From: Cryomorphaceae bacterium | GTDB taxonomy: Bacteria; Bacteroidota; Bacteroidia; Flavobacteriales_D; SKUL01 | Direction of reading: 5' to 3' | Assembly (NCBI GenBank): GCA_007695365.1 | Contig: REDV01000059.1 | Span: 1 to 64,000 of the forward strand | DNA: 64,000 nucleotides | Shown: one piece after another, positions 1 to 64,000 of the stretch | Layout: every line of letters begins with the position of its first letter | Position numbering within the stretch: position 1 is the stretch's first letter | The notes under the pieces: generated by a model | Databases searched by the model: none | What the model was told of the DNA's origin: nothing | What the model saw: the letters and a program-made list of their open reading frames with translations, nothing else | Made by a program: the position numbers and the translations under genes

Positions 1-20
1 TGAGGGAATCTCGATCGGCT

Positions 21-107
21 CCCTCTTGCTCAATCCTGTCCTCCTCTTGCTCTATACTCTTGCTCCAAACTGTTTTCCCTCTTGCTCAAGACTCTTGCTC
101 AATCCTC
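21..107. repeat. Degenerate CTCTTGCTC repeat cluster (left copy)
   Basis: At least five copies of CTCTTGCTC or CTCTTGCTCnAnnCT lie here, interrupted by short variable spacers. The same unit forms a longer array at 4299-4645, so the two clusters bracket the sigma factor/CHAT locus. There are no uniform repeat lengths or unique spacers, so this is not a CRISPR array. One copy supplies the TTG of the promoter predicted for the sigma gene. Confidence 0.8.
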
Positions 108-122
108 TAAATCGTATATTTG
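95..122 (+). promoter_or_regulatory. Predicted promoter of the ECF sigma operon
   Basis: TTG at 95-97, a 17-nt spacer and TATATTTG at 115-122 match the Bacteroidota housekeeping consensus (TTG, 17-23 nt, TAnnTTTG). Transcription would start near 129. The TTG is part of a CTCTTGCTC repeat unit. The match is by eye and not tested. Confidence 0.5.
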
Positions 123-150
123 TTTTGCATAACCACAGGAACCAACCCAA

Positions 151-720
151 CTGAAATCCGACGACAATTATATCATCGCAGAAATTCTACGAGGTAACAA
201 CAGATGTCTTGGTGAACTGTACCGTATACATCGTGATGCCTTTATAAAAATGGTGCGACGGGATTTTGGTGCCAATGAGGAGCAGGCCAAGGATGCTTTT
301 CAGGAAGCTCTGATTGCCTTTCATCAAAACATTTGCAGTAAAAAGCTGACGGAGCTTACCTGTAGTGTCCGGTCTTATTTGTTCCAGCTCGGAATACACA
401 AAATCCTCAATCTTCTGAAAAAGGAGCGACGCCTGACTTACGATAACGATCTTCAATTGATTCAAGGGAAAGAATTCGAAGATTATATGAACGAAGACCG
501 TTTAGAGTCTATTCAGGAACAAATTGGTAAGGCACTTGAAAAACTCCCCGAAGACTGCCGGAAAGTTTTGAAGTTGTATTACTACCACAACTATGATATG
601 GATAGTATTGCCCGTGAAATGGGATACAAAAATGCCGATACGGCCAAATCGAAAAAGTTGCTGTCGATGAAAAAGTTGCTGACTGAATTGAAGAGAATGA
701 CATTGTTATTGTTGCTTTGA
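151..720 (+). CDS. ECF-type RNA polymerase sigma-70 factor
   Basis: Alternative sigma factor that would direct RNA polymerase to a small regulon. Region 2 is visible in the N-terminal half (LGELYRIHRDAF, then DAFQEALIAFHQN). Region 4 is in the C-terminal half (LEKLPEDCRKVLKLYYYHNYDMDSIAREMG, a helix-turn-helix). The first in-frame ATG is at 250, but the frame is open from 133 and the residues before that ATG (DDNYIIAEILRGN, LGELYR) look like the start of region 2. I therefore extend the gene to a CTG at 151; no ATG, GTG or TTG exists in frame between 133 and 250, so the exact start is uncertain. The stop overlaps the next gene as TGATG, which suggests translational coupling to a membrane TPR protein that may be its anti-sigma partner. 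Confidence 0.8.
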   Translation: MKSDDNYIIAEILRGNNRCLGELYRIHRDAFIKMVRRDFGANEEQAKDAFQEALIAFHQNICSKKLTELTCSVRSYLFQLGIHKILNLLKKERRLTYDNDLQLIQGKEFEDYMNEDRLESIQEQIGKALEKLPEDCRKVLKLYYYHNYDMDSIAREMGYKNADTAKSKKLLSMKKLLTELKRMTLLLLL

Positions 721-1436
721 TGAACATACCCGAAGAATATATCATCTTGTTTGAGTCCTATGGACGGGGAGAACTTTCCGATCAGGAGAAGAAAGATTTT
801 GAAGCGCGCTTATCGTACGATACGGATTTTGGGGAAGCTTTTGCCCGGTTCCGGCTTATTGAAAAAGGCATTCAGGAGCATTATCGCAATGAACTTCGGG
901 ATAATTTTAAGGAAATTGACAAAGAGCTGGATAGTAAATCTCCCGGTGTGATTAACTTCAGAAAGCTGGTCTGGATAGGTACATCGGTGGCCGCCGTGTT
1001 GCTCATTGGGTTGTCTGTTTACCACAATTTTTCCCACGATCACAAGTACAAAGAACTGGCACTACAATACTGGCCAGAGGAGGAAGGCCTGCCGGTAAAA
1101 ATGAGCACAGCAGGTAAGTATGATGCCGCAATGAATGCCTATAAACAAAGTCAATGGGCAGAAGCCGAAGCATTACTCACGGAAATTTCTTCTTCGGATA
1201 CCGCGCTGTATTTCCTGGGTATTGTGCATTTTAAACAAGAGAATTACACTGAAGCGTTGGAGCATTTCAGTAGAGTACCTGAATATTCACGTTGGTTTCC
1301 CGAAAGTGAGTTTAGACGGGCATTAATATTTATGATAAAAAATGAGCCTGACTCTACTTCCATTATTCTAAACCGTCTGATGAAGGCACAATCTGGGTGT
1401 GAAAGTAAGGCAAAAGAATTATTGCTGAAAATTTAG
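720..1436 (+). CDS. Single-pass membrane TPR protein, putative anti-sigma factor
   Basis: About 238 residues. The cytoplasmic N-terminal part (about residues 1-78) carries the pattern YGRGELSDQEKKDFEARL seen in Bacteroidota membrane partners of ECF sigma factors. One membrane helix follows (VWIGTSVAAVLLIGLSVY, about 82-100), then an extracytoplasmic part with TPR-like helices (YNAYKQSQWAEAEALL, ALYFLGIVHFKQENYTEALEHF). It has no HxxxCxxC zinc anti-sigma motif. ATG at 720 shares its A with the sigma stop codon; a TTG at 717 is less likely. The gene order and topology suggest that it holds the sigma factor at the membrane and senses an envelope signal, but this is inference. Confidence 0.7.
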   Translation: MNIPEEYIILFESYGRGELSDQEKKDFEARLSYDTDFGEAFARFRLIEKGIQEHYRNELRDNFKEIDKELDSKSPGVINFRKLVWIGTSVAAVLLIGLSVYHNFSHDHKYKELALQYWPEEEGLPVKMSTAGKYDAAMNAYKQSQWAEAEALLTEISSSDTALYFLGIVHFKQENYTEALEHFSRVPEYSRWFPESEFRRALIFMIKNEPDSTSIILNRLMKAQSGCESKAKELLLKI

Positions 1437-1506
1437 GCGTTAAAGTCGCTTACTGTTTACTATTTCGATGGATAAACAGAAGTTTTAATGATCAGCCTAA
1501 ATTGAA

Positions 1507-1758
1507 ATGCACAGAAAACTGCTGTTTAGTATCATTCATTTGTTTGTAAGAAGTCATTTCGATCGAACTACGTTTTTTATTATCGTGGCGACTCTATTGA
1601 TAGGTTGGGCGAAATACAAGAGTGAACGTTTTCAATGTTTAAATGGAGATTGTGCATATTCCGAGGAGGGCGAGTTTTTCACGCTTGCCGAATGTCATCG
1701 TAAATGTTTCGTCAATAGCCAGGACAGTGTGCCCCGGGTTTTAAACGCCAAACAATGA
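1507..1758 (+). CDS. Small Cys-rich membrane protein
   Basis: 83 residues: a basic N-terminus, one hydrophobic segment (TTFFIIVATLLIGWA, about 21-36), then a short domain with four cysteines in the pattern C-x4-C-x(n)-GEFFTLAEC-x3-C. This C..C..G-F/Y..L..C...C arrangement recurs, in my recollection, in small Bacteroidota proteins, where it may form a disulphide-bonded or metal-binding knot. It lies 70 bp after the TPR membrane protein on the same strand and could be third in the sigma operon. No function is known to me. A spurious ORF is possible, but the cysteine pattern argues that it is real. Confidence 0.55.
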   Translation: MHRKLLFSIIHLFVRSHFDRTTFFIIVATLLIGWAKYKSERFQCLNGDCAYSEEGEFFTLAECHRKCFVNSQDSVPRVLNAKQ

Positions 1759-1853
1759 TATTATGGGAAAGATTACCTGATTCATTTAGCATTCTTGCCA
1801 TTCAACCCATGTTATACAATGGGCTAAAGACCAATGAATTGTTTCGGTTCAAA

Positions 1854-4250
1854 TCACCGTTTTCGCCACCATATACCCAACGTAATCGCGACAATCAATC
1901 CCACAGCGGCCATTTGCCAAAAACGAAAAGGTTCGGAAAGCACTTCAGATTCGAACACGATATCCCGCCCCACCAGCCAATGCCCTGCCCAATAATACGG
2001 CGCGGCCTGGTTTGAATTTGCCGCTTGTGCGATGTGCGCATGTTTCGCCTGTCGCAAGGCGGAGGAAGAAGTTTCGCCTTGGCGCAGATGCTGGTAGAAT
2101 TCACCCATAATACGATTGGAGGTTTTGTCGTCCACCTCCCACAGGTTGCTGAGCACGGATCGGGCACCGGCGCTGAAAAAAGCGCGGGTAAAGCCGTGTA
2201 CACCATCGTCGGTAAATACTATTCCCCGCGACGAATTACAAGCATTCAGCACCACCAAATGGGAATTGATTTTGTGCTGATAAACCTCGTTTAATCTCAA
2301 TCTGGTGTGCCCCAGCACCAATTCAGAATATTCCGAATGATCGGGTTCGATAAGACCATGCGTGCTGAGGTGAACCACCGATGCGGGGGTATTGAACAAT
2401 TGAGCGATATCAATGACCGAATCGGTAAACGCTTTTCCCCACTTCTGTTGCTCCGCTGTTTTAGCCAACTGCCGCGAAAAAGGCAATTCAGAAAATGAGC
2501 TATTGGCAAGCGCTGCCGGTGCATAAAGTGCCAATGAGAATGGCATCGTATCCGGTTTCGACTGAAATGTAGCAGAGGAAAGCACGTATTCTGTTTCAAA
2601 ACGATTGATAAAGTAATCCAGCTTTCGGTAATCTTTGGAATCTATTCCTTCATCAGAACAGAGCAGTGCGTCAAACGGAATGTTATTCGTTTCGCCGTAC
2701 GGACAGATATACAGCTTGTTAATGCCCGTAAAGTCTATTTCGCCGAACATGTCGGCATAAAGGCTCAGCGCATTTTCACAATAGCTGTTGTAGTCCGGGT
2801 TGATAATTGACGCATTGAGGCTCTTGATTCGCGGTCGAATGGGGAATGGCAGAGAATGTGTCACCACCGTGTCGGGGAATATGGCCATGACTATGTTCTG
2901 TTTCGATAGGTAAAGAAACAAGTCCAGGAAACACTCGCCCGGTTTGAGCTGCTGCTGAAGTTGTTGAAGGGAAAGATGTGTCTTTGGCCGTGTCTCTCCG
3001 TCAGAATACTTGATAAGATCAAAGTATTTCAATCGCTGATTGGCCGAAAACATTTTTTCAAGAGAAAAATCTCTTCCCAGTCGTTGTTTTTCCAGCTCAA
3101 GATAATAAGTGAGATTGTAGGGAATAAGGTGATAAGTGGCCAGATACTGATTAATGTGTTTGGATGTAAACTCCCCGTGAATAATTTTCCAAAGTGAAGT
3201 GGCGATGGTGTTGAGCTGAATCAGCCGGTCAAAATATTCCGGGTTCTCTGTTTGGTGGAATACGTCAATCAAGTTCACGGAATAAACCCTGAGGCACATC
3301 AAAAGATCAATCTTGTTCGGGATAGCGCGCAACAATTCCTCGTTGGTGGAATCTGAAATCCCCCACGCGTTCAATGCTTTTTCAAAGTGTTTGTTCGAAG
3401 CAGAATATTTTTCAGGTTGCCTTTCGATGGGGACGCGCCAATAACTCATGGCCTGTACAAAATGGGTAAGTGCCTTTTCATAGTGTGTGTCATCATACAA
3501 TTCGGCCCAAATGTTCAACGCCCGGTTGTAGTACTTATTCGCAGAAGCAAAAAACTGTTCACCTTCCTGCTCTTTCCCAGGTGTTTGATATCCACGACCA
3601 ATCATGTCCTGGTATGCATTACCAAGCAGGTGGTAGGTTTTGGCCAGGTGGTGCCTTGGTGTTTGGTGCGCCAATTGAAATTCAACTGAGCGTTCGTATA
3701 GCCTCCAAACTTCGGAGTACACAGGATGCCATTTGTCGTATTCATATCCATCATAAGTGGCAAGTAGTTTATCCGATTGCGCAAGGATGTTCCATATCCG
3801 GTAAATATCAATTTCGAGTTGTTGTTCAGTCGTCAGGTTTTGAATCAGAAGGCGACAACTGTCGGCAAAAGCTTTGGCCTGCAGATGGTGAATTTTTTCG
3901 TAGTGATAACTGGAAAGCAGGGCGTAATTCCACGCGAGTCGGTAGTCGCCTTTCTTGTATAACTGATTTCTGAGCGCATTGGCCTTTTTCCAATACACGA
4001 GCGCCTGTTCCACGTCACCGCGGATTTTGTAAACAAAGCCGCGAAGGGTGTAAAGTTCAGATTGAAAAGCCGTTGAAACTGAGGTGTCCGCAAGAAGTTT
4101 TTGAATTTCACTTTCGGCATCAACGAGTTGCCCGGAAAACAAAAGTTGATTTATTCTAGCCGAATGCTGCACTTCCTCAATCTGCGCATTGATTTCATGG
4201 AAAAACAGGCTCCAAAAACAAATCAATACAAATACAGGAAATTTTAACAT
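1854..4250 (-). CDS. Exported TPR-CHAT caspase-like protease with C-terminal membrane anchor
   Basis: About 798 residues from the ATG at 4250, which begins a clear signal peptide (MLKFPVFVLICFWSLFF, cleavage near NAQ). A longer frame to 4361 runs into repeat DNA and is rejected. The middle contains many TPR-like helical pairs. The C-terminal third is a CHAT domain of the caspase clan: the His is in LSTHG (about residue 631) and the Cys in VLNACNSS (about 671), followed by GFTRAFFSAGARSVLSNLW. A final membrane helix (MAAVGLIVAITLGIWW) ends in RKR, so the protease would sit in the periplasm, anchored to the inner membrane. It is convergent with the sigma/anti-sigma genes. Substrate unknown; the adjacent membrane TPR protein is a candidate. 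Confidence 0.85.
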   Translation of the reverse strand: MLKFPVFVLICFWSLFFHEINAQIEEVQHSARINQLLFSGQLVDAESEIQKLLADTSVSTAFQSELYTLRGFVYKIRGDVEQALVYWKKANALRNQLYKKGDYRLAWNYALLSSYHYEKIHHLQAKAFADSCRLLIQNLTTEQQLEIDIYRIWNILAQSDKLLATYDGYEYDKWHPVYSEVWRLYERSVEFQLAHQTPRHHLAKTYHLLGNAYQDMIGRGYQTPGKEQEGEQFFASANKYYNRALNIWAELYDDTHYEKALTHFVQAMSYWRVPIERQPEKYSASNKHFEKALNAWGISDSTNEELLRAIPNKIDLLMCLRVYSVNLIDVFHQTENPEYFDRLIQLNTIATSLWKIIHGEFTSKHINQYLATYHLIPYNLTYYLELEKQRLGRDFSLEKMFSANQRLKYFDLIKYSDGETRPKTHLSLQQLQQQLKPGECFLDLFLYLSKQNIVMAIFPDTVVTHSLPFPIRPRIKSLNASIINPDYNSYCENALSLYADMFGEIDFTGINKLYICPYGETNNIPFDALLCSDEGIDSKDYRKLDYFINRFETEYVLSSATFQSKPDTMPFSLALYAPAALANSSFSELPFSRQLAKTAEQQKWGKAFTDSVIDIAQLFNTPASVVHLSTHGLIEPDHSEYSELVLGHTRLRLNEVYQHKINSHLVVLNACNSSRGIVFTDDGVHGFTRAFFSAGARSVLSNLWEVDDKTSNRIMGEFYQHLRQGETSSSALRQAKHAHIAQAANSNQAAPYYWAGHWLVGRDIVFESEVLSEPFRFWQMAAVGLIVAITLGIWWRKR

Positions 4251-4298
4251 CAAAATGAGGTTGCAGCGGGTTGGTGTCGCGGAACGCAAGATAGGCAG

Positions 4299-4645
4299 AA
4301 TTGAGCAAGAGAGAAAGCAGCAAGAGCGCGAGTTTTGAGTTTTGAGGGAGTTATGAATCACGATCGAGGACCGATCCTCTTGCTCAAAACTCTTGCTCCA
4401 AACTGGTATTGGAACAGCAAGAGCACGAGTTTCGAGTTTTGAGGGAGTTTAGAATGACACAGTCTTTCTCTCTTGCTCGAGACTCAAACTCCACACTGTC
4501 CTTGACTGTCCCCCCTCTTGCTCAAAACTCTTGCTCAAAACTCTTGCTCAAAACTGTTGCTCCAAACTGACTTCCTCTTGCTCAAAACTCTTGCTCAAAA
4601 CTGTTGCTCCAAACTGACTTCCTCTTGCTCAAAACTCTTGCTCCC
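4299..4645. repeat. Tandem and inverted CTCTTGCTCAAAACT repeat array (right copy)
   Basis: The array is built from a 15-bp unit CTCTTGCTCAAAACT and shortened forms. A higher-order unit of 47 bp at 4574-4620 is preceded by a 60-bp version at 4514-4573 (one extra CTTGCTCAAAACT) and followed by a partial copy from 4621. Inverted units also occur: 4320-4352 and 4417-4449 are 33-bp near-identical copies carrying GCAAGAGC and TTTTGAGGGAGTT. The array separates the CHAT gene from the thioredoxin gene, and its last unit encodes the C-terminus and stop codon of the thioredoxin protein. Confidence 0.85.
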
Positions 4646-5237
4646 TGCTGTCTTCCCCAATTACTAGCTCCACGGCTTTCTTACTTCCCCAATTCCGCAT
4701 TCCTTCCGATCGGTGGATGATTTCGTTCGCGGTGTTGATGACCAGGGTAGTTGGGAGCGAAGATGCCTCAAGTTCAGGGGGTGCGTTTTGGAGGGGAAAA
4801 TACACGGGTAGGTCCCAACCGTGGTTTTCGAGAAAGGCCCTTACTTTTTCGGGCGGGTCGTAGGTAACCAGTACAAAATGGGCTTCACCACCGGTTTGTT
4901 CCATCAATGACAGGATAGACGGCATCTCTGCACGGCAAGGTGCACACCACGTAGCCCAGAAATTCAGAAACAAGGGTTTGTCCGAAAAATCCGCCAAAAC
5001 GAATCTGTTGCCGTTGAGGTCGGCAAGTTGCCAGTTCAGTGTCGAAGCGTCAAGCGCCTGCTTTTCATTGGCCTTCGTGCTCCCGAAAATTCCGGTTTGA
5101 ATCAATCCGCGCTGAACCCATACTCTGCCATCGGGGATTACCAATAGAACGAGCACCGTCAAAAGTACTGCATCCCAAAAGATGGATACCGGCCCTCGCT
5201 GTTTGTAACGCTCCCAAAAATGCTTGATTTTTTGCAT
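4629..5237 (-). CDS. Membrane-anchored TlpA/ResA-like thioredoxin
   Basis: About 202 residues from the ATG at 5237 (a TTG two codons earlier is possible). An N-terminal membrane helix (AVLLTVLVLLVIP, about 23-36) is followed by a thioredoxin fold with the active site WCAPC (Cys 98 and 101) inside FLNFWATWCAPCRAEMP, and the cis-Pro loop SLPTTLVI. Such proteins reduce disulphides on the extracytoplasmic side, for example during cytochrome c maturation or in extracytoplasmic redox repair. The last residues (DSREQEF and the stop) are encoded by the neighbouring CTCTTGCTC repeat, so the tail has probably been rewritten by repeat expansion. No cytochrome genes are adjacent. Confidence 0.85.
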   Translation of the reverse strand: MQKIKHFWERYKQRGPVSIFWDAVLLTVLVLLVIPDGRVWVQRGLIQTGIFGSTKANEKQALDASTLNWQLADLNGNRFVLADFSDKPLFLNFWATWCAPCRAEMPSILSLMEQTGGEAHFVLVTYDPPEKVRAFLENHGWDLPVYFPLQNAPPELEASSLPTTLVINTANEIIHRSEGMRNWGSKKAVELVIGEDSREQEF

Positions 5238-5414
5238 GCACAAAGGTAGTAGGAGGATGGTTGACTATCCGTATGATATGTTACACACTATACCATTTGC
5301 CCTTGATTGGTCCGGGCATTGTGCACCTTTATTGAGTTAATACCGGGCTTTGTCGGTTTTTGGAAACCAGCTAGCGCCCACACCGTATCAGAGCATATTC
5401 AAATCAATACAGAC

Positions 5415-6764
5415 ATGATACGCCAAGTTCTTGTGATTTTCTTTTTTTCAGGATGGATTTTTTCGACCTACAGTCAGGATTTACTTCCCCATATAGGAGT
5501 GTCATCTCAACCAGAATGGAATGACACAATTTGTGAACCTCCGGTATATGATGGCAGCTTTCATGAAGTGGGGTTGTTTGTTGGTGATGTGGCACCTGAT
5601 TTCACTCTTTACAATACCCTCGGTGAAGAGCGTCAGTTATCGCAGATGCTTGCTTCGGGTAAACACGTGATGATCGTGAACGGAAGCTATACCTGTTGGA
5701 GATTTCGCGATGAAATTCCTACCATAAACACCATTACAGAGCTTTTTGAGGACCAAATGGAGACATTCGTTGTTTATACAGTTGAGGCCCATCCTCATAT
5801 CGATCTATCACCCTATTCCGGCACATTGTCCACCGGAGCTCGCAATTTTCAAGACAGCGTATTGCTGCGCCAGCCCACTACCTATGGTGAGCGTCTTCAG
5901 AATATTCAGTTTATGACAGAGCGAGACCCTGTTGTTCCTGAGATATTGTTGGATGGAACATGTAATGAGTGGTGGCTCAATTATGGAACAGCTGCTAATC
6001 ATGCCTATCTTATTGACCCAAATGGTGTGATACAGATACGGCATACATGGTTTAATCAGCCACCCCTGGATATTCAGTGTGAACTCACAGAATATTTTGA
6101 GCTCCCGTCTCCGGGTTGTGCCGAGATTGGAACATTTGGATCTTTTGAGATTGAGGTGGATGAAGAACAGGGTACTTTTCAAGAAGGTATTGCCGGACAT
6201 ACGTTAATAGTGCCAGTTACCATTCGGAATTTGTCTGAAACGGATTTTGTCTTTACGGAGATTATGCGTGAATCTGTTAACACTCCTCAAGCATGGCTAA
6301 CCGCTTTGTGTGTTGATATTTGTTTGTCGCCTGGAGTGAACGAAACAACTGCAGCCATTGCACCTGGCGAATCACAATCGTTTACCTTTTACTTTTTTAC
6401 GGACCATGAACCCGGCGAAGGGTCTGCGGTGGTGCGGTTCAAGAATGCAACGAACGCTTTAAACACAGAATGGGTAACCTTTTCAGTAAGTACCCAAAGC
6501 GACGAAACCATTACAAGCCTGGAGTTGGTAAATGAGCCGCAAATCCGATTGTATCCCAATCCCGCTTCACACTGGCTGAGGGTTGATGGTCTCGGTTATG
6601 ACAACACACCGTGGCAGATTTTTAATTCAGCGGGTCGTCTCACTGATGAGGGCTACTTTCACACAGGTGAAAACAATGTGTCGGTTGCGCACCTTCAAAA
6701 AGGAGTGTACGTGATAAGAATAGGTGCTTACCCTGCACAGGTGTTGAGATTTGTGAAGCACTGA
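5415..6764 (+). CDS. Secreted deiodinase-like thioredoxin-fold protein, T9SS type A cargo (copy 1)
   Basis: About 449 residues from the ATG at 5415, chosen because it begins a signal peptide (MIRQVLVIFFFSGWIFSTYSQ). Residues about 55-260 form a redoxin domain resembling the iodothyronine deiodinase family: GSYTCWRFR places Cys94 where deiodinases have selenocysteine, followed by VVYTVEAHPHID, TYGERL and NHAYLIDPNGVI. A beta-sandwich region follows (about 270-370). The last ~75 residues are a T9SS sorting domain (IRLYPNPASHWLRV to the end). Substrate unknown; a thiol-based redox role is inferred. A diverged tandem paralogue lies at 7390-8736. Confidence 0.8.
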   Translation: MIRQVLVIFFFSGWIFSTYSQDLLPHIGVSSQPEWNDTICEPPVYDGSFHEVGLFVGDVAPDFTLYNTLGEERQLSQMLASGKHVMIVNGSYTCWRFRDEIPTINTITELFEDQMETFVVYTVEAHPHIDLSPYSGTLSTGARNFQDSVLLRQPTTYGERLQNIQFMTERDPVVPEILLDGTCNEWWLNYGTAANHAYLIDPNGVIQIRHTWFNQPPLDIQCELTEYFELPSPGCAEIGTFGSFEIEVDEEQGTFQEGIAGHTLIVPVTIRNLSETDFVFTEIMRESVNTPQAWLTALCVDICLSPGVNETTAAIAPGESQSFTFYFFTDHEPGEGSAVVRFKNATNALNTEWVTFSVSTQSDETITSLELVNEPQIRLYPNPASHWLRVDGLGYDNTPWQIFNSAGRLTDEGYFHTGENNVSVAHLQKGVYVIRIGAYPAQVLRFVKH

Positions 6765-7389
6765 TGAGCAGTTTTAGGTTACGTGCCTTTGCCACATGGT
6801 GGTGACGCTCGCCCAATTAAGGTCTTGGCAATAGCATGGTAGGGCGCAAGGATTTGTTAATCAATAATATAAATTCATTTCCCAATTTGCTGGCCTGGTA
6901 AACACACTCAATGTTATGGTTCGGTGTGCGCGGAACATAAGACTTCTAAAGTGCCTGTTGCCCAATCATGCTGTGTATGCGTATCCATGAAAACACATAA
7001 GACCGTGTAATAAATGATAAGTATTATCACGGGCTATGGCTCATGAAGCGGCGCGTACTTTTGTTCGAAATACAGCCTGTTTTTTTGATGCTAGTCACAA
7101 AAAATGCCATTTTGCTTCGAGTCCCGGGGCAATTTAGAGGCTAAATCATAGTGGCGTCCCAAAAAGATGTTTTTTACATTGAAGATACATGCAGGTTTAT
7201 CCTGCGTACAGAGCTATTCGTCGATTGTGTGCTTGTGTGTGCTTTCTGACGATGGATGAAAACCTGCAGTTGGTTTGTAGTGGTTTGGAAGTATGTTGGT
7301 GCCGTTTAGGATACCAACATCCACCATGGGTTGCAAGAACAGAAAAGGTGGGTCTTTGTATTATTAGGGCAACCTGTATTGAAACCATT
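6765..7389. other. Intergenic region without a gene
   Basis: About 625 bp between the two paralogous T9SS proteins. A stem-loop is visible at 7003-7032 (CCGTG and CACGG outer arms plus AT-rich inner pairing) without a following T run. A TACTTTTG box at 7056-7063 could be a promoter -7 element for the downstream gene, but no TTG sits at the expected distance. I see no convincing ORF or RNA gene. Confidence 0.5.
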
Positions 7390-8736
7390 ATGAAACCATT
7401 TTACATTGCGACTGTCGTCGCGTTGTCTAGTTTTTCTATCTCCTTAGCTCAGAACCTTGAGCCCCACATTGGGTTGAGTTCGCAGCCGCAGCCTTCAGAT
7501 TCTATTTGCCCTATTCCGCTGGCACCATCCTTCATGGATAATGAAGGTTATATGGTAGGAGAGGTAGTAGCTGATTTTACCCTTTATTCCCATGATGGAC
7601 AAGAAGTAACACTTTCTGAGGTCCTGGCGGAAAATAAACCGGTTTTACTGGTAGGATCCAACTATTCATGTTGGCGTTTTCGCGATCAGATTGCGCCTAT
7701 TAATGCCATCGTAGACTACTATGGCGATTTGTTGAATGCCTATTATGTCTATACGGTTGAAGCCCATCCACATATTGACATTTCGCCTTACAATGGTCAA
7801 TTGTGGACCGGCCAACGCAATTTTGACGACGGTGTGCTTATTCGTCAGGCTGTAACTTACGGCGACAGGCTCGAGGCCATTGATGAAATGCTGGAGAACT
7901 ATACCCCCATACCTCAGATTCTGGTAGATGGACCGTGTAATGAGTTTTGGCTGAACTACGGTCAAATGCCGAACCATGCTTATCTCATAGATCGTCATGG
8001 CATCGTACAGATACGCCAAACCTGGGTTAATTCGCCTCCCGCCGATTTGTGGTGTGAGCTTGGAGAGTATTTTGATGACATTACCCCCAACTGCAATGAT
8101 GCCGGAGTAAACGGCAGTTTCGAGGTGGTGATTGATGAAGAGGCGGGAACGGTAGGTTATGGGTTTCCTGGTGAAACAATCATAGTTCCGGTGATGATTA
8201 ATAACCTTTCCGAAACAGACAATGTGCACATAGAAATCAACCGTACAGAAGTCTATACACCTGATTCCTGGCAAACTTCCCTTTGTGTGGATATATGTTT
8301 AGCCCCTACTGTAAATACTACTACGACCGTGATTCCTCCGGGGGGCTCGCAGTCATTCAGCTTCTACTTTTTTACCGGTGCAGACGGTGAAGCTTCAGGT
8401 TCCGGGATTGTGCGTTTCAGCAATGCTGTGAACAGTGGAAACATCGAATACGTAGAATTTTCCGCTATCACACTTATTCCCACCAATGTGGATTCCGAAA
8501 ACCAAAACCCCTTACAAGTTTACCCTGTTCCTGCCAGCAACATGCTCTTTCTTGAGCGGAATGGGTACGAACCCATGCCCTGGCAGATCTTTTCTTTAAG
8601 TGGAGCCTTGATTCAGGAAGGTACCATGGTTTCTGGACGCCATGAAATCGATATCAGTAACTTGCCGGCAGGAAGTTACCTGCTTCGCGGCGGCAGCAAT
8701 GAGCAATGGGAGGTGAAGAGGTTTGTGAAAATGTAA
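7390..8736 (+). CDS. Secreted deiodinase-like thioredoxin-fold protein, T9SS type A cargo (copy 2)
   Basis: About 448 residues from the ATG at 7390, the first that gives a signal peptide (MKPFYIATVVALSSFSISLAQ). It aligns along its whole length with the protein at 5415-6764: Cys94 in SNYSCWRFR at the position of deiodinase selenocysteine, VYTVEAHPHID, VTYGDRLEAID, NHAYLIDRHGIVQIRQTW, a beta-sandwich with the shared motif CVDICLAP, then a T9SS sorting domain (LQVYPVPASNMLFL to RFVKM). The two copies differ at many positions, so the duplication is not recent. Conservation of Cys94 in both argues for a catalytic or redox role. The substrate cannot be read from the sequence. Confidence 0.8.
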   Translation: MKPFYIATVVALSSFSISLAQNLEPHIGLSSQPQPSDSICPIPLAPSFMDNEGYMVGEVVADFTLYSHDGQEVTLSEVLAENKPVLLVGSNYSCWRFRDQIAPINAIVDYYGDLLNAYYVYTVEAHPHIDISPYNGQLWTGQRNFDDGVLIRQAVTYGDRLEAIDEMLENYTPIPQILVDGPCNEFWLNYGQMPNHAYLIDRHGIVQIRQTWVNSPPADLWCELGEYFDDITPNCNDAGVNGSFEVVIDEEAGTVGYGFPGETIIVPVMINNLSETDNVHIEINRTEVYTPDSWQTSLCVDICLAPTVNTTTTVIPPGGSQSFSFYFFTGADGEASGSGIVRFSNAVNSGNIEYVEFSAITLIPTNVDSENQNPLQVYPVPASNMLFLERNGYEPMPWQIFSLSGALIQEGTMVSGRHEIDISNLPAGSYLLRGGSNEQWEVKRFVKM

Positions 8737-8973
8737 ATGGTTCCTGACAGAAACTACGGGTGCAGTTATTGGTGCCTTTGAATCCATCAGGGGCGTAACT
8801 CTCTCGGTTTCGTTCTCCAGAAGACACGCTTGACCCTTCCATGGTCGTTTTTATGTTTATCAGGCACCGCCGAATCTACCGAAGTGTTTTATTCTGTGTA
8901 TGTTTCTGTTTACAATCAAAGCCGGGATTTAAGCGCAGCAAACGACTAATTCTCAATTTTCGACCCTAAACCC

Positions 8974-10599
8974 CTACCTCAACCCAAACGTTCTCCTAAC
9001 CACCAAACGGCTCTGGTCAATATTGTCCAGATCCACCTTCTCGGTTAGGGGCCGGAAGCCGTCAACCTCCACGCGCACTTCGTAAACCTCACCCCGAAGC
9101 ACCTTAAACTCAAACTCACCCCGCCGGTCGGTGCGGGTGTCGAACAAGGAGCGCCCTTTGCTGTCAAACAACATCACGGCGGCGTCGCGCATGGGGCGGT
9201 CGTTGTCGGCGTTGGTTACCGTGCCCTGCAAATACACCTGAGATACCACCTCCTCCTGCAAAATGTTGAACTCGCTCAAATCAACTTTGAAAATATCGCG
9301 CTCACCCAGAGAGCCTTCGTACTCGGCAGCGATGTACATGGTTTGATTGTCGGCCGTAAGGCTAAAAGTAGATTCTTCGTTTACCGTGTTGATGGGATAT
9401 CCCAGGTTGATTGGACGCTTAGGTTCCCCGTCCACCAGTTCGCATCTAAATATATCATAGCTCCCCATGGTTTGGTGGCCGTTGGAGGCAAAGAACAAGT
9501 GCTTACCGTTGGGATGCACAAACACAAACTTTTCGTCGCCGGGTGTATTTACCAAGGGACCGAGGTTTCGGGGTTTGCCCCATCGGTTATCGCCACGACT
9601 TTCTGCCACGTAAATATCGCCCTGTCCTTCGCCTCCGGGGCGCTCGCTGATAAAATACAGGTACTTGCCGTCGGCAGTTACGCTCACCGAGCTTTCAAAA
9701 TAAGACGTGTTGATGGGGCGCCCTAGCTTCTGCGCTTCCGACCATTCGCCGGTTTCCTCGTCAAGCCTGGAAAAATGAATGTTTCCGGCACTGGAAGCAT
9801 CGTTCTTGTACACAAACATGCTCTTGCCGTCGGGAGCCACTGAGAGTACAGCGTCGTAAGAGGTGGTGTTGAGTTTTCCGGGTACTTGTTGGGCTGCCGT
9901 CCACTCGCCGGTTTTCCTGTCGAGCTCTGCAAAGAATATGTTCTCAAAGTACTTGTAGTCACCGCGTCTGTCAATACCGCCTCCCTTTACATCGGGTCGG
10001 CGTGAGGTAAAAAATAACCGTGAACCATCAGCGGTAATAGAAGGTGTGTAGTCATCGAAACGCGAGTTAATTTGCCGCCCCATGTTTGATATCTTCACAT
10101 TTCGTGGTTGTTGCATCATCATCTTGGCAAACTGACACTGCTCAATATAGGTGTCAACATCGTAGTAATAGTTGTTGGCTCTGCCCGTGGTTGCCCTGAA
10201 AGTGCGAAAATGCTCAATGGCTTCGTCCAATTCGGCAAGCCGGTGATGGGTCATGCCCAGCCAGTAGTGGATTTCCTTGTGCACATCCGCGTCGAGTTCC
10301 AATGCTGTTTGAAGATACTTTTTGGCCAGATCGTAGTTTTTGAGTGCGTAATGACACTCGCCAATCCGAAAGGTAGCAGCCGCGTGATCGGGCACGGCTT
10401 CGAGCACCACCCGGTATTCGTTCAATGCCCCGCGCACATTCCTGTCGAGAAACATTTGCCGTGCGTTGGCCATGCGGATGGGAATGATGCCCGCTTTTTT
10501 GTCTTCCGTATCCTGCTCAACCACTGCCTGGGCTTGCAAAAAATGGTTGTCGGCGGCTAAGAGTAGAAGAGTGAGGAGTAGGAAGCGTAAGAGGGTCAT
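8974..10599 (-). CDS. Exported TPR-PD40 protein with C-terminal carboxypeptidase-like domain
   Basis: About 541 residues from the ATG at 10599. Signal peptide (MTLLRFLLLTLLLLAADNHFLQAQA), then TPR repeats (about 40-150), then a beta-propeller of PD40/WD40-like blades with the recurring pattern ITADGSRLFFTSRRP, VTADGKYLYFISERP, VHPNGKHLFFASNG and LTADNQTMYIAAE, then a carboxypeptidase regulatory-like domain near the end (VYLQGTVTNADNDRPMRDAAVML). This is the arrangement of Bacteroidota OmpA-family proteins such as PorE, but the OmpA peptidoglycan-binding domain is missing. Its start overlaps the EI24 gene stop as ATGA, so the two are probably co-transcribed. Envelope scaffold role is inferred. 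Confidence 0.75.
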   Translation of the reverse strand: MTLLRFLLLTLLLLAADNHFLQAQAVVEQDTEDKKAGIIPIRMANARQMFLDRNVRGALNEYRVVLEAVPDHAAATFRIGECHYALKNYDLAKKYLQTALELDADVHKEIHYWLGMTHHRLAELDEAIEHFRTFRATTGRANNYYYDVDTYIEQCQFAKMMMQQPRNVKISNMGRQINSRFDDYTPSITADGSRLFFTSRRPDVKGGGIDRRGDYKYFENIFFAELDRKTGEWTAAQQVPGKLNTTSYDAVLSVAPDGKSMFVYKNDASSAGNIHFSRLDEETGEWSEAQKLGRPINTSYFESSVSVTADGKYLYFISERPGGEGQGDIYVAESRGDNRWGKPRNLGPLVNTPGDEKFVFVHPNGKHLFFASNGHQTMGSYDIFRCELVDGEPKRPINLGYPINTVNEESTFSLTADNQTMYIAAEYEGSLGERDIFKVDLSEFNILQEEVVSQVYLQGTVTNADNDRPMRDAAVMLFDSKGRSLFDTRTDRRGEFEFKVLRGEVYEVRVEVDGFRPLTEKVDLDNIDQSRLVVRRTFGLR

Positions 10600-11390
10600 G
10601 GGTTCAGTGCGTTTTGAAGATTTTCGTTCAGGTTGTACTTGCGATGCAGCGCTAAAGTTGCACCCACACATCCCAAAATCGGGGCCACAGTAATTCCCAC
10701 TACCGGAATGCGCATAAGCAAATCAAAAAGTGCTCCGTTCGAAACGGCCATCAAGCGGTTGCGCCGCACGAGTCGTACCCCTTTTGGCAAGTTGAGCCGG
10801 TGCCGTTCGCTCGTGTAGTCCATCATCGAAAAGCCGTAAAAATAAGCACTCACTGCAAATGCCACGATAAACAGCACCGGACTGATGGGCGGAAAGAGCA
10901 GTCCTACAATGGTGAAGCCTGCAATCCACAGCATTTCAATGGCAAAATTGCGAATAGCCACAACTGACCCGCGCATGGCATCGCTCATCAATTGGCTCAC
11001 CGAAAAAGGATATTCCTTTCCTGTGAGAATGGTTTCGGTTTTTTCGCTGAGATAGGCAAGCACCGGACTTAACGCCACCAGCGCGATGTACTTGTTAAAG
11101 GTCCAGAATATATAGGTGGTGGCAATCCAAATGGAAATGGCCACGAGAGCGCGCATCACAGTAGCCGTCCAACCTTCCAGATCATCGCGGGTATGATCGA
11201 GCCCCGTCCAGTTGCTGAGCAAATCGTTCAGGTAGTCAATCAATCCCGACTTGAAATAAAACAACACCACCAATACCAACAACGAAATCAGGATGGGAAA
11301 CAGAAAAAAGTAGCCCAGCCTGTTGCGGCGAATAAAGCCGAGGGCTTCGAGGTAGGTGCTCAATCCGATGTACCAGTCTGACCGTTGCAT
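10596..11390 (-). CDS. EI24/CysZ-like multi-pass membrane protein
   Basis: About 264 residues from the ATG at 11390 (the longer frame to 11507 crosses the purB promoter). Several hydrophobic helices are visible: YFFLFPILISLLVLVVLFYF, VMRALVAISIWIATTYIFW, WIAGFTIVGLLFPPISPVLFIVAFAVSAYFYG and VVGITVAPILGCVGATLAL. The motif SMMDYTSERHRL matches the EI24 family (related to the sulfate permease CysZ), whose Bacteroidota members have no assigned function. The stop codon overlaps the start of the TPR-PD40 gene by four bases, so the two are translated from one message. Divergent from purB. Confidence 0.75.
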   Translation of the reverse strand: MQRSDWYIGLSTYLEALGFIRRNRLGYFFLFPILISLLVLVVLFYFKSGLIDYLNDLLSNWTGLDHTRDDLEGWTATVMRALVAISIWIATTYIFWTFNKYIALVALSPVLAYLSEKTETILTGKEYPFSVSQLMSDAMRGSVVAIRNFAIEMLWIAGFTIVGLLFPPISPVLFIVAFAVSAYFYGFSMMDYTSERHRLNLPKGVRLVRRNRLMAVSNGALFDLLMRIPVVGITVAPILGCVGATLALHRKYNLNENLQNALNP

Positions 11391-11476
11391 GACGCTGCTA
11401 AAAATACACTTTGACGTGGAATCGGGCCTCACTCCATTGCAGCGTAGCTCCTCAACGCACCATGGGCCAATTTCAC

Positions 11477-11484
11477 TACTTTTG
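11477..11484 (+). promoter_or_regulatory. Predicted -7 box of purB
   Basis: TACTTTTG fits the Bacteroidota -7 consensus TAnnTTTG and lies 17 nt before the purB ATG. No TTG is found at the preferred upstream distance, so only the -7 box is claimed. Confidence 0.4.
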
Positions 11485-11501
11485 CCCTTTAAGTCGCAAC
11501 C

Positions 11502-12854
11502 ATGCAATTAGACACGCTTAAGGCCATATCGCCGGTGGATGGACGCTACCGGAAGGCCACGGAAGAACTGGCCGGTTATTTTTCAGAATCAGCACTCATT
11601 CGCTACCGCGTAATGGTGGAGGTTGAATACTTTATCGCGCTCTGTAAAATTCCTCTGCCTCAGTTACAGTTCTTCGACCACAAGCATTTTGAAGAGCTCC
11701 GCAACCTCTATCTTGACTTCAGCCTGAGCGATGCCCAGCACATCAAGGAAACGGAAACCATCACCAACCACGACGTGAAGGCGGTGGAGTATTTCATCAA
11801 AACCAAACTGGATGAGATGAGCCTGAGCCAGTTCAAGGAGTTTGTGCATTTCGGGCTGACCTCGCAGGACATTAACAACACGGCGGTTCCGGCAAGCATC
11901 AAAGACGCCATGTATGAAGTGGTGCTTCCGCTGCTCGAAAAGCTCAATAACAAACTCAAAGAACTTGCGCTATTGTGGTCTGAGATTCCAATGCTGGCCC
12001 GAACCCACGGTCAGCCGGCCTCTCCCACTATTTTAGGTAAGGAAATCAAGGTGTTTCAGGAGCGACTTACGCAGCAACTGGAGCAATTACAACTTGTGCC
12101 CTTTGCGGCTAAATTTGGCGGTGCTACGGGAAACTTCAACGCGCACCACGTGGCCTACCCGGAGATAGAATGGATGGATTTTGCCAACCATTTTGTGAAC
12201 GACACCCTCAACCTGAAGCGTTCGCAAACCACCACGCAGATTGAGCACTATGACCACCTTGCCGCCCTGTGCGACAACCTGAAACGCATCAACACCATTG
12301 TGCTCGATCTGAACCGCGATATGTGGACCTACATTTCAATGGATTATTTTAAACAGCAAATCCGCGAGGGAGAAGTAGGCTCGTCGGCCATGCCGCACAA
12401 GGTCAACCCCATTGATTTTGAAAACTCCGAAGGAAACCTCGGCGTGGCCAATGCCCTGCTGGAGCACCTGGCCGCCAAACTGCCGGTTTCCCGTTTGCAG
12501 CGTGACCTTACCGACAGCACCGTGCTGCGCAATATAGGAATGCCAATGGCGCACATGCTCATTGCCTACAAAGCCACGCTTAAAGGGCTGAACAAGCTAC
12601 TTATTAACCGCGAGGCCATTGATACCGATCTCGAAAATAACTGGGCCGTGGTGGCCGAAGCAATTCAAACTGTGCTGCGTCGGGAGGCCTACGAAGCACC
12701 CTACGAGGCGCTCAAGTCCCTCACCCGTACGCATGGCAAAATCAACAAAGAGGCCATTACAGCGTTTGTGGACTCGCTTGAAATTGACCCCGACCTGAAA
12801 GAAGAGCTCAAGGCCATCACACCGCAGAATTACACCGGCATCAACCAGCTCTAA
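11502..12854 (+). CDS. purB: Adenylosuccinate lyase
   Basis: 450 residues, the usual family length. PurB cleaves SAICAR to AICAR and adenylosuccinate to AMP, both releasing fumarate, in purine synthesis. The fumarase/aspartase superfamily signature GSSAMPHKVNP is at about 292-302, with the catalytic Ser in the SSAMPHK loop. The substrate-binding motif TARTHGQPAS appears in the form LARTHGQPASPT near 165, and HFGLTSQDINNTA near 118. The N-terminus LKAISPVDGRYR is typical of the PurB subgroup. One base separates its stop from the ABC exporter gene. Other purine genes (purK, purE) are 11 kb away. Confidence 0.97.
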   Translation: MQLDTLKAISPVDGRYRKATEELAGYFSESALIRYRVMVEVEYFIALCKIPLPQLQFFDHKHFEELRNLYLDFSLSDAQHIKETETITNHDVKAVEYFIKTKLDEMSLSQFKEFVHFGLTSQDINNTAVPASIKDAMYEVVLPLLEKLNNKLKELALLWSEIPMLARTHGQPASPTILGKEIKVFQERLTQQLEQLQLVPFAAKFGGATGNFNAHHVAYPEIEWMDFANHFVNDTLNLKRSQTTTQIEHYDHLAALCDNLKRINTIVLDLNRDMWTYISMDYFKQQIREGEVGSSAMPHKVNPIDFENSEGNLGVANALLEHLAAKLPVSRLQRDLTDSTVLRNIGMPMAHMLIAYKATLKGLNKLLINREAIDTDLENNWAVVAEAIQTVLRREAYEAPYEALKSLTRTHGKINKEAITAFVDSLEIDPDLKEELKAITPQNYTGINQL

Positions 12855-12855
12855 C

Positions 12856-14682
12856 ATGCGAAAGCTCAAGCACATCATTGGTTTTGCGCTCCATTACAAG
12901 GGATATGCGCTGCTCAACGTGCTGTGCAACACTTTGTATGTGGTGTTCAACCTGTTGTCGCTACTGCTTTTTATACCCTTTTTGCGACTGCTTTTCAGCG
13001 AACAGGAAATCACCTACGAGAAGCCCGCGTTTTCGTTCAGTACCGAGTGGGGCGAACAATACTTCAACTACCTGATGGGCAGCTTTGTGCGCGAAAATGA
13101 AAAGCTCGACTCGCTGCTTTTTATCTGCTTTGTGGTGCTGCTGCTTTTCTTCCTCAAAAACCTGTTTCGCTACCTCGCCATGTTCTTTTTGGCTGCGGTG
13201 AGGCACGGTGTGGTGCGCGACCTTCGCGAAAGTCTTTTTAACCGAACCATAGACTTACCCCTGGGCTATTTCAGTGAAGAGCGCAAAGGCGATTTGATAG
13301 CCCGCCTCACCAACGACGTGCAGGAGGTGAACTACAGTGTAATGAGCGGCTTGGAATTACTTTTTCGCGACCCGCTCAGCATTGTGATATCGCTGGCTGC
13401 GCTGTTTTTTATTAGTCCGCAGCTCACGCTTTTGTCGCTCGTGCTGATGCCCCTTAGTGCGCTGGCCATCGGTCGGGTGAGCAAGAGCCTGAAACGCACA
13501 TCGGGCAAGGTGCAAAAGCAGTTTGGTGAGTTGGTCAATAGCATTGAGGAAGGGCTTGGTGGCGTTAAGATTATCAAGGCCTTCAACGCGCAAACCTTTA
13601 TCAAAGAGCGATTCAGGGAGCAAAACAACCGCTACAACGAACTTAACGTGCGGGCTCATCGCAAACTGGATTTGGCCTCGCCGCTCAGCGAATTTCTCGG
13701 CGCGGCAGTGATGGTCACGCTGGTATGGTACGGCGGAAACCTCATTTTAAACCCCGGGGTCAAGGCGCCCATTGATGGAGGAGCATTTATCGGCTTTATT
13801 ATTGTTTTTTCACAGGTGATGAGACCCGTGCAGGCCATTAGTTCAGCATATTCTAATCTTCAGAAAGGAGCAGCCGCGCTCCACAGGATTGAAGAAGTGA
13901 TGCAGGCCCGCGACAGTGTTGCCGAGGCCGTGCATGCAAGGTCCATTCAGGTATTTGAGCGAAACATCGCCTATCAGGGGGTGAGTTTCGCCTACGGTAA
14001 AAAACCGGTTCTGAACGACATCCATCTCGAAATCCCTAAAGGGACCTCAGTGGCCCTGGTGGGCGAATCCGGAGCAGGCAAGAGCACGCTGGCCGATTTG
14101 CTGCCTCGTTTTTACGACCCCACGATAGGAAAAATAACCATCGACGGGCACGACATCAGCCAACTGAAAATTGCAGACCTGCGCAATCTCTTTGGAATTG
14201 TGACCCAAAACCCTATTCTTTTCAACGATTCGGTGTACAGGAACATCGCCTTCGGAATGAATGATGTGCCCATGGCCGAAATTGAGCGGGCTGCCCATAT
14301 TGCCAACGCCCACGGGTTTATTGAGCAACTCGAAAACGGCTACTACACCACCATTGGCGACGGCGGCGGCAAACTAAGCGGCGGACAGCGGCAGCGATTG
14401 AGCATTGCGCGCGCCGTGCTGAAGAACCCACCCATTCTCATTCTGGATGAAGCCACTTCGTCCCTTGATACCGAGTCGGAAAAACTCGTGCAGGACGCCC
14501 TTTTCAGACTGATGGAGAACAGAACCTCGCTGATCATCGCACATCGCCTTAGCACCATTCAGCACTGCGACGAAATCATCGTGATGAAAGACGGATCCAT
14601 CATTGAGCGCGGAAAACACCAGGAGTTGTACGATCGCGGCGGGGTGTACCGAAAACTTATTGAACTGCAAAGCTTTGGGTAA
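12856..14682 (+). CDS. ABC exporter, fused permease and ATPase (MsbA-like)
   Basis: 608 residues, the length of type IV half-size exporters that act as homodimers. The N-terminal ~330 residues form the six-helix transmembrane domain, with the cytoplasmic coupling motif ERKGDLIARLTNDVQEV near 138. The nucleotide-binding domain has Walker A GESGAGKST (about 403-411), signature LSGGQRQR (about 506) and Walker B ILILDEATSSLD (about 527-537), plus the H-loop IIAHRLST. MsbA-type proteins flip lipid A core or other lipids; the neighbouring glycosyltransferase supports a lipid or glycolipid substrate, but this is inference. It starts one base after purB and ends directly at the next ATG. Confidence 0.92.
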   Translation: MRKLKHIIGFALHYKGYALLNVLCNTLYVVFNLLSLLLFIPFLRLLFSEQEITYEKPAFSFSTEWGEQYFNYLMGSFVRENEKLDSLLFICFVVLLLFFLKNLFRYLAMFFLAAVRHGVVRDLRESLFNRTIDLPLGYFSEERKGDLIARLTNDVQEVNYSVMSGLELLFRDPLSIVISLAALFFISPQLTLLSLVLMPLSALAIGRVSKSLKRTSGKVQKQFGELVNSIEEGLGGVKIIKAFNAQTFIKERFREQNNRYNELNVRAHRKLDLASPLSEFLGAAVMVTLVWYGGNLILNPGVKAPIDGGAFIGFIIVFSQVMRPVQAISSAYSNLQKGAAALHRIEEVMQARDSVAEAVHARSIQVFERNIAYQGVSFAYGKKPVLNDIHLEIPKGTSVALVGESGAGKSTLADLLPRFYDPTIGKITIDGHDISQLKIADLRNLFGIVTQNPILFNDSVYRNIAFGMNDVPMAEIERAAHIANAHGFIEQLENGYYTTIGDGGGKLSGGQRQRLSIARAVLKNPPILILDEATSSLDTESEKLVQDALFRLMENRTSLIIAHRLSTIQHCDEIIVMKDGSIIERGKHQELYDRGGVYRKLIELQSFG

Positions 14683-15552
14683 ATGAAAGTGAGCGGTTTC
14701 AGCTTTATTCGCAACGCCGAAAAGTTTGACTACCCGATTGTTGAGGCCCTGCAATCCATTCTTCCGCTGTGCGATGATGTAGTGGTTGCCGTGGGGAAAT
14801 CCAACGACAATACCCGCGATTTGGTAGCTGCGGTCAGTCCAAAAATCCGCATTGTTGATACCGAGTGGAACGACGCACTTCGCGAAGGCGGCAGGGTGCT
14901 GGCCGAAGAAACGAACAAGGCGCTGGATGCTGTTTCGGCCGACAGCGACTGGGCATTGTACATTCAGGGCGATGAGGTGCTGCACGAAAAAGACCATGCC
15001 GCCATCCTCGCGGCCATGCAGCGCTGGAAGGATGACCCGGGCGTGGAAGGTTTGCTCTTCAACTACCGACACTTTTACGGCTCCTACGATTACGTGGCCG
15101 ATTCGCGCAGGTGGTATCGCCGGGAAATCCGCGCAGTGCGTCCGGAAAAGGCCATTCGCTCCTACCGCGACGCGCAGGGTTTTCGCAAAAACGGGCAAAA
15201 GCTTTGGGTGAAACCGGTCAATGCCACCGTTCACCACTACGGCTGGGTGAAGGACCCGCGTCGCCAGCAGGCCAAGCAACAGGAATTCAATAAACTCTGG
15301 CATCCCGACCATAAGGTGAAAAATATGGTAGGTGAAGCCGAAAGCTTTGATTACTCGGGCATTGAATCACTCACTCGTTTTGGGGGCAGCCACCCCGCTG
15401 TGATGAATCCCAGGCTGCAACGGCTCAACTGGAAACTTAGCTTGGATACCGAAAAGAAAAAATTCTCACTCAAAGAGCGATTCTTAAAATGGCTGGAAGA
15501 TACAACAGGCTGGAGAGCAGGTGAGTACCGAAATTATCGCATTCTACGCTAA
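14683..15552 (+). CDS. Family 2-like glycosyltransferase
   Basis: 289 residues, no membrane segment. The N-terminus VSGFSFIRNAEKFDYPIVEALQSI followed by CDDVVVAVGKSNDNTRDLV is the nucleotide-sugar binding half of a GT-A fold, and YIQGDEVLHEKD supplies the acidic (DxD-like) motif near 93. The C-terminal part is rich in basic and aromatic residues (DSRRWYRREIRAVRP, WVKPVNATVHHYGWVKDPR). It begins immediately after the stop codon of the ABC exporter, so the two are likely co-translated and may act on the same envelope glycolipid. Donor and acceptor unknown. Confidence 0.8.
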   Translation: MKVSGFSFIRNAEKFDYPIVEALQSILPLCDDVVVAVGKSNDNTRDLVAAVSPKIRIVDTEWNDALREGGRVLAEETNKALDAVSADSDWALYIQGDEVLHEKDHAAILAAMQRWKDDPGVEGLLFNYRHFYGSYDYVADSRRWYRREIRAVRPEKAIRSYRDAQGFRKNGQKLWVKPVNATVHHYGWVKDPRRQQAKQQEFNKLWHPDHKVKNMVGEAESFDYSGIESLTRFGGSHPAVMNPRLQRLNWKLSLDTEKKKFSLKERFLKWLEDTTGWRAGEYRNYRILR

Positions 15553-15561
15553 GAAAAGCAG

Positions 15562-15966
15562 CTATTCTTCCTCGTAGTTTACTTTGCGCTGCACAAACAT
15601 GTGTATCCACAGCGAGCGACTGAGGCGGTACAGCACCGGGAGCAGCACCACTAGCAGCGTGATACCCAATACAATGGTTAGCACAGGGTTTTCGAAAAAG
15701 CTGTAGGAAATAAGCCCGATAAAATCAAAGGTATAAAGCGCCACCACCACGGCCACCCAAAGGGCCACGGTAAGAGCGTAGCTTACATAGGCAGCCCCGA
15801 AGTAAAAACCCGGTTCGCGCTGGAAATTTGCTGCGCATTGGGTGCACTTTTTCTCCATGTTCATAAACCCAGAGGCATAGGGATTTGATTTCACAAAGAG
15901 GCGCCCCTCATGACATGAAGGGCAGCGATTGGTAAGCATCGCTACAAATTTGCCGGGTGTTTTCAT
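15562..15966 (-). CDS. DUF983 zinc-ribbon membrane protein
   Basis: 134 residues. The N-terminal part has paired cysteines (NRCPSCHEG near 12-20 and KCTQCAANF near 39-47) that look like a zinc ribbon, followed by membrane helices (YVSYALTVALWVAVVVALYTF, VLTIVLGITLLVVLLPVLYRL). This is the DUF983 layout common in Bacteroidota and Proteobacteria; the function is not established. A TATCTTTG box ends only five bases before the ATG, so the message is probably leaderless. Convergent with the glycosyltransferase. Confidence 0.88.
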   Translation of the reverse strand: MKTPGKFVAMLTNRCPSCHEGRLFVKSNPYASGFMNMEKKCTQCAANFQREPGFYFGAAYVSYALTVALWVAVVVALYTFDFIGLISYSFFENPVLTIVLGITLLVVLLPVLYRLSRSLWIHMFVQRKVNYEEE

Positions 15967-15970
15967 GCAG

Positions 15971-15978
15971 CAAAGATA
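15971..15978 (-). promoter_or_regulatory. Predicted -7 box of the DUF983 gene
   Basis: TATCTTTG on the minus strand fits TAnnTTTG. With the usual 5-7 nt to the transcription start, the message would begin at or next to the ATG at 15966, giving a leaderless transcript. Confidence 0.4.
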
Positions 15979-16120
15979 GTGTGCTTAAAGCGATACGAAG
16001 GTAACGCGCGTTACCGTTTGGGCCGTGCATAACTTTGTGGATAATCGGTTTTAACCTGCGCCCCGACCTCCTGAGATGACTTCTTACATTTGTAAGCAAT
16101 CAAAACCCGATTGCAGCGAT

Positions 16121-16663
16121 ATGATAACACTGTTTGGCCGGAAGAAACTTACGGAAAACACCATCGCAAACATCTTTGTCAACTCGCTCGTGGATTTGGT
16201 TGACAAAGGTTTTGAAGACGTAGCAGAGCTCATTCGTACAGACCCCAGTTTTGTCCGCTCTCCGCAAATTGACCCCAACAATTCCGATCCCTTTCTGCTC
16301 ATACTTGTGGCCGGAAATATTTCGTACATCCCCAAGTACTTCAACAGCGGGCAGGACCGTCGTATTATTGAGCTGAGCATGGAAAAGCTGGCCAATATGT
16401 ACGACATGGAAAAGTTGGAGTTTGCGACGTTGGTAAAGGAATACAAAACCCTGATGACGCGCCTTAACCACCCGTCAAAGAATACGCTCTATGCCATGTC
16501 TAAAGCGGTGTTTGCGAAATACAACCTCAACGAATTCCAGGAGGAATATTTCCGCGATCTCAATACGCCCAACCCCATTTTCCTTAAGAAAATGAATGAA
16601 ATCATGGAGCATTTCATCTGGAACTGGGAAGCCTTTTTCGACAAGTATAAGGTGAGTTCCTAA
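16121..16663 (+). CDS. Conserved hypothetical protein
   Basis: About 180 residues from the ATG at 16121 (MITLFGRKKLTEN); an in-frame ATG at 16076 would add 15 residues that look non-coding. The protein is helical, soluble and slightly acidic, with no signal peptide or membrane helix. Segments such as TENTIANIFVNSLVDLVDKGFEDVAELI and MNEIMEHFIWNWEAFFDKYKVSS show no catalytic motif that I recognise. It stands alone between convergent genes (SanA on the other strand). I do not assign a function. Confidence 0.7.
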   Translation: MITLFGRKKLTENTIANIFVNSLVDLVDKGFEDVAELIRTDPSFVRSPQIDPNNSDPFLLILVAGNISYIPKYFNSGQDRRIIELSMEKLANMYDMEKLEFATLVKEYKTLMTRLNHPSKNTLYAMSKAVFAKYNLNEFQEEYFRDLNTPNPIFLKKMNEIMEHFIWNWEAFFDKYKVSS

Positions 16664-16668
16664 GCGGC

Positions 16669-17364
16669 TCAGCCTTCCGCTGCCCCTGCTGCTACATCTT
16701 CTATTTCTACCTCTTCCTGTGGAAGTGCGATGTCAATGCGCGGCCCGAGAAATTTTGGCTGTGTATTCAGGATGTGCACATCGAGCCACATGCGGGTTCG
16801 GGCAAATTTCTCGCGAAGATTGGTTTTGAGTCCGTAGCTGGCATCTACATCCCTGGCATTGAAACCAATGGCATCTACTCCAATGTGGCGGGCAATGTAC
16901 AGCGCCCGCTCATTGTGAAATCGCTGCGATACCACAATCACGTTGGTTTCACCAAATACCTCCTTGCAGCGAACCATTGAATCGAAGGTGCGGAAACCGG
17001 CATAATCCAGAAAAATCCTCTCAGCAGGAACGCCCATTTTCACCAGGTCGCGTTTGATGGTAGTGGGTTCGTCGTATTCCTTCACGGAGTTATCTCCACT
17101 AATCAGCAAAAACTCAACTTTTCCCGATTGATAAAGGGTCGCAGCGGCTTCCAGACGATGCCTATAGTAGAGATTCACTCCGCCCGAAACACGGTATTTG
17201 GCCGTTCCAAGCACAACTGCCAGCTTGCGAGCCGGAACCTCATCCGGAGTATTGAAGCACCGCACACACTCATGCGAAACCCGTAAATCTATCAATGCAA
17301 TCAGCATCAAGGTTATCAGAACGACCTCTCCAATAGCCCATATGACGCTTTTGACTTTCTTCAT
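16669..17364 (-). CDS. SanA/YdcF-family (DUF218) envelope protein
   Basis: About 231 residues from the ATG at 17364, which begins a basic start and membrane helix (MKKVKSVIWAIGEVVLITLMLIALIDL). The DUF218 domain follows: KLAVVLGTAKYRVSGGVNLYYRHRLEAAATLYQSGKVEFLLISGDN, then DEPTTIKRDLVKMGVPAERIFLDYAGFRTFDSMVR and VSQRFHNERALYIARHIGVDAIGF. These match SanA, a protein linked in E. coli to the permeability barrier against vancomycin at high temperature. The biochemical reaction is not known. The upstream 41 codons of open frame lack a plausible start and are excluded. Confidence 0.87.
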   Translation of the reverse strand: MKKVKSVIWAIGEVVLITLMLIALIDLRVSHECVRCFNTPDEVPARKLAVVLGTAKYRVSGGVNLYYRHRLEAAATLYQSGKVEFLLISGDNSVKEYDEPTTIKRDLVKMGVPAERIFLDYAGFRTFDSMVRCKEVFGETNVIVVSQRFHNERALYIARHIGVDAIGFNARDVDASYGLKTNLREKFARTRMWLDVHILNTQPKFLGPRIDIALPQEEVEIEDVAAGAAEG

Positions 17365-17497
17365 TGAATGCGCAGTGCAGATTGCCGCAATATACAACGG
17401 CTGGCACGCACCTGTGAGGTATAATGCAACTATTTTTTTGATTTCAATTTGGTAATCACGACATTTACCCTTAACTTTTCCAGCCAATTACAGGCCC

Positions 17498-18634
17498 ATG
17501 ACCTCTCAGTACGCCCATACCATCGAGGCTCTATCCAGCAATGAGCGGCTTTTTACCATGCCCGTTGACAAAATTATGGCTGACCTTGGTAAACATCTGG
17601 CGGAGTGTTTAGAAGTATCGCGCGTAAACATCTGGCTGTTTAATGACCCTGAAAACTCCATTGACTGCATTGGTCACTACGATGCCCGGACTGGAGAGTT
17701 TTCGAAAGGAGACCGATTGTTTATGGGCAATATCCCTTCCTACTACAAGCACCTCAAGTCAAACAAAGCAATTGTTATTGAAGATGTCGAAACGAGTCCT
17801 GTAACATCAGAAATCAGGGATGGATATTGTGCCGAGCACGGTGTTACGGCATTACTCGATGTACCCATCAGAATGCAGGGGCGCTTGCGTGGCGTGTTGT
17901 GCTATGAGCATACCCAAGGCCCCAGAAAATGGAAAGAAGGTGAGATAGAGTTTGCCTTGTCTGTAAATCAAGTGGTTTCGCTGGCCCTCGAAACAGTGAA
18001 GCGTCGCTCCATTCAACAAGAACTGATGGAAGTGCTCAAGGAAAAAGAGCTGTTGATGAAAGAAATGCACCACCGCATCAAAAACAACCTGAGCGTGCTG
18101 GTGAGTCTGCTGCGGATGCAGGGTCGGGATAGCGAAAACCCAGAAGTACAGAGTATTCTAAGCGAATGCGAAGGTCGCATCCACTCCATGGCGCGGGTGC
18201 ATGAGCAATTGTACCATTCAGGCAATTATATCAAGGTGCGGCTCGATGAATACCTCGCCAACCTGGTAAACGAGTTTAAAGATAGCATAGGTCGAATGGG
18301 CCAACACATTGAAATCAAATATGAACTCGAACCTTCATCCATAGAAACAGCGCGAGCCATAGACCTTGGGTTGATACTCATGGAAATCCTCAATAACGCA
18401 TTTAAGCATGCCTTTAGGCCAGGCGATACAGGGAACCAGATTCTGGTAACTCTGGAGTCGGCAGGTGATGAACTAAGGCTTACCATAGCCGACAACGGCG
18501 TGGGGTTTGACCCGCGTTCTGTTTCGGTAAAATCACTGGGCATATCGCTTATCGAAGACCTCTCCGAACAAATCAATGCTCGTCTGGAAGTTCAGTCGCA
18601 ATCCTCAGGAACCACCCATACGCTTTATATTTAG
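17498..18634 (+). CDS. GAF-domain sensor histidine kinase (HisKA_2 type)
   Basis: 378 residues, no membrane segment, so it senses a cytoplasmic signal. An N-terminal GAF domain (about 20-160; VSRVNIWLFNDPENSIDCIGHYD, LLDVPIRMQGRLRGVLCYEH) is followed by a HisKA_2 dimerisation domain with the phosphoacceptor His in KEMHHRIKNNLSVLVSLL (about 191). The ATPase domain has the N box EILNNAFKHAF, G1 box IADNGVGFD and G2 box SLGISLIEDLSEQ. No response regulator is next to it, so the partner is elsewhere. It is followed three bases later by the gamma-glutamyltranspeptidase gene, an unexplained pairing. Confidence 0.9.
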   Translation: MTSQYAHTIEALSSNERLFTMPVDKIMADLGKHLAECLEVSRVNIWLFNDPENSIDCIGHYDARTGEFSKGDRLFMGNIPSYYKHLKSNKAIVIEDVETSPVTSEIRDGYCAEHGVTALLDVPIRMQGRLRGVLCYEHTQGPRKWKEGEIEFALSVNQVVSLALETVKRRSIQQELMEVLKEKELLMKEMHHRIKNNLSVLVSLLRMQGRDSENPEVQSILSECEGRIHSMARVHEQLYHSGNYIKVRLDEYLANLVNEFKDSIGRMGQHIEIKYELEPSSIETARAIDLGLILMEILNNAFKHAFRPGDTGNQILVTLESAGDELRLTIADNGVGFDPRSVSVKSLGISLIEDLSEQINARLEVQSQSSGTTHTLYI

Positions 18635-18637
18635 CGC

Positions 18638-20344
18638 ATGCGATTGACCCGTGCCTTGTTGGTTTGCAGCGCACTTTTTTGGCTGGCCTGCGAATCACAC
18701 TTACAGCCTGAAAACCATGTTCAAAGCGGTGCTGTTTCCACTGCGCATCCCCTTGCCACCGAGGTAGGCATCGACATCCTGCGCAAAGGAGGAAATGCCT
18801 TTGACGCGGCTGTGGCCGCGCATTACGCGCTTGCGGTGGTATATCCCGTGGCCGGAAACATTGGAGGCGGTGGCTTTGCTGTTTTCAGCACGGAACAGGG
18901 CGAAATGCGTGCGTTGGATTTCCGTGAAACCGCACCGGCAGCCGCTCATCGCAACGCCTTCCTCGATTCTTCGGGAATCTTAATGGAAGGTGCATCCCTG
19001 TTGGGGCACCGGGCAGTAGGAGTGCCCGGCTCTGTGGCGGGTATGGAATTGTTGCACAATGAGTACGGCGTGCTTCCTTTCAAAGAGGTGATTCAGCCAG
19101 CCATTGATCTTGCCCGCGAGGGGTTTTTACTCACGCCTTTCGGCGCAGATCGACTCAATCGCGCCCATGACGATATAGCCCTTGCCAATAACCACCACCC
19201 ATGGCTTGTGCGTGATACGTCATGGCGCGAAGGAGAGCGTATCTATTTTAGTGATTTGGCCACCGTGCTTGAACGCATCCGCGAGCTTGGTCAGGCTGAT
19301 TTTTACGAAGGTGAAACCGCAAATTTGATGGTGCGTGAAATGCAGAACGGAGGCGGTTGGATGACCCATGAGGACTTGAAAAACTATCGTCCTGTATGGC
19401 GCGAGCCAGTATCATTCCGCTACCGAAACCACGATGTGTACAGCATGCCGCCCCCAAGCAGCGGAGGTATTGCATTGGCGCAGTTGCTGATGGGAGGGTT
19501 ACATTTTCCGTGGGACAGTCTTGGTCCGCACTCTGCCATGTCTATTCACCTCAAATCCGAACTGGCGCGCAGGGTGTATGCGGATCGTGCAACACATCTT
19601 GGCGACCCCGATTTTTATCCTGTTCCGGTGGATATGCTGCTCGATTCCCTGTATCTGAACGAACGGATGCGAAGTATTAACCCTGAGCGGGCCACCCCAT
19701 CTTCGGATATCAAGGAGGGAGAAGTTATGCGTATTGAGAGTTTTGAAACCACACACCTGTCTGTAATAGACAACCGCGGAAACGCAGTAGCCATCACTAC
19801 AACGCTCAACAGCTATTTCGGAAGTAAGGTTGTGGTAGAGGGAGGAGGGTTTTTTCTGAACAACGAAATGGACGATTTTAGCATACAGCCAGGAGTACCC
19901 AACCAGTTTGGGCTGGTTGGCGGCGACGCCAATGCCATTGAACCAGGCAAAAGAATGCTGAGCAGTATGAGTCCAACCATTGTTACGAAAAACGGAAAAG
20001 TGCGATGGGTGTTGGGCACACCGGGCGGCTCAACCATCATTACGAATGTGTACCAGGTCTTGCAGAATCTGATAGATCATGGAATGGATCTTCAGTCGGC
20101 TGTGAATGCCCCGAAAATGCATGCACAGTGGCTGCCAGATGAAATCATCCTGGAAAGAAGACTTGCGGATTCGGCTTTGATTCGGGAACTTGAAAAAACA
20201 GGACATCAGGTGCGCATCATTCAGCAAATAGGGCGTTTCAACGCCGTGGGGGTGAAGCCCAACGGGAAATTTGAAGCCGCGGCAGATACCTCCCGAACCG
20301 GTGATGCCACGGGTGTTGTATTCCGTTCGGAACACGGGTATTAA
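18638..20344 (+). CDS. ggt: Gamma-glutamyltranspeptidase, lipoprotein form
   Basis: 568 residues, full family length. GGT hydrolyses or transfers the gamma-glutamyl group of glutathione and related peptides in the periplasm, after self-cleavage into two subunits. The self-cleavage and catalytic Thr is in FETTHLSVID (Thr 371); the glycine-rich signature NIGGGGFAV and the later GSKVVVEGGGFFLNNEMDDF and LSSMSPTIV segments are all present. The N-terminus MRLTRALLVCSALFWLAC ends in a lipobox-like Cys, so it is probably a membrane lipoprotein. It starts three bases after the histidine kinase gene and likely shares its transcript. Confidence 0.93.
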   Translation: MRLTRALLVCSALFWLACESHLQPENHVQSGAVSTAHPLATEVGIDILRKGGNAFDAAVAAHYALAVVYPVAGNIGGGGFAVFSTEQGEMRALDFRETAPAAAHRNAFLDSSGILMEGASLLGHRAVGVPGSVAGMELLHNEYGVLPFKEVIQPAIDLAREGFLLTPFGADRLNRAHDDIALANNHHPWLVRDTSWREGERIYFSDLATVLERIRELGQADFYEGETANLMVREMQNGGGWMTHEDLKNYRPVWREPVSFRYRNHDVYSMPPPSSGGIALAQLLMGGLHFPWDSLGPHSAMSIHLKSELARRVYADRATHLGDPDFYPVPVDMLLDSLYLNERMRSINPERATPSSDIKEGEVMRIESFETTHLSVIDNRGNAVAITTTLNSYFGSKVVVEGGGFFLNNEMDDFSIQPGVPNQFGLVGGDANAIEPGKRMLSSMSPTIVTKNGKVRWVLGTPGGSTIITNVYQVLQNLIDHGMDLQSAVNAPKMHAQWLPDEIILERRLADSALIRELEKTGHQVRIIQQIGRFNAVGVKPNGKFEAAADTSRTGDATGVVFRSEHGY

Positions 20345-20369
20345 CGCAGCCTCTATCCGCTTAGGGGGG

Positions 20370-20780
20370 TTAAAACATCGCCTCCTCCAGAATTAGGTGG
20401 GCGAAAGAAATCATCCCAACCTTTTCGTCATTCTCGATGACCGGAGCTCTCCTAATGCCGGTTCGCACCATCAGACGCACCACGTAGCGAATATCCATGT
20501 CGGCCGGAACGGTAATCACCGGCTTGGTCATGATTTCGTAGATGTTTACTGAATCGGGCGATCGGTCAGGAAGCACCACTCCGCGGATGAGATCCTGCAC
20601 GGCTACAATACCGAATGCATCGTCAGCATGTCGCTTCTTCACAACGAGTACGTCCACTTTTTCGCGGCGCATCAAATCGGCGGCCTCGCGGGCGGTTGCC
20701 ATTCCGTCAATAAATACTACGCGTTTGGACATTACATCACGGGCGCGTGTAATCTTTTGGTTAGGGTCATTTGAGTACAT
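20370..20780 (-). CDS. CBS-domain pair protein
   Basis: About 136 residues from the ATG at 20780 (the TTG at 20786 is less likely). Two CBS motifs fill the protein: ARDVMSKRVVFIDGMATAREAADLMRREKVDVLVV with GIVAVQDLIRGVV, and YEIMTKPVITVPADMDIRYVVRLMVRTGIRRAPVI with GMISFAHLILEEA. CBS pairs bind adenine nucleotides and regulate attached or partner proteins. It is the last gene of an operon with a P-II-like protein and two DUF1538 membrane proteins, so it is likely a second nucleotide sensor of that membrane system (inference). Confidence 0.88.
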   Translation of the reverse strand: MYSNDPNQKITRARDVMSKRVVFIDGMATAREAADLMRREKVDVLVVKKRHADDAFGIVAVQDLIRGVVLPDRSPDSVNIYEIMTKPVITVPADMDIRYVVRLMVRTGIRRAPVIENDEKVGMISFAHLILEEAMF

Positions 20781-20801
20781 GGTCAACTAGTTTTATGAAT
20801 G

Positions 20802-21149
20802 CTACAAATACTGGTCGCGTGCCTGGTCTTTAAATTTGTCAATCTGATCGGCAATACCTACCACTTCATCCACGGGTAGTGTAAGTGCCATGCCTACACC
20901 TGGTTCGCGAATGTTACAATGCTTTTCGAAGGCTTCAAAAATGCGACGCACGCAATGCTCTTCCACCAGAAACAGCACCACATCGGTAGGCCCTTCAATG
21001 GTGAGGCCGAAAAAAGTTTTCCGGTCTTCGCCGCCAATACCGCGGCCGGGGATAATGGTGGCGCCGGTAGCACCGGCTTCTTTTGCTGTGTCAATGACCT
21101 TTTCGGTGAGGTCTTTTTTTACGGTAACAACGATGAGTTTAAAACGCAT
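20802..21149 (-). CDS. P-II-like regulatory protein
   Basis: 115 residues with the ferredoxin-like P-II pattern: KLIVVTVKKDLTEKVIDTAKEAGATGATIIPGRGIG, then GPTDVVLFLVEEHCVRRIFEAF and EPGVGMALTLPVDEVVGI. The long T-loop of GlnB/GlnK with its uridylylated Tyr is absent, so it belongs with P-II-like proteins that bind small molecules and control a dedicated membrane partner. It starts two bases after the DUF1538 gene stop, which ties it to that membrane protein. Ligand unknown. Confidence 0.85.
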   Translation of the reverse strand: MRFKLIVVTVKKDLTEKVIDTAKEAGATGATIIPGRGIGGEDRKTFFGLTIEGPTDVVLFLVEEHCVRRIFEAFEKHCNIREPGVGMALTLPVDEVVGIADQIDKFKDQARDQYL

Positions 21150-21151
21150 AG

Positions 21152-21910
21152 CTAATTGCTTTTAGGAGTTGTAGTTGATGTCCAATGTTTAAATTGAATG
21201 TATCCAAGTGTAGTAATAATCGGAAACATACAGGCCATGGCTATTAATCCAAAGCCATCAAGTGCGGGGTTTCTGCCCGGAATTGCTCCGGAAAGCCCCA
21301 GGCCAAGTGCAACGATAATCGGAACAGTTACCGTAGATGTGGTTACGCCTCCCGAGTCATAGGCCAGAGCAACAAGCCTTTTGGGGGTCACAATGGTTTG
21401 AAGAATAACAATCACATAGCCTCCCAGAATAAAATAATAGGCCGGAATGCCCACAGCAATTCGGAATGTTCCAAGTGCCATCGCTACTGCCACACCTGAA
21501 GCAACGGAAAGGCGAAGACCCCACCGACCGATGTGCCCGGCAGAAACCTGATTGGCTTTTATGGCCACAGCAATCAGGGATGGTTCAGCAACTGAGGTTG
21601 CGAAGCCAATGGTGGCAGCAAAAATGTAAATCCAGAAATAAGATTTCCAGGTTGCCTCCTCAGCGCGCTCTATACCAATAAAATCGGGTGCTGAGAGCTG
21701 TTGGGCCATCATTTCGCCCAGAGGAAAAAGGGCCTTTTCGAGTCCCACCAGAAAAAAGGTCAAACCCAGAACCACATACACACCCCCAATAAGCACGTTT
21801 TTAAGGTTGGGAAAAGGCTCTTTAAGCACAAAAAGCTGAAAAAACACCACCAACAAAGCAATGGGCGTTACATCCATCAGTGTATCCAGCAAACTGTTCA
21901 GAAAGTCCAT
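21152..21910 (-). CDS. DUF1538 integral membrane protein (second copy)
   Basis: About 252 residues from the ATG at 21910 with about seven hydrophobic segments. It shares diagnostic motifs with the gene upstream: GFATSVAEPSLIAVA, YYFILGGYVIVIL, LAYDSGGVTTSTVTVP and GRNPALDGFGLIA. The AEP and SGGVTTST loops are re-entrant or pore-like in appearance. DUF1538 proteins are uncharacterised, but their topology and the linked P-II-like gene suggest a transporter or channel whose two subunits form a heterodimer. The operon order is DUF1538, DUF1538, P-II-like, CBS. Confidence 0.85.
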   Translation of the reverse strand: MDFLNSLLDTLMDVTPIALLVVFFQLFVLKEPFPNLKNVLIGGVYVVLGLTFFLVGLEKALFPLGEMMAQQLSAPDFIGIERAEEATWKSYFWIYIFAATIGFATSVAEPSLIAVAIKANQVSAGHIGRWGLRLSVASGVAVAMALGTFRIAVGIPAYYFILGGYVIVILQTIVTPKRLVALAYDSGGVTTSTVTVPIIVALGLGLSGAIPGRNPALDGFGLIAMACMFPIITTLGYIQFKHWTSTTTPKSN

Positions 21911-21946
21911 GTGGTACAAATTAGTATGTGGAACAAAATGAACATC

Positions 21947-22711
21947 TCAGAACAAAATCAGCCCGTACAGCATAACAAACATCATAGGCGCAATTGAGGC
22001 GAAGGCAATCAATCCAAAACCATCTACCATAGGGCTTCTGCCGCGAATACTTGAGGCCAGGCCAACGCCAAGCGCCGTTACCAGCGGCACCGTGATGGTT
22101 GAGGTAGTCACGCCACCGGCGTCGTAAGCAATGCCAATAATTTCTTTGGGAGCTATCAGGGTAATCAGCATCACCAAAACGTAACCGCCTATAATCAGGT
22201 AGTAAATAGGCCAGCCTTTGAGGATCCGCAATACGCCAATCAAAATGGCAAAACCAACCGAGAGCGCAACTGAAAATCGCAAACCAAAGGCATAGGAACG
22301 CATCGCTTCATCAGTCGTTCCTATTAGCTTGGCCTCAGCAGCCACGCGCGCCGCCTCGTCGGCAACCGCAATCAATGCGGGCTCTGCAATGGTGGTTGCG
22401 AAACCCAGAAAAAATGAGAAAATCAGTAGCCAAAACAGGCTTCCTTTTCTAGTGAGCGCTACCGCCATCGCTTCGCCGATGGGAAACAACCCCATTTCCA
22501 AACCTTGTACAAACAACATCAGCCCCACAATAACGAGCAAGCTGCCGAAAATGACATTTCCTACTTCGGGCAGGGGTTGTTGGATGACCAGCAACTGAAA
22601 AACGGCAACCACAAGGATAATGGGTGCAAGATCCATCACCGATTGCCAAAGTTTCTGCCCGACAAACCGAATCAACCGAACCGATTGGGTGTATTTATGA
22701 GATATATTCAA
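21947..22711 (-). CDS. DUF1538 integral membrane protein (first copy)
   Basis: 254 residues if started at TTG 22711; the alternative ATG at 22636 would remove residues (FVGQKLWQSVMDLAP) that match the N-terminus of the second copy, so I keep the TTG. Motifs shared with the second copy are GFATTIAEPALIAVA, YYLIIGGYVLVML, IAYDAGGVTTSTITVP and GRSPMVDGFGLIA. A predicted -7 box (22744-22751) lies just upstream. It heads the four-gene operon. The paired paralogues resemble proteins with an internal duplication, a common design in secondary transporters; substrate unknown. Confidence 0.83.
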   Translation of the reverse strand: MNISHKYTQSVRLIRFVGQKLWQSVMDLAPIILVVAVFQLLVIQQPLPEVGNVIFGSLLVIVGLMLFVQGLEMGLFPIGEAMAVALTRKGSLFWLLIFSFFLGFATTIAEPALIAVADEAARVAAEAKLIGTTDEAMRSYAFGLRFSVALSVGFAILIGVLRILKGWPIYYLIIGGYVLVMLITLIAPKEIIGIAYDAGGVTTSTITVPLVTALGVGLASSIRGRSPMVDGFGLIAFASIAPMMFVMLYGLILF

Positions 22712-22743
22712 AGTGAATCGCGGTTGAGAAACAATGTTGCGGA

Positions 22744-22751
22744 CAAAGATA
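22744..22751 (-). promoter_or_regulatory. Predicted -7 box of the DUF1538/P-II operon
   Basis: TATCTTTG on the minus strand fits TAnnTTTG. Transcription would begin near 22737, leaving about 25 nt before the TTG start at 22711, which favours that start over the ATG at 22636. Confidence 0.4.
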
Positions 22752-22805
22752 GCATTGCACCTCGCTTCTGAGAAAAGGACTGAAATGGTAGGTGCAGCGA
22801 ATTAG

Positions 22806-23297
22806 TCACTCGGAGATTTGCTCGTCTTTGCAGGCCTCATAACGAGCGGCTACCTCAGCATCATCAAGCTCAAAATCTGGAAATTTATTAGCCTCCTTTA
22901 CAAAGGTGTTGGTGTAATCAATCAGTGCGTGGCAGTCGCCTTCGAGGGCGGCAATCACGCCAAGGTTCCAAAGGGCGCCGATATCTTTATGTTCGCGCCA
23001 CGCTTCGTCAAACATAGATTTTGAAACTTCAAGGTCTTTCGGATTTCCCCAATACGCAAAGCGAAGATAATAGGTCCAGCCGCGATGGTACAAAAACTCG
23101 CCTCTGGTACCGGCCACTTCAAGGTTGTTTAGTGAATCCAGCAGTTGCTGATTGAAAAGCACATCGCTGGTGTCAGTCGCTCCGCACGACGACCGGTACA
23201 AATGTGCAAAATCAGCATAATTCAAAGACCGGGAAGTACTCTGATGCACCAGCGACATCAAGCACGCAATAGCCGGAATTACAAACAATTTTTTCAC
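22806..23297 (-). CDS. Exported TPR-like protein of unknown function
   Basis: 163 residues. A signal peptide (MKKLFVIPAIACLMSLVHQSTS) precedes a helical protein with TPR-like pairs (GEFLYHRGWTYYLRFAYW, EVSKSMFDEAWREHKDIGALWNLGVIAALEGD). Four cysteines, including SSCGA and GDCHALI, might form disulphides after export. It is a single gene between the DUF1538 operon (same strand, downstream) and the divergent purK gene. No catalytic motif is visible, and I assign no function. Confidence 0.7.
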   Translation of the reverse strand: MKKLFVIPAIACLMSLVHQSTSRSLNYADFAHLYRSSCGATDTSDVLFNQQLLDSLNNLEVAGTRGEFLYHRGWTYYLRFAYWGNPKDLEVSKSMFDEAWREHKDIGALWNLGVIAALEGDCHALIDYTNTFVKEANKFPDFELDDAEVAARYEACKDEQISE

Positions 23298-23377
23298 AGA
23301 AGACGAAGGTACATTTTTGCTTTTAGGAGCGGATCATATACCGGAGGGCACATAACAAGGCTGTCGTTCTGTTTAGG

Positions 23378-23385
23378 TATCTTTG
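23378..23385 (+). promoter_or_regulatory. Predicted -7 box of purKE
   Basis: TATCTTTG matches TAnnTTTG and ends six bases before the purK ATG at 23392, which predicts a leaderless or nearly leaderless purKE message. No TTG is present at 17-23 nt upstream. Confidence 0.45.
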
Positions 23386-23391
23386 CCCACC

Positions 23392-24555
23392 ATGAAACCA
23401 GCCTACAATTCAGAATTCAAGCTTGGCGTGCTGGGCGGCGGACAGCTCGGGCGCATGCTTTTACAGGAAGCCATCAACCTGGATGTGCGTATGTTTTTTC
23501 TCGACCCCGACGCGAAAGCCCCGTGCCACCAGATTGGCCATGGTTTTACCCACGGCAGCTTTAACGACTACGACACCGTGATGGCATTTGGCAAGGACAA
23601 GGATGTTCTTACCATCGAGATAGAGCACGTAAACGCAAACGCACTCGAAGAGCTTGAGCAGCGCGGTGTTCGGGTTTATCCGCAGCCGGCTGTGGTAAGA
23701 CTGATTCAGGACAAGGGTTTGCAAAAGCAATTCTACGCCGACCACAACCTACCAACCGCACCCTTTGATTTGGTAGCGAACGCTGAAGAAGTCCTCGGCC
23801 GCGCCAACCAGTTTCCGATTGTTCAAAAACTGCGCACAGGTGGCTATGATGGCCGCGGAGTGCAGATACTGCGGAACGCCGAAGATAAACATTTGATGTT
23901 TGACGCGCCCTCTGTGCTTGAAGAACTTGTGGACTTTGAGCAGGAAATCTCTGTGATTGCCGCGCGAAATGAAGCCGGTGAAGTAAAGTGTTTTCCGGCA
24001 GTGGGGATGTCCTTTAACGAAGAAGCCAATCTGGTAGAATTTCTTTATGCCCCGGCGGATATCCCCGCAGCGTTGGAGCAGGAGGCGCAGTCTCTTGCCG
24101 CACGCGTTATCGAGGCCCTGGGTATGGTGGGCTTGCTGGCGTTAGAGATGTTCGTAACCCGCGACGGAAAGCTTCTGATTAACGAAATGGCACCTCGTCC
24201 GCATAACAGCGGTCACCATACGATTGAGGCCAATATCACCTCGCAATATGCCCAGCACCTCAGATCCATTTTGGGTATGCCTTTGGGCGATACAACGCTC
24301 CGCCAACCGGCGGTTATGCTCAACCTGCTGGGTGAAAAAGGCCACACCGGTCCTGTGCACTACGAGAACCTCAACGAAGTACTGGCCATGCCGGGTACCT
24401 TTGTGCACCTTTACGGAAAAACCACCACCAAGCCATTTCGCAAAATGGGCCATGTTACAGTGGTTGCCGAAAGTGCAGAAGAAGCCCGCAATCAAGCCAA
24501 AAAAATTCAACAACTCCTGCGAGTGGTGAGCAAAGTCGCCGTGAGCAGCCAATAA
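23392..24555 (+). CDS. purK: 5-(carboxyamino)imidazole ribonucleotide synthase
   Basis: About 387 residues from the ATG at 23392 (a TTG three codons earlier is possible). PurK uses ATP and bicarbonate to carboxylate AIR to N5-CAIR in purine synthesis. It is an ATP-grasp enzyme: the N-terminal [18 protein letters not shown] binds the substrate, [16 protein letters not shown] and [19 protein letters not shown] are ATP-grasp elements, and [17 protein letters not shown] is the C-terminal signature. purE follows eight bases later, giving the usual purKE pair. Confidence 0.96.
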
Positions 24556-24563
24556 CGATAAAG

Positions 24564-25049
24564 ATGGTTGGAATCATTATGGGAAGCCAGTCGGACCTGC
24601 CTGTTATGCAAGAGGCAGCCGATGTTTTGAAATCACTGGGTGTGAAACACGAAATAACCGTGGTATCGGCGCACCGAACCCCGGAACGTATGTTTGAATA
24701 CGCTCAGCAGGCTTCAGGTCGCGGTATTCAGGTGATTATTGCGGGTGCTGGTGGCGCTGCCCATTTACCGGGCATGACAGCGAGCATTACCGCCCTGCCG
24801 GTGATTGGTGTTCCCATCAAATCGCGCAATTCCATTGATGGATGGGATTCTGTGCTTTCCATTTTGCAAATGCCCGCCGGTGTACCCGTAGCCACCGTGG
24901 CACTCAACGGAGGCCGCAACGCAGGAATTCTCGCCGCTCAAATTCTCGCCGCCTCGGATCAAGCACTGCTCAAACGCATCGAAGCGTTCAAAGAAGAGCT
25001 CAAGGAAAAGGTGCTTATATCGGCGCGAAACCTCGAGGGAAAGCAGTAG
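24564..25049 (+). CDS. purE: N5-carboxyaminoimidazole ribonucleotide mutase
   Basis: 161 residues, class I PurE size. The enzyme moves the carboxylate of N5-CAIR to give CAIR, right after PurK. The phosphate-binding loop [12 protein letters not shown], the segment [15 protein letters not shown] with its conserved AHRTP, and [17 protein letters not shown] are all intact, and the C-terminal part ends [16 protein letters not shown]. It lies eight bases after purK on the same strand and is surely co-transcribed. Confidence 0.97.
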
Positions 25050-25122
25050 TTGCAGGATTTCGAAAAAGTAACTTACCACAAAGCTTCATTTACAACAATG
25101 TTTGTACTTTGGTCGGTGAACC

Positions 25123-25935
25123 ATGAGAACACCTGTTGCCATTGTATTGCTGCTATTTCCCCTTTGGCTGAAGGCTGGAAATGAAAATCTTCCCGTTGGA
25201 GCGCGATCTTCTGCCATCGGACATGCTTCAGTGAATTTGCAGGATATTTGGGCTGCCCACCACAACCAGGCAGGTCTCGCCAACCTCGAAAAAATTGGTG
25301 GCGGAATCTATTACGAGAGCCGGTTCACGATGCGAGAGCTGAGTTTGAGAGGGGGACTTGCCGCACTTCCTACCGACATCGGAACCTTTGCCGTGAGTGT
25401 CACAACCTTTGGATACGAGCTTTACAACGAGTCTAAATTCGGACTTGCCTACGCCATGCCTCTGAGCGACAATCTCCGAATGGGGGTGCAACTCAACTAC
25501 CACCACACGCACATTGCTGAGGGCATTGGCAATCTGAGCCACTTTACCGGAGAAATTGGCCTACAGGCCGATATAACCGATGAGCTGAGCATTGGAGCAC
25601 ATGTTTTCAATCCTACCCTTACACAAATGGCAGAGTACAACAACGAGAGAATTCCAACTGCCATCAGACTGGGAGCCCAATATCAGTTCAACGAAAACTT
25701 TTTTTTGGCTGTTGAAGGCTTTCAAAACATCTACGATCGTCCCTCCATGCGCATCGGAATGGAATACCATGTGATTGAACAACTCTACCTGCGCGGTGGC
25801 GTGGGAACCACACCCACTCTGGCAAGTTTTGGTTTTGGCCTCAAACTCAAAAACCTGTTTATTGACCTGGCGAGCAGCTATCACAGTACGCTGGGTTTCA
25901 GCCCACAGGTTAGCCTTAGCTACAATATGTTCTGA
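25123..25935 (+). CDS. PorV/PorQ-like outer-membrane beta-barrel protein
   Basis: 270 residues. Signal peptide (MRTPVAIVLLLFPLWLKAG), then the N-terminal motif LPVGARSSAIGHASVNLQDIWAAHHNQAGLANL, typical of the PorV/UPF0164 barrel group, and alternating beta-strand sequence up to an aromatic C-terminus (SLSYNMF). PorV and PorQ serve the T9SS, but this shorter paralogue may have another role. A TACTTTGG sequence before the ATG is one base from a -7 box. The downstream gene starts one base after its stop, so the two barrels are made together. Confidence 0.7.
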   Translation: MRTPVAIVLLLFPLWLKAGNENLPVGARSSAIGHASVNLQDIWAAHHNQAGLANLEKIGGGIYYESRFTMRELSLRGGLAALPTDIGTFAVSVTTFGYELYNESKFGLAYAMPLSDNLRMGVQLNYHHTHIAEGIGNLSHFTGEIGLQADITDELSIGAHVFNPTLTQMAEYNNERIPTAIRLGAQYQFNENFFLAVEGFQNIYDRPSMRIGMEYHVIEQLYLRGGVGTTPTLASFGFGLKLKNLFIDLASSYHSTLGFSPQVSLSYNMF

Positions 25936-25936
25936 C

Positions 25937-28072
25937 ATGAGGCGCGCTGGGTTCATAGCACTGGCCGTTTTGCTGACGGGGCTGGTCAAAGCGCAGGACC
26001 CCTTTGAAAAGCTCGATAAAAGTGCCATCATTGAGCAACGCGTAGAGTTTATTTCTGAAAGCCTCACCGAAGAAACCCAGGTTGACTATGCTGAGCTGTT
26101 CGATGACCTGTGGTTGTTTATGGACAACCCCATCAACCTCAATAAAGCCACCCTCGATGATTTCAGCCGGCTTTACCTGCTTACCGACATCCAAATCAAT
26201 AATCTGTATGCGCACATTGCACGCTTTGGCGACCTGCTCAACATTTACGAATTACAGGTGGTTCCGGGTTTTGATCCCCAGACTATCAAGCTTATAGCGC
26301 CTTTCATAACCGTGCGTGAACGAGGTGAATTACGCGCCACCCCGCTGAAGAAAATGTTGAAAGAGGGCCAGCACGACATGATTGTGCGGTACCGACGCAT
26401 TCTGGAGGAACAGCGCGGTTATTCAGACATCACGGAAGAGGAGTTGGAGCAAAACCCCAATGCCCGTTATCTGGGAAGTCCTGACCATCTATATGCACGT
26501 TACCGCTATACCTATGGCAACAAATTGTCCTATGGATTTGTAGCCGAAAAAGACCCGGGCGAAGAGTTTTTTCGGGGTTCACAGGCGCCCAATCTCAATC
26601 CGCGTGAGTTCCGGTCAGGTTTTGATTTTTTGAGCGGACATGTATTTCTCAACAATCAAAAGGGAACCGTGCGCAAACTCGCTATCGGCGATTATCAGGC
26701 GCAATTCGGACAAGGACTTACCTTTTGGAGTGGATTTGCCTTTTCTAACAAATCGGCCTTTTCGCTCAACATAAAACGCAGTGCCCGTGGATTGTCTCCC
26801 TATACCGGGGTAAACGAAAACCTCTTTATGCGCGGCGCCGCGGCAACCATCGGGTTCGGAAAGGTAGAAATAACACCCTTTGTATCTTACAAGGGTATTG
26901 ACGCCTCTGTTATCCAAACACCTGATACACTTTCTGAAGGTGAAAGTCTTGTTGCCATCTCAGCCTTTCAGCAATCCGGATTTCACCGTACCCCTCGCGA
27001 GCTGGCCGGACGCCGTGCTGTTAACGAACTCATCACCGGTACAAATGTGGCATACCGTGCAAAGAACCTCCAAATTGGCCTTACCGGAGCACGCGTTGCT
27101 TACGACGGAATGGTTGATAGAAACCTGCAGATTTACAATCAGTTTGATCTTAATACCAACGAAAATGTAAACGTGGGGCTGGATTACAACTACGTTTGGC
27201 GAAACATCAACTTTTTTGGTGAGGCTGCCGTGAGTCAAAACGGTGGCAAAGCCATGCTGAACGGGGCCATGATCGCCATTGACCCGCGCGTATCGCTCTC
27301 GGTTTTACACCGAACCTATGAGCGCAATTACCAGAATAATTTTGCCACGGCAATCGGAGAATCCACCCGAAACGCAAACGAAAACGGTATTTACATGGGC
27401 CTGGAAATTAACCCAAACCGCCGTTGGCGTATCAATGCCTTTTTTGACCAGTTCTGGTTTCCGTGGTTGAGATACCAGGTAGACCAGCCCTCCACCAGCG
27501 GAGTTGACCATCTGCTTCAGGTGACCTATCGGCCCTCACGCCGGCTTCAAATGTACGCCCGATGGAGACGCCGGGTAAGACCGCGCAATGCACCACTGGA
27601 CGTGCCCATCCGTTTTGCTGAAGAAACTGAACTGCACAACGGACGTGTTGATCTGGTATACCAGGTTACCGATGCGATTAAAATCAGATCGAGGTTGGAG
27701 CTCTCTCATTTTCAGCGTGAAGAACTGGAGCCCGAGCGAGGCGTAATGCTATACCAGGACGTGATTTACAAGAAGTTGAATTCTCCGCTCACCCTCTCAT
27801 TGCGATATGCCATCTTTAATGCAGAATCTTGGAATGCAAGAATGTATGCTTTCGAAAGCCAGGTGTTGTACTTCTACGCCATCCCGCCCTACCAGGGGCG
27901 CGGTAGCAGAATGTATTGTTTGGCGCAATACAAGCTAACCCGCGGCATCGATATCTGGCTGCGCTATGCCGTGTGGTTTTATACCGACCGCGATCAGATT
28001 GGAACCGGACTGGAGCAAATCAACGGCTCTACAAGGTCGGAAGTGATTGCACAAGTCAGGTTTAAGTTTTAA
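25937..28072 (+). CDS. Outer-membrane barrel-like protein with N-terminal helix-hairpin-helix motifs
   Basis: About 711 residues from the ATG at 25937, which starts a signal peptide (MRRAGFIALAVLLTGLVKAQ). Residues about 60-125 (NLNKATLDDFSRLYLLTDIQI and YELQVVPGFDPQTIKLI) resemble tandem ComEA-like helix-hairpin-helix motifs, a fold that binds DNA backbone. The rest is beta-rich with many aromatic/charged alternating strands and ends EVIAQVRFKF, as expected for an outer-membrane barrel. This Bacteroidota architecture has no settled function. It begins one base after the PorV-like gene. DNA contact at the cell surface is a hypothesis only. Confidence 0.7.
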   Translation: MRRAGFIALAVLLTGLVKAQDPFEKLDKSAIIEQRVEFISESLTEETQVDYAELFDDLWLFMDNPINLNKATLDDFSRLYLLTDIQINNLYAHIARFGDLLNIYELQVVPGFDPQTIKLIAPFITVRERGELRATPLKKMLKEGQHDMIVRYRRILEEQRGYSDITEEELEQNPNARYLGSPDHLYARYRYTYGNKLSYGFVAEKDPGEEFFRGSQAPNLNPREFRSGFDFLSGHVFLNNQKGTVRKLAIGDYQAQFGQGLTFWSGFAFSNKSAFSLNIKRSARGLSPYTGVNENLFMRGAAATIGFGKVEITPFVSYKGIDASVIQTPDTLSEGESLVAISAFQQSGFHRTPRELAGRRAVNELITGTNVAYRAKNLQIGLTGARVAYDGMVDRNLQIYNQFDLNTNENVNVGLDYNYVWRNINFFGEAAVSQNGGKAMLNGAMIAIDPRVSLSVLHRTYERNYQNNFATAIGESTRNANENGIYMGLEINPNRRWRINAFFDQFWFPWLRYQVDQPSTSGVDHLLQVTYRPSRRLQMYARWRRRVRPRNAPLDVPIRFAEETELHNGRVDLVYQVTDAIKIRSRLELSHFQREELEPERGVMLYQDVIYKKLNSPLTLSLRYAIFNAESWNARMYAFESQVLYFYAIPPYQGRGSRMYCLAQYKLTRGIDIWLRYAVWFYTDRDQIGTGLEQINGSTRSEVIAQVRFKF

Positions 28073-28158
28073 TCACAACCCTTCACCCGAAAAGGTGATT
28101 TCGAAACCTGAAAAAAGCATTTCCTTTGCAATCCTTATATTCCACTCAAAAACGCGTC

Positions 28159-29631
28159 ATGAAAATAAAGTACTCCGATCTCATCAATCAAACCTTCGAT
28201 TTTCCGCAGGAGGAATTTGAACTGGTTGACGGTCACCTCGAGTTTCACGGCATACCGCTTTACGAAATGGTAGAGAAATACGGCTCACCGCTGAAATTTA
28301 ACTATTTGCCCAAAATAACCGAAAACATTCAGTTGGCTTTGGGGTGGTTCAAAGAGGCCATGATGCGCAACCACTACAAGGGGAAGTACTACTACTGCTA
28401 CTGTACCAAGAGCTCACATTTCAGTTTTGTGATTGACGAGGTGCTGAAGAACAATGTGCATCTTGAGGCTTCGTCGGCTTTTGATATGGACATCTTTCGG
28501 AACCTGTTTTTGCAGGGCAAAATCAACAAGTCAAAGCATATATCCTGCAATGGTTTTAAACCGGCTGCCTACCTCGATAAGATTGCCGACCTGGTGAACG
28601 ACGGCTTCGAAAACGTGGTTCCCATTATTGATAATGAATGGGAAGTGTTTGAACTGCTCAATCGCATTGAGGGTAATTTCAAAATGGGAATACGTATTGC
28701 GTCAGAAGAGGAGCCCAAGTTTGAATTCTATACCAGCCGATTGGGAATCAAGTATAAGGATATTGTTCCGCTCTACAGAAATCATTTGAGCAAGGAGCCG
28801 CGCATTAAGCTGGAAATGCTCCACTTTTTTGTGAACACCGGCATTCGCGATACAGCCTACTACTGGAGCGAGTTGAACAAGTGCCTGCAGGTGTATTGCC
28901 AGTTGAAAAAAGTTTGTCCCGATTTAAAGGCCCTGAACATCGGAGGGGGTTTTCCTATCAAGAACTCACTCGCCTATGAGTTTGACTATCAATACATGGC
29001 TGAGGAAATCATCTTTCAAATTAAGTCCGTTTGTGAAGCAGAAGGTGTACCTGAGCCCGATATCTACACTGAGTTTGGCTCGTTTACCGTGGGTGAAAGC
29101 GGAGGTGCCATATTTTCGGTGATGAAGCAAAAGCAGCAGAACGACAAGGAAAAATGGTCGATGATTGACAGCTCGTTCATGACCACCCTGCCTGATTCGT
29201 GGGCCATCAGCAAGCGCTTTGTGATGCTTCCCATTAACCGGTGGGATAAAGAATATGAGCGTGTGCTGCTTGGCGGAATGACTTGCGACAGTGATGATTA
29301 CTACAACAGTGAGCAGCACAGCAACGCGATTTTTCTGCCCAAGTTCGACCCCCGCCAGCGGCAGTACATTGGTTTCTTTAACACAGGAGCCTATCAGGAC
29401 AGTTTGGGTGGATTTGGCGGTTTGCAGCACTGCCTGCTTCCTTGCCCCAAGCATATTGTGATTGACCGCGATGAGGACGACAACCTGACCTACACAGTGT
29501 TTGCCGAAGAACAAAGCTCTGACCAAATGTTGAGGCTGCTTGGCTATCCTGTAGATAAGCATCCCGAAAAAATCAACGGAAAGGCAAAACCTGCCCCCAG
29601 AAAACGAACGACAAAAACCAAAACGGCATGA
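28159..29631 (+). CDS. speA: Arginine decarboxylase, PLP-dependent (SpeA-like)
   Basis: 490 residues from the ATG at 28159 (MKIKYSDLINQTF). It decarboxylates arginine to agmatine for polyamine synthesis. The alanine-racemase-fold domain contains KYYYCYCTKSSHFSFVIDEVL, where the Lys of TKSSH fits the PLP lysine, and GIRIASEEEPKFEFYTSRLGI and LNIGGGFPIKNSLAYEF; the C-terminal part has LLGGMTCDSDDYYN, the Cys-Asp motif for the active site. Length fits the shorter Bacteroidota form rather than the ~630-residue E. coli SpeA. ATGA overlap with the next gene. Substrate preference (arginine, not lysine or diaminopimelate) is inferred. Confidence 0.85.
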   Translation: MKIKYSDLINQTFDFPQEEFELVDGHLEFHGIPLYEMVEKYGSPLKFNYLPKITENIQLALGWFKEAMMRNHYKGKYYYCYCTKSSHFSFVIDEVLKNNVHLEASSAFDMDIFRNLFLQGKINKSKHISCNGFKPAAYLDKIADLVNDGFENVVPIIDNEWEVFELLNRIEGNFKMGIRIASEEEPKFEFYTSRLGIKYKDIVPLYRNHLSKEPRIKLEMLHFFVNTGIRDTAYYWSELNKCLQVYCQLKKVCPDLKALNIGGGFPIKNSLAYEFDYQYMAEEIIFQIKSVCEAEGVPEPDIYTEFGSFTVGESGGAIFSVMKQKQQNDKEKWSMIDSSFMTTLPDSWAISKRFVMLPINRWDKEYERVLLGGMTCDSDDYYNSEQHSNAIFLPKFDPRQRQYIGFFNTGAYQDSLGGFGGLQHCLLPCPKHIVIDRDEDDNLTYTVFAEEQSSDQMLRLLGYPVDKHPEKINGKAKPAPRKRTTKTKTA

Positions 29632-30599
29632 GTAAGCCCATTTCAGAATTCATCGAAAATCATTTTCTACACTTTAACGCGGCGGCGCTTGTTGACGCGT
29701 CGAAAGGTTATGTTGCCCACCTCGAAAAAGGAGGCAAAATGATGGTAACCCTGGCCGGTGCTATGAGCACCGCCGAATTGGGAAAAGTACTCGCCGAAAT
29801 GATTAGACAGGGCAAGGTTGATATTATTTCGTGCACCGGTGCCAACCTCGAAGAAGACCTCATGAACCTGGTTGCGCACAGCCACTACGAGCGCGTACCC
29901 AACTATCGCGACCTTACCCCGCAGGACGAATGGGATTTGTTGGAAAAGGGCCTCAACCGTGTAACCGACACCTGCATTCCCGAAGAGGAAGCCTTCAGAA
30001 GATTGCAAAAACACATTCACGAAATCTGGAAAAAAGCCGATGACGCCGGCGAGCGCTACTTTCCGCACGAATACATGTACAAAATGTTGCTATCGGGTGT
30101 TTTGGAGCAGTACTACGAAATAGATCCAAAAAACTCGTGGATGCTTGCTGCCGCCGAGAAAAACCTGCCCATAGTGGTACCCGGTTGGGAAGACAGCACC
30201 ATGGGAAACATCTTCGCGTCATACTGCATCAAGGGCGAGTTGAAGCCCTCCACGATGAAATCGGGTATTGAGTACATGACTTTTCTGGCCGATTGGTACG
30301 TGAAAAACAGCGGTGGTGCCGGTGTGGGTTTTTACCAGATTGGCGGTGGTATTGCAGGCGATTTCCCGATTTGCGTGGTGCCCATGTTGTACCAGGATAT
30401 GGAAATGGAAGATATTCCGTTTTGGGCCTATTTCTGCCAGATTTCCGACTCAACCACCAGCTATGGCTCTTACTCGGGCGCGGTGCCCAATGAAAAAATC
30501 ACCTGGGGTAAGCTCGATATCCACACACCCAAGTACATCATTGAAAGCGACGCCACCATCGTGGCGCCGCTGATGTTTGCGTGGATTTTGGGGTGGTAG
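29628..30599 (+). CDS. Deoxyhypusine-synthase-like protein
   Basis: 323 residues. The deoxyhypusine synthase fold is clear: NAD-binding DIISCTGANLEEDLMNLVAHSHYERVP, then GGGIAGDFPICVVPMLYQD, and the active-site Lys in ITWGKL (Lys 295). Bacteria lack eIF5A, so in this context such proteins are thought to transfer aminobutyl groups between polyamines, for example to make homospermidine, or to act on agmatine-derived substrates. It overlaps the arginine decarboxylase gene by four bases, which supports a role in one polyamine pathway. No agmatinase, speE or carboxyspermidine genes are nearby. Confidence 0.85.
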   Translation: MSKPISEFIENHFLHFNAAALVDASKGYVAHLEKGGKMMVTLAGAMSTAELGKVLAEMIRQGKVDIISCTGANLEEDLMNLVAHSHYERVPNYRDLTPQDEWDLLEKGLNRVTDTCIPEEEAFRRLQKHIHEIWKKADDAGERYFPHEYMYKMLLSGVLEQYYEIDPKNSWMLAAAEKNLPIVVPGWEDSTMGNIFASYCIKGELKPSTMKSGIEYMTFLADWYVKNSGGAGVGFYQIGGGIAGDFPICVVPMLYQDMEMEDIPFWAYFCQISDSTTSYGSYSGAVPNEKITWGKLDIHTPKYIIESDATIVAPLMFAWILGW

Positions 30600-31078
30600 G
30601 ACTTTGTGCTGCATCGGGTAAGCAAGAAACTGAAGCTCGACCCGCCATTTCCTGTTAAGCGCAGAGATGGTCATGTTTTGGAAACACATCATTTCAAAAT
30701 CCCAAATTGATATAACCCATAAAAACTGAGCGTTGCGGGTGAAATTCTACCCCATTATGGTTGCACCTTTATCTTGATTGCCTTGTCTTTTGAAATATGA
30801 CCCTTTCAGTGTCGTTGTCAGAGGGTAATGCGTATTGGTGATTCTGTCGGAGTGATGGATAATGAAATTTTTGCTCATACAATCATGAAAACGGACGTTC
30901 GGCGTAGCTTCTCGACACGACACGGCCACACAAGCTCTTTGCTGATTGCAAAAATCAGGGTTAATCAACCAAACCGGTTTAAATGCCTGTTAACATTTAG
31001 GCATTGTACTTTTGCCCAACACACCAGGAAGTCACGCTGAACTTCAAAAGCGTTCCCTTGTTGTCTCAAAAATCGCGC
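30600..31078. other. Intergenic region without a gene; promoter of the DNA glycosylase
   Basis: About 480 bp. A TACTTTTG box at 31007-31014 is a good -7 element for the gene at 31079. A palindrome AAACCGGTTT (30971-30980) and the arms TGCCT and AGGCA (about 30984-31003) lie just upstream and could bind a regulator. A possible 70-codon frame here has no features of a real gene. Confidence 0.5.
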
Positions 31079-31690
31079 ATGCGTCAGCACTATACCATAG
31101 AAACTACCATCGCCGAAGAACTCGCTATACGCGACGCCCGACTTGCACGCGTAATGGAGCAATGTGGCACTATTACCTTTCCGGTTTATCCGGATCCGTT
31201 TTACTCTCTGGTGATGTCAGTTGTGTATCAGCAACTGAGTTTTAAAGGCGCCGAGACCATTTTTAACCGCTTGATTCACGCGGCAGGCTATCCGCTGGAG
31301 CCGCAGGTTTTGAGCGAAATGATGGAAGAAGATTTTAGGGGCCTGGGTATATCGCGACAAAAAGCGGGGTATATTCACGACATCTGCCGGCATTTCCTGG
31401 CCAACCCCGACCGTTTTCACACCTTGCACCTGCAACCCGACGATGAGGTGATTGCTTCGCTCACCGAAATCAAAGGGATTGGTCTTTGGTCGGCTCAAAT
31501 GTTTTTAATGTTTACGCTGATTCGCCCGGACGTTTTTCCGGTGGGTGATTTGGGCATCCGCAAAGCCATGCAGCGCCAATTCGGACTGAGTTCAGCTGCG
31601 CCCCTGAAAGAGTATTCCGAATATGCAGAGCGGTGGAGCCCCTACCGAAGTTTTGCGTGTCACTTTTTGTGGCACTCGCATGATAAATAG
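31079..31690 (+). CDS. AlkA-type DNA-3-methyladenine glycosylase
   Basis: About 203 residues from the ATG at 31079. It removes alkylated bases from DNA. The HhH-GPD fold is visible: SVVYQQLSFKGAETIFNRL, then the hairpin IKGIGLWSAQMFLMFTLIRPDVFPVGDLGIRKAM with the catalytic Asp in VGDLGI, and the end SPYRSFACHFLWH. It lacks the iron-sulfur cluster cysteines and the N-terminal regulatory domain of E. coli AlkA, so it is the short form. A TACTTTTG box at 31007-31014 is its likely promoter. Convergent with a small gene and a CPBP protease. Confidence 0.9.
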   Translation: MRQHYTIETTIAEELAIRDARLARVMEQCGTITFPVYPDPFYSLVMSVVYQQLSFKGAETIFNRLIHAAGYPLEPQVLSEMMEEDFRGLGISRQKAGYIHDICRHFLANPDRFHTLHLQPDDEVIASLTEIKGIGLWSAQMFLMFTLIRPDVFPVGDLGIRKAMQRQFGLSSAAPLKEYSEYAERWSPYRSFACHFLWHSHDK

Positions 31691-31693
31691 CTG

Positions 31694-31891
31694 TTAAGCC
31701 TGCGGGTTTTGCTCTGCATGCTTCTCAATGTAGCTCTGCATGCTGTGAATCCACTCCTGTTCGTCGGCGCTCAATTGAGGTTTCTCCTTCAAGCAATGAA
31801 ATATGCGGTTAAACAGCCGGATGGCATCGTGGTACTTTTCGCGTTCTTCAACCAGTTGTATGATGGCGCGGTTTGACTGGAATTCGTTCAT
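31694..31891 (-). CDS. Small conserved hypothetical protein
   Basis: 65 residues, helical and acidic (LVEEREKYHDAIRLFNRIFHCLKEKPQLSADEQEWIHSMQSYIEK). No signal peptide or membrane segment. Its ATG overlaps the stop of the CPBP protease gene (ATGA at 31888-31891), so it is translated as the second gene of that operon. I do not recognise a function; it could modulate the protease, but that is only from position. Confidence 0.6.
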   Translation of the reverse strand: MNEFQSNRAIIQLVEEREKYHDAIRLFNRIFHCLKEKPQLSADEQEWIHSMQSYIEKHAEQNPQA

Positions 31892-32508
31892 AGCTGTGGA
31901 TTTTCGTCTGTGTCGGAAGGTTCGTCTTCGTCGTTCAACGTAAAACCACTGTGTTGGGTTTCAGTTTGTATTTTCGACATCTTTCCGAGCAGCACCACAT
32001 CTATAGCTGTATGTGCGGCCATGGCTGTGTACAAGCCGAACCACTCTGTTTGGTATCCTATAAGTCCAATCACCAGGGTCATATAAAGGCCGTAAACGAA
32101 AACCCTTTTATCCATAGGGTTGAGGTACCCGTGAATGGCCACAAACAACACGGCGGTAATCCAAATTCCGAGGTATGGCTGGATCACCCCACGAAACAAG
32201 ATTTCTTCACCAATTCCGGCACAAAGCGAGATATACACCACCTGCCATGGTTTTAGGCGAAACTTCCCTATGAATCCGGCGTATTTTTCGCGCAACGGGG
32301 TCATCCATGCACTCTGAATCATGCGCCAGGCCATAAAACCCGCTGCTGTTCCAGTTAAAAGACCAATTCCAAGCTGCTGCCAGAGCGGAGAGGTAATCGC
32401 AAAGAGCGAATAGAAATCAGGGCCTCCGGCAACGAGCAGAATAATCCAGCCAATGAGCGGAAAACCCAGCAGGGTGAGGGTGGCGAGATGTAGGATATTG
32501 TTTCTCAT
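31888..32508 (-). CDS. CPBP-family intramembrane protease
   Basis: 206 residues, multi-pass membrane protein. The CPBP (Rce1-like) motifs are present: CAGIGEEILFRGVIQPYL with the two glutamates, then ITAVLFVAIHGYLN with the His, and TAMAAHTAIDVVLL near the end. These proteins cut membrane-embedded or prenylated peptides, or act in bacteriocin self-protection. The C-terminal tail is acidic and soluble. It overlaps the small downstream gene by four bases. The Tudor-like gene terminator lies just upstream of its start. Confidence 0.88.
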   Translation of the reverse strand: MRNNILHLATLTLLGFPLIGWIILLVAGGPDFYSLFAITSPLWQQLGIGLLTGTAAGFMAWRMIQSAWMTPLREKYAGFIGKFRLKPWQVVYISLCAGIGEEILFRGVIQPYLGIWITAVLFVAIHGYLNPMDKRVFVYGLYMTLVIGLIGYQTEWFGLYTAMAAHTAIDVVLLGKMSKIQTETQHSGFTLNDEDEPSDTDENPQL

Positions 32509-32544
32509 GTGCCGGTCAAAAATAGCTAATCGGGGTAGTGCGAA

Positions 32545-32579
32545 TAAAAAAAACTGCCCCGATTTTGGCGAGGCAGTTT
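32545..32579 (-). terminator. Intrinsic terminator of the Tudor-like gene
   Basis: On the minus strand an AAACTGCC/GGCAGTTT stem (32551-32558 and 32572-32579) is followed by a T run (32550 down to 32545). It lies 23 bp after the stop of the gene at 32602. Confidence 0.8.
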
Positions 32580-32601
32580 CATTTACAACCAGAAATGGTT
32601 T

Positions 32602-33015
32602 TTACAGCTTTTTAATCTGGTGTTCGCTTACCCATTTGGTGCCAAATACTTTTTTGTCGTACTTAACGTGGTATTTGTTCTCGCCGACCTCAATGATGGT
32701 GGCGGGTTCGGGAATCATACCGTATTCAGCTTCAACCCGGTCACCTACCTTAAACTTGGTGAGCGGTGCTTTGGGAGTTTCGGCAGCAGCTTTGGCGTAG
32801 TCTTTCAGCCGGTCAATGGTTACCCATTCATCCCATGAATCGCTCCAGCCATCGTAGGTGATGTAGTAGGTTCCTTCGGATGCGTTTACTTTAAGAATGG
32901 TGGCATCGTACCAGCTTCCGTTGTGTTCCACTTTTACTTTTTCGTTCACCTTTTGGGCTGATGCGCTCAGTGCGAAAAGGGCCACAAAGGTCATTAGGAG
33001 AGTTGATTTTTTCAT
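32602..33015 (-). CDS. Secreted protein with two Tudor/agenet-like domains
   Basis: 137 residues. Signal peptide (MKKSTLLMTFVALFALSASAQ), then two small barrels. The first (KVKVEHNGSWYDATILKVN, YYITYDGWSDSWDEWVTIDRL) has the WYxA..V....Y.I.Y.GW...WDEWV pattern of the Tudor-knot/chromo-like group; the second (VGDRVEAEYGMIPEPATIIEV, YHVKYDKKVFGTKWVSEHQIKKL) is similar. In eukaryotes these folds read histone or RNA marks; in this exported protein the ligand is unknown. The gene is monocistronic with its own terminator. Confidence 0.8.
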   Translation of the reverse strand: MKKSTLLMTFVALFALSASAQKVNEKVKVEHNGSWYDATILKVNASEGTYYITYDGWSDSWDEWVTIDRLKDYAKAAAETPKAPLTKFKVGDRVEAEYGMIPEPATIIEVGENKYHVKYDKKVFGTKWVSEHQIKKL

Positions 33016-33171
33016 GATTCAATTGATTTGTTGTTTGGAATTTGACGCTTTCAAAAGTTGTACCAATTTCAATTGTTCGTTAAGCAATGTTAAGAACGGG
33101 TTTGCTGCAAGGCAATGAGCCTTCAAAGCGCCAACGATTTTGTAACTTGCACAAAATCCCGAAAAGACAGA

Positions 33172-33669
33172 ATGATCATGACATTGAAAAGTAAGCATTT
33201 CATTGGTTCAACGATTGTCGTTGCCCTCACTATTTTTCTTCAAGCAACTTCTTTTGCCCAGGCTTTACCGCAACAGCAACAGCAGGCTCTTCCTCAAACC
33301 GATTACTCCGATTCTCAGCTTGAGCGCTTTGTAGATGCCAGCGTGAAAATCAACGAAATTCAGCAAGGAGCACAAGTAGAAATGGTTGAGATTATCGAAG
33401 GTCAAGGTCTTGATGTAGAGACGTTCAATGAAATGGCCTCTCAGCAACGCAGTCCCAATCCGGAGGCGATGAGCGTGAGCGACGAAGACAAAATGGCGTT
33501 TGGTCAGGCCATGCAGCAGATTCAGGCATTGCAACTGGAACTGCAGCAGGAAATGGAAACAGCCATCATTGCCAGTGATTTGCAATTGGAAGAGTATAAC
33601 CAGATTATGCAGGCCTATCAGCAAGACCCGGAACTTCAGCAGAAAGTGCATTCCATGATGCAACGGTAG
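33172..33669 (+). CDS. Exported DUF4168 protein
   Basis: About 165 residues from the ATG at 33172 (another ATG at 33178). The signal peptide ends near SFAQA, followed by a Gln-rich stretch (PQQQQQALPQTD) and the DUF4168 pattern YSDSQLERFVDASVKINEIQQ, then IIEGQGLDVETFNEMA and ASDLQLEEYNQIMQAYQQDPELQQKV. The mature part is helical and likely coiled-coil. The family is exported and of unknown role. It is divergent from the Tudor-like gene and convergent with the TonB receptor. Confidence 0.85.
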   Translation: MIMTLKSKHFIGSTIVVALTIFLQATSFAQALPQQQQQALPQTDYSDSQLERFVDASVKINEIQQGAQVEMVEIIEGQGLDVETFNEMASQQRSPNPEAMSVSDEDKMAFGQAMQQIQALQLELQQEMETAIIASDLQLEEYNQIMQAYQQDPELQQKVHSMMQR

Positions 33670-33741
33670 CTCCGAGTATTACACAGCCACTCAACACGGT
33701 CATGATGCATTTCCCCACCGTGAGGGAATTCCGTGAATACC

Positions 33742-36042
33742 CTAAAACTGATATTGAAGATTCAGCATCAGGTTCCTTCCCGGGTGTGTTACGTTAAACG
33801 CCCGGAGGATGGAAACGTGATCTACATAGGTTTGGTTGAAAAGGTTTAAAGCCTGCAAGCCAACGCGCACAGAGGATGTTCCTCCCAAATCAAAACGATG
33901 GCTTATGGCAATATCTGCCAGTGCATAGCCCGCTGTTCGCTCCTCGCCGAGCCCAGGCAGGTTTTGATCACTCACCATTCTGAGCGTACCTGAAAGTTGA
34001 AGTTGCTTTTCTGCGAATGGCATCGTTGAAACCCGAAGTAATGCCCGGTCGGCAGGAATGAAAGTAAGTGGGCGCTCATTTTCCAGGTCGAGGCCTCGCA
34101 CCAAACTTCCGTGGGCCAGAATTTCGAGACGATTGTTTTGCATAGGGCGATAGCTCAACTGGAATTCACCGCCGTACAGAAAGGCATCCGTTTGCAGAAA
34201 AGCCCATATTTCCAAGTTATTGTCATTGGGGGCCGGTTCGCCGGTTCCGGCAAAATACAGGAATTGGTCAACGTAGTTTCCGAAAACCGTGAGTTGTGCA
34301 TTTACAGGGCCTTTGGAAACATTCCATGCTAAATCGGCCTGTAAACTTTGTTCGCGGTTAAAGGTGGCATCCCCCACTTCAAAGCGGTTGGTTCCGGGGT
34401 GCGGACCGTTGGAAAAAAGCTCGGCGAGGTCGGGGGAGCGGAAACCGGTGCTGAGGTTAAGCTTGAACGCCTGGAAAGCCCCAACCGACTGATGAAGTCC
34501 CAAAGAACCCGTCCAGCCGCTGAAATACCGACTTAGTTTAGCATCTGCCGGACTTCCTGGAAGCTCATAGCCGTAATCCAGAATATGGGGTGCCGTTGCA
34601 TCAGCCCTCACTTGCCTGTAATCATAACGCAAACCTCCCTGCAGCAATGTTTTGCCTAATTGGAGGTGCCCCAGGTAGTAAACGCCGATTTCATCATGAC
34701 GTGCATCTGGTATGAGTATTTCCTCGGCTTCCTCTTTGTTTCTATTGTACAAATGTGAGCCCTGAGCGCCCAGTGTGTTTTCCAGACTTGAGGTTGTGCG
34801 ATGTGATACGCGTGCGTTGTAGAACATGTGGGTTTGAAACAGACCAAGATCCACCTCGTCGAATTCATCCTCAATTTCCTCTCTGTCGTTGATGTGATAG
34901 CTGAAGTGTAGGGTAGTGGTCCAGCGATTGTGCACGGTGCTTTGGCTGTATGACAGGATGTGATCCTGCACTTTTTGAAAAGGTAGTTGCATGGCGCGGT
35001 CAAAGCGGGTGGTCGCCAGACTTTCATCGTCGTCCATTTCGTCGTCCTCTATTATGCCCAGTTGCTGGTTGTGGAAGGTGTAGCTCAACTTATTTCGGAA
35101 GTTCTTCTTTTTGATTCCGAGGTGAATGCGCCCCGTTTCTGAGCGAAACCTCGAGTTGCCAATCACGCGGTTGTTTCCATCCACATAGTCGGCGTGGTTT
35201 TCAATGGCACCATCTGCAGCGATAAAAAATCCATTGTCAAATGACTTGCCCAAGGATACGTATGGCCGATATCCTCCTGATACACTGTTAAAAGTAGCTC
35301 CCGCCTGACCGGTAAGTCGGGTGCTTTCCAGATAGCGCTCGTCGTCACGTACCATAATGACCCCGCCAATGGCTCCGGAGCCGTATAAAATGGAAGCGGG
35401 ACCTTTGATGACCTCTGTGCTTCGCACACCCAAATCATTCACGCCCAAACCGTGGTCAGCACCCCATGCATGATTTTCGAGTTTGTTGCCTTGGTAAATC
35501 GTTACTACCCTGGAAAAGCCCAGGCCTCGTATGATGGGCTTTACGATACCGTGCCCCATTTCTGCCCCTGTAATGCCTGGCGCTTCAGTGAGTTGTCCCA
35601 TTAATCCCGATGGACTCCCTTTGCGCTCAATGACGTCGGCTCTAATGGTTTCCATACTGTATGGCGACCAGTTTTGCAATCCGGTTTGCTCATCCACAAT
35701 TTCTACCTCGCGCAAGTATTGGTGAGCAGGTTGCAAATGAAAATTGCGCTCAATGGTGCTGCCAGCCGGCACTATGAGCGAATCTGAAAAAGGTGCAAAC
35801 CCAAGACAGCGAAGTTCAATTTTGTATCGTCCTTCTTCAAGATTATCTAATCGCCATTGACCGTCCTGACCAGAAGTAGCAGAATGATTGCCTGGTTGAA
35901 GGGTTACAAAGACGAAAGGCACAGGCTTCCCCTCGCTGAACACAAAACTCCTTATAGTGGATTGCGCTACAGAGTAATTGCCAATAAGCATCAATGCCGC
36001 AGTGAGGAATGAAATGGCTGCAGCTGTACATGTTTTCTTCAT
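33742..36042 (-). CDS. TonB-dependent outer-membrane receptor
   Basis: 766 residues. Signal peptide (to about 26), a carboxypeptidase regulatory-like domain (STIRSFVFSEGKPVPFVFVTLQPG, LEEGRYKIELRCLGF), then the plug (ITGAEMGHGIVKPIIRGLGFSRVVTIYQGNKL, GPASILYGSGAIGGVIMVRDD) and a 22-strand-like barrel ending NLQYQF with a terminal Phe. It imports a ligand across the outer membrane using TonB energy. A minus-strand TACCTTTG box and a 14-bp near-palindrome sit upstream, consistent with metal-dependent repression. Acid-rich loops (EDDEMDDDES) fit a metal or siderophore substrate, but the ligand is not proven. Confidence 0.93.
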   Translation of the reverse strand: MKKTCTAAAISFLTAALMLIGNYSVAQSTIRSFVFSEGKPVPFVFVTLQPGNHSATSGQDGQWRLDNLEEGRYKIELRCLGFAPFSDSLIVPAGSTIERNFHLQPAHQYLREVEIVDEQTGLQNWSPYSMETIRADVIERKGSPSGLMGQLTEAPGITGAEMGHGIVKPIIRGLGFSRVVTIYQGNKLENHAWGADHGLGVNDLGVRSTEVIKGPASILYGSGAIGGVIMVRDDERYLESTRLTGQAGATFNSVSGGYRPYVSLGKSFDNGFFIAADGAIENHADYVDGNNRVIGNSRFRSETGRIHLGIKKKNFRNKLSYTFHNQQLGIIEDDEMDDDESLATTRFDRAMQLPFQKVQDHILSYSQSTVHNRWTTTLHFSYHINDREEIEDEFDEVDLGLFQTHMFYNARVSHRTTSSLENTLGAQGSHLYNRNKEEAEEILIPDARHDEIGVYYLGHLQLGKTLLQGGLRYDYRQVRADATAPHILDYGYELPGSPADAKLSRYFSGWTGSLGLHQSVGAFQAFKLNLSTGFRSPDLAELFSNGPHPGTNRFEVGDATFNREQSLQADLAWNVSKGPVNAQLTVFGNYVDQFLYFAGTGEPAPNDNNLEIWAFLQTDAFLYGGEFQLSYRPMQNNRLEILAHGSLVRGLDLENERPLTFIPADRALLRVSTMPFAEKQLQLSGTLRMVSDQNLPGLGEERTAGYALADIAISHRFDLGGTSSVRVGLQALNLFNQTYVDHVSILRAFNVTHPGRNLMLNLQYQF

Positions 36043-36065
36043 GATTCTTGCGGTTGGAATTTGTG

Positions 36066-36096
36066 CAAAGGTAAAAGAAAAATTAGATTAGACTAA
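36066..36096 (-). promoter_or_regulatory. Promoter and possible metal-regulator box of the TonB receptor
   Basis: On the minus strand the -7 box TACCTTTG is at 36073-36066. Ten bases upstream is TTAGTCTAATCTAA (36096-36083), whose ends TTAG and CTAA are the half sites seen in DtxR/MntR-type boxes. A repressor there would cover the promoter. Assignment to a given regulator is not possible by eye. Confidence 0.4.
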
Positions 36097-36132
36097 AAAT
36101 ATTATTTCCCGCCGCAAATAGGAATCCCGATC

Positions 36133-36162
36133 AAAAAAAAGCTGGCGAGTGTTGCCAGCTTT
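36133..36162 (-). terminator. Intrinsic terminator of the TPR gene at 36181
   Basis: On the minus strand an AAAGCTGGC/GCCAGCTTT stem (36154-36162 and 36138-36146) is followed by an eight-T run (36140-36133). It lies directly after the stop of the TPR gene. Confidence 0.85.
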
Positions 36163-36180
36163 CAAGAGAATTAAATGGGA

Positions 36181-37149
36181 TTATTTACAGTGTGTTTCAA
36201 TCAGAGCATCTACTTCACCGTCGTCGTAGAGTTCGTTGTACCCGTATTTCAGGGATTTCTTCAGGTCGCTGCACGCACGATTTATTCTACCTTCTGTGGC
36301 AATGGTTATCAGAGCCCGCACCTTGAGTGCAAAAGGATTGGCCGGCATATTTTTAATGGATCGGTTAACTGTTTTGAGGGCCTCGTCGTAGTCTTCAAGT
36401 TTGAAGAGTGCGTAGGCCTTATTGGCGAGGGCGATGGGTTGTTGCGGGTCATATTTCAGGGCCTCATCGGAGTAGGATAGCGATTCGAGGAACATTCCGA
36501 TGCGCGCGTAAATGTAACCCACATTGATGTAGGTATCCATGATGTATGGGTTGAGCGCTAAAAGTATTTGGAGGTAGTGCGCAGCTTGTTTCTTGTCGCC
36601 CAATTCATACAGAACCAGGGCCATGTTTTCCAGGGCTTCTGCATTGGCAGTGTCCACAGCCAGTGCTTTTTCATAGTTTTCGGAGCTGCGTTGAAAGTCA
36701 CGAAGCAAGCGAAAAGCATCACCCCTGGCAATTTGGGCCTCGGCAACTTGTTTGGCTGTCATCTCAAGTGCCTCGGCATTTTGAATGTAAACCAGTGCAG
36801 AATCCGGAAGTTTGTTATAGTTGAAATACTGCGCTTTCAAAAGGTGCATTTTAGGATTGCCGGGTTCAAGCTTTACTGCTTCATTGATGTCCGTAATGGC
36901 TCTTCGGTCGCGCCCCAAAAGTAAATTCAATGTGCCCCTGCTGTAGTAATAGAGTGCGTTACCGGGGTCGGCTGCGATGGCCTTTCCGTAAAGGTTTTCT
37001 GCTTTATTCCAGTTCTGCTCTTTTTCTGCCTTGCGAGCTTCACCGAAAAAGCGCATGGCTTCATTATTATCCTGTGCACTACTGTTTGAGGTAAAAATCA
37101 AAGAGGCAACAACGGCAACAAATACCAACAGAGAGAAGTGTTTTGTCAT
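36181..37149 (-). CDS. Exported TPR-repeat protein
   Basis: About 322 residues from the ATG at 37149, which starts a signal peptide (MTKHFSLLVFVAVVASLIFTSNSSAQ). The mature protein is almost entirely TPR helices: AEKEQNWNKAENLYGKAIAADPGNALYYYSRGTL, YEKALAVDTANAEALENMALVLYELGD, YSDEALKYDPQQPIALANKAYALFKLEDYDEAL. Such proteins act as periplasmic or outer-membrane scaffolds. It lies 62 bp downstream of the large T9SS type B surface protein on the same strand and may be co-transcribed. Its own terminator follows. Partner not known. Confidence 0.8.
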   Translation of the reverse strand: MTKHFSLLVFVAVVASLIFTSNSSAQDNNEAMRFFGEARKAEKEQNWNKAENLYGKAIAADPGNALYYYSRGTLNLLLGRDRRAITDINEAVKLEPGNPKMHLLKAQYFNYNKLPDSALVYIQNAEALEMTAKQVAEAQIARGDAFRLLRDFQRSSENYEKALAVDTANAEALENMALVLYELGDKKQAAHYLQILLALNPYIMDTYINVGYIYARIGMFLESLSYSDEALKYDPQQPIALANKAYALFKLEDYDEALKTVNRSIKNMPANPFALKVRALITIATEGRINRACSDLKKSLKYGYNELYDDGEVDALIETHCK

Positions 37150-37211
37150 GGCAATCAGATTCTGCAATGTGTTAAGCGGTTCAATGATACGACATACTGA
37201 GCGAATTGTTA

Positions 37212-39620
37212 TCACCGAATTACAGAAATGGTGCCATTCTGCTCTACAACCTTGCCTTGAATGGTTCGGCCTTTGAACTTGTACACAAAGGTTTCGCTGC
37301 TGCTGTAGTAGTTGGATCCGCCGATGCTTCCATTCCATTTATTACCCTTCATATCTGCAGAGTAAAACACCATTTGGCCATTGCGGGAAAAAATCCACAA
37401 TTCCGTTTCCGCGAAGTTTCCGGCGTGTACTTCAAAGAGGTCGTTAATACCATCCTCGTTGGGTGTAAAGGCATTGGGGATAAACAGCGTATGGCTGCAG
37501 TCTTCGGTTTCGAGCCATATATCCAGCTCTGCCGTGCCGCACATGTTCTCGGCAGTGATGGTGTAGAGCCCCGGTTCGCGAAGGGTAGTACTCGCTGTTT
37601 CCGGTCCGTGCGACCAGCTAATCTCATCTGCCTCTTGCACCCAGGGCGAAATCTGAAGGCGCTCACCGTCGCAAATTTCGTAGAAGGTTTCACTCAATGC
37701 AATGGTGGGCTCGGGCTGAAGCCATACATAGGTGCTCGCTGAGGATGGGCATCCATTGTGCATCACTTCCACACTAAGGACGCCTTCATCCTCCGCATTG
37801 GCCACGGCTCCCTGTTGCCCGTTCGACCAATTGAAACTCTGTGCCTGACTCACGCCCGAAGGAATTTCCAGCGGAAACGTACATGCCATCACCGAGTCGG
37901 GCAATTGGGCTGATTGATACGAAATCTGATTGATCACAACTGTGCGGGTGCCCTCACAGCCCTCGGTAGATGCAGTAAGTTGGTACGCACCCGGGGATGG
38001 AATTTCGGTAAACGACTGCGTACTTCCTGTGCTCCATAAATAAGTTTCCGCTTCTACATTACTTTCAAAAGTGATTGGAAAGGAGCACACCGCTGTATCC
38101 GGAATCATGTTGAAGGTAAAGGTGTTTTCAATAAGAACATAGGTTGAGTCCATCGCCACACATCCATTTTGTTCGTAGGTCAGAAACACCCATCCTGTTT
38201 CTTCCACATCAATAGTAGGGGTTTGGTGACCGGTTGACCACGAGTAAGTTGCATTGGTAACGTTAGCGCTTATGTTCACCGGAGGAAGACAAGCTTCCAG
38301 CGAATCCGGAAGGTTGGCGGGCTCGGGCGCGATGAGATTCACCACAAGCTGATCCGAGCTTTCGCAACCGTTTTGAACCACTGTAACGCTGTATGAACCG
38401 GGTGCATTGACCTCGATAGAAGCCGTGTTTTCGCCGGTACTCCATTGGTAGGTGGCATTGGCGATACCGGTTTCAAGTAGCACAGGCCACTCGCAAACAT
38501 TGAGGTCCGGTCCCAAATCAACAGGTTCAAAGTCAACAAGAGATACCTGTGTGGTCGCCGTGGCTTCACACAATCCTGCGGCTACCGTAACGGTATATGC
38601 TCCGGGCTGGTTAATCATCGGAGAGGCATCTTCCGAGCCATTGCTCCATAAATAGCTTTCGGCATTGGGGTGCTCAAATTCAATCTGGAAGGGAAATGCG
38701 CAGGTTTCAAAATTTGCAGGCAAATCCAGTTCAAAGGGAGGGACTACTATTACGACCACACTGTCGGTAGATATACAACCTGTTCCGCCTGAGTCGGCAG
38801 CTAGATAAAAGGTGTGGGTGATGGGGTTATTTCCTTCATTGATGAGGGTAACCGTGGGGTTTGCAATTTGCGTGCTGCTTAAAGCCGGGTGGGCTTCCCA
38901 GGTGTAGCTTACGTTGGAAACCGGCTCCTCACCCAAAGTATAGGTGTCGCCCGAACAGATGGTGGCGCTTTCTCCGGCATTGGCTTCAAACGTGTTTTCA
39001 AGCGGAATGCAGCCTTGAAAACTCAGGCCGTCGAGCCCAAAATCATTTCCGTGATTCACGCCGTTCATGCCCACAATACAAATCAAAGCCTGAGCTACCC
39101 CGGGAGGAGCCGTCCACGTTACGCTGTGCTGATCCCAAAAGTTAAGTGTTGTAGGGGCTGTGTACTGCGGTCCGACATCGGTTCCGTTGATGCGAACCTG
39201 TAGAATGCCGGGGTTGTCGGTAACAACAGACTGCACGTGCATCGTAAAGGTATAGACCCCGCCGGGTGTTACCGGTACCATTTGACACCAGATGTTTTGA
39301 TTGGTAATGTTGTGCCCGTTTATCACCATGAAATTGCTTCCCGGAGTGGGAAACAAGCCCTGACCTGTAAAATCCCAGTGGAACGAGCTCGCGCTTGGGC
39401 CAATCTGATAAGTGCCAGGGTTCCATAGCGGAGGAAGTCCACCTCCCGGGTTGGGGTTGCCGTTGTAATCAGAGGTGAAGCCTACATCTCCTTCGGTAAA
39501 ATCACCATTGAAGATGAGCTCGCCGGTTGCTGTTTCGCAGGCCGGACATTGCCCAAAACTGCCAAAGGCAATAAGTGAGGTGGTTAGCAGTAATGTTAAG
39601 CGAATCAATGAGGAAGTCAT
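37212..39620 (-). CDS. Large surface protein with Ig/SprB-like repeats and T9SS type B sorting domain
   Basis: About 802 residues from the ATG at 39620 (signal peptide MTSSLIRLTLLLTTSLIAFGSFGQ). An N-terminal carbohydrate-binding-like sandwich is followed by at least six repeats built around LWSNGS, YQWSTGEN, YSWSTGHQ, YLWSTGST and FNWSNGQQ, each with a preceding Cys (ETCAFP, NVCEWP, EACLPP, AVCSFP, MACTFP), similar to SprB-type repeats. The C-terminal ~85 residues (FIPNAFTPNEDGINDLFEV, WNGS, TISVIR) are the gliding-motility-type (type B) T9SS sorting domain. Likely a cell-surface adhesin; the ligand is unknown. Confidence 0.88.
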   Translation of the reverse strand: MTSSLIRLTLLLTTSLIAFGSFGQCPACETATGELIFNGDFTEGDVGFTSDYNGNPNPGGGLPPLWNPGTYQIGPSASSFHWDFTGQGLFPTPGSNFMVINGHNITNQNIWCQMVPVTPGGVYTFTMHVQSVVTDNPGILQVRINGTDVGPQYTAPTTLNFWDQHSVTWTAPPGVAQALICIVGMNGVNHGNDFGLDGLSFQGCIPLENTFEANAGESATICSGDTYTLGEEPVSNVSYTWEAHPALSSTQIANPTVTLINEGNNPITHTFYLAADSGGTGCISTDSVVVIVVPPFELDLPANFETCAFPFQIEFEHPNAESYLWSNGSEDASPMINQPGAYTVTVAAGLCEATATTQVSLVDFEPVDLGPDLNVCEWPVLLETGIANATYQWSTGENTASIEVNAPGSYSVTVVQNGCESSDQLVVNLIAPEPANLPDSLEACLPPVNISANVTNATYSWSTGHQTPTIDVEETGWVFLTYEQNGCVAMDSTYVLIENTFTFNMIPDTAVCSFPITFESNVEAETYLWSTGSTQSFTEIPSPGAYQLTASTEGCEGTRTVVINQISYQSAQLPDSVMACTFPLEIPSGVSQAQSFNWSNGQQGAVANAEDEGVLSVEVMHNGCPSSASTYVWLQPEPTIALSETFYEICDGERLQISPWVQEADEISWSHGPETASTTLREPGLYTITAENMCGTAELDIWLETEDCSHTLFIPNAFTPNEDGINDLFEVHAGNFAETELWIFSRNGQMVFYSADMKGNKWNGSIGGSNYYSSSETFVYKFKGRTIQGKVVEQNGTISVIR

Positions 39621-39795
39621 TCTACACAAGTCTTTCTTGCAGGTTAAAATAAAAAGATGAGGCACCGCGCGAAAATCAACAACAATGCCGGTATTAAATG
39701 GTTTCGCGTGGTTGACGTTAGGAATTCATTCAGGTTGAACAGAGAATGAAATTTTTCTCGTTTTTTTTAACCTTCAGTGAGTTTGGCGTGAAAAC

Positions 39796-40830
39796 TCACC
39801 TACCCAAATCGAAGCCAAACCCGGGTTTAGGGCTTACCGAGAAATCAGTAAATTGCTCTTTCTGAAAAGCAAAGTATCCGGCCGCGCCAATCATGGCAGC
39901 ATTGTCTGTGCAGTATTCAAATTTCGGGATGTACACTTTCCAACCATGCCTTTCCTGCATGGAGAGCATGGTATTGCGCAATTCACTGTTGGCCGAAACA
40001 CCGCCCGCGATGGCTATGTGCCGAATGTTTTCGCGTTCAGCAGCCTTTTTCAGTTTGCTCATCAAAAAACTCACGATGGCCCGTTGATAGCCCGCGCAGA
40101 TGTCGTTGAGGTTATTTTGAATAAAGTCGGGTTCTTCAGCTTGCCGGTCGCGAAGAAAGTAGAGTAAGGAGGTTTTAAGCCCGCTGAAACTGTAATCCAG
40201 TCCTTTTACAGCTGGGTGCGGAAATGAAAACCTCTCAGGGTTTCCTTCGCGAGCCAGCTTATCTACCAGCGGACCGCCCGGGTAGGGGAGCCCCAGCACC
40301 TTGGCTGCTTTGTCAAAGGCCTCGCCCGCCGCATCGTCAATGGTTTGCCCCAGTATGGTCATATCGTGCGCACTGTCTATCCGCACAATTTGGGTATGAC
40401 CTCCTGAAACAGTGAGGCATAAAAAGGGAAACTCCGGTTTTTCAGGACCGGCATCGTCAATGAAATGCGCCAGAATGTGGGCCCGCATGTGATGCACTTC
40501 GAGCATGGGTATCTTCCAGGCCAATGCCAGCGATTTGGCAAAGGCTACCCCTACGTGCAAACTTCCCATCAGTCCGGGCCCCACGGTAAAGGCAATGGCG
40601 CTCAGGTGGCTGTGTTCAATTCCGGCGCGACGAATGGCCGCATCTACCACCGGAACAATGTGTTGTTGGTGCGCTCTGGACGCCAGCTCGGGCACCACCC
40701 CGCCAAATTCTCGGTGTACCTCCTGGTTGGCCACTACATTGGCCAATACCTTTGTGTTTTGCAGCACAGCCGCCGAGGTATCATCGCACGATGATTCAAT
40801 GGCCAGTATAAATGTATCGTTGCTTTTCAT
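39796..40830 (-). CDS. tsaD: tRNA N6-threonylcarbamoyladenosine transferase TsaD
   Basis: About 344 residues from the ATG at 40830 (the longer frame to 40893 lacks homology). TsaD transfers the threonylcarbamoyl group onto A37 of tRNAs that read ANN codons. The family motifs are ILAIESSCDDTSAAVL, the metal-binding HHMRAHILAHF, TVGPGLMGSLHVGVAFAKSLA, LTVSGGHTQIV, and IAGGVSANSELR with YCTDNAAMIGAAG near the C-terminus. It is divergent from tamB. A TATTTTTG box on the minus strand at 40878-40871 is its likely promoter. Confidence 0.97.
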   Translation of the reverse strand: MKSNDTFILAIESSCDDTSAAVLQNTKVLANVVANQEVHREFGGVVPELASRAHQQHIVPVVDAAIRRAGIEHSHLSAIAFTVGPGLMGSLHVGVAFAKSLALAWKIPMLEVHHMRAHILAHFIDDAGPEKPEFPFLCLTVSGGHTQIVRIDSAHDMTILGQTIDDAAGEAFDKAAKVLGLPYPGGPLVDKLAREGNPERFSFPHPAVKGLDYSFSGLKTSLLYFLRDRQAEEPDFIQNNLNDICAGYQRAIVSFLMSKLKKAAERENIRHIAIAGGVSANSELRNTMLSMQERHGWKVYIPKFEYCTDNAAMIGAAGYFAFQKEQFTDFSVSPKPGFGFDLGR

Positions 40831-40851
40831 GAAGGAGCTTGAGTGTAGCAC

Positions 40852-40878
40852 TATATTTGCTGAAATACGGCAAAAATA
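40852..40878. promoter_or_regulatory. Divergent -7 boxes between tsaD and tamB
   Basis: TATATTTG on the plus strand (40852-40859) faces tamB, and TATTTTTG on the minus strand (40878-40871) faces tsaD. Both fit TAnnTTTG and are 11 bp apart, so the two promoters overlap and may compete. Confidence 0.4.
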
Positions 40879-40909
40879 AGCAAGTTGTACCATCGTTTAA
40901 CTTCCGATT

Positions 40910-43900
40910 ATTAGAACATTCTTTCGCATACTGCTATGGTCTGCCATTGGGTTGTTGCTGTTGGGATATTCTCTCAACGTTGCGCTTCGATTGCCTGTGG
41001 TGCAAACATTTGTGACCGCCAAAGTGGCTACGTGGTTGGGCAATCAGCTCGGTACACGCATTGAAGTACAAGCCGTGCATTTCGAATTCTTCGACACTTT
41101 TACCCTCAAGGGGTTGTACATTGAAGATCAGCAAGGCGATACCTTGCTCTACACCGAGCGGCTGAGGCTCAATCTCGAAATTTTGCGGTTCAGAACCGAG
41201 GTGGCAGAGTTTGACTTGATTCAGTTCGACCGGCCGGTTTTTTACCTTGAAATCAACGAAGATTCAGTGGGAGGCACGAACCTCGATTTTATCGTGAATT
41301 ATTTTCGGCCGGCGCAGCCCGATACTATGGATAAACCCCACTGGTCGCTCTATACGGACGATCTAAGAATCAATGACGCTCACTTCAGGCTGCGCAAACG
41401 GGGAGCAGACCATAAAGAATTCGGAATGGATTTCGAAAACCTCGATGTGCACGATATCCAATTGCGCTTCGAAAAAGTTGAATGGCTGGCCGATACACTC
41501 TACGCGGATGTGCAGCACATTACACTGAAAGAGCAAAGTGGTTTTGTAATTAATGAGTTGCAGGGTTTGCTCAAGCTTTCCTCCGGCGGACTCGAGTTTC
41601 AAAACCTCATGTTGGAAACGCCCAACTCGGAGCTAAAAGGAGAGCTGAGTTTTCACCACAACAACTTCAGAGCCTACCGGCAGTTTGTAGATTCGGTTAG
41701 AATTCGTTCGCGTTTTGAAGGAAGTGTTTTGGGGTTCAGGGATGTGAGCTACTTCGCCCCCGGGCTGGAAGGCTTTCGGCAGCAAATTGGGGTGGACGGA
41801 CGCATCCGCGGCTCCATTTCCAATCTCAAAGGCACCGGAATGAAAATTCACCTGGGAGACGACTCCTATTTTCTTGGGAACTGTGATTTAATAGGTCTGC
41901 CCAATGTGCAGTCAACCTACATGAACCTGGATGTGCGCAAGGTATTGCTGACCTACACCGATTTGCAGCAAATTCAAATTCCGCCTTTTAAGGACCTGCG
42001 ATACCTTACCGTACCTGATGAATTTAAAACATTGGGAACGATGCGTTTTAACGGACAATTCACGGGCTTTTTCAACAGCTTTGTGGCTTTTGGGAACCTC
42101 AGAACCGACATCGGAAACCTGGGGCTTGACCTTGGCATTGAACAACCGGAAACTGCCGGCGAAGCGGCCTATTCCGGCTTGTTGGTGAGTGACCAGTTTG
42201 ATTTTGGGCGCTTTTTCGGGATGGAAGATCTGGGCAGGGTAGCAGCCAATGTTGAAGTGAAAGGAAGCGGATTTTCGCTCGATAATGTCAATGCTGAAGT
42301 TCGGGGAAAAATCGACCAGCTTGTTTTCAGGGATTACTCCTACGAGGATATCTCGGTCGGCGCGCAACTTGAGCGCAACCTCTTTAACGGAAAAATGAGC
42401 ATCAACGACCGCAACATCAGCCTCGATTTTGATGGTTTGATTGATCTTCGGGCCGATACAGCGCAACTGGATTTTGTGAGCAACATCTTCCACATGGATT
42501 TTGGCGCGCTGAACTTGCTTCCGCTCAAGCAGTATTCCAGCCTTACCACGCGTCTGGAAGTGGGGATTCAAGCCGTGAACGTGAACCAGTTCAAGGGCGA
42601 AGCCACGGCGATTTCAACCCTGCTTTGCATCGGTCAGGAAGACGACGACGAACACGAATTTGACCTAGGTGATGTATGGCTTTCATCGGCACGTGAGGCT
42701 GATCGCGGACGGGTCTTGCTGCAGTCAGCCGTGGCAGATGCCGAAATTGTGGGCAAATTTCAGGTGCAAACCCTTGCCAACAGCTTTCTCTCAGTAGTTC
42801 ACTCAGCATTGCCTGCGCTGTTTGAAAATCGCGATACCCCGTGGGAAGTCGCCGAGCAGCGTTTCGATTACTCTGTAGTAGTGAAAGATTTCTCCATGGT
42901 GAGCGACTGGCTCTTGCCCGCCCTCGGAATGAATGAAGGCGCCACCTTTGAGGGAGTCTATGATTCCAAGCGAATGTTCTTTCAAATCAGCTCACAAATT
43001 CCCGAGCTTCGAACAGGCGGGGTGCGCTTCAAAAATTTCACCTTCGACGCCGAAAACAACAACGGTATTCTTGTGGCCGAAGCCGCAGCAGAAGCATTGC
43101 CCTTTAGCGATAGCCTGCACTTTGAACACCTCGACCTGCGCCTCAAAGCACAGCAAGACCAGTTTGACGCCGACTTTTTCTTTACTGATCGCGCAAGCCG
43201 CGGAAAACAAAGCCACATTCCCTTTTCAGGAGAGTTTCTGGGTCCGCGTACTTTCCACTTCGATTTGGATACTGTAAGTGTGCATTTGCTCGACGAGCAC
43301 TGGATAAGCCTTGAAAGCAGCTCGCTGGATGTAGATTCAACTGCGTTTACCTTTTCGCAATTCCGGATGCACAGTGATACGCGCATGGTGGGTATTCACG
43401 GGACCGTTTCCGAAGACATGGAACAAGCCCTCGCCTTTGAAATCGTGAACCTCAATATTGATATCATCAACCGCCTTACGCCTGAAAATGTTCCTAACTT
43501 TTTTGGAATCCTCAACGCCGACGGGCAAATGAAAGGAGCCGACGAGGGGCGCGATATCAACAGCACCATTGACCTCAGCCGCTTTAAAATTGAAGACCAG
43601 GAAGTGGGAACCCTGCACGTGGATGCCCGTTGGAATCTTCAACAAGCCCTGCTCGATATCAGCGGACAAATGCGCTTTCGCGATACGGAAACCATTGCCA
43701 TTGAAGGAACCTACAATCCGCAATTAGAAGAAGATCCGCTGGATGTACAGTTTGAGCTCGACGGTCTCAGTCTGGCCATTCTCAACAGCATCATTCCCGG
43801 AGGGGTGAGCGATTTTACCGGTGGAGCCCACGGCAAGCTCAAAGCCTCCGGAACTTTTCGAGAGCCCAAATTTCACGGCGACCTGACCCTGCGCGATGCC

Positions 43901-45370
43901 AGTGTAAAAGTGGACTACCTCAATACCAGGTATTTTGTGGATGATAAGGTGGTGGTACGCCCCGACTTTATTGGTTTTAACTACATTCCCATCAGGGACG
44001 AGGAAGGCAATCCCGGTAGAATGATCGGTACGCTTTTTCATGAGAATTTCCGCGATTTTACCTACCACTTTTATGTAGAGATGGAGCGTTTTCTTTGTCT
44101 CAACACCACCATGTACGACAACGACCTGTTCTACGGAAAGGCATACGGAACGGGCACGGTAAACATCACCGGCTATGAAGACAATCTGGATATAGAGGTG
44201 AGCGCAACTTCCAAACCCGGTACCATGATTTTCCTTCCGCTCGGAGGCCCCAAGGAGGTAACCTTGGAGCGCTTTGTGAGCTTTGTAAGTGCCGATGGTA
44301 TAGTAGAGGCCCCCGCAGAACTCGACCTCACGGGTATCCGGCTGGTGATGGACATAGAAACCACACCCGATATGCTGGTAGAGCTTGTTTTTGACGAAAG
44401 CCTGGGCGATATGATGCGCGTGCGCGGAAGTGGTCCTATCAACATGGAAATCAGCAGCGACGGACAGTTCACCATGTTCGGGCGCTACGAAATAGAACAA
44501 GGGGAGTACCTTTTTACGTTGCAAAACATTATCAACAAACGTTTTAGTATTCAGCGTGGTAGTGTGATAGGGTGGTACGGAGATCCTTACAACGCAGATA
44601 TTGACCTGCGGGCAGTGTATAAACTCAGGGCTTCACTTGCCGATTTGATGGGTGAATTTGCCGAGGGATTTACCAGTCGGGTTCCGGTAAACCTTGTGCT
44701 CAAACTCACCAACAAGCTCATGAATCCTGATGTGGATTTCAGTGTAGAATTGCCTACTTCCGACGAGAGTATGCAAAACCTTGTAAACAGCGTGCTCAGC
44801 TCCGAAGAAGAAAAAAACAAACAGGCTTTTGCGCTTCTGGTTCTCAACAGGTTTTTACCTCCCTCAAACCGGGCGGCGGTAACGGCAGGAGGGCAGATGA
44901 ACATCGGCGCGGCCACCACCACCGAAATGATGTCGAATCAATTGAGCAACTGGTTGTCGCAAATTTCCGACGACTTTAACGTGGGGGTCAATTACCGCCC
45001 GGGCGATAACATCACCAACGAAGAACTTGCCGTGGCGCTCTCCACGCAATTGCTCAACGACCGTCTGCTGCTGAGCGGTAGTTTTGGTGTGGCCAACAGT
45101 CCGGCCAACGTTACAGCCGAAACCAACAACCAGGTAATCGGCGACTTTATGGCTGAGTACCTCATCACCGAGGACGGTAAACTAAGACTGAAAGTGTTCA
45201 GTGAATCAGCTGATTACAATATCCTTCAAACCTACCGTACGGGTTCAATGCAGGGGGCGGGTATTGCCTACCAGGAAGACTTCAACTCATTTGCAGATCT
45301 CGCCTGCAAACTCCGCAACATGCTTCGCAAAAGAGGCGATCGCGTGGTGTGCGATGATTTATATAGGTAG
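40910..45370 (+). CDS. tamB: TamB-like envelope translocation/assembly protein
   Basis: About 1,486 residues. An N-terminal membrane anchor (FFRILLWSAIGLLLLGYSLNVALRL) is followed by a long beta-helical AsmA/TamB-type body and the TamB domain at the C-terminus (FNVGVNYRPGDNITNEELAVAL, TGSMQGAGIAYQEDF). TamB-type proteins span the periplasm and carry lipids or help insert outer-membrane proteins. No ATG lies in frame before the anchor; a TTG at 40952 would delete half of it, so I place the start at an ATT at 40910 (another ATT at 40907), which is uncertain. No tamA gene adjoins it. The intergenic space after it holds the left copy of a repeat shared with 53.9 kb. Confidence 0.85.
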   Translation: MRTFFRILLWSAIGLLLLGYSLNVALRLPVVQTFVTAKVATWLGNQLGTRIEVQAVHFEFFDTFTLKGLYIEDQQGDTLLYTERLRLNLEILRFRTEVAEFDLIQFDRPVFYLEINEDSVGGTNLDFIVNYFRPAQPDTMDKPHWSLYTDDLRINDAHFRLRKRGADHKEFGMDFENLDVHDIQLRFEKVEWLADTLYADVQHITLKEQSGFVINELQGLLKLSSGGLEFQNLMLETPNSELKGELSFHHNNFRAYRQFVDSVRIRSRFEGSVLGFRDVSYFAPGLEGFRQQIGVDGRIRGSISNLKGTGMKIHLGDDSYFLGNCDLIGLPNVQSTYMNLDVRKVLLTYTDLQQIQIPPFKDLRYLTVPDEFKTLGTMRFNGQFTGFFNSFVAFGNLRTDIGNLGLDLGIEQPETAGEAAYSGLLVSDQFDFGRFFGMEDLGRVAANVEVKGSGFSLDNVNAEVRGKIDQLVFRDYSYEDISVGAQLERNLFNGKMSINDRNISLDFDGLIDLRADTAQLDFVSNIFHMDFGALNLLPLKQYSSLTTRLEVGIQAVNVNQFKGEATAISTLLCIGQEDDDEHEFDLGDVWLSSAREADRGRVLLQSAVADAEIVGKFQVQTLANSFLSVVHSALPALFENRDTPWEVAEQRFDYSVVVKDFSMVSDWLLPALGMNEGATFEGVYDSKRMFFQISSQIPELRTGGVRFKNFTFDAENNNGILVAEAAAEALPFSDSLHFEHLDLRLKAQQDQFDADFFFTDRASRGKQSHIPFSGEFLGPRTFHFDLDTVSVHLLDEHWISLESSSLDVDSTAFTFSQFRMHSDTRMVGIHGTVSEDMEQALAFEIVNLNIDIINRLTPENVPNFFGILNADGQMKGADEGRDINSTIDLSRFKIEDQEVGTLHVDARWNLQQALLDISGQMRFRDTETIAIEGTYNPQLEEDPLDVQFELDGLSLAILNSIIPGGVSDFTGGAHGKLKASGTFREPKFHGDLTLRDASVKVDYLNTRYFVDDKVVVRPDFIGFNYIPIRDEEGNPGRMIGTLFHENFRDFTYHFYVEMERFLCLNTTMYDNDLFYGKAYGTGTVNITGYEDNLDIEVSATSKPGTMIFLPLGGPKEVTLERFVSFVSADGIVEAPAELDLTGIRLVMDIETTPDMLVELVFDESLGDMMRVRGSGPINMEISSDGQFTMFGRYEIEQGEYLFTLQNIINKRFSIQRGSVIGWYGDPYNADIDLRAVYKLRASLADLMGEFAEGFTSRVPVNLVLKLTNKLMNPDVDFSVELPTSDESMQNLVNSVLSSEEEKNKQAFALLVLNRFLPPSNRAAVTAGGQMNIGAATTTEMMSNQLSNWLSQISDDFNVGVNYRPGDNITNEELAVALSTQLLNDRLLLSGSFGVANSPANVTAETNNQVIGDFMAEYLITEDGKLRLKVFSESADYNILQTYRTGSMQGAGIAYQEDFNSFADLACKLRNMLRKRGDRVVCDDLYR

Positions 45371-45407
45371 GAGAGAAGCCGTGAATGCTTCAATATACAT
45401 TACCCCA

Positions 45408-45492
45408 TCTCGTCATGGTTGCAAACCAGGACCAGGAAGGGTTAGAAGATGTGTGATCTAAAAATCACACTATAATGTGGTTTCACCTGTTT
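45408..45492 (+). repeat. Direct repeat A, left copy
   Basis: About 85 bp whose sequence recurs at 53850-53938 in the same orientation: CATCTCGTC, GCAAACCAG, AGGAAGG, then ATCACACT, TAATGTG and TTT. Several substitutions and short gaps separate the copies. The left copy contains the first HipB-type operator. Together with repeat B it frames the HipBST/subtilase segment. Confidence 0.7.
45466..45479. promoter_or_regulatory. Operator O1 of the hipBST operon
   Basis: CACACTATAATGTG is a 14-bp near-palindrome (one mismatched pair). It is repeated at 45527 and 45589 with 61 and 62 bp start-to-start spacing, about six helical turns, which allows cooperative binding on one DNA face. Assignment to HipB is inferred from position. 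Confidence 0.6.
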
Positions 45493-45526
45493 CACATCCC
45501 GTTTCAGAGCATATAGATCCATAAAT

Positions 45527-45540
45527 CACAATATAATGTG
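45527..45540. promoter_or_regulatory. Operator O2 of the hipBST operon
   Basis: CACAATATAATGTG, a near-palindrome of the same family as O1 and O3. It ends eight bases before the predicted -33 TTG of the hip promoter, so a bound repressor would touch the upstream edge of RNA polymerase. Confidence 0.6.
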
Positions 45541-45547
45541 TTTTTGC

Positions 45548-45578
45548 TTGTCGTTTTAGAGAACAAACCTTATTTTTG
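45548..45578 (+). promoter_or_regulatory. Predicted promoter of the hipBST operon
   Basis: TTG at 45548-45550, a 20-nt spacer and TATTTTTG at 45571-45578 fit the Bacteroidota consensus. The start site would be near 45585, about 13 nt before the hipB ATG. Operators O2 and O3 flank this promoter, the usual plan of an autoregulated toxin-antitoxin operon. Confidence 0.6.
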
Positions 45579-45588
45579 ACTCTAAAAC

Positions 45589-45602
45589 CACACTATAATG
45601 TT
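45589..45602. promoter_or_regulatory. Operator O3 of the hipBST operon, overlapping the hipB start codon
   Basis: CACACTATAATGTT includes the hipB ATG (45598-45600). It is one base from the O1 sequence and lies just downstream of the predicted transcription start, so occupancy would block initiation. Confidence 0.6.
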
Positions 45603-45810
45603 AGTTGGAGTTCTTGGTGAAACAATCAAAAAAAGACGGAAGGAGTTGAGCATAACTCAACCTCACCTGGCAGAACTGGCAAATGTCAGTACAAACACGC
45701 TTTATAAATTAGAAAGAGGACAAGGTAATCCTTCGTTAGATGTGTTGAACAAATTGGCTGAAGTGTTGGGAATGGAGCTAACCCTTGAGGTGAAAAAGCT
45801 GTCCCGGTAA
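45598..45810 (+). CDS. hipB: HipB-like antitoxin, XRE-family HTH regulator
   Basis: 70 residues, essentially one XRE helix-turn-helix: GETIKKRRKELSITQPHLAELANVSTNTLYKLERGQGNPSLDVLNKLAEVLGMEL. It should bind the three near-palindromic operators upstream (45466, 45527, 45589), the last of which overlaps its own start codon, and repress the operon. It is first in the order HTH, HipA N-terminal domain, kinase, the order described for the tripartite HipBST toxin-antitoxin of enteropathogenic E. coli. A 22-bp gap separates it from hipS. No extra C-terminal tail of the type that plugs HipA in E. coli K-12 is visible. Confidence 0.88.
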   Translation: MLVGVLGETIKKRRKELSITQPHLAELANVSTNTLYKLERGQGNPSLDVLNKLAEVLGMELTLEVKKLSR

Positions 45811-45832
45811 TTTCGGAAGAAATATTGAGTAA

Positions 45833-46162
45833 ATGAGAGTAATGGAAATATATCGCAACGGCACACTGGCCGGAACTCTGACAGAAGAGAACCGAAAGCA
45901 TTATATTTTCAGATATGATGATCAATATTTCAACGATTTAAGTAAGCCACCGATCAGTTTGACATTACCCAAAACGTATCAGGAATATAGCAGCAATTAT
46001 TTGTTTCCCGTTTTCTTCAATATGCTGAGTGAAGGAGTGAACAGGAAATTTCAAAGCACACATTTAAAAATAGACGAGGATGATCATTTTGGTTTACTGG
46101 GAGCAACAGCACAATTTGACACAATTGGAGCAATAACCGTAAAACCAATAACGGTAAGATGA
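45833..46162 (+). CDS. hipS: HipS-like protein (separate HipA N-terminal subdomain)
   Basis: 109 residues matching the N-terminal subdomain of HipA: EIYRNGTLAGTL, then PPISLTLPKTYQEYSSNYLFPVFFNMLSEGVNRKF and DHFGLLGATAQFDTIGAITVKP. In the HipBST systems this piece is a separate gene and acts as the antitoxin against the HipT kinase, while HipB mainly regulates and strengthens binding. The ATG at 45833 is preferred; ATG 45842 is close behind. It overlaps hipT by four bases (ATGA), which keeps antitoxin and toxin synthesis coupled. Confidence 0.85.
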   Translation: MRVMEIYRNGTLAGTLTEENRKHYIFRYDDQYFNDLSKPPISLTLPKTYQEYSSNYLFPVFFNMLSEGVNRKFQSTHLKIDEDDHFGLLGATAQFDTIGAITVKPITVR

Positions 46163-47187
46163 ACTTAACTGAATTAAAATATTGCCCGGGAACATTGGCA
46201 GAAGGTTTTTCTACTTATAGCCCGGGCTGCTTCCGGAATTTGTTCAGCGGCAAGAGGGTTAATCATGTTTTGCCCTATGAGCAGCCCCGGCAAAGCGAAG
46301 AAGTTGCAGAACAATTCATGGAAAATCGCAAACGCATATCCATATCCGGGGTTCAAGAAAAATTGAGCTTTCTTTTAGAGAAAAATGTATTGCGATTAAC
46401 AAGGGAAGGAGAACAGGGAACATATATCCTTAAGCCGATACCAGTTGATTTAAAAAAAGTTGATCAGGTGCCGGCCAACGAGCATCTTACCATGCAAATA
46501 GCCAAACAAGTGTACGGTCTGAATACGGCAGAAAACGCTATGATTTTTTTTAGAAATGGTACACCTGCCTACATTACCAAAAGATTTGACGTTAAAGAAA
46601 ACACCGGTCTGCCAAACGGACAGGGAGATAAGTGGGGCAAAGAAGATTTTGCAACACTTGCAGGAAGAACAAAAGACAATGCAGGTACAAACTTCAAATA
46701 TGAATACAGCTATGAAGAGGTAGGTCAGCTGATCCGGCAATTTGTTCCGGCATGGCGCGTAGAAATAGAAAAGTATTTCTCGTTGGTTGTTTTCAATTAC
46801 CTGTTCTCAAACGGAGACGCTCATTTAAAGAACTTTTCTCTTCTTGAATCACCAAGCGGAGATTATCTGTTGAGTCCTGCTTATGATTTGGTTAATACAA
46901 AACTTCATGTGGACGATACAGATTTTGCATTAGAAAAAGGACTGTTTGCAGACAAATTTAAAAGTGACCAGTACAAAAAAAGCGGTCATCCTTCTAAAGC
47001 AGACTTCGTGGAATTTGCACTGAGAATTGGAGTTGCAGAAAGCAGGGTTGAGAAGCTATTAAATCCTTTTTTAGAAAAGCAAGATTTTGTCGAAATACTC
47101 ATCAGTCGTTCTTTTTTAGCTGAGGCCAACAAGAGAGGGTACTTGCTTATGTATAACACAAAAAGAAATTATTTAATCGCCCAATGA
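46159..47187 (+). CDS. hipT: HipT-like Ser/Thr kinase toxin
   Basis: 342 residues: the kinase core of HipA without its N-terminal subdomain. The Gly-rich loop reads RISISGVQEK, so it has Ser61-Ile-Ser63, the SIS motif by which HipT is distinguished from HipA. Later elements are the ATP-contact Lys in TYILKPIP (about 92), the catalytic loop FSNGDAHLKN (Asp220, Asn225) and the metal-binding PAYDL (Asp243). Known HipA/HipT toxins phosphorylate aminoacyl-tRNA synthetases (GltX for HipA, TrpS for HipT) and stop growth; the target here is unknown. All catalytic residues are intact. The 3' end is followed within 15 bp by a fragment of ribBA (repeat B). Confidence 0.88.
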   Translation: MNLTELKYCPGTLAEGFSTYSPGCFRNLFSGKRVNHVLPYEQPRQSEEVAEQFMENRKRISISGVQEKLSFLLEKNVLRLTREGEQGTYILKPIPVDLKKVDQVPANEHLTMQIAKQVYGLNTAENAMIFFRNGTPAYITKRFDVKENTGLPNGQGDKWGKEDFATLAGRTKDNAGTNFKYEYSYEEVGQLIRQFVPAWRVEIEKYFSLVVFNYLFSNGDAHLKNFSLLESPSGDYLLSPAYDLVNTKLHVDDTDFALEKGLFADKFKSDQYKKSGHPSKADFVEFALRIGVAESRVEKLLNPFLEKQDFVEILISRSFLAEANKRGYLLMYNTKRNYLIAQ

Positions 47188-47201
47188 GATTGAACCGCCA
47201 A

Positions 47202-47252
47202 CACGGCTCAACGCTCACGATTACCTTCGTCAAAAAAACGGAGTGAGTGGCC
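47202..47252. repeat. Direct repeat B, left copy: fragment of the ribBA 3' end
   Basis: About 51 bp matching 53998-54048, including a perfect 29-bp core at 47224-47252. In the right copy this sequence is the last codons of ribBA. Read on the minus strand, the left copy would end a RibBA-like protein as [10 protein letters not shown] followed by NRER and a stop. Homology stops just past the core, so this is a displaced gene-end fragment. Confidence 0.8.
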
Positions 47253-47401
47253 ACTAACCCTGAGCAGTGAACTGTGCATTGGGTTGATTCTAAAGTGTTA
47301 AAAATTTGGATTTAAAAAATATTCTTTTCAACTTGATACCCCTTTACGGAGGCGTTCCTCTTTTAACCAACAGTATGTCAACCAACTAAACACTAATTGC
47401 C

Positions 47402-47518
47402 ATGATGAATCCATTTCAAACTTACGGTCATCTTACCGATTTATCTGCTCAGTTTTGTGTCAGCGAAACTTCATTTTTCCAAAGATATCTGCTAACAGGG
47501 GGGGGCACAGGAAGTTAA
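47402..47518 (+). other. ATG-started leader frame before the subtilase, ends just past the 8-G tract
   Basis: A 38-codon frame starts MMNPFQTYGHLTDL and ends in TAA at 47516, ten bases after an eight-G run at 47498-47505. One extra G would join it to the subtilase frame and give that protein an ATG start. It may therefore be the true N-terminus of a phase-variable gene rather than a separate peptide. Confidence 0.4.
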
Positions 47519-50500
47519 TCTTTACTGTCTGTCTTTCGCTACTTTGCGGTATGGTTCAACTTCAAGCTCAATCACAGGTTTTTATTTCCGAAAAATGGAG
47601 TGGCATAGGAGGTGTAACTGAGGTGTTTCACCACAATGTAACCGCAACAGATGGCCAAAAGAACATCTACATTGCAGGTTCTACCATAAATGATTTTGGC
47701 AACCACGATATCATTCTCCAGAAGTTTGACCGCGAAGGAGATTTGTTGTGGCAGCAAACCTACAACGGTCAGGCCAATTTAGACGATATGGCCGCTGATG
47801 TTTTTGTTGACAGTGCTAACAACGTATATATTACAGGAACCAGCACTGAAAGCCTGCAAGCGGGTTATGATTTATGTGTGCTGAAATACAGCAGCCAGGG
47901 AGCACTCCTTTGGAGTTATTTTTACGACAACGGCGCCTCACCCTTGCCAATGGATGCGGGTACGGCAATTATAGGCGATAATGACGGGAGCATATTTGTA
48001 ACCGGCGGAAGTATGGGCAACAATACGATGTCAGATTTTGTGACCATCCGGCTAAACGCTGGCAACGGCAATGAAGTTTGGGTGGAGCGCTACGATTATG
48101 ACGGCTTGAATGATCTGGCCGCCAAAATAGCCCTTACCGATGGTAAAGTGGTTGTGGCAGGGGCGAGCCAGATTTCTGCCTCACCCGATAGTTGGGAACT
48201 CGCCACATTAACCTATGCCATATCTGATGGTGAATGGCTTGCTGAGCAGCGCACCACGGGTAGCGCAACCGACGGAGTAGATGAAATCAGTGACATCACA
48301 TTGGACGATGATTTTATTTATCTGGCTGGTGCGGTGTACAACAGCGGAAATGATTTCGATATTCGTGTTTACAAGCTCGATGAAGAGCTGAACATCGTTT
48401 GGGAAGTTGACTTTGACGGATACCAGGGCGTGGATAAGGCCCGGGGAATAAAAGTAGATGCCGATGGCTTTGTTTATGTTGCCGGGTTTGTTACCAGCCC
48501 CACCGAAGGAAGAAACTACATCACACTGAAGTACGACTCCGCCGGAAATCTGAAATGGAGCCGTGAGTACAACGGCCAGTCCAATGCGGATGATGAAGCT
48601 GTGCAACTGGTCATAGACGAGCACGACAGAATATTTGTGACTGGCAAGCTTCAGAACAGCAACTACACAGACTTTGTGACCGTCGGTTATTACAGCAATG
48701 GCGATCCCTTTGGGCAAGCAATATTTTACAGCCCCAATGGCCTGAATGACCGCCCCTCATCAATAACCATCGATTTAGACGGCGACCTGATTGTAACCGG
48801 CCAGTGCGAGCAACCCTCGGGAGGCATGCGTACCTATACCGTAAAGTACCGGGTGTATGATAAACCCATTGTGCCGGTAATGATTGATAGCGTGGTATCT
48901 CACAACGCGAATGAGTTGTTGATTCGTTTTGACCGTTCTTCAATGAAGTATGAAGCTGTAGACAATCGAAGCTTTGTGGCAGGCGCATTAAGTGAATTCG
49001 TAAGGCCGCAAGTTATAGCCAGTATGAACAATCAGGTTGCCGGAGTTGATTTCAAGAAAGTGCAAGCATTTAAGGTATTTAGACGAATGACCAGAAGTGA
49101 TAGTTTATCTCTAACTCGATTGGGGGATACTTTGCGTCTTGATGACTATTGGGCAACATTATCTATCTTTCTTCCTGAATACGTTGATTTGGAAAATGTA
49201 TTGGATAGTTTAACTACTTTGTATCCAAATGTTCGTTTTTCATGTTTAAATGAATTTTATGCTAAACATGCGATTCCGAATGACGAGCTCGTTGGATCAG
49301 ATGAGCAAGCGAGTTTGCTAACAACAAGCAATTTTCCCAATGCGCATATTAATTTGCTTCCTGCCTGGAATGTTTCTACTGGTTCCTGGTCATACTTTGC
49401 ACCGAAAGTTGGTGTTTATGATACTCCTGTTTATTGGGCCCATGAGGACTTTGGGAATGGAAGCTTTGAGGGATCTAAGATTAAAGGCGGTTATGACGCG
49501 AATACAGATATTCATATATCAAATATTTTCACTCCACATGATAGTCACGGAACTTCGGTGGCGGGTGTAATAGGTGCACTTCGGAACAATGGCAAAGGAA
49601 TAGCGGGGATTGCTGGCGGAGATGTGGATGGCATCGGTTCAACTGGCGCAGATTTATATTCGTTTGGTATTTTTAGCTCAAGCTTAGTTTCAGTAAGCAA
49701 TCAATCAGGGTTCGTGGGTGTCGCTTCAGTCGCAAGTGCTATTCAAGAGGGAGCAATTATGACGCCAGAAGGGAGTTACGGTTATGGTCTAGAGCTTCAG
49801 AATCATAGTTGGAGTGGGGTTGCTCCAAATCCTCTAATCAGAGAAGCAATTGAATTGGCCTGGAGGAATGATTGTGCAATAGTTGCTTCAAGAGGTAATG
49901 ATGGAACTACCCAACTGCTTTATCCGGCCTGCTATGACGATGCTCACGTCATGAGCGTGATTGCTAGTGGTAACGACGGTGAATGGAAGTTTGGACTAAG
50001 CAACGGAATAGAGGATTGGAGCTCAAATTATGGTGGTGATGCGGATTTTATGGCACCAGGCTCTGCCGACGTTGTTTCATCAACTATTTTCTCTGAAGAG
50101 CCCTATAGTTTTCCTCAGTCAAATTGTACATCTGATTTATATCCGGATTATCAATGTTTTCCTGGCACTTCGGCAAGTGCAGCGCATGTATCCGGCGTTG
50201 CAGCCTTGATGATGGCTGCCCACAACATCCACAATGGAGCTCCAAGCAATCTGGCACCGGAGGATATTGAGAAAATTCTTGAGAAAACGGCAAATGGCTC
50301 TGGTAACTATACCCAAGAGCAAGGTTGGGGTTTAATCAATGCGGGAGATGCTTTGAACGCAGTCAATCATCCCGAATATTACATTATTCATCCTCAATTA
50401 ACAGATATACAAGAGTCAGTAGTCACTGATGTCTCTGTTGTTTTAGCGGTCAGCTCTCACGGACTTGCAGCTGGTTCTTACATAGCAGATAAACATCACA

Positions 50501-51063
50501 TACAATTGACTTATCAGGTAACGTTGCCTGGTAATCATGAAATTATTGACTGGTGGCCGTTAGAAAGTAAGACATTTAAAGGTGTAGGTCCCGGTAATCC
50601 TATCAGCGGTGATCCTTGGATGTTAGTGAACTCTTCGGTTGATCTCGGCTCTAATACAGCTACGATTAATGTAGAAACCTATGCGTGGTGGGTAAAGCAG
50701 CAACAGGTAACTCAGCAGACCATTTATCAGGCTATTCCCAGTTTTTTTAATGTTGGGTACGGATATTCCTTGCACGTCAAAAACAATAGTATTACATCTG
50801 AGCGCCCGATTGAAGACTACAAATTGAAAGTATATCCTAATCCCGCATCCAATTTTTTGTTTATTAATTTGGAAGTTGAGGCAATGGGTGATACAAAATT
50901 TTCTGTGTTTGATGCAATTGGTAATTCCGTTTTGGATGGTGTTTATTCAAGAAATAGTTCCGGGGTAGTAACTATCGATATTTCCAAATTGCCGAGTGGG
51001 TTGTACGTGTGTAAGTTGCAGTCGGGTGAACAAATGTTCACTTCAAAATTTATTGTTCAATAA
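47455..51063 (+). CDS. Surface subtilase (S8) with SBBP beta-propeller repeats and T9SS type A domain
   Basis: 1,202 residues in the frame as written, started at TTG 47455 for want of an ATG. A signal peptide (HRKLIFTVCLSLLCGMVQLQAQ) is followed by SBBP-type propeller repeats (ITGTSTESLQAGYDLCVLKYSSQGALLWSYFY and similar). The S8 protease domain has the triad Asp656 (VGVYDTP), His698 (HDSHGTSVAGV) and Ser906 (FPGTSASAAHVSG), plus the oxyanion Asn in ASRGNDG. The end (LKVYPNPASNFLFINLEV to SKFIVQ) is a T9SS sorting domain. An 8-G tract in the 5' coding region and a change to AT-richer DNA from about 48.9 kb are notable. The next gene overlaps its stop as TAATG. Confidence 0.85.
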   Translation: MCQRNFIFPKISANRGGHRKLIFTVCLSLLCGMVQLQAQSQVFISEKWSGIGGVTEVFHHNVTATDGQKNIYIAGSTINDFGNHDIILQKFDREGDLLWQQTYNGQANLDDMAADVFVDSANNVYITGTSTESLQAGYDLCVLKYSSQGALLWSYFYDNGASPLPMDAGTAIIGDNDGSIFVTGGSMGNNTMSDFVTIRLNAGNGNEVWVERYDYDGLNDLAAKIALTDGKVVVAGASQISASPDSWELATLTYAISDGEWLAEQRTTGSATDGVDEISDITLDDDFIYLAGAVYNSGNDFDIRVYKLDEELNIVWEVDFDGYQGVDKARGIKVDADGFVYVAGFVTSPTEGRNYITLKYDSAGNLKWSREYNGQSNADDEAVQLVIDEHDRIFVTGKLQNSNYTDFVTVGYYSNGDPFGQAIFYSPNGLNDRPSSITIDLDGDLIVTGQCEQPSGGMRTYTVKYRVYDKPIVPVMIDSVVSHNANELLIRFDRSSMKYEAVDNRSFVAGALSEFVRPQVIASMNNQVAGVDFKKVQAFKVFRRMTRSDSLSLTRLGDTLRLDDYWATLSIFLPEYVDLENVLDSLTTLYPNVRFSCLNEFYAKHAIPNDELVGSDEQASLLTTSNFPNAHINLLPAWNVSTGSWSYFAPKVGVYDTPVYWAHEDFGNGSFEGSKIKGGYDANTDIHISNIFTPHDSHGTSVAGVIGALRNNGKGIAGIAGGDVDGIGSTGADLYSFGIFSSSLVSVSNQSGFVGVASVASAIQEGAIMTPEGSYGYGLELQNHSWSGVAPNPLIREAIELAWRNDCAIVASRGNDGTTQLLYPACYDDAHVMSVIASGNDGEWKFGLSNGIEDWSSNYGGDADFMAPGSADVVSSTIFSEEPYSFPQSNCTSDLYPDYQCFPGTSASAAHVSGVAALMMAAHNIHNGAPSNLAPEDIEKILEKTANGSGNYTQEQGWGLINAGDALNAVNHPEYYIIHPQLTDIQESVVTDVSVVLAVSSHGLAAGSYIADKHHIQLTYQVTLPGNHEIIDWWPLESKTFKGVGPGNPISGDPWMLVNSSVDLGSNTATINVETYAWWVKQQQVTQQTIYQAIPSFFNVGYGYSLHVKNNSITSERPIEDYKLKVYPNPASNFLFINLEVEAMGDTKFSVFDAIGNSVLDGVYSRNSSGVVTIDISKLPSGLYVCKLQSGEQMFTSKFIVQ

Positions 51064-52049
51064 TGAAGCCCAGTAAGCTTATGCCTCGTTACTTGCTCAT
51101 CTTGACAACCGTGCTCATATTTGCGATTTCCACGACATCATGCAGGAAAGACCATTCTTTGGTGCAAGATGATGATGAATTGAAACCTAATCAATGTGTA
51201 CCTCTTCCACCGGAATACCATGACGTGATTGGCTGGATGACCTTTCAGTCTGAGTTGCCTCGCCAATTGAGACCTTGCTTCAACCCGATGAATAGCAATG
51301 AGATTGTTTTTCAGGAAGATTTAGAATCCGGTACATCGGGTATCTATAAATTCAACTTAATTACCAAAGAGAAAATTTTTCTCACGGAAGGCCCATTGGT
51401 TAGTCAGCCGAGTTGGGGGGTAAATGATTGGCTTCTTCTTGTGTTCAACGACTTCAATGTATGGAGAATCAGGTCGGATGGCACTGGTTTGGAGCGAATT
51501 ACCGAAGGAGGTGGATTTTACTCACCGAAATGGAATGTGAACGGAACCGGATTTGTGACTAATTTGCCTTTTCAGCCCAATTTTTCCCTTGTGCACGATA
51601 TCAATGGTGAGATTATCGATACCTTGTTATTCGATGTTCGCCACAGCTACACTCTGGAAAAAGACCCATACATTGTTGTGCACCACCAAAGCCTGTACAG
51701 GGTGTATGACCGCTCAGCGAATAATATTGTTTCAGAGTATCAATTTCAATCATTTTGGGGTGGAGGAGGTGCTGGCTCTGTATTTTGGAAAGATGATTAC
51801 AGCTTGATTTTTAGCAATCCTGACGGGATACATAGTACTGACTTTGGGTATCAGCAGTTATGTAGACTGGTTGATGCCTGCAATTCAGTTTCATATTCGC
51901 ATGGCGATATTAACAACGAAAAAACGCAAATGATATGGTCGCGCACTCAACGCGAGTTCATTGGTTCTGCTACAGTCAGAATTACAACAAGACTTCAACT
52001 TATGGATGTAAGCGGTAATGTGCTGATGGCTGATGTGCTTGAGGAATAG
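51063..52049 (+). CDS. TolB/PD40-like lipoprotein (paralogue 1)
   Basis: 328 residues. Lipoprotein signal peptide with Cys27 in ISTTSCRKDHS. The mature part has beta-propeller-like blades (RPCFNPMNSNEIVFQED, SQPSWGVNDWLLLVF, VWRIRSDGTGLERI, YSPKWNVNGTGFVT), a pattern shared with the proteins encoded at 52160 and 53232. It shares one base with the subtilase stop (TAATG), so it is translated from the same message. A role as a surface partner or inhibitor of the subtilase is possible but not shown. Confidence 0.75.
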   Translation: MKPSKLMPRYLLILTTVLIFAISTTSCRKDHSLVQDDDELKPNQCVPLPPEYHDVIGWMTFQSELPRQLRPCFNPMNSNEIVFQEDLESGTSGIYKFNLITKEKIFLTEGPLVSQPSWGVNDWLLLVFNDFNVWRIRSDGTGLERITEGGGFYSPKWNVNGTGFVTNLPFQPNFSLVHDINGEIIDTLLFDVRHSYTLEKDPYIVVHHQSLYRVYDRSANNIVSEYQFQSFWGGGGAGSVFWKDDYSLIFSNPDGIHSTDFGYQQLCRLVDACNSVSYSHGDINNEKTQMIWSRTQREFIGSATVRITTRLQLMDVSGNVLMADVLEE

Positions 52050-52068
52050 CGGGAGTAAATACTTTGTA

Positions 52069-52158
52069 ATGGGTACACAACAACTGAAGAGTGGAATGTA
52101 TATCGTGTCATATACTCAAGACGGAATGACTCAGAATAGAAAACTAATTGTGAAATAA
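52069..52158 (+). pseudogene. Orphan 3' fragment of a T9SS sorting domain
   Basis: A 29-codon frame reads MGTQQLKSGMYIVSYTQDG and ends KLIVK and a stop, the typical last part of a T9SS type A sorting domain (LKSGxYxVxx...KLIVK). There is no upstream gene in this frame. It is probably the remnant of a lost T9SS gene between the two lipoprotein genes. Confidence 0.6.
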
Positions 52159-52159
52159 T

Positions 52160-53191
52160 ATGAGACAAATGAGAATTTGGGTGCTTCCGATAGTATTCGC
52201 CGTTGTTTTTTCTTCCTGTAAGAAAGACCCACCATCTATGAATGGCATTTATCTGCCTTGTACAGGTGGAGACTTCATTCCCTCACCCGGTGGCATGCTT
52301 TCGATGATTACGTTAGAGGGGCCGCAATTCACAAAACCGGTTTTTAATCCCAATAATGCATGTGAATTTGTTTATCAGCGTTTTGATAACAGTAAATACC
52401 AATTGCGCAGGCACAATTTTGAAACGGGTGAAGATGTTTTGCTCCTCGATGATGTCAGTATCATCTCCAAACCTTCGTGGGGTACAAATGACTGGATTGC
52501 TTTTGATTCCTTTCCCCACTACCGGATCAGAGCAGTGCACGCCAGAGACCAAACAGTGGTGCAAATCAGTGATGAAATCTACAGGTTATATCCCATGTGG
52601 ATGCCAGATGGAGATGAGATATTGTATCAGTATTCACCGGTATTGGGTATTCCGTATTACTTGTTACGAGTAGCTTTTAATCCGGAAGAGACGCCGTCAG
52701 ATCAAGCAGACACTTTGTTTGTAGGGCCGCATAGAGCAATGAGCGTAGCCGCCAATTCTTCAATCATTGCAGGTAAATTCGAAACCATGGACAATTACTT
52801 TTTCGGATTCGCTGAAATTCAGGATATAGATTTTAATCTACATGTACTGCCTCCGGACGATTTTCATTTGGTCGCTAACATATTTCATAGTTGTGTCTCT
52901 CCGGATGGCACCACAGCTTATTTTACGACTTATTTGAACAACAGCGACGATGGCCTTTACAGGGTCAATCTGGATTCTAAAACGCATGAAAAAGTACTTG
53001 AACATTGCCGGTTTTCACAAATTAAAGATATCGATCATGCTCCCGATAGTGAGTCTTTGTTAATTGTTCGCCAACACGAACGTTTTGGATACCACGATGA
53101 TGGTCGCCCTGATGGTAAAATCTACCAACAATCTCGTATATATCTGCTGGATTTGCACACCCTTGCGGAAAGAGCAGTTTTGTATGAATGA
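52160..53191 (+). CDS. TolB/PD40-like lipoprotein (paralogue 2)
   Basis: 343 residues with a lipoprotein signal peptide (MRQMRIWVLPIVFAVVFSSCKKD). It aligns with paralogue 1: KPVFNPNNACEFVYQRF against RPCFNPMNSNEIVFQED, SKPSWGTNDWIAFDSF against SQPSWGVNDWLLLVF, and a C-terminal strand LLDLHTLAERAVLYE. Central blades include RLYPMWMPDGDEILYQYSP and HSCVSPDGTTAYFTTY. It has no catalytic motif, so it is likely a binding propeller on the outside of a membrane. It begins one base after the orphan T9SS fragment. Confidence 0.75.
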   Translation: MRQMRIWVLPIVFAVVFSSCKKDPPSMNGIYLPCTGGDFIPSPGGMLSMITLEGPQFTKPVFNPNNACEFVYQRFDNSKYQLRRHNFETGEDVLLLDDVSIISKPSWGTNDWIAFDSFPHYRIRAVHARDQTVVQISDEIYRLYPMWMPDGDEILYQYSPVLGIPYYLLRVAFNPEETPSDQADTLFVGPHRAMSVAANSSIIAGKFETMDNYFFGFAEIQDIDFNLHVLPPDDFHLVANIFHSCVSPDGTTAYFTTYLNNSDDGLYRVNLDSKTHEKVLEHCRFSQIKDIDHAPDSESLLIVRQHERFGYHDDGRPDGKIYQQSRIYLLDLHTLAERAVLYE

Positions 53192-53231
53192 CCCAGGATT
53201 TAAAGCTCCGGCAGCATATCGTGAATGAGCA

Positions 53232-53922
53232 ATGCGAAAAATTGAGTTTTTGAAATATGGGTCGATTGGTTTGTTAATGGCTGCTGCCAGGCCCGGTACC
53301 CTCATTATTGCCGCTATGCTATTTGGCTCCTGCAAAAAAGAGCAACTACCATAGGTTGGAGAGGAATCGGTATGTATTCATCACGGCTCTTTCGTTTTAA
53401 AAATGATTGGAGGTGATGTTATTAGGAATGATGGTGTTCAGTACAAAAATCCGGTTTTCCAACCCTTGCAACCCGGAGGTTATTCTTGATCCTGGTGCCA
53501 TTGGTAGAGTTTGGGGACAGTATCGACTTACAGTTCATAGTTCCGGTATAGCTTACTTTTCAACGTTTGCCAATGCTGAAGAAGACGGCTTATTTCAATT
53601 TCACATTTCGTCGGGTGAATGGACCAAGTTAAGAGGACATTGTGTACTCAATCGTCCCACCCGATTGGATGTTAGTAGCGATGGCAACTCGCTCATTGTT
53701 TCACAATCTTTTGCTTATTTTCGATTGGCTCCTGAGGGCAATAAACCCGCTGGGTTTTACGATAACCGCAAACTTGTGCATTTTGACCTCAATACCCATG
53801 AGCAGACCTTGCTCGATTTACCTGAGCAGTGCAGTGATGGGGTAGATAACCCTCATCTCGTCCTCGTTTGCAAACCAGAACTAGGAAGGATTAAAGACAT
53901 GCAATCCAAAATCACACTTTAA
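53232..53922 (+). pseudogene. Decayed third TolB/PD40-like lipoprotein
   Basis: The gene begins with ATG 53232 and a lipoprotein signal (MRKIEFLKYGSIGLLM, lipobox LFGSC at codon 36) but stops at 53352 after 40 codons. Homology to paralogue 2 resumes at about 53400 (YKNPVFQP) and, in another frame, from about 53520 (SSGIAYFSTFANAEEDGLFQFHI, DVSSDGNSLIVSQSF, LVHFDLNTHEQTLLDL). The middle of the protein is missing. The final codons (NPHLVLVCKPEL...) run into repeat A. It is therefore a pseudogene with an internal deletion and frameshifts. Confidence 0.75.
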
Positions 53923-53938
53923 TGTGATTTTACTGGTT
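53850..53938 (+). repeat. Direct repeat A, right copy, with an orphan hip operator
   Basis: Matches 45408-45492 in the same orientation with several differences. It contains CACACTTTAATGTG at 53913-53926, one base from O1 of the hip operon, although no hip gene is near. Its left part is read through by the 3' end of the pseudogene. Confidence 0.7.
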
Positions 53939-53997
53939 CTTTTAAAAGCTCTGTCTCCTTCTCGTGTGCTATGTTGAGGAGGAAGAAGGCCTTTCTT

Positions 53998-54048
53998 CAC
54001 GACTCAATGCTCAAGCTTCCCTTCGTCAAAAAAACGGAGTGAGTGGCC
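53998..54048. repeat. Direct repeat B, right copy, inside the ribBA 3' end
   Basis: The intact counterpart of 47202-47252, with a perfect 29-bp core at 54020-54048. It encodes the last ~15 residues of RibBA ([10 protein letters not shown]...). The 22 bp next to the core differ at about five positions between the copies. Confidence 0.8.
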
Positions 54049-55236
54049 CATTTTTTCTTTTTTGGTGCGGAGGTATTTCTCGTTGTGCTGGTTGGAGCAA
54101 ATTTCAATGGGTACATTGTCCACCACCTCAAGTCCGTAGCCTATCAGGCCGGTGCGTTTTTTAGGATTATTACTCAGCAACTTCATTTTGGTAATGCCCA
54201 AATCGCGGAGTATTTGCGCACCGATACCGTAGTCGCGGTGGTCCATATTAAAGCCCAGCTTGATGTTGGCCTCCACGGTATCTAAACCTTCTTCCTGCAG
54301 TTTGTACGCCCTCAGTTTATTGATCAGTCCAATGCCACGCCCCTCCTGGTTCATATACACCAACACGCCTTTTCCTTCCTGTTCAATCATTTGAAGGGCG
54401 GTGTGCAATTGCGGTCCACAGTCGCAACGGCAGGAGCCAAAAATATCGCCGGTAATGCACGAGGAGTGCACCCGCACCAGCACAGGTTCTTCCGGTTCCC
54501 AGCTTCCTTTTACAAGGGCCAGGTGGTTTTGGTCGTTGGTGAGTTGCTTGTAGGCCACAAGATGAAAATCGCCGTATTCGGTGGGCATTTGCACGCTTAC
54601 CTCACGCTTTACAAGCCGCTCGTGTTTCATGCGGTAGGCAATAAGGTCTTTGATGCTCACCAGCTTCAGGTTAAACTTTTCGGCAATCACGCGGAGCTCG
54701 GGCAAACGCGCCATGGTGCCGTCTTCGTTCATGATTTCAACAATCACGCCGGCGGGTTCAAATCCGGCCAAACGGGCAAGGTCAATGGCTGCCTCGGTGT
54801 GTCCGGCGCGGCGCAGTACACCGCCTGCTTTGGCGCGCAACGGAAAAATATGTCCGGGTTTGCCCAGTTCAGAGGGCTTGGTATCAGGGTTAATCAGTGC
54901 CTGAACGGTTTTGGCGCGATCGCTGGCAGAGATACCGGTGGTACAGCCGTGCCCGATTAAATCAACCGATACGGTAAAGGGGGTTTCGTAGGCAGCAGTA
55001 TTGCTCGGCACCATCAACCCGAGGTCGAGTTCATCACAACGGCTTTCAATCAGCGGCGCACAAATCAGCCCGCGACCGTGCGTGGCCATAAAGTTGATCA
55101 TCTCCGGGGTTACACTTCGCGCCGCCGCAACAAAATCGCCTTCGTTTTCGCGGTCTTCATCATCCACCACAATCACCACTTTTCCGGCGCGGATTTCTTC
55201 AATGGCTTCCTCAATGGAATCAAGCCTTACTGACAT
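54004..55236 (-). CDS. ribBA: Bifunctional DHBP synthase / GTP cyclohydrolase II
   Basis: 410 residues, both riboflavin-pathway enzymes in one chain. The RibB domain comes first ([57 protein letters not shown]) and makes dihydroxybutanone phosphate from ribulose 5-phosphate. The RibA domain follows with the zinc site [15 protein letters not shown] and the motif [21 protein letters not shown], and opens GTP to the pyrimidine precursor. The last codons are repeat B, so the gene end coincides with the right edge of the accessory segment. Separate from the upstream glycosyltransferase genes by about 50 bp. Confidence 0.97.
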
Positions 55237-55288
55237 ACTTCCTTAATTTTCTGCAAAGGTACGTAATCTTGCGTGGGCCCTCACTTTT

Positions 55289-56458
55289 CTAACTTGATGC
55301 AAAAAGGCCTTCCAGCTTCACAACACTGCTTTGCCAGGTATAGTTTTGCTGCACGAATAAACGCGCGTTGCGGGCAAGTTCCTCTCCGCATTGCGGGTTT
55401 TTGAGCAAGGCTATGATTTGGCGCGCGTAATCTTCGGGGGTACTGCCTACCATCAAATGCTGTTGGTGGGTGGCACCCAGGGCATCGTTGGCCAGTTTGG
55501 AGGTGATGCAAGGTATGCCCATGGCCATGGCTTCGAGCAGTTTGTTTTGCAGTCCGGTGCCAATTTGCATAGGAGCCACAAACAAACGGCTCTGCCTGTA
55601 CGCGTTGCGAATGTCTTCAAACCACCCGCCCACCTCAAAGCGCTCATGTTGCAGTCTGGTAATGGCCTCGGCCGGAGTGGCGCCGGCAATGAGCACCTTT
55701 ACATCGGGCATTTCACGCCACACAAGGGGCATGACTTCGTTGTGGAGGTACAGCACACTGTCCACGTTGGGCGCATAGCTCATGTTTCCTACAAAGCAGA
55801 GGTCATAGGCCGGTGATGATTCCATCGGACGAAAAAAATCCATGTCCACACCGTTGGGAATGACGGCTATCTCACGCTGATTTTCGTGAAAAATCAGGGC
55901 TTTGTCCTGCTCCGAGATGATGCATTTGTTGTTGAAATAGTCGAAAATAAGGTGCTCATAGCGGATGAGCCGGCGAGCTTCGGTTTGAAAAAACTTCTTT
56001 TTGAAGTAATTGCTTTCCCGCTCTGCACGGCGCGCCATCCCTTTTGAGAAAGCGTCCTGGTAGTCGATGGTTTTGGAAATGCTGTGTTCGTTTTTCACGT
56101 ACTCAGCTGTGCGCACCAACTGGCAATAGATGTGGTCGGGGGCAAAGTTCTGAATAATGCTTTGCACAGCGTTCCGGGCCTTGCGCTGGTGAAAATAGGC
56201 CACCTGAAAGGGACGGCTTTCGAACCACGCCAGCAACAGGTTGAGGTAGATGATGGCTTTGTTCAGTTGAATGATATGCAGCTCAGAACAGATTTCCCGG
56301 AGTTTTTCTCTGGCTTCGGGGTGCTCCGGTTGGTCGGACAGGCAGCAAAGGCAGATTTCGTGGTTTTTAGAAAGCTCGCGCACCTGGTGATAGGCCCGCA
56401 GCTTGTCGCCTTTTTCGAGCGGGTAGGGGATTCTGGATACAATCACCAGTATCTTCAT
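55289..56458 (-). CDS. GT4-family glycosyltransferase
   Basis: 389 residues. Starts KILVIVSRIPYPLEKGDKLRAYHQVREL, the nucleotide-binding N-half of a GT-B enzyme, and has the GT4 C-half with DLCFVGNMSYAPNVDSVLYL, GWFEDIRNAYRQSRLFVAPMQIGTGLQNKLLEAMAMGIP and a donor-binding Glu in LLEAM. It should add a sugar to a cell-envelope glycan or glycolipid. Its ATG overlaps the stop of the preceding glycosyltransferase gene (ATGA), so it is the third gene of an operon headed by the LptF-like permease. Confidence 0.88.
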   Translation of the reverse strand: MKILVIVSRIPYPLEKGDKLRAYHQVRELSKNHEICLCCLSDQPEHPEAREKLREICSELHIIQLNKAIIYLNLLLAWFESRPFQVAYFHQRKARNAVQSIIQNFAPDHIYCQLVRTAEYVKNEHSISKTIDYQDAFSKGMARRAERESNYFKKKFFQTEARRLIRYEHLIFDYFNNKCIISEQDKALIFHENQREIAVIPNGVDMDFFRPMESSPAYDLCFVGNMSYAPNVDSVLYLHNEVMPLVWREMPDVKVLIAGATPAEAITRLQHERFEVGGWFEDIRNAYRQSRLFVAPMQIGTGLQNKLLEAMAMGIPCITSKLANDALGATHQQHLMVGSTPEDYARQIIALLKNPQCGEELARNARLFVQQNYTWQSSVVKLEGLFASS

Positions 56459-57660
56459 GCTTCTACGAGGTTTTCCTCAAAAAACCGTATGAGTTTGCGG
56501 GTCAGCACGGTGTTGTCGAAAGATTCTTCCACCAACTTTCGGGCGTTGCGACCAATTTCTGCCATCCTGCCGGGATTCGCCATTAACCCGTTCAGAACGT
56601 TGGCAAATTCTTCGGGCGTGTTGGCAATGAGAATGTCTTTACCGTGGGTGCAGTCTATGCCTTCCGCGCCAACCGAGGTAGAGATGATCACCTTTCCGAG
56701 GGCCATGCCTTCGATGATTTTTACGCGAATTCCACCTGCCGACAATAGCGGTACCACCATTACGCCGTGCTGTTGCATAAAGGCATAGGCATCGGATACC
56801 TCACCGACCATTTCAACTTGCGGTAGTTTCAGTTCTCTCAGTTCATCGGGCATTTGGCGGCCGGCAAGGTGTAGTTTCAGTTGGGGATGTTGTGGGTGCA
56901 CGATGGGCCAGACCTCGTCTAAAAACCACTGAACCCCTTCCTGGTTGGGCATCCAGTCCATGGCGCCGAGGTGAAAGAGGTCTGTGGGCACATTCGATTC
57001 GTACACAGGTTTAAACTGCGCGGAGTTCACGCCAAAAGGCACGGTGGTAATAGGGCCTTTAAAGCCAAGTTGACGGTATTTTGCTTCGTCGTTGGAGGAA
57101 ATGGCAACGATGCCGCTTACCTCTTTAAAAATCTTGAGTTCGTACTTTTTGAGTTGTTTGGCCAACAGACGGATGTACGACTTTTTGGCCGGATTGCGCG
57201 AGCCGTGTGCAACGCGTTCCCAAATGATGTACTCCAGATTGTGTGAGCGCAAATAAACACCTGCCTTTGTATTGCGTCGGATGGTATCGATGTAAGGCGT
57301 CATAAACAGGCTTTCCAGAAGCACCACATCATAGGGGTTTTTCTGCAGAATTTCCTGAAGGCGCATGTCGTAATCGGCCGAGAAAAATCGACTTATGTTG
57401 TAGGAGTCGGAGGTAACGAGATTGGAAAAAGCGTCTACCAGGTTGATGCGCGTATCCACAAATACCGACTCAATTTCTGTATCGGTCTGGTATTGCTCGC
57501 TGATGTTGTGGGGTTCAAAAGGATGCTTGTGTGTATGGATGGTAAGTACCTTAACGCGGTGACCGGCGGCAATAAGCCCGCAGGTAATGTTGTTCATGGC
57601 AATGCAGCCACCGTCTTTAGGTGGAACCGGCGGTTTATGGCACAGTTGCAGAATGTTCAT
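56455..57660 (-). CDS. GT4-family glycosyltransferase
   Basis: 401 residues, GT-B fold. The N-half opens ILQLCHKPPVPPKDGGCIAMNNI and the C-half has VPTDLFHLGAMDWMPNQEGVQWFLDEVW, GEVSDAYAFMQQHGVMVVPLLSAGGIRVKIIEGMALGK with the donor-binding Glu, and the segment SVGAEGIDCTHGKDILIANTPEEF. It resembles the neighbouring GT4 protein in plan, but is distinct in sequence. The start overlaps the LptF-like gene stop by four bases and the stop overlaps the next glycosyltransferase start, so three genes are translated as a chain. Substrate unknown. Confidence 0.88.
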   Translation of the reverse strand: MNILQLCHKPPVPPKDGGCIAMNNITCGLIAAGHRVKVLTIHTHKHPFEPHNISEQYQTDTEIESVFVDTRINLVDAFSNLVTSDSYNISRFFSADYDMRLQEILQKNPYDVVLLESLFMTPYIDTIRRNTKAGVYLRSHNLEYIIWERVAHGSRNPAKKSYIRLLAKQLKKYELKIFKEVSGIVAISSNDEAKYRQLGFKGPITTVPFGVNSAQFKPVYESNVPTDLFHLGAMDWMPNQEGVQWFLDEVWPIVHPQHPQLKLHLAGRQMPDELRELKLPQVEMVGEVSDAYAFMQQHGVMVVPLLSAGGIRVKIIEGMALGKVIISTSVGAEGIDCTHGKDILIANTPEEFANVLNGLMANPGRMAEIGRNARKLVEESFDNTVLTRKLIRFFEENLVEA

Positions 57661-59081
57661 TGCGAACGTTTCTTTTTGATTTTCAACTTCTCAGCAAGAC
57701 GATCCCATCCGCCGGGATCAAACAGCGCGGCATCTTTCGTAGCTTTGATGGTGAGAAAAATGCTGATTGGCAAAAGTATAAAAGTACTCAACCACATGCC
57801 GTAAATGGGTTCAATTACCCCTGTTTTCGACATTTTTTCGCCTGTGATAGACGAAACGTGGAATAGCAGGAAGAAAAGCACCGAAATAACCACGGGCAAA
57901 CCGATTCCGCCTTTCTTTACAATGGCTCCGAGCGGTGCGCCGATAAAGTAAAACACGAGGCAGGCAAAGGGAAGCATTAACTTTCGGTGCCACTCATTGT
58001 GGTGACGGTCAATATACACCTTGCGGTTTTTGAATTCCTGCGTGGTACTGGCAAGATAGTTTTTGGTGTTTTGGGCGGAGCTCAGCGCCAGATTCACAGT
58101 GCGTCTTTTTGCGCTGTAGGGCTGCTCCTTAAAAAAGGTGGCTGGTGTGGATTGCTCCAGCTTACCGGTAGCAAGCGTGTCTTTGCGCAGCAGAATAGTG
58201 CGGTTCAGGTAGCGTTGATATTCCTGTTCGCGGTCGCGATACATACCCCTGAGGCTGTCAATGGCCACATTGAGCTGGCCCATAGTGAGCATCTGCATGT
58301 GGTTTTTCCATTGGTCTTCGTCGGAGCGTGTCATGAAAAACCCCGACATATCAATACGCAAAATGTCTTTTTCAAACTTGTTGCTCACCAACGGATGCCG
58401 CTGTGCAGTTTTGGCATCGGCCGATGACTCGTCGTAGCTGTAACCGTCGTAAAGCGTAAGAATGAGAAAACGCTTGTCGTCGGTTTGGGTCATGCGGCCC
58501 CGTTTGGCGCGTATCACGGTTTTGTTGCCGGTTTGCTTTTTGGTGTGGTCGTAGATGAGCATGTCGTGCAGATCGCCGGTTGCCTGCTCGTTGCGACCTA
58601 CGCGGATGCTGTAACCTTCCAGCCCGTTGTAAAAGATGCCGTCGCGAAGTTCAATACTTGGTTTCGCCTGGGTGATATCGTACAGCAAACTTTTGAATTT
58701 GAGTGTGGCAATGGGCGAGATATTGTTGGCAAAATAGAAGGCTCCTCCTGTAAGCATGATAACCAGCACCGTGAGCGGAAACATAATGCGGTGAAGAGAT
58801 ATTCCGGCAGATTTCAGCGCAACCAGCTCAAAGTGCTCTGCCATGTTCCCGAAAGTCATGATGGAAGCCAGCAGAATGGCCAGGGGCAGGCAAATATTCA
58901 CGAGGTTGGCCGCAGCGTACATGAGCAACTCCATGATGATGAGGAAGTCCAGACCTTTGCCCATGAAATCATCCACCCACTTCCAGACGAACTGCATCAC
59001 AAAGATGAACAGTACCACCGCGAAAGTCACGACAAAAGGCCCAATAAAAGCCCCGATAACCAACTTGTAAAGCTTTTTCAA
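57657..59081 (-). CDS. LptF/LptG-family permease (YjgP/YjgQ)
   Basis: 474 residues. The family lifts lipopolysaccharide from the inner membrane together with LptB and the LptC bridge. N-terminal helices (LVIGAFIGPFVVTFAVVLFIFVMQFVWKWV, LLMYAAANLVNICLPLAILLASIMTFGNMAEHFELVALKSAGISLHRIM) and C-terminal helices flank a long periplasmic jellyroll. The motif EHFELVALKSAGIS is diagnostic. A TATATTTG box on the minus strand at 59111-59104 precedes the ATG. Head of an operon with two glycosyltransferases, which suggests joint work on LPS or other surface glycolipid. F versus G subtype not resolved. Confidence 0.9.
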   Translation of the reverse strand: MKKLYKLVIGAFIGPFVVTFAVVLFIFVMQFVWKWVDDFMGKGLDFLIIMELLMYAAANLVNICLPLAILLASIMTFGNMAEHFELVALKSAGISLHRIMFPLTVLVIMLTGGAFYFANNISPIATLKFKSLLYDITQAKPSIELRDGIFYNGLEGYSIRVGRNEQATGDLHDMLIYDHTKKQTGNKTVIRAKRGRMTQTDDKRFLILTLYDGYSYDESSADAKTAQRHPLVSNKFEKDILRIDMSGFFMTRSDEDQWKNHMQMLTMGQLNVAIDSLRGMYRDREQEYQRYLNRTILLRKDTLATGKLEQSTPATFFKEQPYSAKRRTVNLALSSAQNTKNYLASTTQEFKNRKVYIDRHHNEWHRKLMLPFACLVFYFIGAPLGAIVKKGGIGLPVVISVLFFLLFHVSSITGEKMSKTGVIEPIYGMWLSTFILLPISIFLTIKATKDAALFDPGGWDRLAEKLKIKKKRSQ

Positions 59082-59103
59082 GAGTGCGCTACCTGTGAAA
59101 CGG

Positions 59104-59111
59104 CAAATATA
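59104..59111 (-). promoter_or_regulatory. Predicted -7 box of the lptF operon
   Basis: TATATTTG on the minus strand, 22 bp before the ATG at 59081. No TTG lies at the exact upstream distance (the nearest is 13 nt away), so only the -7 box is claimed. Confidence 0.35.
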
Positions 59112-59129
59112 GCAAGCGCAATGCCAAGG

Positions 59130-59516
59130 CTACGAGCCGAGCACGTGTTTGAGTTCTTCCACCTGACTTGACCATAGGGCCTGCGCTTCTTCCTTTTCAT
59201 CCGGCTCAGCGAAATCAGTTACAAGCAAAGCCACGTCATTGGTGATTTCATCAATTTTGATCCGGAACTCAAAGAAACTATCCGCACCTTCCTCTTCGTC
59301 ATTGAGCCATCGGAATTTGGTGAAATGATCTCTTTTTTTGTTCAGCAGCTTCGCTGATTCTTCACTGCCATCCCAAAAGAATGTGTAGGTGTTGTCTTTT
59401 ACGTTTACGTCATCGGCAAACCACTCCGAAAGCCCACTGGGAGTGCTAATCAGGTTGTACAAAATACCCGGTGAGGTTTTGATGATAAACTCCAGTTGAT
59501 ACTTTTCTTTTTCCAT
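59130..59516 (-). CDS. START-like (SRPBCC/AHSA1) domain protein
   Basis: About 128 residues from the ATG at 59516 (MEKEKYQLEFIIKTSPGILYNLISTPSGLSEWFADDV), which is the classic opening of the AHSA1/START-like group. The rest is a short helix-grip fold (YTFFWDGSEESAKLLNKKRDHFTKFRW, EFRIKIDEITNDVALLVTDFAEPDE). These proteins bind hydrophobic ligands or act as co-chaperones; the ligand here is unknown. The longer frame to 59564 has no recognisable N-terminus. Single gene upstream of the LptF operon. Confidence 0.85.
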   Translation of the reverse strand: MEKEKYQLEFIIKTSPGILYNLISTPSGLSEWFADDVNVKDNTYTFFWDGSEESAKLLNKKRDHFTKFRWLNDEEEGADSFFEFRIKIDEITNDVALLVTDFAEPDEKEEAQALWSSQVEELKHVLGS

Positions 59517-59685
59517 TCCATCAATTAAGGAAGCCTCCTTTTGTCGGCTGCCGTGGTTGTGCAATATAGGAAAAATCCGCAGGATACAAACTTCTGGATC
59601 ATTGAGCTATGACGGGCGTGAACGCTTGAATCCAAATAGTGTATGCTTTTTTCGGGTAAGCGTAGGGAGTTTTTGAAAAACGTAT

Positions 59686-59693
59686 TACTTTTG
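59686..59693 (+). promoter_or_regulatory. Predicted -7 box of tRNA-Met
   Basis: TACTTTTG, ending 10 bases before the tRNA 5' end at 59704, so the transcript would start at or just before the mature tRNA. Confidence 0.45.
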
Positions 59694-59703
59694 CGGCCTC
59701 TTT

Positions 59704-59777
59704 GGCGAGATAGCTCAGCTGGTTAGAGCGCAGCATTCATAATGCTGAGGTCCAGGGTTCAAGCCCCTGTCTCGCTA
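59704..59777 (+). tRNA. tRNA-Met (anticodon CAT)
   Basis: 74 nt folding as a standard cloverleaf: acceptor GGCGAGA/TCTCGCT, D arm GCTC/GAGC, anticodon arm CAGCA-TTCATAA-TGCTG with anticodon CAT, and T arm CAGGG-TTCAAGC-CCCTG. The anticodon stem lacks the three consecutive GC pairs of initiator tRNA, so it is elongator Met or the lysidine-modified Ile tRNA. CCA is not encoded. Confidence 0.92.
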
Positions 59778-59809
59778 CTTGTTGAAAAACAGAGTTTTAA
59801 TTGCGAAAA

Positions 59810-59835
59810 GGGCACCCGTTAAGGTGCTCTTTTTT
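59810..59835 (+). terminator. Intrinsic terminator after tRNA-Met
   Basis: GGGCACC (59810-59816) and GGTGCTC (59823-59829) form a 7-bp stem with one G-U pair, followed by a T run to 59835. Confidence 0.8.
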
Positions 59836-59900
59836 CGTTTTCCGGCAGGATAAGTGCTACCGGCACCGCGGGGTTCAATGCCTTTCTTAAATTTGCCTCC

Positions 59901-59987
59901 ATGCCGCGAGGACTTCATATTTCTATTCAAGCTGGTGCACAGTGCGACCCTTCTGCTGAATGCCTCTTTAAATCGTGGGCTTTATGA
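59901..59987 (+). other. Possible 28-residue leader ORF of the rhomboid gene
   Basis: A frame starting MPRGLHISIQAG, six bases after a TAAATTTG box (59888-59895), ends in a TGA that overlaps the rhomboid ATG as ATGA. It would couple translation of the rhomboid gene. The peptide has no features and the overlap may be chance. Confidence 0.25.
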
Positions 59988-60619
59988 GTTTTTCGGTTAC
60001 TTTCATCTTGATTGCAGTGACCATTGCTTTTTCACTGCCCGGTGTCAACGATCCTTCAAGGCTCTCCAGATGGGTTTTTAATCCGTATGTGGTGCGTGTG
60101 CGAAAAGAGTGGTACAGGGTGGTTTCGCACGCTTTTGTGCATGCAGGATGGGCACACTTGCTAGTGAATATGTTTGTGCTTTTCTTTTTTGGAAACAGTG
60201 TTGAAGGTTATCTGCGAGGGCAATACGGAACCGCGGGTGTGGTCTATTTTGTGTTGTTGTACCTTGGTGGTATTCTCTTTGCAACCTTGCCGGCTTTCAA
60301 GAAACACAGCGATAATCCCCGATACAACTCGGTGGGGGCCTCAGGAGCCGTAGCAGCTGTATTGTTTGCGCACATCCTGCTTAAGCCCACTGAATTACTA
60401 TACCTCTATTTCGCCATTCCGCTTCCTTCGTTCGTGTTCGGAATAGGCTATCTGTGGTACGAAGCCTATATGGACAAGCGGGGTGGCGACAGGATAGCCC
60501 ACGATGCCCACTTTTGGGGTGCGCTTTTTGGTGTTGCATTTATGATCGCTTTGGATTTCAATAATTTGTTCATGTTTTTCAACCAGGTGCTGTACTGGGC
60601 TCAAAATCTGTTTTCCTGA
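59984..60619 (+). CDS. Rhomboid-family intramembrane serine protease
   Basis: About 211 residues from the ATG at 59984 (GTG 59975 is an alternative). Cuts membrane proteins within the bilayer. The dyad is Ser120 in VGASGAVAAV and His176 in HDAHFWGALFG; the motif HAFVHAGWAHLLVNMFVLFFFG is the rhomboid His-Asn region near helix 2. Six membrane helices are visible. The stop overlaps the aminotransferase ATG by one base (TGATG), so both are co-transcribed although functionally unlike. Confidence 0.93.
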   Translation: MSFSVTFILIAVTIAFSLPGVNDPSRLSRWVFNPYVVRVRKEWYRVVSHAFVHAGWAHLLVNMFVLFFFGNSVEGYLRGQYGTAGVVYFVLLYLGGILFATLPAFKKHSDNPRYNSVGASGAVAAVLFAHILLKPTELLYLYFAIPLPSFVFGIGYLWYEAYMDKRGGDRIAHDAHFWGALFGVAFMIALDFNNLFMFFNQVLYWAQNLFS

Positions 60620-61491
60620 TGTCGCTTTCCAAAACAGACCAATATATTATTTTGAATGGCGATCTGCTGGATATGACGCGCTCAGGTCTGAGTCCGCAGA
60701 ACAGGGCATTTCTTTTTGGTGACGGCTTGTTTGAAAGTATCAAGGTAGTGAACGGAAAGCCCGTTTTTGTGGATATTCATTTCAGCAGGCTTAAAGAGGG
60801 CATGGAGGTATTGCAGATGGATATGCCAGAGAGCTTAACCTCTGACAATCTGCGAAAGGAAATGATGCAGCTTCTTCAGCAGTGCGATATTTATGAAGGT
60901 GGCAGGCTGCGTGTTACGGTGTATCGCAATGCAGGCGGGTTTTATTTGCCAACCGATACCGGAGTTTCGTATGTGATAGCAGCCAGCAAGCACCCCATCA
61001 ATGGCTATGAGTTGAATACAGAGGGACTGGTGGTGGATCTGTACCCCGACATCAAGAAACAGATTACGGCATACGCCCCTTTCAAAACGGTGAATGCCAT
61101 GCAGTACATTCTGGCCAGCATCTACGCGAGAAAACAAAAGCTGCACGACGCATTATTGGTGAACGAGAACAATCACATCATTGAATCTACCAACTCCAAC
61201 CTCTTTATTGTAAGCAACGGTGTGCTTTACACACCCGCTCTTTCCGATGGATGCGTTGGAGGTACCATGCGCATGCAAATCATCAATCTTGCGCTGGAAA
61301 ATAGCCTGAAGGTGTACGAATGTTCGCTAACACCACAAAACCTATTGGCTGCCGACGAAGTGTTTCTTACCAATGCTATTCAGGGAATCCGATGGGTTTC
61401 GGCCTATCGTATGAAGAGGTACTTTCACAAAATGAGCAATTTTTTGCTCGAGAAGCTGAACGAAAGAGCCAGAGCGGAAGTGGCTAGTTGA
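60619..61491 (+). CDS. Class IV PLP aminotransferase
   Basis: 290 residues with the fold of branched-chain aminotransferase, D-amino acid aminotransferase and aminodeoxychorismate lyase. The pattern NRAFLFGDGLFESIKV, the PLP lysine in PFKTVNAMQYILA, then ALLVNENNHIIESTNSNLFIV and the late LLAADEVFLTNAIQGIRWV are typical. The specific substrate (branched-chain amino acids, D-amino acids or 4-amino-4-deoxychorismate) cannot be chosen from the sequence; I lean to PabC- or IlvE-like. Its 3' end overlaps the convergent yqgE gene by eight bases. Confidence 0.85.
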   Translation: MSLSKTDQYIILNGDLLDMTRSGLSPQNRAFLFGDGLFESIKVVNGKPVFVDIHFSRLKEGMEVLQMDMPESLTSDNLRKEMMQLLQQCDIYEGGRLRVTVYRNAGGFYLPTDTGVSYVIAASKHPINGYELNTEGLVVDLYPDIKKQITAYAPFKTVNAMQYILASIYARKQKLHDALLVNENNHIIESTNSNLFIVSNGVLYTPALSDGCVGGTMRMQIINLALENSLKVYECSLTPQNLLAADEVFLTNAIQGIRWVSAYRMKRYFHKMSNFLLEKLNERARAEVAS

Positions 61492-62059
61492 GGCTCGGGT
61501 CTTCGGGCATGTTGGAGAGCACACGGTAGGGCGAACCCATACGTCGAAGAACATCTTGCCAAAGTTTATCTGTCTCGGTGTCCATGACAAGTGAAGCCTC
61601 TGTTTCGGAAATGAGCCATGCGTTTTCCTTGAGTTCTTCTTCCAATTGGCCTTCACTCCATCCTGAGTAACCCACAAAAAAACGAATGTCATCGGGGCTC
61701 AGTTTTCTCGTAGACATGGCTTCGCGGAGAGCTTCATAATCTCCTCCCATGTATAATCCCTTCATCACCTCAGCGCTACCGGCAAGCGTATCGCCAAGGG
61801 TGTGCAGGTAAAACAAATTGGATGTTTGAACCGGCCCTCCCAGGGCAATCCGCCCATCAAACCGCGGCAAGTCTTCAATGAGCTCATCCAACTGTACATC
61901 GATGTATTTGTTCAGCACAAAGCCAAATGAACCTTCATCATTATGCTCGCAAAGCAGTACAACTGTTCGCTTGAAAAAAGGATCATCCAGATAGGGGTAT
62001 GAAATGAGAATGCGCCCCCTTTGCGGAGCGAGTTTATTGGGAGGTGTGAAATCAATCAT
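61484..62059 (-). CDS. YqgE/AlgH family protein
   Basis: About 191 residues from the ATG at 62059 (MIDFTPPNKLAPQRGRILISYPYLDDPFFKRTVVLLCEHNDEGSFGFVLNK). The signature PYLDDPFFKRTVVLL..H...GSFGFVLN is diagnostic, and FFVGYSGWSEGQLEEELKENAWL is the C-terminal family block. AlgH influences alginate and stress regulation in Pseudomonas, but the general role of YqgE is not settled. The frame could extend to 62107 but lacks homology there. Convergent with the aminotransferase, divergent from pdxH. Confidence 0.92.
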   Translation of the reverse strand: MIDFTPPNKLAPQRGRILISYPYLDDPFFKRTVVLLCEHNDEGSFGFVLNKYIDVQLDELIEDLPRFDGRIALGGPVQTSNLFYLHTLGDTLAGSAEVMKGLYMGGDYEALREAMSTRKLSPDDIRFFVGYSGWSEGQLEEELKENAWLISETEASLVMDTETDKLWQDVLRRMGSPYRVLSNMPEDPSLN

Positions 62060-62165
62060 GGTCTGCAATGTATATAATCTGTGGCAATTTTGCCGCGTAT
62101 GGCTCAAACAACGCTTCCCTCTTGTTGTTGCATACGGTATGCCAAAGCCATTGGTTTGGGAAACC

Positions 62166-62173
62166 TATCTTTG
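62166..62173 (+). promoter_or_regulatory. Predicted -7 box of pdxH
   Basis: TATCTTTG, ending 20 bases before the pdxH ATG at 62194. Fits TAnnTTTG; no TTG at 17-23 nt upstream. Confidence 0.4.
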
Positions 62174-62193
62174 GCCTCGAAAACCGCCACACG

Positions 62194-62847
62194 ATGAACG
62201 CACTGAATGAACATCTGTTTTCGGACAGGAAGGACTTTGAAAAGGGTAGGTTAGACGACGGGCAAATCCCTGAAAATCCGGCCGTGCTCTTTGAATATTG
62301 GCTGAAAGAAGCTATTGAGCGTCAGAACCCTGAACCTTATGCGTTTACTTTACTGACGAATAGTGCAGATGGATTTCCCGATGGGCGAATTGTGTATCTC
62401 CGAACCCTTGAAGACAACGGAGAACTTGTGTTTTTTACCAACTATAACAGCCAGAAAGCCCGGAACATTGATCAATCCAATAATGTAGGTGCTGTTTTTT
62501 TCTGGCCCAACAGCGAGCGACAGGTTCGCGTGTCGGGTTATGCTTCAAAAGTGCCCGGAGAGTTTTCGGACGCGTATTTTGCATCGCGCCCCCGCGAAAG
62601 CCAGATCGGTGCATGGACATCCGAACAGTCAAGTGAACTGGCTTCGCGCAGTATGTTGGAAGAGCGGTTTGCAGAAATGACAGAGCGGTTTGCTGTGGGC
62701 GATATTCCCCGCCCGCCCTTTTGGGGAGGCTACGCCATTTCGCCCGTAAAGTATGAGTTTTGGCAAGGAAGGCCCAATCGCCTTCACGACAGAATCGTTT
62801 ACCGAAAAGAAAACGGTATTTGGTTGACCGCAAGATTGTCGCCGTAA
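62194..62847 (+). CDS. pdxH: Pyridoxamine 5'-phosphate oxidase
   Basis: About 217 residues from the ATG at 62194 (MNALNEHLFSDRKDFEKGRLDD), which fits the promoter and the usual length; upstream frame to 62068 is not conserved. It oxidises PNP and PMP to pyridoxal phosphate with FMN. Motifs are FPDGRIVYLRTLEDNGELVFFTNYNSQKARNID (FMN contacts), VRVSGYA, SRPRESQIGAWTSEQS, PRPPFWGGYAISPVKYEFWQGRPNRLHDRIVYR and the C-terminal RLSP. All typical. It may supply PLP to the class IV aminotransferase nearby. Confidence 0.96.
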   Translation: MNALNEHLFSDRKDFEKGRLDDGQIPENPAVLFEYWLKEAIERQNPEPYAFTLLTNSADGFPDGRIVYLRTLEDNGELVFFTNYNSQKARNIDQSNNVGAVFFWPNSERQVRVSGYASKVPGEFSDAYFASRPRESQIGAWTSEQSSELASRSMLEERFAEMTERFAVGDIPRPPFWGGYAISPVKYEFWQGRPNRLHDRIVYRKENGIWLTARLSP

Positions 62848-62859
62848 GCCGCAGAAAAT

Positions 62860-63174
62860 CTATTCCTTGCTTTCAGACGCAGCCTTTTTGGTTGCAGTCT
62901 TCTTAGCTGTGGTTTTGGCTGTTGACTTTGAGGAAGTCGTTGTTTTCTTGGCAGCAGTTGCTTTTTTGGCGGTAGTCGCTTTCTTGGCCGTGCTTGCTTT
63001 CTTGGCAGGGGCTTTCTTTGCAGTAGTGGCCGGCGCCTTTTCTTCCGCTGCCTCAGCTTTGGCAGGGGCTGTTTCTACGGTGTACTTTCTGAATTTTTGT
63101 TTTTTCTGGCGGGTGTTGCCGAAAGTTCCACGGATGCGTTTGCCTTTGGCGGTCTTGATATCTCCTTTTCCCAT
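62860..63174 (-). CDS. 30S ribosomal protein THX with histone-H1-like Lys/Ala tail
   Basis: 104 residues. Residues 1-25 (MGKGDIKTAKGKRIRGTFGN, then TRQKK) match the small ribosomal protein bTHX, which sits at the top of the 30S head. The remaining ~75 residues are a low-complexity tail of KKAT, AKKA and KTTAKK units with few acidic residues, like histone H1 tails and DNA-binding tails of some bacterial proteins. Ordinary THX proteins are much shorter. A minus-strand TACCTTTG box lies 38 bp upstream. The neighbour is the HU gene. Ribosomal role known for the first part, nucleic-acid binding by the tail inferred. Confidence 0.85.
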   Translation of the reverse strand: MGKGDIKTAKGKRIRGTFGNTRQKKQKFRKYTVETAPAKAEAAEEKAPATTAKKAPAKKASTAKKATTAKKATAAKKTTTSSKSTAKTTAKKTATKKAASESKE

Positions 63175-63212
63175 AGTGAATAGCTTTTTTGATGCGCTTT
63201 AAGCGCGGCCGA

Positions 63213-63220
63213 CAAAGGTA
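63213..63220 (-). promoter_or_regulatory. Predicted -7 box of the THX gene
   Basis: TACCTTTG on the minus strand, 38 bp before the ATG at 63174, fits TAnnTTTG. Confidence 0.35.
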
Positions 63221-63282
63221 ACAATAAAAAAAAAACGCGTGAAGGCTTCGCCAGGAGCGGACTTTTGGTAATGGCCCCCCCC

Positions 63283-63317
63283 AAAAAAAAAAAGGCCCCT
63301 GAAAATCAGAGGCCTTT
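63283..63317 (-). terminator. Intrinsic terminator of the HU gene
   Basis: On the minus strand AAAGGCC (63317-63311) pairs with GGCCTTT (63297-63291) with an inner CTGA/TCAG helix, followed by an 11-T run (63293-63283). Located 18 bp after the HU stop. Confidence 0.85.
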
Positions 63318-63335
63318 CAGTTTCGTTGATGACGC

Positions 63336-63608
63336 TTACTTTACTTTGTCAGAAAGGTCAGCACCAGCTTTGAATTTTACAACTTTCTTGGCTTTGATCT
63401 GGATTTCTTTTCCAGTCTGTGGGTTACGTCCAGTGCGGGCAGCACGGGTTGAAACCGCGAAAGAACCAAAACCGATGAGTGAAACACGGTTTCCTTTTTT
63501 CAATGCATCGGTAGTAGCACCGATAAATGCGTCAAGTGCGCGTTTTGCGTCAGCTTTCGAAAGTCCGGCATTTGCAGCCATTGCTTCAACTAATTCTGCT
63601 TTGTTCAT
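63336..63608 (-). CDS. hup: HU-family DNA-binding protein
   Basis: 90 residues, exact HU size. [50 protein letters not shown] is the HU dimer core, followed by the DNA-binding arm ([28 protein letters not shown]). HU bends and constrains DNA as a nucleoid protein and cofactor of recombination and replication. A strong promoter (63648-63677) and a clear terminator (63283-63317) bracket it, so it is a monocistronic, probably highly expressed gene. Confidence 0.97.
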
Positions 63609-63647
63609 GTTACAAGTGATTTAAGTTAAAAGAATAATCGTACGCGA

Positions 63648-63677
63648 CAAAAATATGCGAAAATCCAAGTGCATCAA
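63648..63677 (-). promoter_or_regulatory. Predicted promoter of the HU gene
   Basis: On the minus strand TTG (63677-63675), a 19-nt spacer and TATTTTTG (63655-63648) match the Bacteroidota consensus well. Transcription would start near 63641, giving a 33-nt leader before the ATG at 63608. Confidence 0.65.
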
Positions 63678-63767
63678 GCCTTTGACGACGAAAGCCCCCT
63701 TTTTGTTGATAAATACGGCTCTTTGTTAATAACTTGCCCTGAAAACCGCGTCACACGTGGGTTTTGG

Positions 63768-64000
63768 CTATTCTTCCACCGAAATTCGGTCGGTTGGATC
63801 AAACTTGGGAGTTTGAATAGATAAAACACCCAATGGACCATCTGAAGTAACTTTTACCGAATGGATGCTTCCGGAAGGAATAAATACATGAATGCCAGGT
63901 GATAGTTCGATTGTGTCAGCATTCAGCTTCATCAAGCCTTCCCCTTCCATAACCACAATGTGCTCGCTGTGTCGGGCATGATAATGAGACTTTACCTCGT
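63768..64000 (-). CDS. Cupin-domain protein (N-terminus beyond the window)
   Basis: Partial; the frame runs off the right edge at 64000. The visible part has the cupin motif 1 HYHARHSEHIVVMEGEG (metal-ligand histidines and Glu) and motif 2 PGIHVFIPSGSIHSV, ending in LSIQTPKFDPTDRISVEE. It is a small single-cupin of the kind that binds a metal and an unknown ligand, or a sugar isomerase-like protein. The true start is outside the window. Confidence 0.8.
   Translation of the reverse strand, partial: EVKSHYHARHSEHIVVMEGEGLMKLNADTIELSPGIHVFIPSGSIHSVKVTSDGPLGVLSIQTPKFDPTDRISVEE

Follow-up and report, generated by a model that had tools for sequence, protein, structure and literature searches.

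The TPR-CHAT protein encoded close to the start of the window (the whole 64,000-nucleotide stretch of Cryomorphaceae DNA that was analysed, contig REDV01000059.1, the first base of which is the end of the contig) acts, with good confidence, as site-1 protease on an ECF anti-sigma factor in a membrane signalling module that is found in many related bacteria. The predicted specificity pocket of this protease and a candidate cut site in the anti-sigma factor have changed jointly on several occasions in evolution, which makes it very probable that a protease located outside the inner membrane cleaves the protein that acts as the brake on the sigma factor.

The locus (positions 151-4250) consists of genes for an ECF sigma factor (+ strand), a single-pass TPR protein (+ strand), an ORF of 83 amino acids (+ strand) and a convergent CHAT protein (- strand); the first-pass annotation had described an ECF sigma factor, a single-pass TPR protein, a small Cys-rich protein and a convergent CHAT protease, and all of these were found again by translation and by comparison with Pfam and NCBIfam. 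The sigma factor gene (151..720, + strand) was assigned from its translation, its homologs and matches to Pfam Sigma70_r4_2 (E 1e-7) and NCBIfam sigma70-ECF (E 5e-18), but its start codon is uncertain. The reading frame is open from 133 to 720, bounded by an upstream stop at 130, and has no ATG at the homologous start; the ATG at 250 chosen by the ORF tool would cut into sigma region 2, and the likeliest start by alignment with relatives is near CTG 151. The ATG of the TPR protein gene overlaps the sigma stop codon (TGATG).

The TPR protein (238 amino acids, 720..1436, + strand; Pfam, AF2 and anti-sigma matches of its homologs) is probably a transmembrane ECF anti-sigma factor that would inhibit the adjoining sigma factor. 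The first-pass annotation had placed it in the anti-sigma position, an assignment in line with its adjacency to the sigma gene and its one transmembrane segment. Of 62 homologs, 28 match the NCBIfam anti-sigma model NF052375 (E up to 0.01) and 11 match another model, NF047528; the window protein itself matches TPR models only (Pfam and NCBIfam). Its cytoplasmic N-terminal helical region (residues 1-80, 720..959, + strand), assigned from AF2 helices at residues 5-72 and the positive-inside transmembrane segment of homologs, is presumed to bind the sigma factor. It is followed by the transmembrane segment (about residues 85-103, 972..1028, + strand; hydropathy, AF2 helix 84-116) and by an extracytoplasmic TPR domain (residues 135-237, 1122..1430, + strand; Pfam, AF2, Foldseek), with residues 117-134 forming a loop between the transmembrane helix and the TPR domain in the AF2 model (pLDDT 90.5). 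Nearly all homologs share this plan, with about 80 residues ahead of a single transmembrane segment and an extracytoplasmic TPR domain after it, and 112 of 122 have a single transmembrane segment with positive-inside charge that places the N-terminus inside.

The convergent gene encodes a TPR-CHAT protease of 798 amino acids with a signal peptide and a C-terminal anchor (1854..4250, - strand; Pfam, homologs, AF2, Foldseek); a longer ORF of 835 amino acids has its start within a repeat array. The CHAT domain (PF12770, E 6e-45, 154 bits versus a Pfam cut-off of 24) makes the protein a probable member of the CHAT peptidases of clan CD, and proteolysis is predicted. As claimed in the first-pass annotation, the catalytic residues are intact: His631 (2358..2360, - strand) and Cys671 (2238..2240, - strand) are invariant in every linked CHAT aligned. 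In the AF2 model (pLDDT 84.6) a TPR-like helical region spans about residues 30-430 (2961..4163, - strand; also Pfam TPR_12), and a C-terminal helix (residues 775-797, 1860..1928, - strand), conserved in linked CHATs, is assigned as the transmembrane anchor, which ends in RKR. The N-terminus (MLKFPVFVLICFWSLFFHEINA, 4185..4250, - strand) resembles a signal peptide by translation and hydropathy. A simple hydropathy scan of 87 full-length linked CHATs detected a signal-peptide-like hydrophobic N-terminus in 82 and a C-terminal transmembrane segment in 86, of which 84 have a positively charged tail; the sole exception (locus L093) starts with a lipobox-like signal and is therefore probably anchored in another way. 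The earlier suggestion that the protease faces the periplasm thus agrees with the topology of its relatives, and by prediction both the CHAT and the TPR domain of the anti-sigma factor face this compartment.

The conserved unit is three genes, those of the sigma factor, the TPR anti-sigma factor and the CHAT protease, because neither the 83-amino-acid ORF nor the repeats of the window were found at homologous loci. This narrows the self-contained four-gene unit bracketed by repeats that was first proposed: the sigma/TPR/CHAT part holds and the repeats are present at this locus, but the small Cys-rich protein and the repeats drop out as features of the unit. The 83-amino-acid ORF (1507..1758, + strand; translation), which has a transmembrane segment and a Cys-rich tail, is probably outside the conserved module, with no homolog at any fetched locus and a best match among 60 relatives of E 0.017; it was rejected as a module member on these grounds. 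The repeat CTCTTGCTCNANACT occurs in 12 copies in the window versus none in 100 shuffles. The array of 13-nucleotide repeats is confined to this locus, with the exception of a diverged pair on a different contig, and its left part may be incomplete because the first base of the window is the contig end. Being local and absent from homologous loci, the array was rejected as a feature of the module, and no role in the module is supported for it.

Co-occurrence of the four genes first described had been suggested as a check on the module. The window CHAT as sole query in a search of genome contigs returned no relative. In a first survey of CHAT relatives in 60 genomes, most CHATs have sigma and TPR genes next to them, arranged convergently, divergently or as an operon. 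A phylum-wide search of 297 genomes then used an alignment of the TPR protein as the query and left the CHAT out of it, although the seed alignment was built from CHAT-linked loci and the sample is thus partly dependent on CHAT. Among the 62 anti-sigma matches kept (E below 1e-18, mostly full-length), 48 have their gene within 15 kb of a CHAT domain, versus 1.2 expected under uniform placement; conversely, 48 of 72 CHAT domains in 36 genomes are near such an anti-sigma gene. The sigma factor gene accompanies 39 of 40 anti-sigma genes in the second sample. A functional tie is indicated because proximity has been kept through repeated rearrangement. The first-pass annotation had named two findings as counting against its proposal, a lack of co-occurrence of CHAT and sigma genes in other genomes and a CHAT domain predicted in the cytoplasm, and neither was obtained. 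In several genomes, a gene encoding a PKD-DUF7619-DUF7849 protein lies between the sigma and CHAT genes and is a candidate target.

The linker between the transmembrane segment and the TPR domain of the anti-sigma factors contains a near-invariant dipeptide of R, K or M followed mostly by G or S (also N). Among 84 proteins, the first position (P1) is occupied by R in 62, by M in 10 and by K in 9. Only two columns of the anti-sigma alignment are more informative, and P1 reaches 3.41 bits versus a maximum of 2.2 in 12 controls in which the linkers were shuffled and realigned. In the window protein the dipeptide is Met128-Ser129 (1101..1106, + strand), located in an unstructured loop of the AF2 model. 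The column, the shuffle control and covariation with the CHAT strongly support its reading as a putative protease site, and cleavage is predicted to follow Met128 in the window protein and Arg in the majority of relatives.

The CHAT residue that covaries with P1 is at position 595 (Leu595 in the window protein, 2466..2468, - strand), which is the column that best divides CHATs with Arg or Lys partners from those with Met partners (divergence 0.96; next best, 0.69). Across 87 pairs, all 60 anti-sigma factors with Arg at P1 accompany a CHAT with Glu at 595, and all 23 with Met or Leu accompany a CHAT with another residue or a deletion there; partners of Lys are mixed, with one Glu (L033) and three hydrophobic residues. 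In a scan of mutual information between columns of the automatic alignments only, P1/595 is the top pair both in the first sample (85,272 column pairs, z 8.6) and in the set enlarged by the second (82,208 pairs, z 9.3). In the first sample, the P1 residues at loci L069 and L090 were set to Met by eye, from the adjacent residue. Some P1 residues of the second sample were taken by eye from the linker where the automatic alignment had slipped, and new rows were added to the fixed first alignment instead of being realigned jointly by MAFFT, which slid the P1 column. Further CHAT columns are tied to P1: 629 next to the catalytic His, 669 next to the catalytic Cys and 708 next to the SLWxxDD loop. 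Residue 595 lies on helix alpha-1, after strand 1 (AF2 residues 590-601), and is predicted from covariation, the AF2 model and comparison with clan CD to be the S1 specificity residue: the S1 residues Asp95 of TbMCA2, Asp365 of MALT1 and Ala47 of the Leu-specific MARTX-CPD are on the same helix (PMC4357240), as are Asp163 of gingipain R and Glu917 of separase (PMC4626109). An acidic residue paired with Arg, and a hydrophobic or small residue paired with Met or Leu, is the pattern that would be expected of a P1 pocket. Nearly all of the CHATs that do not come from such sigma loci have Glu at the equivalent of 595.

In the proposed mechanism, the single-pass anti-sigma factor would hold the sigma factor through its cytoplasmic N-terminal domain. 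From features conserved among its relatives, the TPR-CHAT protease is predicted to be exported and anchored by its C-terminal helix, facing the periplasm as does the anti-sigma TPR domain, so that enzyme and cut site would share one extracytoplasmic compartment. Upon a signal, the CHAT would cut the linker after Met128 in the window protein and after Arg in most relatives, as coevolution strongly suggests. A general site-2 protease would then remove the membrane stub, by analogy to RseA and RsiW; a candidate is the single M50 (RseP-type) protein of the genome (PF02163, E 8e-51, at G000:C151), which is weak evidence, since an M50 protease was also found in all 14 control genomes. Cytosolic proteases may also act, and the sigma factor would be freed. 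The first-pass annotation had offered as plausible that the CHAT cleaves the TPR domain and thereby releases the sigma factor; the proposed cutting is supported by the coevolution of specificity, the predicted position moves from the TPR domain to the juxtamembrane linker, and sigma release would follow as the last of these steps.

The direction of this response could be the opposite. The CHAT might cut the same site to shut the response off, with the TPR domain a receptor that is removed while the stub stays inhibitory, or with the anti-sigma factor needed for sigma activity. The cut site lies outside the presumed sigma-binding part, so that a cut alone need not free the sigma factor, and both RseA and Csx30 need further degradation (PMC10028731). 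Precedent points the other way, however: in RseA, RsiW, Csx30 and CalpT, the sigma factor becomes active once the extracytoplasmic or C-terminal part has been cut, and the genome does encode an M50 site-2 protease. Cleavage as a reset is consequently considered unlikely. Very improbable is a CHAT that does not cut at all, its pocket binding the juxtamembrane motif to signal or to shield the site from another protease: binding alone would also yield coevolution of pocket and peptide, but it needs no catalytic dyad, and His631 and Cys671 do not vary in the linked CHATs aligned.

A further alternative is that the genes lie together because the CHAT is a sigma-regulated effector with other substrates, the linker motif and its covariation reflecting shared ancestry only. 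The CHAT tree requires at least 7 changes of P1 type and at least 6 of S1 type; none of 11,012 draws in which independent traits were simulated on the tree matched the observed concordance, although the independent pairs on fully supported branches number only 2, too few for power. Anti-sigma family f20 serves as a control. The site is kept in all six f20 anti-sigma factors with a neighbouring CHAT (R|S, R|S, R|G, M|G, M|G, M|S) and in none of nine that have no neighbouring CHAT, where P1 has been replaced (VT, TV, AL, TG and similar) and a DPGLP-like stretch is retained just before the lost site. Fisher's test on these counts gives 2e-4, although they may represent as few as two events. A later f20 sample added six concordant P1/595 pairs and one misfit (L198), in which the CHAT keeps Glu at 595 and the linker has no evident Arg, and two anti-sigma factors elsewhere (L056, L064) keep the site though no CHAT was found in their genomes. 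Neighbouring genes are often under ECF control, the gene order varies and independent specificity switches are few, all of which would suit an effector with other substrates, but this alternative is very improbable given that all columns share the same ancestry and yet the P1/595 pair ranks first, that 595 is the clan CD S1 position and that the site is lost where the CHAT does not adjoin the anti-sigma gene.

The open-access papers searched contained no description of the sigma/TPR/CHAT triad; an earlier mention in the ECF reclassification or DdvA papers is possible. A defence-system reading was rejected, as PADLOC gave no match for the window CHAT or anti-sigma factor and one marginal match for the sigma factor. 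The ECF54 loci also have ECF sigma genes near CHAT-domain genes (PMC8999054), but they are described without an anti-sigma factor. In the CalpL/CalpT/CalpS system the protease CalpL likewise cuts the anti-sigma factor CalpT, but CalpL is of the Lon type, not a CHAT, and is activated by cyclic oligoadenylate (PMC11417357). A parallel in mechanism is DegS/RseA/RpoE, one of the cases of regulated intramembrane proteolysis of anti-sigma factors, in which, as would be expected here, a membrane-anchored periplasmic protease first cuts a single-pass anti-sigma factor and an M50 site-2 protease follows; DegS, however, is a PDZ serine protease, whereas the site-1 enzyme of the window is predicted to be a clan CD cysteine protease with a cut site coded by Arg or Met at P1 beside the membrane.

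Structural comparison pointed to two further systems. In a search of the PDB, a profile of the full-length CHAT was swamped by TPR proteins, and a C-terminal profile gave DdvA, Csx29 and Craspase; Foldseek with the CHAT model ranked Csx29 nearest (8eey, E 2e-16), followed, with similar E values, by human separase (9hma) and then DdvA (8rw5). DdvA/DdvS of Myxococcus xanthus (PDB 8rot, 8rw5) pairs an ECF sigma factor with a transmembrane anti-sigma factor that has a TPR-CHAT-like part, and DdvS is active once DdvA is inactivated (PMC4374960). DdvA matches the window CHAT by fold (E 3e-12) and by profile, but it carries CHAT and anti-sigma factor on one chain, and the window was not filed under DdvA because these parts are split onto separate, convergent genes, although the architecture is still related. 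In Craspase, which belongs to type III-E CRISPR, the TPR-CHAT protease Csx29 cuts Csx30, the inhibitor of the ECF sigma factor CASP-sigma, once in a small flexible loop (residues 427-429), and deletion of M427 blocks cutting (PMC10028731); in a profile alignment that is weak and not firm, the Csx29 residue opposite 595 is not acidic, which would fit Met at P1. Csx29 differs in being bound to and switched by the RNA-guided Cas7-11 complex and in being cytosolic without an export signal, whereas linked CHATs keep a signal-peptide-like N-terminus and a C-terminal transmembrane segment; Csx30 is not a TPR membrane protein, whereas both partners of the window are predicted to be membrane-anchored and to face the periplasm. 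With 26.3 bits against a cut-off of 300 for the NCBIfam Csx29 model NF041237, and with export signals present, the window CHAT was not filed as Craspase, although the logic is still alike.

Bacterial caspase-like proteases have mostly been met in immunity and cell death. It is possible, though on balance doubtful, that a widespread and so far undescribed class of envelope pathways uses TPR-CHAT as a dedicated site-1 protease of ECF anti-sigma factors, with repeated switches from Arg to Met or Leu at P1 matched in enzyme and substrate, and that these were the stock from which the RNA-guided Craspase/CASP-sigma system was recruited. The module as proposed would make a caspase-like enzyme a routine protease of envelope signalling, would supply dozens of enzyme-substrate pairs from nature whose specificity code can be read, and would give the sigma circuit of Craspase a plausible non-CRISPR background.

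The nearest CHAT relative, in genome G018, carries an interrupting stop, and this CHAT and its sigma/anti-sigma pair are encoded on separate contigs (locus L022, G018:C33; locus L174, G018:C37). The linker sequence GIPVKMS is still present in the anti-sigma factor of the G018 pair. Among CHATs linked to sigma/TPR anti-sigma genes, that of locus L093 (2036-4636) has no C-terminal transmembrane segment and begins with a lipobox-like signal, which suggests that it is held to the membrane by an anchor of another type. The CHAT of locus L198, which adjoins a TPR anti-sigma gene, has Glu at the S1 position, yet the corresponding linker contains no evident Arg; this locus is a misfit to the rule that pairs P1 Arg with S1 Glu.

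Arrays of a 13-nt repeat, CTCTTGCTCAAAA, with inverse copies, are located 5' of the sigma operon (window 20-106) and 5' of the CHAT gene (window 4296-4650); the sole further occurrence in the genome is a diverged, hairpin-like pair on another contig (G000:C115, 4940-5120). Within window 151-250, the sigma gene has no ATG at its homologous start position; CTG at 151 may be the start codon, or else the contig end may be imperfect. Farther along the window (5307-8736), two similar tandem ORFs of 485 and 515 amino acids, each with an AhpC/deiodinase-like N-terminal half and a sorting-like C-terminal tail, look like a local duplication.

Within one family, a PKD-DUF7619-DUF7849 protein of about 650-670 amino acids is recurrently encoded between sigma and CHAT, as in homologous loci L062 (7669-9624) and L072 (8585-10600), and its gene is possibly a target of the sigma factor.

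Follow-up and report, generated by a model that had tools for sequence, protein, structure and literature searches.

This locus raises the question of how a hipBST toxin-antitoxin operon and a subtilase/lipoprotein cassette ended up between tamB and ribBA. Two pairs of direct repeats, A and B, accompany the inserted genes in the same order and orientation, and one of them repeats the end of ribBA. A preliminary description had read the arrangement either as the product of Campbell-type recombination of a circle carrying A-hip-B, or as a duplication followed by loss of hip from one copy.

Organization of the tamB-ribBA segment

The features of the segment are listed below, with positions in the 64-kb window, i.e., the whole stretch of DNA that was analyzed.

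40952-45370, + strand: tamB, encoding a long TamB/AsmA-like protein (open reading frame, C-terminal homology); left boundary of the insertion site
45396-45492, + strand: left repeat A, about 55 bp of local sequence followed by the distal hip operator (alignment)
45462-45479, + strand: distal hip operator AAATCACACTATAATGTG, -133 from hipB (predicted, palindrome)
45523-45540, + strand: middle hip operator, -72 (predicted, palindrome)
45585-45602, + strand: proximal hip operator, -10, extending over the start codon of hipB (predicted, palindrome)
45598-45810, + strand: hipB, HTH_3 protein of 70 aa (Pfam HTH_3, E=6e-14)
45833-46162, + strand: hipS, HipA N-terminal (Couple_hipA) domain, 109 aa (Pfam, E=7e-20)
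46159-47187, + strand: hipT, 342-aa HipA_C kinase that lacks the N-terminal domain (Pfam, E=1e-38)
47202-47252, - strand: left repeat B, a stray ribBA 3' end (29-bp exact core at 47224-47252)
47455-51063, + strand: subtilase carrying SBBP propeller repeats and, at its C terminus, a type IX tail (Pfam S8, 3e-23; Por_Secre_tail, 4e-14)
51063-52049, + strand: lipoprotein-like protein 1, whose gene overlaps the stop of the subtilase (open reading frame; weak homologue of the lipoprotein-like genes of contig C115)
52069-52158, + strand: orphan type IX tail fragment (Pfam Por_Secre_tail, E=0.0036, under the curated cut-off)
52160-53191, + strand: lipoprotein-like protein 2 (open reading frame; weak WD40-like match)
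53240-53922, + strand: broken third lipoprotein-like copy, running into right repeat A (open reading frame)
53843-53938, + strand: right repeat A (A'), a truncated hip leader with an orphan distal operator at 53909-53926 (alignment)
53998-54048, - strand: right repeat B (B'), the genuine ribBA 3' end (core at 54020-54048)
54004-55236, - strand: ribBA, which bounds the insertion site on the right (Pfam DHBP_synthase and GTP_cyclohydro2)

Open reading frames and Pfam domains thus give the layout A-hipBST-B-subtilase/lipoproteins-A-B-ribBA, as the preliminary description had drawn it. The assembly is a draft of 3.52 Mb in 154 contigs, and all parts of the segment lie on one contig of 70.7 kb. It had also been stated that no integrase is seen, and indeed the main open reading frames of the segment hold no integrase or transposase domain (Pfam). 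Genome-wide, Phage_integrase gave just three matches, none of them on contig REDV01000059.1. Neither a tRNA nor another RNA family was found at the segment junctions, and the segment ends have no matching inverted repeats that, together with a transposase, would have signaled a DDE transposon or insertion sequence. The GC content is 0.39 in hip, 0.41 to 0.49 in the cassette, and 0.49 to 0.53 in the flanks.

The operon has the order hipB-hipS-hipT with HTH_3, Couple_hipA, and HipA_C domains (Pfam). The HipA N-subdomain is a separate protein, HipS, and HipT carries HipA_C only; the best PDB matches of HipT are those of Legionella HipT (7vkb and 8ezr). The operon is expected to act as a self-repressing kinase toxin-antitoxin module in which HipB would bind the three predicted operators.

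In the cassette, the subtilase is followed by two lipoprotein-like genes, the orphan tail fragment, and, as the open reading frame ahead of right A, the broken third lipoprotein-like copy. A paralogous array on contig C115 consists of tail-plus-lipoprotein units repeating at 1,348 and 1,666 bp. Relatives of the subtilase are widespread across the order. Linkage of hip and subtilase was rejected as a general rule, being seen besides this genome in one other (G008).

An empty site and a displaced ribBA end

tamB and ribBA are direct convergent neighbors in four genomes of other families; therefore, the 8.6 kb between 45.4 and 54.0 kb represent inserted DNA, in agreement with the preliminary description on this point. 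In G003 and G029, the two genes have stops that touch or even overlap; the stops lie 565 bp apart in G022 and 297 bp apart in G006, with glycosyltransferase and lptF genes next in line, as in the 64-kb window.

The two copies of B (47202-47252 and 53998-54048) are identical at 46/51 positions and share the exact 29-bp core (47224-47252 and 54020-54048). The right copy spans the final ten codons of ribBA plus its tail, and the left copy, when the translations are compared, stays in frame and stops at the same place. Thus, B is a displaced ribBA 3' end, as had been proposed, and the subtilase cassette is directly flanked by copies of this end, B and B'. No third copy of the core was found in the 3.52-Mb assembly with up to 3 mismatches allowed. 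All five differences between the copies fall outside the core. They had been taken to mean that the copies came from different strains; drift of an unused gene end could explain them equally well. We rejected the B tail as a dispersed intergenic repeat, its other near matches looking mostly like scattered chance hits in coding sequence or belonging to contig C115. Carriage of the ribBA end on phages was likewise rejected, since the one viral match, ten identical residues in a phage protein, is due to chance.

A hip-free arrangement in the same genus

The only same-genus genome compared, G001, has the order tamB, 36 bp, b, subtilase leader and gene, where b (3437-3482 of L022) is a decayed B-like stretch. 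The C-terminal part of its TamB is 97% identical in amino acid sequence. The score of b against the 51-bp B' was reached in 0/2,000 shuffles, and that against the longer ribBA flank in 0 or 3 of 2,000, depending on the scoring. A 15-bp word of b has exact matches across both genomes at b and ribBA only, and exact matches of the B tail are likewise confined to b of G001 and ribBA. In the region of the 29-bp core, b is weakly conserved. The G001 assembly, which is 81% complete, yielded no ribBA, and the contig in question breaks off within the subtilase; the comparison thus covers the left side. Within these 81%, hipT was absent at E<=1e-60, and so was A.

Since G001 has b and the subtilase in the absence of hip and A, B did not arrive with hip, and a circle carrying A-hip-B is not needed. 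Furthermore, when the flanks in the window were joined without hip and aligned to G001, the score was 87, compared with at most 80 in 100 shuffles. Two joints, 45370|47174 and 45384|47195, were nearly equal. The joined flanks match the G001 sequence better than the shuffles do, placing B outside a hip unit of about 1.81 kb, and the short stretch that separates hipT from B is similar to the tamB flank of G001. Because the two joints score alike, loss of hip in G001 and gain of hip in this genome are equally possible.

Repeat A belongs to the hip leader

The alignment of the two copies of A (45396-45492 and 53843-53938) spans about 100 columns, small gaps included, at about 80% identity over 91 bp; it scores 85, whereas 2,000 dinucleotide shuffles reached 34 at most. 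The duplication in the same order and orientation was therefore correctly described, with limits that reach slightly further left than had been drawn. Part of A, however, is hip operator array rather than an independent repeat. Upstream of hipB, three palindromes CACA-N6-TGTG stand at -133, -72, and -10, 61 to 62 bp apart from start to start. Palindromes occur at matching positions in the hipBST loci of five other genomes (G008, G061, G144, G002, and G011), and the leader in G060 has the two nearest palindromes and a half-site at the third position. Read by eye, the sequences of a second hip subclade (G091, G135, and G057) show a different motif in similar places. Within A, the 3' half corresponds to the predicted distal hipBST operator, to which HipB would bind. 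It follows that right A is a hip leader cut off past its distal operator, which leaves an orphan operator.

The first 55 bp of A behave differently from this operator half, as they are not in nine other hip loci (scores of 19 to 25, compared with 85). No further copy of the upstream half was found in the 3.52-Mb assembly at up to 3 mismatches, and 299 genomes drawn from the order gave no real match, the one 3-mismatch match (G154) looking like unrelated coding sequence. Since the first 55 bp are absent from the other hip loci and from the other sampled genomes, A and A' arose by a local event and not by two imports. A was also rejected as a dispersed repeat or attachment site, having two copies here only and no real match in the 299 order genomes or in viral contigs. 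The alternative that A and B are common repeats found at many loci thus falls away, each having two copies in this genome.

Spread of hipBST and gene-end duplications at other loci

HipT is patchily distributed, being found in 10/199 genomes of the order. It is nevertheless 79 to 81% identical in G060, G061, and G144, which belong to other families; for the C-terminal part of TamB, the amino acid identity measured against other families is 41 to 48%. Relatives of hipBST occur on plasmids of Runella and Flammeovirga, and an IMG/VR contig with conjugative-transfer genes has hipBST directly behind a tyrosine integrase. The plasmid matches took in only part of the hip genes, and no viral contig carried A.

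In G060, the close HipT relative from another family, hipBST lies inside a 57-bp repeat of 93% identity, one copy of which is the rlmH 3' end, the gene end used by SCC elements. The repeat scores 98, compared with 47 in shuffles and 51 in random placements outside one tandem-repeat array. In G057, hipBST lies between pgi and an orphan MALHNINPTQTAA that is like the pgi start. The DNA match is marginal (p about 0.02 to 0.03; about 3% of random placements score equally high), and the pgi case is suggestive, weaker than the rlmH case. At most of the other hip loci tested, no flanking gene-end duplication was found, and a gapped flank match in G061 was judged to be due to chance. The hip unit of the present genome has two sides that do not match, so it lacks direct target copies.

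Origin of the segment

These observations are best accommodated by a stacked insertion, to which we assign a probability of about 0.5: the cassette came first, hipBST later, and a local duplication left A'. The subtilase/lipoprotein cassette would have landed at the ribBA 3' end of the tamB/ribBA junction in the genus ancestor. The old ribBA end (B) would have stayed next to tamB, and ribBA itself would have retained or recovered an intact end (B'). On the branch leading to this genome, the hipBST unit of about 1.81 kb, i.e., the three-operator leader and three genes, would afterwards have settled between tamB and B. A' beside ribBA may be the relic of a second, locally made hip copy that has since been lost. 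Joining most likely involved either a lost or trans-acting site-specific recombinase acting on gene ends or, for incoming DNA, homologous recombination on one side combined with illegitimate recombination. That the events took this order, that a second hip copy was lost, and that the ends were joined in one of these ways is inferred. The exact 29-bp core looks younger than the split from G001, so that a later conversion or re-duplication is needed. Of the earlier proposals, duplication followed by hip loss in one copy is thus favored for A and A', and its whole-segment version stays as a rival.

That version is the main rival, and we regard it as possible at clearly lower odds than stacked insertion. 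An ancestral insert B-subtilase-lipoproteins-A-hip-B' would have been doubled by unequal crossing-over between B and B'; the first copy would then have lost B and the subtilase part, and the second hip, giving tamB-A-hip-B-subtilase-lipoproteins-A'-B'-ribBA. This yields the observed order and orientation exactly, makes the identical 29-bp core the place where crossing-over occurred, and accounts for the local A/A' sequence found in no other hip locus, yet it requires two precise deletions. Besides, hip was not found in G001, and the likeness of the hipT-B spacer to the tamB flank of that genome suggests that hip was put into or taken from that flank. A single genomic island with its own integrase, which carried subtilase and hip together to the ribBA 3' end and lost the integrase later, would make B and B' its attL and attR. 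As expected for an island, a gene 3' end is duplicated around the insert, its core is identical in the two copies, and the frame is preserved on either side; the integrase ahead of hipBST in the IMG/VR contig and the use of the SCC target at rlmH in G060 also fit. We nevertheless find it unlikely, since the segment has no recombinase, the contig has none of the three Phage_integrase matches, and left hip lies outside the B...B' interval.

Uptake of an A-hip-B circle by Campbell-type homologous recombination is less probable still. The order A-hip-B ... A-B would fit, and plasmids of Bacteroidota do carry hipBST relatives, but the hip-less G001 keeps b and the subtilase directly after tamB, and neither the viral contigs nor the partial plasmid matches supply such a circle. 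Least credible is a chimeric assembly of unrelated contigs joined by repeats. The genome is a draft of many contigs, and the right side of the segment is seen in this assembly alone; against this, the independent G001 assembly also places tamB next to b and the subtilase, and every part lies within a single contig.

Relation to known systems

HipBST has been described in E. coli O127 (PMC6581861, PMC10627512) and Legionella pneumophila (PMC10653801, PMC9325769). The operon described here has in common with them the hipB-hipS-hipT order, a HipT without the N-terminal domain, and HipS as that domain. Three evenly spaced operators, predicted here, are also shared with Legionella (PMC10653801), where 18-nt sites are separated by 53-bp gaps and the nearest lies 24 nt upstream of the start. 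In contrast, the CACA-N6-TGTG palindromes have a 61- to 62-bp spacing, and the proximal one lies over the start codon. A further difference is the orphan operator at a distance of 8.4 kb, since none has been reported elsewhere in the L. pneumophila genome.

The segment also resembles integrative elements at gene 3' ends, such as SCC at rlmH and SGI1, which integrates at the trmE 3' end (PMC8409611). As with such elements, its ends are bounded by gene 3' copies (B/B') that keep the frame and share an identical core, and relatives with neighboring tamB and ribBA present the empty site; the insert here, however, has no integrase. Insertion with long target duplication is, as far as the papers citing it relate, known from restriction-modification genes (Nobusato et al. 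2000, cited in PMC1643837 and PMC4978471). On that account, a small accessory cassette between direct target copies, with no recombinase, appears to be common to both cases, and the duplicated core-gene 3' end, the cargo (a subtilase array here, hipBST in G060), and the stacking of two layers appear to set the present one apart. Homology-facilitated illegitimate recombination (PMC3240628) pairs a homologous with a non-homologous joint and could in this way produce a stray gene end; for this organism, it is an analogy. Each part of the locus is of a known kind; what is new is that insertions appear to be stacked, that an operator is left orphaned, and that the arrangement recurs at rlmH.

It is tempting, though doubtful, to generalize that hipBST operons of Bacteroidota move as compact units of about 1.8 kb, encode no recombinase themselves, and settle at core-gene ends (ribBA, rlmH, and pgi), with a displaced copy of the gene end, 38 to 57 bp long, left at each landing. 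If this is true, a type II toxin-antitoxin module would move in a manner so far described for restriction-modification genes. The orphan operator, as the presumed relic of a lost hip copy, is a candidate off-site target of HipB. The locus offers a readable case of small selfish operons settling beside core genes. Stray core-gene ends may be footprints of the entry of recombinase-less toxin-antitoxin operons into chromosomes, and such footprints can be searched for systematically.

A tract of 8 G (window 47498-47505) separates an upstream ATG (47402) from the signal peptide of the subtilase, and its counterpart in G001, the only same-genus genome compared, is a run of 11 G in the same setting (stretch L022, 3724-3734). 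In both species this ATG and the subtilase lie in different reading frames, with an equal offset. This tract is a candidate phase-variation switch; alternatively, the subtilase may start from a TTG at 47455, instead of being governed by such a switch. Elsewhere in the window, 8 C in a row, followed by 11 A, occur at 63275.

Several other sequences also carry hipBST. On a contig from the IMG/VR viral database (L103, 1-2746), a tyrosine integrase of 384 aa lies directly upstream of the operon, and the contig also carries the TraM gene of a conjugative transposon. In G008 (L108, 2383-10899), a HipA-like gene and a subtilase, the latter followed by two similar proteins in tandem, lie within a few kb of hipBST. 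In G060 (L123, 5141-7004), direct copies of 57 bp from the 3′ end of rlmH flank the operon. CCGTG/CCATCCGTGGC-like repeats also run in tandem on stretch L123, apparently at two places between genes (about 2340-2700 and 4758-4941). In G057 (L128, 5667-7598), hipBST has pgi on one side and an orphan pgi-like 5′ fragment on the other, an arrangement that is only suggestive of gene-end duplication.

The window's own genome holds a second subtilase/lipoprotein array on contig C115 (L056, 4455-11059), where tail-plus-lipoprotein units recur at 1,348 and 1,666 bp. This array contains orphan type IX tails as well. The orphan tail fragment in the window (52069-52158) looks like a product of the same process as these repeated units and orphan tails.
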